Source of the DNA: a virus | Direction: 5' to 3' (one strand) | IMG/VR virus record: IMGVR_UViG_3300033153_012070 | Coordinates: 1-23,002 of that record | DNA: 23,002 nucleotides | Part shown: positions 1-23,002 of the stretch, in pieces | How the letters are laid out: every line of letters starts with the position of its first letter | Numbering within the stretch: position 1 is the first letter of the stretch | The notes under the pieces: model-generated | Database searches by the model: none | The model's input: only the letters and a program-made list of their open reading frames with translations | What the model was told of the DNA's origin: nothing | Translations under genes and position numbers: made by a program

Positions 1-70
1 AGCCCTTGGCCGACTTGGTTTTACAAAATGCAAAATAAATCTTCATCTTTCGAATAGAATCGGAAAAAAA

Positions 71-268
71 ATGGAAAATAAAACTTTTGAATTTAAAATC
101 CCAAATGATTTAGGTTACAGCAATGACAAAAAAAATATTGTTATAAAAATAGCCGAAGAAAAATGTCCTATTGGCTGGATTCCTGACACGAGCTTTTCTT
201 CCCGAGGTTCGTTTTTCAGCAAAGATGGACAAAATTGGGCAAGAACAACTATCAGAAGATGGGTTTAA
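71..268 (+). CDS. Small hypothetical protein, possibly 5'-truncated by the window edge
   Basis: I do not recognise this 65-aa protein. It has a KIPNDLGYSND stretch and ends in a basic ARTTIRRWV tail. The reading frame stays open upstream to base 1, so the ATG at 71 may be an internal methionine of a longer gene that began before the window. The run GGAAAAAAA just before the ATG is only a weak ribosome binding site. It is followed after 3 bases by the sigma-like gene, consistent with co-transcription. Confidence 0.5.
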   Translation: MENKTFEFKIPNDLGYSNDKKNIVIKIAEEKCPIGWIPDTSFSSRGSFFSKDGQNWARTTIRRWV

Positions 269-271
269 AAT

Positions 272-934
272 ATGAATAAATTTAAAAGAAAGGATGGAAG
301 GGCGATATGCAAATACGGAAAACAATTGTGCAATCGCCCATTTAAAAGAAAAGATGGCATACTAATATGCAAACACAACAATCAATTTAAAAATGGCCGA
401 ATATTATGCAAATATAGTGACTCCAAATTATCTAAACAAACTACGATCTCATATATCGACTATCAAAAACTAATCTATGGATTGGCCCATCGATTTAAAA
501 GAACCACGGGAATTGAATTCGATAGATTAGTTGCTCATGCAAATTTAGAATTTGTCAAATGTCAAAAAAACTATGATCCCAAAAAGGCAAAATTCAGTAC
601 ATATTTGCATATAAAAATCAGGGGCCTATTTTTGGAAATGGCCAGAAAGAAAAACAGTAACCCAATGGCTTTCGTCCCTTATTATGAAAAGGCGAGTGAC
701 AATACTCCAGACGAGTATCTGTTTTTTAAAGAAATTTTAATGGGGCTATCTGCCGATGCTAAAGAAGTCTGTAAAATTGTATTTTCAACCCCAACAGACC
801 TAATCAATATGCTTCCAACTAAACAACCACGGGGAGTTAATAAACATCAAATTCAAAAGCATTTACGCAGACGAGGATGGAAATTTACACGAATCCAGAA
901 GGTATTTCAAGAAATAAAAAAGGGGTTATTATAA
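272..934 (+). CDS. Sigma-70 region-2-like protein with N-terminal Cys-containing repeats
   Basis: A 220-aa protein. Residues about 65-125 (LIYGLAHRFKR...IEFDRLVAHANLEFVKCQKNYDPKKAKFSTYLHIKIRG) follow the order of sigma-70 region 2: a helix, a D-L-xx-A-N-x-x-F-V core, the (K/N)YDP-K-F-STY motif and an IRG end. In real sigma factors this region binds core RNA polymerase and the -10 element. The C-terminal 90 residues are basic and could hold a region-4-like helix-turn-helix, but I see no clear match. The first 50 residues hold three degenerate repeats of FK(R/N)(K)DGRxxICKY, with four cysteines. This could be a phage sigma factor that reads the repeated promoter-like element found directly behind the gene, but that link is inference. 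Alternative: a sigma-like transcription regulator without -35 recognition. Confidence 0.65.
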   Translation: MNKFKRKDGRAICKYGKQLCNRPFKRKDGILICKHNNQFKNGRILCKYSDSKLSKQTTISYIDYQKLIYGLAHRFKRTTGIEFDRLVAHANLEFVKCQKNYDPKKAKFSTYLHIKIRGLFLEMARKKNSNPMAFVPYYEKASDNTPDEYLFFKEILMGLSADAKEVCKIVFSTPTDLINMLPTKQPRGVNKHQIQKHLRRRGWKFTRIQKVFQEIKKGLL

Positions 935-971
935 AACTTTAAGAAAATCTTATAATATATAAAGGAGAAAA
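926..971 (+). promoter_or_regulatory. Promoter-like element, copy 1
   Basis: AAAACTTTA starts at 933 and TATAAT at 951, followed by a GGAG ribosome binding site and the ATG at 973. The same AAAACTT to TATAAT spacing (18 bases start to start) recurs at 1172, 9285 and 11609, always directly before a gene with a ribosome binding site. The upstream box is too close to the -10 for a normal -35. The layout resembles T4 middle promoters (activator box near -30 plus a -10), though box sequence and activator here are unknown. This 46-bp copy is identical to the one at 1165-1210 and overlaps the end of the sigma-like gene. Confidence 0.6.
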
Positions 972-972
972 T

Positions 973-1173
973 ATGTCATATATTAAATATAATCCAAATT
1001 TAATTGGCAAAAAAGTTATTTTAACTGAAAAAAAAGATTCAATTAGTGGATATTTCGAAATAGGAACAAAGGTAAAAATAACAGATAAAGATCCGCAAAG
1101 AGGATACACATTTACTGACATACATGGAAACAAGGTAATCGAAGCGGGTTTTAATGGTTTTAAATTATTATAA
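973..1173 (+). CDS. Small basic protein, possibly SH3-like fold
   Basis: A 66-aa protein of unknown function. It is rich in beta-prone residues (KKVILTEKKDS, GTKVKITDKDPQ, YTFTDIHGNKV), which suggests a small barrel of the SH3/KOW kind, but I cannot assign a family. It has its own promoter-like element and a clear ribosome binding site (AAAGGAGAAAAT then ATG). It sits alone between two identical 46-bp promoter copies, so it behaves as a one-gene cassette that could be lost by recombination between them. Confidence 0.65.
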   Translation: MSYIKYNPNLIGKKVILTEKKDSISGYFEIGTKVKITDKDPQRGYTFTDIHGNKVIEAGFNGFKLL

Positions 1174-1210
1174 AACTTTAAGAAAATCTTATAATATATA
1201 AAGGAGAAAA
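1165..1210 (+). promoter_or_regulatory. Promoter-like element, copy 2
   Basis: Perfect 46-bp copy of 926-971, with AAAACTTTA at 1172, TATAAT at 1190 and AAAGGAG at 1200. It overlaps the stop of the 66-aa gene. Unlike copy 1 there is no ATG at the expected distance after the ribosome binding site. The helicase ATG lies 100 bases further on at 1311, so this element probably drives the helicase operon. Confidence 0.55.
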
Positions 1211-1290
1211 ATAAAATAATTGAAGCAATGATAAATGGATTCATTAAATCTTTAATATTTACAATTCCAATTGCCTTGTATATCATTTAG
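1211..1290 (+). pseudogene. Possible decayed small membrane peptide
   Basis: From the ATG at 1228 a 20-residue, very hydrophobic peptide is encoded (FIKSLIFTIPIALYII) ending at an amber codon at 1288. The same frame upstream reads KIIEA and downstream of the amber reads VIYKYKKC, as in a single-span membrane protein with a basic tail. The strong ribosome binding site of promoter copy 2 points to base 1211, where the sequence ATAAAATAATTG would become a start if one G were added after AT. This reads as a small gene broken at its start and by one stop, but the evidence is thin. Confidence 0.25.
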
Positions 1291-1310
1291 GTTATCTATA
1301 AATATAAAAA

Positions 1311-2678
1311 ATGCTAACCCTTACAATTACAAATAAAATTCAAATTCCATATCACGACGAAAAGATGGACGACTTTCTATATGGCTCCCTAACCATGCCT
1401 AACCCAACATGGTTAGAAAATCATAGGATGGGAAGATTCAACTGGAAAACTCCGAAAGAACTATTCTTTTATGAGGAATTTGATAAAGAAGGACTGCTTA
1501 CCCCCAGAGGATTTTTATTGGATATTGTCGAATACTGTGAAATAAATAATATCAAATATCAAATTAATAATCAAACCCATATATTCAAAAATATTGATAT
1601 AAAATTCTCTGGGGAGCTTCATCCTTTTCAAAAAATTGCAATTAAAGAAATGTTATCCCAAAACATCGGAACACTTTGTGCCCCAACTGGCTCAGGCAAA
1701 ACCGTCATGGGAATCTATATGATCTGTAATCGCCAACAACCTACAATCATAATCGTCCATACAAAAGAATTACTATATCAGTGGATCGAAAGGCTTAAAG
1801 AGTTCACCGATATTAAAAATCATCAAATAGGAATGATTGGTGACAGCAAATTAGATGAAGAAAAAGAAGTAACAATTGCCCTGATTCAAACATTAAGAAA
1901 ATATCCAGAAATCGTTAATACTTATTCACATCTAATAGTTGATGAGTGTCACAGATGCCCATCTAAAATATTTACAGATGTTGTCACAGAATTTTCCGGA
2001 AGATATATCACGGGATTATCAGCTACCCCTTATAGACGGGATGGACTTTCAAAATGCATCGAATGGTATTGCGGTTCTATTATGCATGAAATAAACCCCC
2101 AAGAATTAATTCAAAAGGGGCATATTACAGGCATAAAATCTACAATCAGAGAAACCAATTTTATTTCTACACTCGAAGATCCTGCGGCAGAATATTCCAA
2201 ATTATTACAAGAATTATCTTTAAATAAAGAACGTAATCAAATGATCGTCGACGATATAATTAAAGTTAGTAATAGTGGAGAAACCTGCCTTGTATTATCT
2301 GATAGAAAAATACACTGTCAAAAACTTGCAAATTTAATAACTGAAAAATCAAATATTCCTATGACAATCTTAACAGGGGATGTTTCTCCCGAACCAAGAA
2401 AACAAATTGTTGAAAATGTAAATAATGGAAAAATTAAAATTTTAATTGCAACAGGCCAACTTATAGGAGAAGGATTTGACTGTAAAAATCTTTCAGCACT
2501 ATTTTTGACATTACCCATCAAATTCTCTGGACGAATTATTCAATATCTTGGTAGAGTTTTAAGGCCAAAAAAGGGAAAAAACAAGGCAATTATTTATGAC
2601 TATTTTGATCCAGCAGTAAAATGTTTATACGGATCAATGAAAAACCGCAAACGAGAATACAAAAAACTGGAGGTATGA
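1311..2678 (+). CDS. SF2 DNA helicase (DECH box, UvsW/XPB-like)
   Basis: A 455-aa ATP-dependent helicase. Motif I (Walker A) APTGSGKT is at residues 124-131, motif II DECH at 211-214 and motif III SATP at 237-240. The C-terminal RecA domain has IGEGFDCKNL (motif V) and QYLGRVLRP (motif VI) near residues 385-430. The N-terminal about 100 residues resemble the small substrate-binding domain seen before the helicase core in phage UvsW-type enzymes. Such proteins remodel branched DNA during recombination-dependent replication and repair. Length is normal for the phage form. It starts the operon that leads into primase. The ATG at 1311 has no strong ribosome binding site, but it is the first ATG of the conserved frame. 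Confidence 0.9.
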   Translation: MLTLTITNKIQIPYHDEKMDDFLYGSLTMPNPTWLENHRMGRFNWKTPKELFFYEEFDKEGLLTPRGFLLDIVEYCEINNIKYQINNQTHIFKNIDIKFSGELHPFQKIAIKEMLSQNIGTLCAPTGSGKTVMGIYMICNRQQPTIIIVHTKELLYQWIERLKEFTDIKNHQIGMIGDSKLDEEKEVTIALIQTLRKYPEIVNTYSHLIVDECHRCPSKIFTDVVTEFSGRYITGLSATPYRRDGLSKCIEWYCGSIMHEINPQELIQKGHITGIKSTIRETNFISTLEDPAAEYSKLLQELSLNKERNQMIVDDIIKVSNSGETCLVLSDRKIHCQKLANLITEKSNIPMTILTGDVSPEPRKQIVENVNNGKIKILIATGQLIGEGFDCKNLSALFLTLPIKFSGRIIQYLGRVLRPKKGKNKAIIYDYFDPAVKCLYGSMKNRKREYKKLEV

Positions 2679-2679
2679 A

Positions 2680-2916
2680 ATGGGCCGATTTAAAAGAAAA
2701 ATAATAATATATGAAAAGCCCTGGCACGATCCAAATTATGATGGGCTACGCCATGATAGAAAAAAATGTCCTCCTCCAACAGATAAAGAAATGTTCCGAT
2801 GCACTTGTCACACTGCTCGAAAAATGAAAGAAATTTTTGGATGGGGCAACTGGATGGATAATTTTATTGACGAAGAAGGAAATAATAAACCATATCAAGA
2901 AAGATTAATAACATGA
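2680..2916 (+). CDS. Small hypothetical protein with CxC motif
   Basis: A 78-aa protein of unknown function, very basic at the start (MGRFKRKIIIYEKPW) and then containing KKCPPPTD and RCTCHTARK. Three cysteines and a histidine could bind a metal ion. Its first residues share FKRK with the N-terminal repeats of the sigma-like protein at 272, perhaps by chance. The ATG is preceded by GGAGGTATGAA within the last helicase codons, a good ribosome binding site, so the two genes are co-translated. Confidence 0.7.
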   Translation: MGRFKRKIIIYEKPWHDPNYDGLRHDRKKCPPPTDKEMFRCTCHTARKMKEIFGWGNWMDNFIDEEGNNKPYQERLIT

Positions 2917-2966
2917 AAATTATAACTCGCAAAGATGCATGGTTAAAAAAATATAATGTCATTTAA
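2913..2966 (+). CDS. 17-codon mini-ORF overlapping the primase start
   Basis: MKIITRKDAWLKKYNVI begins at an ATGA overlap with the preceding gene and stops 11 bases inside the primase gene. The primase ATG at 2956 has no evident ribosome binding site, so translation of this mini-ORF may deliver ribosomes to it. It may have no product function. Low certainty. Confidence 0.3.
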   Translation: MKIITRKDAWLKKYNVI

Positions 2967-3858
2967 CGCAAAACAATTCTGCGAAGATTACCAGATAAAT
3001 TATTTCTTGCCCGGCACCAAGAATGTTGGCCCAAACTTTATTGGCATCCGGTGTCCTATGTGTGACGATCAATCAAATCATGGCGGATTTAATATAGAAA
3101 AAGCCTACTATTCTTGTCATAGATGCAAGGGCCATTGGCTTCCAAAAGTTATTGCAATTTTAACCAAAACCGACATCCATGAAGCAAAAAACATTATCAA
3201 AAAATATTCATCGGGCCAATCCAGAATATCGAAAATAAAAAAAGAGGAATATAAATATTCATCTAAGGTTATCTTCCCGCCTGGAACTGGCCCACTAACC
3301 GATAAAGCAAAAGAATATTTAATATCAAGAAATTTTGATCCCAATTATCTTGCATCTGAATGGGGATTATTGTCAACGGGACATCTTGGAAATTTTAAGT
3401 TCCGAATCCTGGCGCCAATCTATCTTAAAGGACAACTCATCTCTTATCAATGCCGAGATATCACGGGTAAAAGCAAAAACCCATATAAGGGATGTCCAAT
3501 AGAAGAATCGGTGTATTTTTTAAAATACACACTATATGGATTTGATAAAGCAATAGCAAAAAAAAGATGTGCAGTTGTAGAGGGATTAACCGACAACTGG
3601 CGACTTGGACAAGGAGCAATTGCAACCTTTTCGATGAATTTTATGCCCCAACAAGTTTTGATGCTTGCAAAATATTTTGATAATATATTTATCATGTATG
3701 ATGCAGAAGATCATGCCCAGGAACAGGCAGATAAATTATACCATCAATTAACGGTCTATTACAATAAAAATGTAGAAATCCTAACTTTGCCGGAAGGCGA
3801 CCCAGGAGATCTATCGAATGATGAGGCAAAATATATAATGAAGGAAATTGGACTATGA
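2956..3858 (+). CDS. DNA primase, DnaG type (CHC2-like zinc ribbon plus TOPRIM)
   Basis: A 300-aa primase that would make RNA primers for lagging-strand synthesis. The zinc-ribbon cysteines are CPMC at residues 33-36 and CHRC at 54-57. The TOPRIM domain shows VVEGLTD (E209-G210) and IMYDAED (249-252), the acidic metal-binding signature. It is shorter than bacterial DnaG and lacks an obvious C-terminal DnaB-binding domain, which is usual for phage primases. It ends in an ATGA overlap with the next gene. The phage DnaB-like helicase at 7760 would be its partner. Confidence 0.88.
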   Translation: MSFNAKQFCEDYQINYFLPGTKNVGPNFIGIRCPMCDDQSNHGGFNIEKAYYSCHRCKGHWLPKVIAILTKTDIHEAKNIIKKYSSGQSRISKIKKEEYKYSSKVIFPPGTGPLTDKAKEYLISRNFDPNYLASEWGLLSTGHLGNFKFRILAPIYLKGQLISYQCRDITGKSKNPYKGCPIEESVYFLKYTLYGFDKAIAKKRCAVVEGLTDNWRLGQGAIATFSMNFMPQQVLMLAKYFDNIFIMYDAEDHAQEQADKLYHQLTVYYNKNVEILTLPEGDPGDLSNDEAKYIMKEIGL

Positions 3859-4049
3859 ATGAAAAACGATACAAAATAACATTAAATTGGTACGGAGAAA
3901 TTCATGAAATTTGGACGCATGCCGATTCTATTTCTCAAGCAAAAACTTTTGCCCTCCAGAAATTTGTGATGAAAATTGGAAGAAACCCGGGATCTGTTTG
4001 GGCCTATTTTAACGGGCAAAAAGATAATATCAAAATTGAGGAAGCTTGA
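3855..4049 (+). CDS. Small hypothetical protein
   Basis: A 64-aa protein not recognised by name. It has an alternating beta start (YKITLNWYGEIHEIWTHADS), a helix (ISQAKTFALQKFVMKIG) and another strand, as in many small phage proteins that carry a single alpha/beta fold. Overlaps primase by 4 bases and the following gene by 1 base, so it is translationally coupled. No cysteines. Confidence 0.65.
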   Translation: MNEKRYKITLNWYGEIHEIWTHADSISQAKTFALQKFVMKIGRNPGSVWAYFNGQKDNIKIEEA

Positions 4050-4258
4050 TGAAATACTGCCAAAAACACAATCAAGAATATTATGATTTTCTTAATGATT
4101 GCCCGATTTGTATTGGCGAAACCATGAAGCCACATGGATATTCCGGATACAAAAAAACACATCTCGAAAAAGTCAAAAAAATAAACCGAAATTTAAAAGA
4201 AAACTATCGGGCTTTAAATTATGAAAGCGGCATCGAAATTAAGATCTGTATTAAATAA
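4049..4258 (+). CDS. Small Cys/His protein, probable zinc binder
   Basis: A 69-aa protein with CQKHNQEYYDFLNDCPIC at its N-terminus, which gives a C-x2-H...C-x2-C metal site of zinc-ribbon kind, followed by a basic tail. I chose the ATG at 4049, which overlaps the upstream stop by one base; a TTG directly before it is less likely. Function unknown. Confidence 0.6.
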   Translation: MKYCQKHNQEYYDFLNDCPICIGETMKPHGYSGYKKTHLEKVKKINRNLKENYRALNYESGIEIKICIK

Positions 4259-4433
4259 AAAGAAGATTAAAAAGACAATTATTAAAAAACATAATGATAG
4301 AACTTTAGTACTATGCCCACTTAAAAATGTTTATATTTATAAATGGATTTGCGCTTCAAAATGTGATTATTATTTGAAGGGAAAATGTCCAAGGGAGGAG
4401 AAAAAATATGAAATTACCAAGGTTTATACATAA
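4221..4433 (+). CDS. Small Cys-rich basic protein
   Basis: A 70-aa protein. The first 27 residues are mostly lysine and arginine; the second half has cysteines in LCPLKN, ICASKCDYYLKGKCP, fit for one zinc ion. It overlaps the previous gene by 38 bases and no ribosome binding site is seen before 4221, so the true start may be an in-frame later codon. Function unknown. Confidence 0.5.
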   Translation: MKAASKLRSVLNKKKIKKTIIKKHNDRTLVLCPLKNVYIYKWICASKCDYYLKGKCPREEKKYEITKVYT

Positions 4434-4629
4434 ATTATATGCAAATCTTCATGGTTATTTTTGGTTACCATGTCCAATATGCAAGAAAATGTTTGGTGGT
4501 CATGAAATTTCAAATACTTCTATTATGACATCATGGCATAGTGGCGAATGTGTTTGCTTAAATTGTAGTAATAAGGCAATAAAATTCAATAATAACTGGA
4601 TAAAGAAAAACCCAAGAAAAATAAATTAA
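4408..4629 (+). CDS. Small zinc-ribbon-like protein
   Basis: A 73-aa protein with CPICKKMFGGHE at residues 22-33 and CVCLNC near 49-54, a C-x2-C...C-x2-C pair that resembles a rubredoxin-type zinc ribbon. A strong ribosome binding site (GGGAGGAG) lies before the ATG at 4408, inside the end of the previous gene. It closes the helicase-primase operon; a new promoter follows. Function unknown. Confidence 0.7.
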   Translation: MKLPRFIHKLYANLHGYFWLPCPICKKMFGGHEISNTSIMTSWHSGECVCLNCSNKAIKFNNNWIKKNPRKIN

Positions 4630-4638
4630 AAATAAAAC

Positions 4639-4667
4639 TTGATTTATTCAAAAAAATATATTATAAA
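4639..4667 (+). promoter_or_regulatory. Sigma70-like promoter for the initiator operon
   Basis: TTGATT at 4639-4644 and TATAAA at 4662-4667 with a 17-base AT-rich spacer match the consensus of the host vegetative promoter. It lies after the stop of the preceding gene and directly before a foldable leader RNA and the initiator gene. An AAAACTT box (4634) is also present but not at the spacing of the repeated phage element, so I treat this as a different class. Confidence 0.5.
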
Positions 4668-4673
4668 TAAATT

Positions 4674-4771
4674 ATCGGGAAATAAAAATCCCAATATAAT
4701 TTCCCTGATGAATACGGGCTGCCATAACGCGGTATGGTTAAGGCCGGACAATTGCAAGTCCGGCTAAGTCC
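4674..4771 (+). promoter_or_regulatory. Structured 5' leader RNA
   Basis: Four helices can be drawn by hand. ATC-GGGAAAT (4674-4683) pairs with ATTTCCC-T-GAT (4699-4709) with one bulge. GGGCT (4716-4720) pairs with AGTCC (4767-4771) and encloses two hairpins, CCATA/TATGG (4722-4737) and GCCGGAC/GTCCGGC (4743-4764), giving a three-way junction. The GC content is plainly higher than around it. The last hairpin is followed by CCTTTTCTTT, so it could also act as an attenuator. It sits between the promoter and the initiator gene, so a regulatory leader is likely. It matches no riboswitch class I know. Confidence 0.5.
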
Positions 4772-4803
4772 TTTTCTTTAAACCTTATGCAAGAGGTGTC
4801 TTG

Positions 4804-6087
4804 ATGGCCAAACAGTATGACAAATCAAATGAACCTATTGTTATTTCAAAATCTTTATTAGATATTTTCTTTAATATAAAATCAAATCAATACGCAAATA
4901 TAAAAAATCCAGCCGATGCAATAGCCCTATATATTTTTTATTATTACACCGCCAAATGGCAAAAAACAAATAATGCAAAAGCAACTACCTCATATACAGC
5001 CAAGGGATTAGAATGGAGCGAAGACCGTGTAAGAAAAAACAAAAAAATATTGATCTCTTTGGATCTAATCGAAGATATTATCTCAAAAGATAAAAACACA
5101 AATAAAATTACCGGACATTATATTTATGTTAAATTTCTATGGTCATCAACCAAAATCCACCCTCCAAGAAACCCAGAGTCAGGGAATACCTACCCTATGG
5201 AAAACCTTGAGGGAAATGCTTTAAGTGATAATAATAGAAATGCTTTAAGTGATAATAATAGAAATGCTTTAAGTGATAATAAAGAAACTATCATAAATGA
5301 TAGAAATAGATTTGAAAACAAATCTAAAAATATTCCTGTTAAATTAAAAGAACAAGATTTGCATTCTTTAAGATTAATTCAATACTGGGTAAATCTTGAG
5401 CATACAACTCAACATAATACAAATAAACCATATAATAAATCCTGTTTACAAATGATTAAATACCTGTCTGATTTACAAAAAGGATCTTTTGCTATCAATA
5501 GAAGATTTAATTCCGATTGGATTAAAAAAGAAAACATTCCTGAAAATTGGTTTACCAAGGCATGGACATATATAGAATTGAGAGAAGGATTAAAACAAGC
5601 AAGTAAATATGCCCTGGAAGGATATTGGCCAAATAAAAATAAAGAAAATTTTAAATCCCTATCTTACATTCTTTATAATGATTTTGGTGATAAAAAACGC
5701 TCTTGGCTATTTACCGCAATGAAAAATCCGCCACAAACTATCAAAGAATCGTTTCAAAAAATTCCTCTTGAATCCGTAGTTAATAAATTTATAGAAAATC
5801 CTATCTGGCCAAAAGACTATGAATTTGATAAATATCGCCTTGGAAAAGGATTAACAGAGCTTAAAGAATTTTCCGATAATCTGATAAGAGACCAATATAA
5901 CAGATCTCATGAATTCTTTGGCTCTCTTTCCAAATTATTAAAAGAATACGTTACCTGGATAGATGAACAGAATTGGATTGAAATAAAAGAAAATATTATT
6001 GGAACAAAAAATAAGGTATTCGGGTTATTTATAGAGGCACAAGAAAAAGAATTGGAAATCAAGATAAAATCGAAAGGATGGAAGTGA
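4804..6087 (+). CDS. Replication-initiator-like protein with internal repeats
   Basis: A 427-aa protein. Residues about 10-115 look like a winged-helix domain as at the N-terminus of phage replication initiators: a helical start, then TSYTAKGLEWSEDRVRKNKKILISLDLIEDI as the helix-turn-helix and ITGHYIYVKFLW as the wing. Residues about 137-160 are three NALSDNN(R) repeats forming a polar linker. The remaining 270 residues are helical and not recognised. Proteins of this layout (lambda O and DnaD-like organisers) bind repeats within their own gene and load the helicase. I chose ATG 4804 over the TTG at 4801 because GAGGTG precedes it. The function is inferred from domain order and from the iterons, not from a strong motif. 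Confidence 0.6.
   Translation: MAKQYDKSNEPIVISKSLLDIFFNIKSNQYANIKNPADAIALYIFYYYTAKWQKTNNAKATTSYTAKGLEWSEDRVRKNKKILISLDLIEDIISKDKNTNKITGHYIYVKFLWSSTKIHPPRNPESGNTYPMENLEGNALSDNNRNALSDNNRNALSDNKETIINDRNRFENKSKNIPVKLKEQDLHSLRLIQYWVNLEHTTQHNTNKPYNKSCLQMIKYLSDLQKGSFAINRRFNSDWIKKENIPENWFTKAWTYIELREGLKQASKYALEGYWPNKNKENFKSLSYILYNDFGDKKRSWLFTAMKNPPQTIKESFQKIPLESVVNKFIENPIWPKDYEFDKYRLGKGLTELKEFSDNLIRDQYNRSHEFFGSLSKLLKEYVTWIDEQNWIEIKENIIGTKNKVFGLFIEAQEKELEIKIKSKGWK
5213..5281 (+). repeat. Three tandem 24-bp direct repeats (iteron-like)
   Basis: Units start at 5213, 5237 and 5261. The first two are identical over 24 bases and the third over at least 20. Each codes for NALSDNN(R), so the frame is kept. 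In phages such as lambda, repeats of this size within the initiator gene are the binding sites of the initiator protein. Confidence 0.85.
5213..5326. other. Candidate replication origin
   Basis: The three 24-bp repeats are followed at once by two perfect inverted repeats: CTATCAT/ATGATAG (5288-5303, 2-base loop) and TAGATTTG/CAAATCTA (5307-5326, AAAA loop), in very AT-rich DNA. Iterons, dyads and an AT-rich flank inside an initiator-like gene are the known layout of lambdoid origins. No activity is shown by sequence alone. Confidence 0.5.
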
Positions 6088-6314
6088 AAACCGGAATCTG
6101 CCAAATATGTCATAAAGAATTCAAATTAACCAAATCTGGTAAATTACATAGGCATGGCTATAAACAAGAAATTCATCATAAAAAATGGACAGGATATTTC
6201 GGCAATTTTATTGTTGCATATTATAAATTAATTCAATCTTCATGTATTGGCAGTGGTTTGCCACCTATAATTTTAGAAAAGGAATTAAAAAATGAAAGCA
6301 ATTTTAGAATTTGA
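6078..6314 (+). CDS. Small zinc-finger-like phage protein
   Basis: A 78-aa protein with CQICHKEF at residues 8-15, LHRHGYK about 12 residues later, and SSCIGSGLPP near residue 58. The order CxxC, G-K-L-x-x-HG, then C-x-G-(x)-G-x-PP is one I associate with small phage accessory proteins of unknown function. It overlaps the initiator gene by 10 bases, preceded by GAAAGG. No reaction can be assigned. Confidence 0.65.
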   Translation: MEVKTGICQICHKEFKLTKSGKLHRHGYKQEIHHKKWTGYFGNFIVAYYKLIQSSCIGSGLPPIILEKELKNESNFRI

Positions 6315-6520
6315 TTTACCAGAAGATAATTGTAATCATATCATTGCAATAAATAGCATGGGCTTTTGCTTTGGTTTGTTTGGATATGGATCAAAAGTTA
6401 AGAAAAATATTAAAATACGGAAATCCTTATAAATCGGCAGATGAAGCGATTGAGGCCACGAGAAATCATTTACGAGACCTTATGGATGATCGCGATATAA
6501 ATCTGGATATGATCGAATGA
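6292..6520 (+). pseudogene. Small phage protein (MKAILEF family) split by a +1 frame change
   Basis: Frame one from ATG 6292 gives MKAILEFDLPEDN...INSMGF and then an unlike tail to a stop at 6430. If one base is skipped in the run TTTT at 6364-6367, the frame continues ALVCLDMDQKLRKILKYG, then KSADEAIEATRNHLRDLMDDR, and ends at 6518-6520. The joined 75-residue product reads as one coherent protein of a small phage family I recognise by its MKAILEF-LPED start and DMDQ-LR-xLKY centre. Function of the family is unknown. The stop overlaps the ATG of the next gene at 6517, as expected if this longer frame is the real gene. It could be a mutation, a sequence error in a T run, or programmed frameshifting. 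Confidence 0.7.
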
Positions 6521-6762
6521 ATTTATATAACTGTCAAAAAATACCATACATCAATCGTAGAGAAGCTGTTGCAACTATGAAATTACATTCTTTGCAACAT
6601 GGACAACCATATAAATGCAGACATTGTGGCTATTGGCATCTGGGTAATAAAATTCCTAAAAAGAGTGATATTGGGAAGATAGTAGAAAATAATAAGAAAA
6701 ATAGAAGAGCGATGAAAAGATTATTTCAATTAATTGATTGGTTATGTGGGAGGGAGAAATGA
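6517..6762 (+). CDS. Small basic zinc-finger-like protein
   Basis: An 81-aa protein. Residues about 28-43 read QPYKCRHCGYWHLG, a CxxC...H site common in short phage proteins in which C near the start (NCQKIPY) completes the metal site. The C-terminal half is strongly basic and helical. Starts by ATGA-type overlap with the frame-changed gene before it and ends 4 bases inside the next gene. Function unknown. Confidence 0.7.
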   Translation: MNLYNCQKIPYINRREAVATMKLHSLQHGQPYKCRHCGYWHLGNKIPKKSDIGKIVENNKKNRRAMKRLFQLIDWLCGREK

Positions 6763-6926
6763 CAATATTAACTTGGTGCGAAGATTGTAGTGAAGATATG
6801 GATAAATGGGGCGGAAGATCTCGTCAATATTGCAATGAAGAATATTGCTATGGATGTATTGAAAATCACGAAAAATATTGCAATAAAAATCCTAAAAATA
6901 TAAAAACAAATGATGACCTATCCTGA
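6759..6926 (+). CDS. Small Cys-rich protein
   Basis: A 55-aa protein with seven cysteines: CEDC near residue 7, then YCNEEYCYGCIENHEKYC. That is enough for one or two zinc ions. The start at 6759 follows a strong GGGAGGG ribosome binding site and makes an ATGA overlap with the upstream stop; a further upstream ATG at 6738 lacks this. Function unknown. Confidence 0.6.
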   Translation: MTILTWCEDCSEDMDKWGGRSRQYCNEEYCYGCIENHEKYCNKNPKNIKTNDDLS

Positions 6927-7189
6927 TTTCATAAATGGCAGTTTTGAAACCTTATCTGGATTTTTTTGTTCTATTGCATTGCAGAAAAATCATAAAAGAT
7001 AAAGAAATAAAAGGGGTAAGTATTTTGGCAATAGAATTTTTTACTTTGTGGGGATTTTGGAATTTATTTTATTATCCACATCTGGAACAATGGTTTTCGT
7101 TTTATGGTGGATTATTTATAGTGTCTGCAAATTGCCTATGGGTTGGATTAATAATTTATTATTCGAGGAAATCTAAAAATGAAAAATAA
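6910..7189 (+). pseudogene. Small two-helix membrane protein split by a +1 frame change
   Basis: From ATG 6910 (or 6913) the frame reads MMTYPDFINGSFETLSGFF and then runs into a stop. Skipping one base in the run of seven T at 6961-6967 joins it to FFVLLHCRKIIKDKEIKG, then VSILAIEFFTLWGFWNLFYYPHL, and a last membrane segment GGLFIVSANCLWVGLIIYY, ending at 7189. The joined product of about 92 residues resembles a small phage membrane protein family that I recognise by YPDFINGxFE and FFTxWGFWNLYYYPHL. The 84-aa frame that starts at 6935 (MAVLKPYLDFF) is open by itself, but its first residues do not fit the family. Function unknown. See also 6292 and 22195. Confidence 0.65.
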
Positions 7190-7763
7190 AATAAAAATTG
7201 CATTTGATTTAGATGGAGTTTTAATAGACATGGAAACCCCTATCAAAAAGTTCCTATTAGAAATTCATGGAGTTGAACTCAAAGATAATTATGACGAATT
7301 TAATCTCGCGATTCCTACGGGATTATCAAGTAAAGAATTGTGGAAAATTTATCGAATGGTTTATAAAGAATTCAAAAATATACCTATCTATTATGGAGCA
7401 ACTGAATTATTAACAAAACTATATGAAAAGACAAATGAGCCACCGTTGATTTTAACCGCAAGGCCACTTGATGTTGCGAGCGATACCTATGCAGTCGTTA
7501 AACGAATAATGGGAAAGATTCCATTTTCTTTAATTTTAAAACATCCCAGGGCAGATAAGGCTCAATATTTACATGGGTATGAATATTACGTAGAAGATCG
7601 TAGACAGAATGCTATCGAATTGAGTGAAGCGGGGTTTAAAATTCCTTTAGTTCGCAAAAATTATAATTATATACCAGATATCATCTATAAACATCCAAAT
7701 ATTTGGTATATTGATGGAATTTACAATTTAATATCTCACATTGAGTATTGGATAGCCGAATGA
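7179..7763 (+). CDS. HAD-family phosphatase, 5'(3')-deoxyribonucleotidase-like
   Basis: A 194-aa protein with the HAD motif I DLDGVL at residues 10-15 (nucleophile D10, acid/base D12), motif II-like LILTARP about residue 95, a conserved lysine region (LKHPRADKAQYL) and motif III-like YVEDRRQNA. The cap between motif I and II is small and helical, as in mitochondrial-type deoxyribonucleotidases, which remove phosphate from dNMPs. In a phage this would tune nucleotide pools, for example lowering an unwanted dNMP. A good ribosome binding site GAGGAAA lies before the ATG. Substrate is not certain; other HAD phosphatases share these motifs. Confidence 0.75.
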   Translation: MKNKIKIAFDLDGVLIDMETPIKKFLLEIHGVELKDNYDEFNLAIPTGLSSKELWKIYRMVYKEFKNIPIYYGATELLTKLYEKTNEPPLILTARPLDVASDTYAVVKRIMGKIPFSLILKHPRADKAQYLHGYEYYVEDRRQNAIELSEAGFKIPLVRKNYNYIPDIIYKHPNIWYIDGIYNLISHIEYWIAE

Positions 7764-9286
7764 TCCAACGTCGCAAACCAATTGATTCCAGAATCGAAAG
7801 ACAAATTGTGCAGGGGCTCATAACCTCGGAAAGATTTATTCGAGAAATCAGGCCCATTTTCAAAAATGGTTCTCTATCGTTGCCGTTTACAAAAATAATC
7901 GCAACATGGTGTTTTGAATTCTTTGAAAATTATCAAACCGCTCCTGGCAAAACAATTCAGGATATTTTTATTGAAAAAAAGAAACACGAGCTTGATTCAG
8001 ACACTTCTGAATTAATCGAAGATTTTTTAGCTTCTATCTCAGATGAATATGAAAGACAAGATAGTTTCAATGTTGGCTATTATCTAAGAAAAGCAGAATT
8101 TCATTTACGCTCAACATCATTACAAAATCTATCAAAAGAAATTAGTAAAGCGGTTAATGGAGGTAGAATAGAAGAAGCAGAGGCATTGGCAAAAGGATAT
8201 GAAAGAATTCAAAGGCCACAATCACGAGGCATTGATCCCATAAATGATAATCAAGTAATTGCCAATGCATTTTCAGAAGATTCGGGGGATAAGTTATTTG
8301 CCTTGCCTGGAGCAATCGGCGATGTGATGGGAGAATTAGAAAGGGGATGGTTATTTGCTATTGTTGGAGCAGCTAAAGCGGGCAAAACATGGTGGCTGAT
8401 GCTAATTGCCCTGAGAGCCTTATTTGCCGGATACAACGTAATTTTTGTGAGTCTTGAAATGTCAGAAAAGGCTATGATAAGAAGGATACACCATTATATC
8501 AATGGTCTTCCAACAAGGAAATGGGCAGGTGAAATGCTTATTCCTATTTTTGATTGTGAACATAATCAAAGGGGCACTTGTGATTGGAAATCAAAAAGAA
8601 CCGGCAAGATTGATTTAATAGGAGAAGAAGATGGGGAAATTCCGCCTTTTGACGATGCTCCAAAAGGATATAAAGTTTGTACCGAATGCATGAGAACAAG
8701 GGATTTTATTTGTTCAAGTTGGTTTAAAAAAGTAACAAAAGAAGAATTGACAATTAGCCAAGTCCTTAAAAAGAAACAAGCATTAAAAAGATCCGCCTTA
8801 ATCAGGGGTAGCAAATTTCATCTTGTTGAATTTCCTTCAGGATCATTAACGATGTCAGAATTACGAGCCTATCTTTATAATCTTGAACAATATGATGGGT
8901 TTGTTCCGGATGTAATAATCACTGATTACGCAGATAAATTTAAACCAGAAAGATCTGGTGAATATCGACACGGGATAAACGAGATATGGGAAGGGCACGA
9001 GGGGCTTGCGCAGGATAAAAATGCATCGGTTGTTACGGCTTCACAATCAAATACAGCCCGAACAGGAAAAAGAATAGGACAGGGTTCCTGGGCAGAAGAT
9101 ATCAGGAAATTAAATTTAATTGATGCAGGAATGGCGTTAAATATGACGCCGGAACAAAAATTAAAAGGATTGATGGAAATTGGTATAATGGCACAAAGAC
9201 ATGATTGGTTCGACGTTTTGGGAATTGTCAATGTGCTTCATCAATTGAAGATAGGAAGGCCGTATCTTTCAAGTTATTATATTTAA
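7760..9286 (+). CDS. DnaB-like replicative helicase with zinc insertion
   Basis: A 508-aa protein. The N-terminal 150 residues are helical, like the collar domain of DnaB. The RecA core has Walker A GAAKAGKT at 203-210, the DnaB-type VSLEMSEKAM at 230-239, a Walker B IITDYAD at 386-392 and a sensor-like VVTASQSN near 424-431. Between them (residues about 255-320) is an insertion with cysteines at 266, 274, 307, 310 and 318, probably a zinc knuckle. Other phage DnaB-type helicases carry a similar insertion. It would unwind the phage fork with the primase at 2956. Start chosen at ATG 7760, which overlaps the HAD stop; a TTG at 7748 is less likely. It ends at the third promoter-like copy. Confidence 0.82.
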   Translation: MIQRRKPIDSRIERQIVQGLITSERFIREIRPIFKNGSLSLPFTKIIATWCFEFFENYQTAPGKTIQDIFIEKKKHELDSDTSELIEDFLASISDEYERQDSFNVGYYLRKAEFHLRSTSLQNLSKEISKAVNGGRIEEAEALAKGYERIQRPQSRGIDPINDNQVIANAFSEDSGDKLFALPGAIGDVMGELERGWLFAIVGAAKAGKTWWLMLIALRALFAGYNVIFVSLEMSEKAMIRRIHHYINGLPTRKWAGEMLIPIFDCEHNQRGTCDWKSKRTGKIDLIGEEDGEIPPFDDAPKGYKVCTECMRTRDFICSSWFKKVTKEELTISQVLKKKQALKRSALIRGSKFHLVEFPSGSLTMSELRAYLYNLEQYDGFVPDVIITDYADKFKPERSGEYRHGINEIWEGHEGLAQDKNASVVTASQSNTARTGKRIGQGSWAEDIRKLNLIDAGMALNMTPEQKLKGLMEIGIMAQRHDWFDVLGIVNVLHQLKIGRPYLSSYYI

Positions 9287-9310
9287 AACTTTTAGATTTT
9301 CTTATAATAT
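9284..9310 (+). promoter_or_regulatory. Promoter-like element, copy 3
   Basis: AAAACTTTTA starts at 9285 and TATAAT at 9303, the same 18-base offset as the other copies; the 11 bases between the boxes differ, which marks the two boxes as the conserved parts. It overlaps the helicase stop codon and precedes GAGAGGAA and the ATG at 9325. Confidence 0.6.
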
Positions 9311-9324
9311 AAAAAAGAGAGGAA

Positions 9325-10248
9325 ATGATGACTAAATCAAATTGGATAATGGCAATAATTATATTTATATTTCTTATGGCATGTTGTATTTTTTTTATAC
9401 TTCAAAATCTTATACAAGATAAAATAAAAATAAAACAATTAACTATTTTAAATACTGAATTGCAAAATAAAATCAATGAAATTGAAATTGTAGAAACAAA
9501 ATCTAAAAGCGATATCAAGAATTATATTTTAACTCATTATAAAACTATCCCGTCCATCATAGCCACTGAAATAACAGAAAATATTTTAATTTCAAGCAAA
9601 AAACATGGTATATCGCCTATTACAATCGTAGCAGTAATGGAGGTTGAATCTTCATTTAATCCTGCTCTGGTCGGGCCGAAAACAAAATATGGCAAAGCCC
9701 GTGGGTTAATGCAAGTTATGCCAAAATTTTGGGTAAAAGAATTAAATAAAAATAAATATGATTTTCATGATATTAAAATAGGTATCGATTCGGGAACATA
9801 TATATTAAAAAAATATTTGGTACAAAAAAAATATAATATGAAAAAAGCCTTATATAAATATGTTAATGGTGACAATCAATATGTTGCGAATGTATATAAC
9901 GCGATGGGAAAATTTGTTGTTTTTAGAAATATTGTCGATATTAAGAAACAAAAATCTATTGAAAATAAAAAAGAATTTATTGAAAAGAAACAAGAAATAA
10001 TTTTAGAATATAATTATAAAAAGGAGGATTATGAACCTTTTGTACATGTAGTAAAATATCATGGCGAGACATTATCATTAATGGCAAAATGGTACACTGG
10101 TAAAATAAATAATTGGAAAAAGATTTTAGAAATAAATTCACATATTGTTCCTGAAAAAATGCAAATAGGAGCTCAAATAATTATACCAAATAATTTAATA
10201 AGAACAAGAATTCCTATGACAAAAGAGTTTGTAGATGAATATTTGTAG
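9325..10248 (+). CDS. Membrane-anchored lytic transglycosylase with LysM
   Basis: A 307-aa protein. Residues 7-29 form one membrane segment (IMAIIIFIFLMACCIFFIL), probably an uncleaved anchor. A coiled region follows, then an SLT domain from about residue 95: VVAVMEVESSFNP carries the catalytic glutamate, then GKARGLMQVMP as in the second SLT motif. The C-terminal about 50 residues are one LysM-like repeat (HVVKYHGETLSLMAKWYTGKINNWKKILEIN split over 245-290) that would bind peptidoglycan. It cuts the glycan strand with formation of 1,6-anhydro-MurNAc. Its location between helicase and queuosine-type genes, with its own promoter copy, is unlike the usual lysis or tail module. It may serve lysis, DNA entry, or envelope remodelling. 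Confidence 0.85.
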   Translation: MMTKSNWIMAIIIFIFLMACCIFFILQNLIQDKIKIKQLTILNTELQNKINEIEIVETKSKSDIKNYILTHYKTIPSIIATEITENILISSKKHGISPITIVAVMEVESSFNPALVGPKTKYGKARGLMQVMPKFWVKELNKNKYDFHDIKIGIDSGTYILKKYLVQKKYNMKKALYKYVNGDNQYVANVYNAMGKFVVFRNIVDIKKQKSIENKKEFIEKKQEIILEYNYKKEDYEPFVHVVKYHGETLSLMAKWYTGKINNWKKILEINSHIVPEKMQIGAQIIIPNNLIRTRIPMTKEFVDEYL

Positions 10249-10260
10249 AAAGGAAACAAA

Positions 10261-10653
10261 ATGATAACAATAACGAAAATATTTGAATTTGCTGCGGGAC
10301 ATCATCTTCCACATCATGAAGGGGCTTGCAAAAATAAACACGGCCACAACTTTAAATTAGAAATCACAGTTGGCAAACGATTAAAAGATCTATTACTCGA
10401 AGACGCATCTCTTGAAAATTTTCCATCAAAAGGCATGGTAATGGATTTTTCTGATTTGAAAAAAATAGTTAAAGAGAAGGCAATTGATTTATTAGATCAC
10501 AAATATCTAAACGATGTGATTTCTAATCCAACGGCTGAATTACTTGTGATAGAAATTAGAGGATTGATTGGTAATGAAATTGAGAAATATGGCCGGTTAC
10601 TTAAAGTTCGATTATGGGAATCTTCGACATCATATGCAGAATGGAAGGCATGA
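10261..10653 (+). CDS. queD: QueD, 6-carboxy-tetrahydropterin synthase
   Basis: A 130-aa protein of the PTPS/QueD family. Residues 8-31 read FEFAAGHHLPHHEGACKNKHGHN and hold the zinc histidines (about H14, H27, H29) and the catalytic cysteine C23. MDFSDLKK, LDHKYLND and NPTAELL later in the chain match the family order. It converts dihydroneopterin triphosphate, the FolE product, into carboxy-tetrahydropterin, the second step to preQ0. A ribosome binding site (AAAGGAAAC) lies 5 bases before the ATG. It overlaps a small MKIY-type gene by ATGA. Confidence 0.93.
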   Translation: MITITKIFEFAAGHHLPHHEGACKNKHGHNFKLEITVGKRLKDLLLEDASLENFPSKGMVMDFSDLKKIVKEKAIDLLDHKYLNDVISNPTAELLVIEIRGLIGNEIEKYGRLLKVRLWESSTSYAEWKA

Positions 10654-10799
10654 AAATATATCTCGCAGATACAAATCAACGAGATCATCTTGGCCATATT
10701 GTGAAAGTGGGGGGGCAATGGCATTTAGAATCCTATTTTGCTATTATGAAAAATAAAATCTGTATTAAAAAATGGTCAATATTTAAAGATAAAAAATGA
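10650..10799 (+). CDS. MKIY-family small protein 1 (DpdA N-terminal-segment-like)
   Basis: A 49-aa protein. It starts MKIYLADT and has HLESYFAI at residues 25-32. This is the most diverged member of a set of five short proteins in this window that share MKIY(F/L/I)A at the start and (R)L(L/I)SYY about 25 residues later. The start overlaps the queD stop (ATGA), and its stop overlaps the next MKIY gene. No function is known to me; see the protein at 14493 and the DpdA-like gene. Confidence 0.6.
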   Translation: MKIYLADTNQRDHLGHIVKVGGQWHLESYFAIMKNKICIKKWSIFKDKK

Positions 10800-10972
10800 A
10801 AATATACTTCGCAGGAAGCGCCGCGACAAAAGAGAGAGAAGAAATATGGTTAAATAGAGGAATAAAAAACAGACTTATTTCTTACTATATTCATATAACC
10901 AATGAATTATTAAATAAAGATACAGAAGTTATATTTAAAAGGATCAATCGTGCAAACAATAAACATAAATGA
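10796..10972 (+). CDS. MKIY-family small protein 2 (DpdA N-terminal-segment-like)
   Basis: A 58-aa protein. It opens with MKIYFAGSAATKEREE, then GIKNRLISYY at residues 22-31, and ends in a lysine-rich tail. This is the member that best resembles the first strand-helix-strand unit of DpdA/TGT-type barrels (strand plus G, helix, then G-x-x-x-(I/L)L-x-x-(Y) strand). Upstream ATGA overlap; its last 23 bases overlap queE, in another frame. Confidence 0.65.
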   Translation: MKIYFAGSAATKEREEIWLNRGIKNRLISYYIHITNELLNKDTEVIFKRINRANNKHK

Positions 10973-11597
10973 AATATTCGCCGGCATCAATGGAGAAGTA
11001 AATCGGTGGCATCAGGGTTCGGCAACTGTTTTTGTCAGATTTCAAGGGTGTAATCTCAAATGTAGCTACTGCGACACAAAACATGCCCAATCTCAAGCAG
11101 GCCACGAACCCTACACAATTCCCGAATTATTGGCCGAGATTAAATTTTTTGGAATTAAAAGGGCGACTATTACTGGTGGAGAACCGTTGTTACAAAAAGC
11201 TATTTATAAATTAATTGTAAAATTAGTTATATCCGGGTTTCAAATTTCAATCGAAACAAACGGATCAATTAGAATCCCCTCTCCATTGATAAACGACGAA
11301 ATTTGTTGGATCGTTGATTATAAAATGGAATTCTCTGATCAAATGATTATAAAAAATTATCTTAATTTAACAAAAAATGATTGGGTTAAATTTGTAATTC
11401 CGGATAGGCATGAATTCGATAGGGCCATTTTAATAAAAGAAGATTTGCAAAAAAGGGGATGCAAAGCAAAATTTGCCTTCAGCCCCATCGGGGCAGATTT
11501 TTCGTTGGCAGGGCAAATAGTTGATTGGTTGGTCGAGGATGAAATTAATGATGTTATTTTGAATCTTCAGATTCATAAGATAATCAATGCAAGATAA
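10950..11597 (+). CDS. queE: QueE, 7-carboxy-7-deazaguanine synthase (radical SAM)
   Basis: A 215-aa radical SAM enzyme that turns carboxy-tetrahydropterin into 7-carboxy-7-deazaguanine. The iron-sulfur cysteines are C34, C38 and C41 in GCNLKCSYCDTKHAQ; TITGGEPLL (about residues 74-82) is the SAM-binding motif; IETNGS and DYKM(E) follow in the QueE order. IFAGINGE at the N-terminus matches the substrate-binding start of QueE. It has a GTG start with AAAAGGATC before it, inside the preceding MKIY gene. Length is normal. Confidence 0.93.
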   Translation: MQTININEIFAGINGEVNRWHQGSATVFVRFQGCNLKCSYCDTKHAQSQAGHEPYTIPELLAEIKFFGIKRATITGGEPLLQKAIYKLIVKLVISGFQISIETNGSIRIPSPLINDEICWIVDYKMEFSDQMIIKNYLNLTKNDWVKFVIPDRHEFDRAILIKEDLQKRGCKAKFAFSPIGADFSLAGQIVDWLVEDEINDVILNLQIHKIINAR

Positions 11598-11607
11598 AAT
11601 AATTTTT

Positions 11608-11637
11608 AAAAACTTCAATAAAATCTTATAATATAAT
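11608..11637 (+). promoter_or_regulatory. Promoter-like element, copy 4
   Basis: AAAACTTCA starts at 11609 and TATAAT at 11627, again 18 bases apart. It lies in the gap after queE, followed by AAAGGAAAA and the ATG at 11650. The variable base after AAAACTT (T or C) followed by A is reminiscent of the T4 MotA box ending. Confidence 0.6.
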
Positions 11638-11649
11638 AAAGGAAAATTA

Positions 11650-11832
11650 ATGGGAATATCAAGATTTAGAAATATCAAAAGAGATGCTCATATCAATAAA
11701 ATAGGATTATGGGTTAATTGTGATGGAACAACAATAAAAGATCGCAAGCCAGATTTGGAGTTGAAACCAAATCATTTCAGGTTTGTACAGAAATGGCGGC
11801 CTGTAAAAAATAAAAAGGGAGGAACAAAATGA
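11650..11832 (+). CDS. Small basic hypothetical protein
   Basis: A 60-aa protein not recognised: MGISRFRNIKRDAHINKIG, then LWVNCDGTTIKDRKPDLELKP in two pieces, and a lysine-rich end. It follows promoter copy 4 and a ribosome binding site and overlaps the next ORF by 4 bases. The high fraction of basic residues would suit nucleic-acid binding, but nothing proves it. Confidence 0.6.
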   Translation: MGISRFRNIKRDAHINKIGLWVNCDGTTIKDRKPDLELKPNHFRFVQKWRPVKNKKGGTK

Positions 11833-11948
11833 AAATAAAAGGCTTAACAGAGCAGCAGTTGAAAAAACGGAAAAATTATCTTGAAAAAACAAACCCGGCC
11901 TCAAGATGGATTAAATACATTAAATATCATTTAAGAAAGGGTGTTTAA
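11829..11948 (+). CDS. 39-codon basic ORF
   Basis: A short protein (MKIKGLTEQQLKKRKNYLEK, then TNPASRWIKYIKYHLRKGV). It is helical and basic. The strong ribosome binding site AAAAGGGAGGAACAAA precedes the ATG and makes it likely to be translated. It ends at the first base pair of the structured RNA that follows. Function unknown. Confidence 0.5.
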   Translation: MKIKGLTEQQLKKRKNYLEKTNPASRWIKYIKYHLRKGV

Positions 11949-11949
11949 A

Positions 11950-12194
11950 AAATTATGGTAGCGATACAGCGGCAATGTATCTGCGCTTCAAAATCTCCAA
12001 GCGCAACAGACCCAAGTAACCTAATGGTGAACGGGCGGCGTGCCCGAAAAGGGATGCGACAATTAAAGATCCTGTGCCGGAAGCTCCGGTGGAGTAATCT
12101 AAATAAGAAAATCAGAAATAGGTGGAGGGATATCGTGCCCATAGAAGCCCTTCTGATACGACCGTGTCAGCGAAAATCCGGCCTATCATAATTT
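11950..12194 (+). ncRNA. Structured non-coding RNA candidate, about 245 nt
   Basis: The ends pair: AAATTATGGTAG (11950-11961) with CTATCATAATTT (12183-12194), 12 pairs with one G-U. Inside are GATACA/TGTATC (11963-11981), TGCGCTT/AAGCGCA (11982-12005), CGGGC/GCCCG (12032-12046), GCCGGA/TCCGGT (12076-12090) and ATCAGAA/TTCTGAT (12111-12157). GC content is visibly higher than in the coding DNA around it. A reading frame at 11955-12191 exists but has no ribosome binding site and an unlikely Arg-rich product. I find no RNase P, tmRNA, 6S, tRNA or group I intron signature. It fills the only long gap in the window. Role unknown; it is in the 7-deazaguanine module, downstream of promoter copy 4. Confidence 0.7.
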
Positions 12195-12246
12195 AATTTT
12201 TAAATAATTAAAAAAAGAAATTAAAACTCAACAAAGGAGAATTAAA

Positions 12247-12849
12247 ATGGCACTAACTAAAGAAAATATCACAAGAGAATTATTGGAAAAGGTAGCAGCA
12301 GATTTAAACAAAACCATCTTGGATGCAGAATCGGCAATTCCGATAGACGGGGTTATGGAAGATGCCTTCCGAGCAGATGTGTTAGAAGTTGGAGGGATGT
12401 TGATTGCAGGAGATGTTTCTAAATTAAAACCAGAAACTGGCGAAGTTTTAGGGGCAATGGGAATAGAGTTGTTTGTTGAAGTAAAGGGCACGGATGAAAA
12501 GGAAGAGATTGTTGAACCCCCGGAATCAACTGTTGACAATAAAGAGGAAACGGTCAGCAAACCAAAACCAGAAAAGGAAGATAAAACAGAAATCCCAAAA
12601 ACATTGAATAAAAAAAGTATTCCAGGAGTCATAGTCAGTATTCTTGAATTTATCCAAAAAGCCCCCAAAGAAGGCATCAATATCAAAGAAATCGCCAATA
12701 AATTAACCAAAAGATTTCCCGACAGAAAAGCCGACGCAATGATGAAAACAATTAGGGCTCAAATTGGAGGCAAAAAAACGCCGACCCGGATGGAAAAAGA
12801 GAAAAAAGTCGAATTTAGCATCTCTGATGGTAAATATTCTATTTCTTAA
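12247..12849 (+). CDS. Hypothetical protein with acidic linker and C-terminal winged-helix-like domain
   Basis: A 200-aa protein. Residues 1-85 are helical (ENITRELLEKVAADLNKTIL). Residues about 85-120 form a Glu/Lys/Pro-rich linker. Residues about 122-200 (SIPGVIVSILEFIQKAPKEG, INIKEIANKLTKRFPDRKAD, then a strand pair KKVEFSISDGKYSIS) look like a small winged-helix domain such as HARE-HTH. That fold binds DNA, so a DNA-binding or regulatory protein is possible. AAAGGAG precedes the ATG. It lies between the structured RNA and queC. Confidence 0.6.
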   Translation: MALTKENITRELLEKVAADLNKTILDAESAIPIDGVMEDAFRADVLEVGGMLIAGDVSKLKPETGEVLGAMGIELFVEVKGTDEKEEIVEPPESTVDNKEETVSKPKPEKEDKTEIPKTLNKKSIPGVIVSILEFIQKAPKEGINIKEIANKLTKRFPDRKADAMMKTIRAQIGGKKTPTRMEKEKKVEFSISDGKYSIS

Positions 12850-12874
12850 GCCTAAATAAAAAAGGAGAATGGGA

Positions 12875-13576
12875 ATGGACAAGGGACTTAAAAAAGCTCT
12901 TGTCCTCTTTTCTGGAGGACAAGACTCTACTACCTGTTTATATTGGGCGAAGAATAAATTTGATGATATTAAGACTTTGAATATTGATTATGCCCAACGC
13001 CATGTAATTGAAACTAAGTGTGCTCAAAAAATTGCAATAGAAATCGCCAAGGTATCTTATCAAAAATTCCAAACAACGGTTTTTCAAGACATCGGAGATT
13101 CTGCATTGATACAAGAGGGGAATGTGTCAGAGAAACATCGTAGTTCCACTGATTTACCCGCATCATTTGTGCCTGGCCGTAATATTTTATTTTTAACGAT
13201 TGCCGCCGCAATAGCGTATAAACATGATATATTCGATATTGTTACTGGGGTTTGTCAAACTGATTATAGTGGATACCCTGACTGTAGAAAGAAAACAATT
13301 AACGCAATAGAACAGTCATTGTCTTTAGGGATAAATACAAGATTTAAAATTCATACCCCATTAATGTATTTAACAAAAGCTGAAACGGTTGAGCTGGCAG
13401 AATCTTTACCCGGTTGTATGAATGCTTTGGCATATAGTCACACTTGTTATGAAGGGCAAATCCCACCGTGTATGGAATGTCTGGCGTGTAAATTAAGGGC
13501 AAAGGGATTTAAAGAAGCCGAAATTGAAGACCCATTAATAAAGAGAATGAAAAAAAGGGGGGATTTAAATATATGA
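12875..13576 (+). CDS. queC: QueC, 7-cyano-7-deazaguanine (preQ0) synthase
   Basis: A 233-aa protein. The PP-loop SGGQDST is at residues 13-19 and binds ATP. FVPGRNILFL and GVCQTDYSGYPDCR follow in QueC order, and the C-terminal zinc site is TCYEGQIPPCMECLACKLR. It converts 7-carboxy-7-deazaguanine through its amide to preQ0, using ATP and ammonia. All family motifs look complete. I prefer the ATG at 12875, 7 bases after GGAG; the ATG at 12869 is only one base from it. Its end overlaps the fused folE gene by 4 bases. Confidence 0.93.
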   Translation: MDKGLKKALVLFSGGQDSTTCLYWAKNKFDDIKTLNIDYAQRHVIETKCAQKIAIEIAKVSYQKFQTTVFQDIGDSALIQEGNVSEKHRSSTDLPASFVPGRNILFLTIAAAIAYKHDIFDIVTGVCQTDYSGYPDCRKKTINAIEQSLSLGINTRFKIHTPLMYLTKAETVELAESLPGCMNALAYSHTCYEGQIPPCMECLACKLRAKGFKEAEIEDPLIKRMKKRGDLNI

Positions 13577-14490
13577 CAAAATTAGTGTATTATTCTCAAG
13601 AAGAATTTGAAAGAGATATCCAAATTTTAGCATTAAAAATTGATTCTAAAAAATATAGATCAATATATCCAGTTCCTCGAGGTGGCATTCCGGTTGCAAT
13701 TGCATTATCAGAAAAACTTAAATTGCCGCTAACAATAAAACCGCACAAAGCAACATTAATCGTTGATGATTTAGTAGATTCTGGAACTACAAGACAAAAA
13801 TTTCCTAATAATGATTTTGCCTGTATCCATATAAAAAAACATACACCAAAAAATTTATATCCAGAATATTTTGTTAGTGAAAAAGATTGCTGGATTGAAT
13901 ATTGGTGGGAAAAAATGGCTAATGAACAACCGGCTGAAGACGCTATCATCAGAATCATTGAAATGATAGGCGATGATCCCAATAGATCAGGAATAATTGA
14001 AACTCCTGATAGAGTTATTAAATCTTTTAGGGAAATTTATGCTGGGTATCATCAAAATCCAAAAGATGTTATTAAAACATTTGAAGATGAAAAAAAACAA
14101 TTTGGGGGTCTTGTTTATTTAAAAGATATTGAATTTTATAGTATGTGTGAACATCATATGCTTCCCTTTTTTGGATCTGCTTTTATTGCTTATATTCCAA
14201 ATGGCCCAGTGATTGGAGCATCTAAAATGGCTCGTTTATTAGATATTTTTGCACGACGCCTTCAAATACAAGAAAGAATTGGGGAACAAGTTACTGAAAC
14301 ATTGATGGAATATTTAAAACCAATTGGCGCCGCATGTTTAACTGAGGCTAAACATCTTTGTATGGCTTGCCGAGGAGTTAAAAAACAACATTCTGTTTTA
14401 GGATATAGTTCTTTAAAAGGAGTGTTTTTAGAAAACTCCAATAAGGGAATTGCCGCAAGAAATGAATTAATGGCTCTGTGGAAAAGATAA
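13573..14490 (+). CDS. folE: Phosphoribosyltransferase-GTP cyclohydrolase I (FolE) fusion
   Basis: A 305-aa two-domain protein. Residues 1-115 are a type I phosphoribosyltransferase: PVPRGGIP at 33-40 and the PRPP loop LIVDDLVDSGTT at 62-73, closest in size to small purine (xanthine-guanine) enzymes. Residues 120-305 are FolE: EDAIIRIIEMIGDDPNRSG, TPDRVIKSF, CEHHMLPF (zinc ligands C192 and H195), GASKMARL and HLCMACRGVKK (zinc ligand C263). FolE makes dihydroneopterin triphosphate from GTP, the first step to preQ0. The joined transferase could recycle guanine displaced from DNA by DpdA into GMP; that is my inference. ATGA overlap with queC. Confidence 0.9.
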   Translation: MTKLVYYSQEEFERDIQILALKIDSKKYRSIYPVPRGGIPVAIALSEKLKLPLTIKPHKATLIVDDLVDSGTTRQKFPNNDFACIHIKKHTPKNLYPEYFVSEKDCWIEYWWEKMANEQPAEDAIIRIIEMIGDDPNRSGIIETPDRVIKSFREIYAGYHQNPKDVIKTFEDEKKQFGGLVYLKDIEFYSMCEHHMLPFFGSAFIAYIPNGPVIGASKMARLLDIFARRLQIQERIGEQVTETLMEYLKPIGAACLTEAKHLCMACRGVKKQHSVLGYSSLKGVFLENSNKGIAARNELMALWKR

Positions 14491-14492
14491 AT

Positions 14493-14627
14493 ATGAAAAT
14501 TTATTTTGCGGCAGGATTTACAATTGATAATTATGAAAGCGAAGAAAGAAGGATTCGGCAAAAATTTAAAAAGTGGAATAGATTATTATCTTTTTATAGT
14601 CACAAAAAACCAATTTTATATAGTTAA
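14493..14627 (+). CDS. MKIY-family small protein 3, directly upstream of the DpdA-like gene
   Basis: A 44-aa protein with MKIYFAAGFT at the start and WNRLLSFYSHKKP at residues 28-40. It starts 3 bases after the folE stop. It ends 34 bases before the DpdA-like ATG, and stops occur in all frames between, so this is not a single base error away from one long DpdA. Compared with TGT proteins, MKIYFAAG lies where the first barrel strand (FMPVGT) is and RLLSFY where the IILGNTYHL strand is. Confidence 0.65.
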   Translation: MKIYFAAGFTIDNYESEERRIRQKFKKWNRLLSFYSHKKPILYS

Positions 14628-14661
14628 TTAAACTTAAAAAAGATGAACTAAAAAGGTTAAC

Positions 14662-15555
14662 ATGAAAAATCAAATATCATTGTTTTTAGATTCGGGAGCG
14701 TTTTCTGCATGGTCAAAAAATATTGAAATTGATATTCAAAAATATATTAATTTCATAAAAGAGTATGAACAATATATTGATATATACGCTGTATTGGATG
14801 ATATTCTTGATCCAAAAATTACATTAAAAAATCAACAAATAATGGAAGATGCTGGACTTAATCCTTTACCTTGTTTTCATTTTGGAGAACCAGCTAAATA
14901 CCTTGAACATTATCTTGATAATTATGATTACATTGCTTTTGGCGGTATGGTGCCAATATCAACTAAAGATTTAAATGTATGGCTTGATGATCTTTTTAAA
15001 AATTTTATTTGCGATAAATCCGGAATACCAAAAATAAAAATTCATGGATTTGGATTAACAAGCCATAAACTCATGCTTCGTTATCCTTGGTATAGTGTTG
15101 ATAGTACATCATGGGTGATGACCAGTCGAATGGGAGGAATATATATTCCAAAATATAAAAATGGAAAATGGGCTTATGATGAGGATTCATGGAAAATAGC
15201 CGTATCGTCACGAAGTCCAAATAGGGGAGAAACAGAAAAGCATTTTGATACTTTGTCCAAAAGTGCCCAAGATAAAATATTAAAATATTTATCTAAAAAA
15301 GGATATAAACTTGGGAAGTCAGAAATTAAAACAGTTTCTGCAAAAAAATATAAATTAAAAGAGAATGAAAAATGGAATGGCAAAGAATTGACAGATGGGA
15401 CTCGTGAAGTAGAAATAATTATTGAAGATGGGCTTTGCAATAATTACAAACTAAGAGACGAAATGAATATTATTTATTTTCTTGATCTTGAAAAATCAAT
15501 GCCGAAATGGCCTTGGGCATTTAAATTCAAAGGGGTTCAGGGATTTGAATTATGA
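14662..15555 (+). CDS. dpdA: DpdA-like TGT-fold DNA base-exchange enzyme, lacking its N-terminal segment
   Basis: A 297-aa protein. LFLDSGAFSAW at residues 7-17 matches the catalytic DSGGFQ motif of tRNA-guanine transglycosylase, and YAVLDDILDP, FHFGEP, YIAFGGMV, IHGFGLTSHKLM and YSVDSTSWVM follow in the order seen in phage DpdA; the aspartate in VDSTSW is the likely nucleophile. DpdA proteins exchange guanine in DNA for a 7-deazaguanine. Usually 40-100 residues (first barrel strands) come before the DSGAF motif; here the chain begins almost at it. The missing part resembles the small protein at 14493. The C-terminal 100 residues (KKGYKLGKSEIK onward, with REVEIIIEDG) are not recognised. The ribosome binding site is weak (AAAAAGG). 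It overlaps the next MKIY gene by ATGA. Confidence 0.8.
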   Translation: MKNQISLFLDSGAFSAWSKNIEIDIQKYINFIKEYEQYIDIYAVLDDILDPKITLKNQQIMEDAGLNPLPCFHFGEPAKYLEHYLDNYDYIAFGGMVPISTKDLNVWLDDLFKNFICDKSGIPKIKIHGFGLTSHKLMLRYPWYSVDSTSWVMTSRMGGIYIPKYKNGKWAYDEDSWKIAVSSRSPNRGETEKHFDTLSKSAQDKILKYLSKKGYKLGKSEIKTVSAKKYKLKENEKWNGKELTDGTREVEIIIEDGLCNNYKLRDEMNIIYFLDLEKSMPKWPWAFKFKGVQGFEL

Positions 15556-15704
15556 AAATATACTTCGCAACATGGCTCGAAGAAGTTAGTCAAGATGAAG
15601 CACTAACAAATAAAAATGCCTGGAATCGGTTATTATCTTATTTTTTTATTTCTAAAAGAGAAAATGGTAATCAAGATTTTAAGGAATATGCAAATCATAA
15701 ATGA
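15552..15704 (+). CDS. MKIY-family small protein 4
   Basis: A 50-aa protein: MKIYFATWLEE at the start and AWNRLLSYFFISK at residues 23-35. The NRLLSYF block is nearly the same as NRLLSFY in the member at 14493, while the residues between the two blocks are unrelated. ATGA overlaps on both sides place it in the dpdA operon. Confidence 0.65.
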   Translation: MKIYFATWLEEVSQDEALTNKNAWNRLLSYFFISKRENGNQDFKEYANHK

Positions 15705-15901
15705 AAATCTATATCGCGGCCCCGATGATACATTGTATTGAAAATAAAATGGAAGGGCAATTACCCAATGTCCTCTTATCATATTGGGATTGGATAGGCC
15801 CAATTCCATTTAGAAAACCAACTTTTAAATATTTAATTCCTATATTAACTTTACTGAAGGAGAAACTAAATGACAAGAACAAGAAGACAACCAAGAAATG
15901 A
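15701..15901 (+). CDS. MKIY-family small protein 5
   Basis: A 66-aa protein: MKIYIAAPMIHC at the start, NVLLSYWDWIGP at residues 23-34, then a hydrophobic stretch and a lysine-rich end. It is the longest of the five and keeps both blocks. The start overlaps the stop of the preceding family member, and its end overlaps the sliding clamp start by 32 bases. Confidence 0.65.
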   Translation: MKIYIAAPMIHCIENKMEGQLPNVLLSYWDWIGPIPFRKPTFKYLIPILTLLKEKLNDKNKKTTKK

Positions 15902-16919
15902 AAACACTGAGGAAATGAAAATAAATGTTAAAGATTTCATTGATGCATTAACAAAAGTTAAACCGGGATTGGCCAACAAAGAAATTGTAGAACAAAGTAC
16001 TCATTTCATTTTCGACAATAATAAAATCTGGACATATAACGATCAGGTTTCAATTATGCAAAACTTTGATTCCGGCCTGACAGGGGCAGTCAAGGCAGAC
16101 AGTTTTTACAAACTGCTTGGCAAAATTCCAGATGAAGAAATATTCATATCTGAAGAAAACGGAAAAATTAAATTATCCGGAACAAAAATCAAAGCCAATA
16201 TTAAAATTGATCCTGATGTTAAAATTCAGCCAATTCCAGTACCCGGTATCAATTCAAAACAATGGGAAGAATTACCCGAGAATTTCGACGATGCAATTGC
16301 ATTTTGTGCTTTCAGCGCCTCAAGAAATATGTTGCGCCCGGAACTAACCTGTCTTTATGTTGTTGATGAATATGTAATCGGATGTGATACATTTCGGGGA
16401 ACAAAATATAAATTGAAATCGAAAATGAATCAAGAATTTCTTCTGCCCGCTACTGCCGCTATAGAGCTTGCAAAGTATAATCCTTATAAAGTTATTTCCG
16501 ATAACGGTTGGCTACATTTCATTAATAAAGAAAAAACCACTTTTTCATGTAGAACCTATGACGAAGAATATCCTGAACAAATCTGGGATTTTTTCAAAAT
16601 TGAAGGAGAAGAAGTAAAATTACCGACAGATTTTCTTGAGGCCATTGGCAGAGCGGAAGTAATGCTCACGGCAGATTTTGATCTTGATAGAATTGTTTCT
16701 CTTATTGTAGAGGATAATGAGATCATATGTTTTAGCGAGGGAAATTATGGAGATTTTGAGGAACGGGCAGATATAGAGTATAATGGCCCAAAACTTGATA
16801 TCAAAGTACATCCGATACTTTTATCAGAAATTCTAAAACATCTATCGACCATCATAATTGGAGAACGATTGCTATTTAAAGGCGAGAACTTTGAGCACGG
16901 AATATGTTTGAGTTGTTAA
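15870..16919 (+). CDS. dnaN: DNA polymerase III beta sliding clamp
   Basis: A 349-aa protein that fits a DnaN-type clamp: KINVKDFIDALTKVKPGLAN at the start as in the first clamp domain, LTGAVKADSFYKLLGKIPDEE, then a central FDDAIAFCAFSASRNMLRPELTCLYV as in the second domain, and the FLLPATAAIEL, EEYPEQIWDF and ADFDLDRI motifs of the third. A ring-shaped dimer would tether the phage DnaE to DNA. Two starts are possible: ATG 15870 after AAGGAGAAA and ATG 15915 after GAGGAA; the second begins exactly at the domain. No clamp loader gene is seen in the window, so the host one or a gene outside may load it. Confidence 0.85.
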   Translation: MTRTRRQPRNENTEEMKINVKDFIDALTKVKPGLANKEIVEQSTHFIFDNNKIWTYNDQVSIMQNFDSGLTGAVKADSFYKLLGKIPDEEIFISEENGKIKLSGTKIKANIKIDPDVKIQPIPVPGINSKQWEELPENFDDAIAFCAFSASRNMLRPELTCLYVVDEYVIGCDTFRGTKYKLKSKMNQEFLLPATAAIELAKYNPYKVISDNGWLHFINKEKTTFSCRTYDEEYPEQIWDFFKIEGEEVKLPTDFLEAIGRAEVMLTADFDLDRIVSLIVEDNEIICFSEGNYGDFEERADIEYNGPKLDIKVHPILLSEILKHLSTIIIGERLLFKGENFEHGICLSC

Positions 16920-16995
16920 AATATTAAATGAGTGAAAAAATTTTCCATCTATCATTCTATTAAATAGATTTTTCTAATAAAAAGGAGGGCGCACA

Positions 16996-17283
16996 ATGGA
17001 GGAATTAAAGTTAATACTTGAAGTAGTAAGAGGGGCTGGCGAAGGAGCTTACAGTATAGCAATTATTTATTTTATAAAAGAGTATTTGGAGATGGTTTTT
17101 ATATTTACTGGTTTTATGATTCCGGTAATACTTGGTTATAAATTTGGGTTAATGGCATGGAAGGCCTATTCCTACTCTCGGCAAATTCTTAATATATTCG
17201 GGTTAAGTTATCCCTATTACCCATCTGATTGGAAAACCCTTATGGAAAAATTAAGAGCAATAAAGTCCGAAAAATCTATCTAA
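16996..17283 (+). CDS. Small membrane protein
   Basis: A 95-aa protein with a hydrophobic stretch at about 18-28 and a strong one at 33-56 (MVFIFTGFMIPVILGYKFGL), followed by a soluble tail with Tyr-rich LSYPYYPSDWK. One or two spans. AAAGGAGG lies well before the ATG. Not recognised; it sits between the clamp and polymerase genes. Confidence 0.65.
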   Translation: MEELKLILEVVRGAGEGAYSIAIIYFIKEYLEMVFIFTGFMIPVILGYKFGLMAWKAYSYSRQILNIFGLSYPYYPSDWKTLMEKLRAIKSEKSI

Positions 17284-17339
17284 TAAGTCGTTGAATGTGT
17301 GAAAATCAAGGGCGATTTTCCACTTAACTATGCCATTAG
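17280..17339 (+). repeat. 60-nt repeated intergenic element, copy A
   Basis: Begins CTAATAAGTCGTTGAA and ends TTAACTATGCCATTAG. It is about three quarters identical to 17501-17559. Its centre folds as AAAATC-AAGGGC-GATTTT. It starts at the stop of the preceding gene and ends before the ribosome binding site of the next. Function unknown. Confidence 0.6.
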
Positions 17340-17364
17340 TTTAAATTTTGTTGGAGGTAAAAAT

Positions 17365-17547
17365 ATGCAGACACTGACAAAACAAGAATCAGAATATTTA
17401 GCAAATATTAGACATGGGGGAGGTTGGGACGATGTTGCAAAAGAAGCTGATAGCTTTAGTCAGTTTAGACAGTGGTTGCGACTTACCCACAAAATTAAAA
17501 CTAATAAGCCGTTGAAATCCAAAAATAAAGGGACATTTTCGGTTTAA
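17365..17547 (+). CDS. Small hypothetical protein
   Basis: A 60-aa protein, MQTLTKQESEYLANIRHGGG, WDDVAKEADSFSQFRQWLRL and a Lys-rich end. The start at 17365 follows TTGGAGGTAAA; the longer frame from 17299 only includes repeat copy A. The last 15 codons lie in repeat copy B, so its C-terminus (LKSKNKGTFSV) may be an accident of the repeat. Helical; not recognised. Confidence 0.6.
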   Translation: MQTLTKQESEYLANIRHGGGWDDVAKEADSFSQFRQWLRLTHKIKTNKPLKSKNKGTFSV

Positions 17548-17559
17548 CTATACCATTAG
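17501..17559 (+). repeat. 60-nt repeated intergenic element, copy B
   Basis: Same ends as copy A (CTAATAAGCCGTTGAA and TTAACTATACCATTAG). Its centre again folds with a loop that contains AAAGGG: CCaAAAAT pairs with ATTTTcGG with one mismatch. It runs into the GGAGG ribosome binding site of the TTG-start ORF at 17571. Confidence 0.6.
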
Positions 17560-17570
17560 GAGGTAAGATT

Positions 17571-17681
17571 TTGAAACCTGAAGGTATAATTAGCGAAGTC
17601 TCAAACTATTCTACAGGAACAAATCCACAAAAGTATCGTATTTCGATTACTGGCGATGGCACAAAGGTAGAATATGAATAA
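17571..17681 (+). CDS. 36-codon ORF with TTG start
   Basis: Reads MKPEGIISEVSNYSTGTNPQ, then KYRISITGDGTKVEYE. The TTG is placed 7 bases after TTAGGAGGT, one of the best ribosome binding sites in the window, and the stop overlaps the dnaE start by 8 bases. It is beta-rich, like a small OB or barrel protein. Function unknown. Confidence 0.55.
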   Translation: MKPEGIISEVSNYSTGTNPQKYRISITGDGTKVEYE

Positions 17682-19392
17682 TCAAAACTTTTATCACCTA
17701 CATTTGCATAATGAATTCAGTTATCTGGATGGTTACGGATCGGCCAGGCAACATATCTCCAAGATAAAAGAACTTGGTATGGAATATGCCGCAATTACAA
17801 ATCATGGAAACGTGGATGGTTGTTTAGAATGGCAACAAGAATGTGATAAACAAAACGTCAAACCTATTTTAGGATGCGAAGCATATATTGTTCCAGATGC
17901 AAATATCAAGAAACAGGGCGAAAAACGCGGACACATCATTATTCTTGTTAGAAATCAAATTGGCTGGATAACTCTCTGCAAACTTTTAACAAAAGCAAAC
18001 CTTGATGGATTTTATAACAAACCCAGAATAGGCTTTAATGAATTATTAAATTCGAATTTGTCTGGATTCGTTATTCTTACGGCTTGCATAGCCTCATTTA
18101 TTAATTTACCCGGCGGCATTGATGTATTAACAGAATTATGGGATAGAATGAAAGGCAGGCTTTTCTTAGAAATTATGCCCCATGATTTCAAGGATCAGTA
18201 TATTCTAAATGAAAAACTTCTTGATTTACACAATCAATTAGGTATTCCTTTGGTTACCACAAACGATTGTCATTATATAGAAGAAGACGATTGGGAAACT
18301 CAAGAAATTTTATTGGCAATCCAGAGACACGCCAAGTGGGATGACCCGAAACGATTTAAATTTTCATTAAGGGGATTATATCTCAGATCAACAAGAGAAA
18401 TGCAATTGGCATTTAGAAAACATTGTTTTACAACTACACAAATTAACGAGGCAATGCAAAATACTACCAAAATTGCTAAAATGTGTTATAACTTTAGAAT
18501 TCCAAAACAGGAAATATCTTTACCATCGCCATATGAAGGCGGAGGAGATAACAAAAAATTAGAAGAACTTTGTATAAAAGGATTAAACGAATTAAAATTA
18601 AATGATATTAAAAAATATAGAGATAGATATTATCAAGAATTTGGACTCATCAAAAAGAAAAACTTCTCCAAATATTTCTTAATTTTCTACGATATAATTC
18701 AATGGTGTCATAAAAATAATATTGCGGTTGGGCCTGGCAGAGGATCTGTTGGCGGCTCACTTATTGCCTATTTGATAGGAATAACCAAAATTGACCCTAT
18801 CAAATTTCATTTATTATTTTCTCGATTTATTACAGAAGATCGTATTGACTGGCCCGATATCGATGTGGATTTTGAAAAAAGACACAGAGAAAAAGTCAGA
18901 GAATATATTGTCAATAAATATGGGCAAAATTATACTTGTGGCATATCCACAGATATGAAGCTTAAAAGTCGGGCAGCTTTGCAAGCTGTTGCTCGAGTAT
19001 TTGAAACTTCCGAAAATGAAATAACTTTGCGGAAAGATGTTCGGGCCTTCTCTAAAGCCATTTGGCAAAAAGATGACGAAAAAGCCCTACAATCAACTAT
19101 CGATGATACAGATGAAGGGAGATGGTTTGCTAAAAAATATCCTAAAATTATTAAATTTGCATTGAAAATGGAAAATCAAATTCGTGGTAGCGGGCAACAT
19201 GCGGCTGCGCTTGTTGTTTCTGATGAAGATTTAACCCAAGGGACAAAATGTGTTCTCATTAGAAGAAACAAACGAATTGTCTGCAATTGGAATATGGAAA
19301 ATAGTGAATATGTTGGTCTAATGAAACTTGACATTTTAGGATTAAGTACTTTGTCTGTATTGGAAGAAGCAAAGAGATTGGTAAACGAATGA
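17674..19392 (+). CDS. dnaE: DNA polymerase III alpha (DnaE), N-terminal part: PHP and palm
   Basis: A 572-aa protein covering the first half of DnaE. The PHP domain has HLHLHNEFS at 8-16, ITNHGNVDG at 41-49 and TTNDCHYIEEDD near 195-206. The polymerase part has GPGRGSVGGSL at 353-363, the catalytic pair DIDVD at 395-399, and the third catalytic aspartate D553 in LMKLDILGL. It stops at EEAKRLVNE, in the linker right behind the palm, where bacterial DnaE runs on into IPLDDKK. That continuation is at 19976, after a methyltransferase gene. So all three catalytic acids are on this chain while the DNA-binding rest is on the other. It starts with ATG at 17674, coupled to the TTG ORF. Confidence 0.92.
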   Translation: MNNQNFYHLHLHNEFSYLDGYGSARQHISKIKELGMEYAAITNHGNVDGCLEWQQECDKQNVKPILGCEAYIVPDANIKKQGEKRGHIIILVRNQIGWITLCKLLTKANLDGFYNKPRIGFNELLNSNLSGFVILTACIASFINLPGGIDVLTELWDRMKGRLFLEIMPHDFKDQYILNEKLLDLHNQLGIPLVTTNDCHYIEEDDWETQEILLAIQRHAKWDDPKRFKFSLRGLYLRSTREMQLAFRKHCFTTTQINEAMQNTTKIAKMCYNFRIPKQEISLPSPYEGGGDNKKLEELCIKGLNELKLNDIKKYRDRYYQEFGLIKKKNFSKYFLIFYDIIQWCHKNNIAVGPGRGSVGGSLIAYLIGITKIDPIKFHLLFSRFITEDRIDWPDIDVDFEKRHREKVREYIVNKYGQNYTCGISTDMKLKSRAALQAVARVFETSENEITLRKDVRAFSKAIWQKDDEKALQSTIDDTDEGRWFAKKYPKIIKFALKMENQIRGSGQHAAALVVSDEDLTQGTKCVLIRRNKRIVCNWNMENSEYVGLMKLDILGLSTLSVLEEAKRLVNE

Positions 19393-19979
19393 TAAATCCA
19401 TTTTTTAAAACAATCTTAGATTTATGTAGTGGTTCTGGAGCGTGGTCAAAACCTTATAAAGATGCTGGATATAATGTTAAAATTATAACATGGCCGGAAT
19501 CAGATGTAAGATTGTGGCCATCTAAAAGATCAAATAAATCTCGCTTGCCAGAAGAATTTAATGATATTAAAAAATATATTGGAAATGTTTATGGAATTTT
19601 AGCTGCCCCGCCATGTACTGTATTTGCTGGTTCTGGAGCAAGATGGAAAAGATCGGATATTGATATGATAGAAGGGATATCAATCATTGATGCTTGTATC
19701 AGAATTATTTATGTTTTAAAACCCTATTTTTGGGCTTTAGAAAATCCAGTGGGTAAAATAAATAATTGGCTCGGTGATCCAGTATTTTCTTTCGATCCTT
19801 GTGATTATGGAGATCCATATACTAAAAAAACTCATTTATGGGGTAAATTTAATATTCCAAAGGGATTTCCTGTTATTCCAATAGAGGGAAGTAAAATTCG
19901 TACAAAACTATCTGGAGCAGAAAAAAGATCAATAACTCCAATAGGATTTGCAAATGCATTTTTTAAGGCCAATCAATGA
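19389..19979 (+). CDS. Cytosine-C5 DNA methyltransferase-like protein inserted within dnaE
   Basis: A 196-aa protein with a Rossmann methyltransferase start (ILDLCSGSGAWSKPYKDAGY, SAM-binding motif at 11-19), AAPPCTVFAGSGARW (Pro-Cys motif, candidate nucleophile C76) and WALENPVGK (ENP at 118-120, like the ENV motif). These are motifs I, IV and VI of C5-cytosine methyltransferases. It is much shorter than restriction-type enzymes and has no visible target-recognition domain, as in the small Dcm-like proteins of phages. Both ends are ATGA overlaps with the two dnaE halves. Whether it methylates DNA, or a nucleotide, is open. Confidence 0.75.
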   Translation: MINPFFKTILDLCSGSGAWSKPYKDAGYNVKIITWPESDVRLWPSKRSNKSRLPEEFNDIKKYIGNVYGILAAPPCTVFAGSGARWKRSDIDMIEGISIIDACIRIIYVLKPYFWALENPVGKINNWLGDPVFSFDPCDYGDPYTKKTHLWGKFNIPKGFPVIPIEGSKIRTKLSGAEKRSITPIGFANAFFKANQ

Positions 19980-21646
19980 AAATAAACCTCGATAAAATTC
20001 CTTTAGATGATAAAAAAGTATTTGATTTGATTAATTCAGGTAAAACAGCAGGCATATTTCAGATTTCAGCCAAGCCGACAACTGAACTTTGCAAAGAAAT
20101 GAAAATCAATAATTTTGAGGATATTGTTGCTGCAATTGCATTGGTGAGGCCCGGTCCATCGAAATCTGGCATGACGAAAGATTTTATTAAAAGAAAACAT
20201 GGCGCAAAATGGAAAGCTATACATCCAATATATGAAGATGTCACAAAATATACTTACGGCATCCTTGTTTATCAAGAACAGGTGATGCAAGTTATTAGCA
20301 GGGTGGCCGGTTTGCCAGAAAGCACGGCTGATAAAATTCGCAAAGTAATTGCCAAAAAAAGAACAGCCAAAGAATTCAAGCCTTATTGGGAACAATTTAG
20401 GGATGGTTGCAAAAAAATGAAAACATTATCCCAAAAAGAGGCAAAGCATTTTTGGGATGGACTTTTAGAATGGGCAAGTTACGGATTTAATCGCTCGCAC
20501 AGCGTCGCATATGCCATGATTGGTTATCAAACGGCCTGGTTAAAGGCTAATTATCCAGTTGAATTTATCTGCGCTTGTTTGTCATTTGCGGAATTAGATG
20601 ATAATAAAGACGACGACAAAAGGCAAAAAGGGGAATTATTCAAAGAAATAATGGAACATAATATAACAATCATGTCCCCAAAAGTAGGATTTTCGGACTC
20701 TACCAAGTGGCTCGTTAAAAATAATAAATTATATGTTCCATTTATAGAGATTTCGGGATTTGGAGAACATCAGGCCAACAAATGTATAAAAAGTAAAGCA
20801 ATAAATAAACCAAAACTCGTGGGGTTCTTTCCTGGTAAAAAATATATTGCTTCCCCTCAAGTTAGAAATAAAACTGAATTGATTCTTGATGAATTAAAAG
20901 TGCATGATCCGGAAGCCATCCCGGATAATAAAATACTTTCAAAATATATTCCTTTTGATATTAGCAATGAACAGTCTGGTGATCATACTATAAAATCCCT
21001 TGGCTTTAAACCATCAAAAAATATATCATCTAAATGGAAGCCCCTTGATATATCAAAGAAAGAAATCCCTCGAGGACTAATTCAAAGAATTAGATTTTCA
21101 AATGATAATTTGCTTAAATGTGAAAAATGCAAATTGAGAAATGAATGTGACGAGCCAATCATGCCATCTTTGGGATTGTATAATGTTGTGATCAATGGCG
21201 AAGCACCGGGGCCAAAAGAAAACAAATATAAACGAGGCTTTTATGAAAAGGCCCCGGCGGGCAAATTACTTTGGGAAGAATTGGCGAAATATAACTTGAA
21301 TAGACGAATGTTTCATATCACAAATTGTGTAAAATGTTATCCTTCAATAACCAAAACCCCAAAGGCAAAACATATAGAATCCTGCAATCCTTGGTTAATA
21401 GAAGAACTCAAACAGTTAAAAACAAAATTGATTTTGGCATTCGGGAATACAAGTGTTAAAGCGTTTACTGATCGGGATAGTGGTATAATGAATTTATCGG
21501 GAACTACGGAATGGATTCCTTCAATTGAAGCATGGATTTGTTGGTGCCTTCATCCTGCGGCTGTTGCAAGAAAGGGCAGTAATCGAGAATATTTTGAGCG
21601 CGGAATTAAAAATTTTGCCGAGAAGTTTAAATTATTAAGGAAATAA
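19976..21646 (+). CDS. DnaE C-terminal part fused to a family-4 uracil-DNA-glycosylase-like domain
   Basis: A 556-aa protein. Residues 1-275 continue DnaE from the palm linker: IPLDDKKVFDLINSGKTAGI, RPGPSKSGM, TYGILVYQEQVMQV, RKVIAKK and ASYGFNRSHSVAYAM are in DnaE order (fingers and start of the beta-binding part). After a spacer of about 100 residues comes a UDG family 4 type domain (375-556): cysteines C382, C385, C454 and C470 spaced like an iron-sulfur cluster, GEAPGPKE at 408-415 (motif A) and HPAAVAR at 526-532 (motif B). The normal DnaE C-terminus with OB and tau-binding parts is not visible and seems replaced. The glycosylase-like domain could read or remove uracil at the fork, or bind without cutting. 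Confidence 0.88.
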   Translation: MKINLDKIPLDDKKVFDLINSGKTAGIFQISAKPTTELCKEMKINNFEDIVAAIALVRPGPSKSGMTKDFIKRKHGAKWKAIHPIYEDVTKYTYGILVYQEQVMQVISRVAGLPESTADKIRKVIAKKRTAKEFKPYWEQFRDGCKKMKTLSQKEAKHFWDGLLEWASYGFNRSHSVAYAMIGYQTAWLKANYPVEFICACLSFAELDDNKDDDKRQKGELFKEIMEHNITIMSPKVGFSDSTKWLVKNNKLYVPFIEISGFGEHQANKCIKSKAINKPKLVGFFPGKKYIASPQVRNKTELILDELKVHDPEAIPDNKILSKYIPFDISNEQSGDHTIKSLGFKPSKNISSKWKPLDISKKEIPRGLIQRIRFSNDNLLKCEKCKLRNECDEPIMPSLGLYNVVINGEAPGPKENKYKRGFYEKAPAGKLLWEELAKYNLNRRMFHITNCVKCYPSITKTPKAKHIESCNPWLIEELKQLKTKLILAFGNTSVKAFTDRDSGIMNLSGTTEWIPSIEAWICWCLHPAAVARKGSNREYFERGIKNFAEKFKLLRK

Positions 21647-21826
21647 ATGGGAAAATTCAAACCAAAATGCAGAACTTGTGGAGGAACGCCAGAAAGTGGA
21701 TCTGAATTTTATTGTTGGCTTCCTTCTCAATGTAAAAAATGCAGAGACAGTTTTATGAAGAAATATATGAAAGAATATTATAAGAGGAGAAAACAAAATG
21801 CCATCACGGCCACCTTTCAGGCATAA
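21647..21826 (+). CDS. Small zinc-binding-type basic protein
   Basis: A 59-aa protein, CRTCGGTPESGSEFYCWLPS then QCKKCRDSFMKKYMKEYYKR. Two CxxC pairs plus one Cys give a treble-clef or HNH-type zinc knuckle and a basic helix of the kind found at the start of small phage HNH-like proteins, but no HNH residues are seen. TAAGGAAATAA precedes the ATG. The 3' end overlaps the next ORF by 29 bases. Confidence 0.6.
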   Translation: MGKFKPKCRTCGGTPESGSEFYCWLPSQCKKCRDSFMKKYMKEYYKRRKQNAITATFQA

Positions 21827-22040
21827 TATTGATGTTCCTTTGCATCGAACCATCCAAAAATTAAACAAGAGAATTGAATATCTCGAATCCCTTCATAAAT
21901 GTACTTGTCCTACTTTAAAAGAACAATCAAAAATGACAACGGGAAGATGGCATTGCCCATTACATGGCACTACTATTATTCATTTCCAAAGTCCCATTAC
22001 AAGAATGATAGATAGAATTGAAGGGTATATACCTAAATGA
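21798..22040 (+). CDS. Small hypothetical protein with CTC...CPLHG
   Basis: An 80-aa protein: a short coiled region (LHRTIQKLNKRIEYLESLH), then CTCPTLK and WHCPLHGT, a four-ligand Cys/His site likely for zinc. AAGAGGAGAAAAC lies before the ATG. Ends in an ATGA overlap with the next ORF. Function unknown. Confidence 0.65.
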   Translation: MPSRPPFRHNIDVPLHRTIQKLNKRIEYLESLHKCTCPTLKEQSKMTTGRWHCPLHGTTIIHFQSPITRMIDRIEGYIPK

Positions 22041-22198
22041 TAAAGAAATTAATAAAACAAAAAATTGAAAGATTGAAATCAGAACAGGCAAATTTTATGG
22101 AACACAAAACCATGCCGGGAACTTACGGCTATGCTAAATTGTGCCTCACCATAGAGATTTGGAATTTTAAAATTGCTGTTTTAGAAAGTTTAACATGA
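22037..22198 (+). CDS. Small helical protein
   Basis: A 53-aa protein, MIKKLIKQKIERLKSEQANF, then MEHKTMPGTYGYAKLCLTIE and IWNFKIAVLESLT. Mostly helical with charged heptads, possibly a coiled coil. ATGA overlaps at both ends argue that it is translated. Not recognised. Confidence 0.55.
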   Translation: MIKKLIKQKIERLKSEQANFMEHKTMPGTYGYAKLCLTIEIWNFKIAVLESLT

Positions 22199-22417
22199 GT
22201 TACAATCATAAAGAAATAGTTAAAAATTTAACCCCTGAACAATATCAAGAAAATATGAAATGGGCACGGCAAAGTTATCGACATGCAATTAGAGACGAAT
22301 TAATTGAATGTCGTAGTTGTAAAAATTATTTTAAATTGTGTCATCTTTATAGATGCTGGTTTTTGTGGATCTTATTTCTGTTCTAAATGTGCTAAAGAAC
22401 ATTTTGGGGAAAGATAA
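22195..22417 (+). pseudogene. Small zinc-finger protein split by a +1 frame change
   Basis: From ATG 22195 the frame reads MSYNHKEIVKNLTPEQYQEN and continues to IECRSCKNYFKLCHLY, then an unlike Trp/Leu-rich tail to a stop at 22384. With one base skipped in CTTTATA (22345-22351) it continues DAGFCGSYFCSKCAKEHFGE and stops at 22415-22417. The joined protein of about 73 residues has CRSC and CSKC, a complete four-cysteine zinc site, which the unshifted frame lacks. It may be a mutation, sequence error or frameshifting site. Function unknown. Confidence 0.6.
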
Positions 22418-22422
22418 TAAAT

Positions 22423-22623
22423 ATGATTAAAGATACAGATGGCAATAAATATACTGAAATAGATGTAGAGAATATTGGTGAAACCGAGCTGGCTGTTAAA
22501 TTTGACGACGGAGATAAAGAATTTTGGATACCTATGTCTTGTATGGAAGATTGGCCAGAAAAGGGAGAAACGGGAGAAGCGTTGGTTGCTATTTGGTTTG
22601 CTAAAAAAATGGGGCTTATTTAG
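22423..22623 (+). CDS. Small acidic hypothetical protein
   Basis: A 66-aa acidic protein: MIKDTDGNKYTEIDVENIGE, then beta-strand-like ELAVKFDDGDKEFWIPMSCM and a helix at the end (GEALVAIWFAKKMGLI). Looks like a small beta barrel with a helix, often seen in phages, with no known role. GGGGAAAG precedes the ATG. Ends in TAG, one of the few amber stops here. Confidence 0.65.
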   Translation: MIKDTDGNKYTEIDVENIGETELAVKFDDGDKEFWIPMSCMEDWPEKGETGEALVAIWFAKKMGLI

Positions 22624-22624
22624 A

Positions 22625-22816
22625 ATGAATAGAATTCAATATCAAATAAAATATAAAATTCGTTGTAAGGCCTGCAATCATTTTGCAATCCCTTATATTA
22701 AAACAGTTACATTTAAAGACTCAAAAGATTTTTTATGTTCTGTATATTGCCAAAAATGTGGAAAGTATATTGAAAATGTTGCAAGAAAAGATATCGAAAT
22801 AAGGAAAATTATATGA
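22625..22816 (+). CDS. Small zinc-ribbon-like protein
   Basis: A 63-aa protein with CKACNHF at residues 14-20 and CSVYCQKCGKY around 39-49, two CxxC pairs that fit a zinc ribbon. I chose ATG 22625, two bases after the previous stop; the same frame is open upstream but would overlap that gene fully. Function unknown. Confidence 0.6.
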   Translation: MNRIQYQIKYKIRCKACNHFAIPYIKTVTFKDSKDFLCSVYCQKCGKYIENVARKDIEIRKII

Positions 22817-23002
22817 TAATTGGAATCTCGGCCAAAATGAGATGTGGGAAAACCACACTAACAAATATGTTTTTAAAAAAACATCCAAAATATATAAAAG
22901 TATCGTTTGCCAATATTTTAAAAGAAGAATCCGCATTTATGTATGATTATCCCGATGAATGGAATTATTCAAAAGAAGGGAAATTACAAATTGTAAATCA
23001 TA
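22813..23002 (+). CDS. P-loop protein, probably (deoxy)nucleoside monophosphate kinase, 3' end missing
   Basis: The first 63 residues of a gene cut by the window edge. MIIGISAKMRCGKTTLTNMF has a P-loop GxxxxxGKT-type motif, and KYIKVSFANILKEESAFMY follows as in phage dNMP kinases, where a helix after VSFA(D/N) closes over the nucleotide. It would phosphorylate dNMPs for phage DNA synthesis. Thymidylate kinases and dephospho-CoA kinases begin in similar fashion, so the substrate is open. Starts by ATGA overlap. Confidence 0.65.
   Translation, partial: MIIGISAKMRCGKTTLTNMFLKKHPKYIKVSFANILKEESAFMYDYPDEWNYSKEGKLQIVNH

Follow-up and report, generated by a model that had tools for sequence, protein, structure and literature searches.

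A split DpdA-like enzyme in a phage preQ0 operon with several alternative, putatively phase-variable N-terminal modules

The window, by which we mean the whole stretch of DNA analysed (23,002 nucleotides, one strand), covers positions 1–23,002 of the IMG/VR virus record IMGVR_UViG_3300033153_012070. It contains a gene for a DpdA core, genes for preQ0 synthesis beside it (folE and queE identified by profiles, queD and queC from motif and gene order) and five short ORFs, here called free modules, whose types were named by signature since single-linkage clustering fused nearly all types together. E values for the modules refer to an HMM whose training set comprised 18 fused DpdA N-termini, all from other phages and with the window excluded (“fused-only HMM”), and to the same model once iterated.

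10261..10653, + strand: queD, 6-carboxytetrahydropterin synthase (QueD/PTPS-like sequence; gene order as in phages with annotated QueD; no profile scan)
10650..10799, + strand: free module 1, ADTxQR type, ON, 49 aa (fused-only HMM E 2e-4; iterated 8e-8)
10709..10715, + strand: G7 homopolymer in module 1, predicted phase-switch tract
10796..10972, + strand: free module 2, AG..REE type, ON, 58 aa (fused-only HMM E 6e-9; also iterated HMM)
10831..10839, + strand: AGAGAGAGA tract in module 2, predicted phase-switch tract
10950..11597, + strand: queE, radical SAM, 7-carboxy-7-deazaguanine synthase (phrog_2076, PF04055)
12869..13576, + strand: queC, preQ0 synthase (FSGGQDSTT PP-loop motif and gene order; no profile scan)
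13573..14490, + strand: folE, GTP cyclohydrolase I, with a phosphoribosyltransferase-like N-terminal domain (PF01227, E 8e-60)
14493..14627, + strand: free module 3, 44 aa (fused-only HMM E 6e-7; also iterated HMM)
14662..15555, + strand: DpdA core without beta1-alpha1-beta2 (phrog_887, E 1e-60, from profile position 55)
15552..15704, + strand: free module 4, ATWL type, 50 aa (fused-only HMM E 8e-7), coupled to the core by ATGA
15701..15901, + strand: free module 5, PFRKxT type, 66 aa (fused-only HMM E 0.036; iterated 1e-5)
15870..16919, + strand: DNA polymerase processivity factor (clamp; phrog_947), a conserved downstream neighbour

All five short ORFs have intact frames, start with MKIY(F/L/I)A and share an L-x-S-(Y/F) motif at about residues 25–35, confirming the MKIY...LLSYY ORFs that a preliminary description of the window had reported at these positions. 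The start of module 2 overlaps the end of module 1 via ATGA, and module 5 is coupled to module 4 in the same way. Module 3 precedes the core in a different frame, carries no repeat tract and stops 34 nt short of dpdA. The claim that three of the small ORFs touch dpdA thus held only in part: module 4 alone does so, and module 5 overlaps module 4, not dpdA. The order of the clamp gene is the same in three related loci (L008–L010).

The DpdA-like chain lacks its own N-terminal segment, as had been stated in the preliminary description. It begins 6 residues ahead of LFLDSGAF and comprises barrel strands 3–8, the DSGAF motif and a long C-terminal extension; its phrog_887 match starts far inside the profile, compared with position 10 in relatives whose module is fused to the core. 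An AlphaFold2 model of the split window core alone (pLDDT 91.4) has no strands 1 and 2. By the start of the profile match and by this model, the window DpdA fails the criterion of a complete barrel in one chain. Within the DSGAF motif, D10 and G12 are invariant in the alignments (A1, A4), and by analogy with TGT the Asp is the putative catalytic residue. Against NCBIfam NF041059 the core scores 17.7 bits, compared with a curated cut-off of 200, but this model misses the phage kind of DpdA, because Seuratvirus DpdA itself scores 17.0 bits. We conclude that the window enzyme is a split form of phage DpdA and not the ordinary form; homology and split state are evident from the sequence, and the exchange of guanine for 7-deazaguanine is inferred.

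Searched against 9,102 ORFs from both strands, the fused-only HMM recovered four of the five window ORFs at E ≤ 2e-4, and all five at E ≤ 1e-5 once iterated; none of the 111 small ORFs that it matched with E < 0.01 lay on the minus strand. Phage DpdA begins with an N-terminal segment of ~50 aa, and each of the five MKIY ORFs is a stand-alone homologue of it; their suspected resemblance to the part of TGT/DpdA that precedes DSGAF holds. The profile test and the minus-strand control also rule out MKIY starts by chance. No Pfam family matches these proteins. In an AlphaFold model of a fused relative (pLDDT 91.6), the module is predicted to supply the two barrel strands absent from the split core alone, beta-1 and beta-2 (at 2–6 and 22–25), with lower pLDDT (67–87) than the core. 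A Foldseek fold search returned generic TIM barrels only, none with E < 0.001.

The search of related phages that had been suggested earlier found about 70 related IMG/VR loci with recurring module types, and these loci form a conserved system in which one DpdA core (split or fused) is accompanied by as many as six free modules. All 28 cores that were scored as split fall into one clade of 55, and relatives with a fused module are about as numerous as split ones; these counts shift with the definition, because some “split” cores are fused genes with an OFF module. Every split-core locus retains at least one free module, whereas none were found at ordinary phage DpdA loci. Orthologues of module 4 (ATWL type) adjoin dpdA in 37 loci, the core being present in 37 of 37, and on whole contigs the modules are concentrated near dpdA. 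The ADTxQR and TPGIxRE types are free in some phages and joined to DpdA in others (L038 and L035, respectively), orthologues of module 1 being free in L026 and L027; this agrees with interchangeable N-terminal subunits. According to the preliminary description, relatives in which the DpdA-like protein is already a full barrel without any MKIY protein would refute a split enzyme. This is half answered: fused relatives are full barrels, yet they too retain extra free modules.

The recurrent module types diverge strongly in the beta1-alpha1 loop, yet each is conserved across phages, and some positions are conserved in all modules. Five different types often occur in one phage (e.g. in the window and in L014). 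Orthologous modules have pN/pS of ~0.12–0.39 and are thus under purifying selection, and an exact ATGA overlap marks the start of 59 of the 140 free modules. The earlier argument against simple decay is upheld by these pN/pS values and by the free module at every split-core locus. The host of the phage cannot be named, because no ATWL module was found in cellular genomes and the core search of these genomes matched only seven distant or MAG contigs.

Repeat tracts set the modules apart from the surrounding DNA. The G7 homopolymer of module 1 is the sole G/C run of at least 7 in the window and the AGAGAGAGA tract of module 2 the sole AG/CT tract of at least 9 nt; three of the five window modules have none. 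In modules, AG/CT repeats are enriched 44-fold over surrounding DNA (p 3e-34) and G/C runs 23-fold (p 4e-12), and 35 AG/CT tracts were observed compared with 4.2 ± 2.0 under synonymous recoding. Such tracts are absent from ordinary DpdA N-termini. RERE as a purely protein-level motif is ruled out, both by the recoding result and because the same loop carries other tract types.

In many contigs, modules are frameshifted precisely at the repeat. The script called 32 module frames ON and 18 OFF, the latter rising to 20 after inspection (L017 and L125 were ON by script and OFF by inspection), and OFF frames are skewed to +1 (17 of 20). For one module type, tracts of 10–11 nt are OFF (+1), ON frames mostly have 13 nt, and 15 nt is OFF (+2); among G tracts, G8 is ON in L096 and G9 OFF in L091. 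These alleles were compared between orthologues of different phages. Pattern scans for tract-length variants of the same phage matched the source contig only, and the duplicate contigs (L024/L025, L039/L040/L041/L061 and L105/L106) show no length difference at the tracts. Sequencing error is an unlikely cause of the frameshifts, because the enrichment is of the repeats as such and most tracts at other sites lie within intact ORFs. Tract enrichment and tract-linked frame changes, both directly observed, constitute a phase-variation signature, although variation inside one clonal population was not seen. Repeat-based phase switching had been overlooked in the preliminary description.

We favour, with a probability of roughly 0.62, a system of one catalytic core and interchangeable, individually switchable barrel subunits. 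The product of gene 14662–15555 would be the catalytic core providing barrel strands 3–8, and the five MKIY proteins would be alternative beta1-alpha1-beta2 modules, any one of which could complete the barrel. Many modules would be phase-variable, switching ON and OFF when their AG, G, C or CT tracts slip, and such slippage would create a population with differing combinations of active modules and differing modification patterns. The split enzyme with interchangeable N-terminal subunits, as hypothesized at the outset, is supported; assembly of core and module in trans, a change of target specificity and a protective purpose are only inferred, no complex having been modelled or measured. Points that weigh against the favoured reading are the fused relatives whose barrels are already full, the absence of tract-length variants within a clonal population, the three window modules without a tract, the skew of OFF frames to +1, the lower module pLDDT and the merely generic fold matches. 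A bolder version, on which we would bet neither way, is a viral counterpart of the phasevarion, in which exchangeable phase-variable subunits complete the barrel and rewrite which DNA sequences are modified, producing many patterns against host defences.

A possible alternative is dosage, whereby all modules complete the barrel with the same specificity, and copies and switching tune the amount of DpdA activity. The positions common to all modules fit this, translational coupling and repeats are compatible with expression control, and none of our data measure specificity. Against it, the types differ strongly in the beta1-alpha1 loop while each is conserved across phages, and simple dosage would not need such diversity, with five different types often in one phage. 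It is less likely that free modules act independently of the phage core, for instance as decoys or inhibitors pairing with a host TGT/DpdA or a defence protein, switching helping them to evade host recognition. Free modules are indeed present where DpdA is already fused and complete, and phase variation is typically seen in surfaces that come under attack. However, the core accompanies all 37 ATWL modules, all split-core loci keep a free module, the same types occur fused to the core, and a two-strand piece would be unlikely to fold alone. That the modules are remnants of repeated dpdA copies, or pieces of full-length genes broken by assembly errors, can be all but dismissed: some modules are frameshifted and metagenomic contigs may contain indel errors, but pN/pS is 0.12–0.39, the same types recur across many distant phages, the frameshifts coincide with enriched repeats, most other tracts being in intact long ORFs, and all five window frames are intact.

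Phage DpdA inserts preQ0-type bases into DNA, and DpdA-type modification shields phage DNA from restriction. The window system resembles phage DpdA (phrog_887; Seuratvirus CAjan/SeppeHuegi, BcepGomr) in core sequence (46% identity to Seuratvirus DpdA), preQ0 genes, clamp and DSGAF motif. It differs in having separate beta1-alpha1-beta2 genes in several alternative copies, and its clade in phase-variable repeats and an internal core start, whereas ordinary phage DpdA is a single chain without free modules. Bacterial DpdA (PDB 7ui4, NF041059) matches weakly within the barrel, with the core far below the family cut-off. Bacterial TGT shares the presumed TIM-barrel base exchange and the DSG motif, and its part corresponding to the module lines the nucleotide pocket, with Val45 and Leu68 forming the pocket floor and the beta1alpha1 loop at the dimer interface (PMC5395182); unlike the window enzyme, TGT acts on tRNA as a homodimer of single chains, and a split or exchangeable beta1-beta2 is not known in TGT. 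In phase-variable Type I/III restriction-modification (phasevarions), slippage of coding repeats or exchange of specificity parts likewise switches the target or activity of DNA modification. Here, in contrast, the system is found in phages, the enzyme is of the guanine-exchange kind, not a methyltransferase, and two strands of its catalytic barrel are what is switched, a switch of target being inferred. A natural viral TIM barrel that alternative two-strand subunits complete in trans, with switching by DNA slippage, is undescribed in the openly licensed literature that we searched.

To our knowledge, what determines the sequence preference of DpdA has not been identified. If beta1-alpha1-beta2 is a swappable determinant, dozens of phages have performed a natural domain-swap experiment, and the determinant could be tested directly by pairing one core with many modules. 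A barrel completed in trans in this way would also be a tool for programmable base exchange and a new form of bet-hedging against restriction, by which a phage population may vary its DNA marking against bacterial defences.

Because the barrels of fused relatives are already full, free modules in these phages would need either a bare core, made from an internal start, or displacement. An internal core start with a Shine-Dalgarno-like signal, overlooked in the preliminary description, is present in fused genes: of 27 fused genes, 23 have an internal ATG ahead of the core, compared with 7 of 23 in classical phages (p 1e-4), with better Shine-Dalgarno pairing than in the latter (p 3e-5). With its fused module OFF, the core could still be produced from its own internal start.

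The window is a viral fragment of 23 kb from IMG/VR. Its five small proteins, all of which begin with MKIY, are homologues of DpdA N-termini, as the preliminary description had supposed from their resemblance to the part that the DpdA-like chain lacks. We call such a free-standing protein a module and the DpdA-like chain from DSGAF onward the core; a core gene without its own N-terminal segment is termed split, and a single gene containing module and core fused. Modules and core are arranged as follows (positions in the window):

10261, queD, preQ0 operon
10650 and 10796, modules 1 and 2, between queD and queE
10950, queE, preQ0 operon
12869, queC, preQ0 operon
13573, folE-type gene, preQ0 operon
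14493, module 3, between the folE-type gene and the dpdA core
14662, dpdA core, between modules 3 and 4
15552 and 15701, modules 4 and 5, downstream of the dpdA core
15870, sliding clamp, after module 5

The window core is matched by phrog_887 (phage “queuine tRNA-ribosyltransferase”) with an E-value of 1e-60 from profile position 55 only; single-chain relatives align from position 10 already. It shares 46% identity over 215 residues with DpdA of the Seuratvirus SeppeHuegi. In classical phages DpdA is one chain starting M-(K/N)-(I/L/V)-(Y/F)-(I/L/M)-A, with L-E-S-Y-H-Y later on and then FLDSGAF. We trained a profile on 18 N-termini, all from fused genes of closer relatives of the window, and searched 9,102 ORFs with it. 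Four window ORFs matched with E-values between 6e-9 and 2e-4, the remaining one with 0.036; of the 111 small ORFs that reached E < 0.01, not one was on the minus strand. After iteration of the profile, all five had E <= 1e-5. The conserved module positions M1, A6, L27 and S29 are the counterparts of the invariant M1, A6, L23 and S25 of fused DpdA.

The gene at 13573–14490 encodes a GTP cyclohydrolase I with a phosphoribosyltransferase-like domain fused to its N-terminus, an architecture also present in the related loci L001–L003 as judged by length and N-terminal sequence. The stretch 17674–21646 holds two pieces of a DNA polymerase III alpha-like gene, separated by an unrelated ORF (19389–19979); in L003 the gene product is a single chain of 1141 aa. 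By our own reading of the sequence alone, the second piece appears to end in a uracil-DNA-glycosylase-like region.

Related loci were sampled from IMG/VR, 80 via core search and 37 via search with the ATWL module (types are named by sequence signature). The recurring arrangement is one core (rarely two), fused or split, alongside up to six free modules. A quick tree of the cores gathered the 28 that were scored as split, without exception, inside a single branch of 55 (SH-aLRT 98), within which fused and split states changed at least 12 times, four of these changes being forced by well-supported branches; some “split” labels are actually fused genes with a frameshifted module. Free modules are present in every split locus and absent from all 23 ordinary DpdA loci. 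Searches of whole contigs placed modules near dpdA, and none of the 37 ATWL loci lacks a DpdA core. Types recur across distant cores (ATWL in 20 loci, TAPGNE and AGNFP in 11 each, TPGIxRE, PGGG and PFRKxT in eight each, ADTxQR in three): ADTxQR, fused to DpdA in L038, stands alone in the window and in L026 and L027, and the mostly free TPGIxRE is fused in L035. Among 140 free modules, 59 have a start codon that overlaps the stop codon before it exactly as ATGA. Purifying selection acts on orthologous free modules: pN/pS is 0.12–0.39 for the closest ATWL pairs (pN < pS in every one of 107 pairs with 50% identity or more) and 0.17–0.32 for TPGIxRE, synonymous sites being near saturation. Multiplicity and conservation of modules and the alternation of split and fused genes are directly seen in these loci. 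Two of them carry tandem pairs of DpdA-like genes (L037:2037–3808 and L047:5961–7891), one member in L037 being strongly diverged (core-tree branch length 2.2).

Apparently broken modules turned out to shift frame precisely where simple repeats encode part of the beta1-alpha1 loop. Across 74 loci, modules hold 33 AG/CT tracts of at least 9 nt in 33 kb versus 20 in 885 kb outside them, a 44-fold higher density (p 3e-34); for G/C runs of at least 7 the density is 23-fold higher (p 4e-12). Both the sole AG tract (10831–10839) and the sole G7 run (10709–10715) of the window fall within modules. Synonymous recoding with the codon usage of each locus gave 4.2 +/- 2.0 AG/CT tracts and 2.6 +/- 1.6 G/C runs, where the observed counts are 35 and 14. 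The DpdA N-terminus of classical phages contains no tract, and elsewhere in these phages there is one in 285 kb. Of 50 tracts in module context, a script scored 32 as ON (frame intact) and 18 as OFF (frameshifted), and inspection reassigned two more to OFF. Most ON tracts of TPGIxRE measure 13 nt, whereas those OFF by +1 have 10–11 nt and those OFF by +2 have 15 nt; in L018 a tract of 11 nt is ON in a shifted context. Poly-G is ON at 7–8 nt and OFF by +1 at 9 nt, as in one orthologous module with G8 ON in L096 versus G9 OFF in L091. This series agrees with the prediction of unit slippage. Repeat enrichment and tract-linked frame changes between orthologues are established; that modules switch phase is very probable, although it rests on differences between orthologues and not within one population. 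AT repeats of at least 9 nt are 14-fold enriched in modules, and some of at least 12 nt occur in or near them (L015:8302, L017:2127, L018:4671, L113:4692).

An in-frame ATG precedes the DSG motif by 5–13 codons, at the place where split cores begin, in 23 of the clade's 27 fused genes versus 7 of 23 classical phages (p 1e-4), and Shine-Dalgarno pairing there beats that at other internal ATGs (p 3e-5); both p-values are optimistic because the loci are related. With a fused module OFF, as in L018, L022, L099, L113 and L116, the core would plausibly still be made and could recruit a free module.

An AlphaFold2 model of the fused relative L015 (63-row alignment; pLDDT 91.6, pTM 0.87; module part 67–87) has strands at 2–6 and 22–25 in the module and at 51–54, 85–87, 115–117, 135–139, 171–174 and 190–193 in the core, a prediction that fits an eight-stranded barrel with strands 1 and 2 supplied by the module. 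Modelled alone (pLDDT 91.4), the window core lacks these two strands. Foldseek returned only generic TIM barrels with weak E-values. In TGT, Val45 and Leu68 form the floor of the nucleotide pocket, and the beta1-alpha1 loop sits at the dimer interface (PMC5395182). With Val45 placed on beta-1 and Leu68 on beta-2, an assignment of our own, the module part probably contacts nucleic acid and the partner subunit, by analogy with TGT. That free modules assemble with the core is likely, but inferred. That the target context depends on the module, as also suggested earlier, is an inference that could as easily fail as hold.

DpdA-dependent 7-deazaguanine shields phage DNA against restriction, and about 32% of the G residues of CAjan carry the modification, which is gone without dpdA (PMC6884629); two further papers, cited by title, concern CAjan motifs and a single GA motif. 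Protection as the purpose of the module system is inferred. In the literature searched, split DpdA, free N-terminal modules and slippage-based switching of phage DNA modification are undescribed, the nearest functional parallel being phase-variable restriction-modification in bacteria (PMC12707154).

Some relatives carry intein-like inserts. DpdA cores of 616–837 aa contain one (starting CMTEE..VLT..GW) at a single conserved site after RYPWY/F (L091:63–1913, L100:3491–6004, L101:432–2318, L120:3263–5338, L122:3159–5138), that of L120 with a weak LAGLIDADG match. In L001:1529–3100, the CxxxCxxC motif of QueE is broken by an intein-like insert matching Hint, NUMOD3 and HNH.
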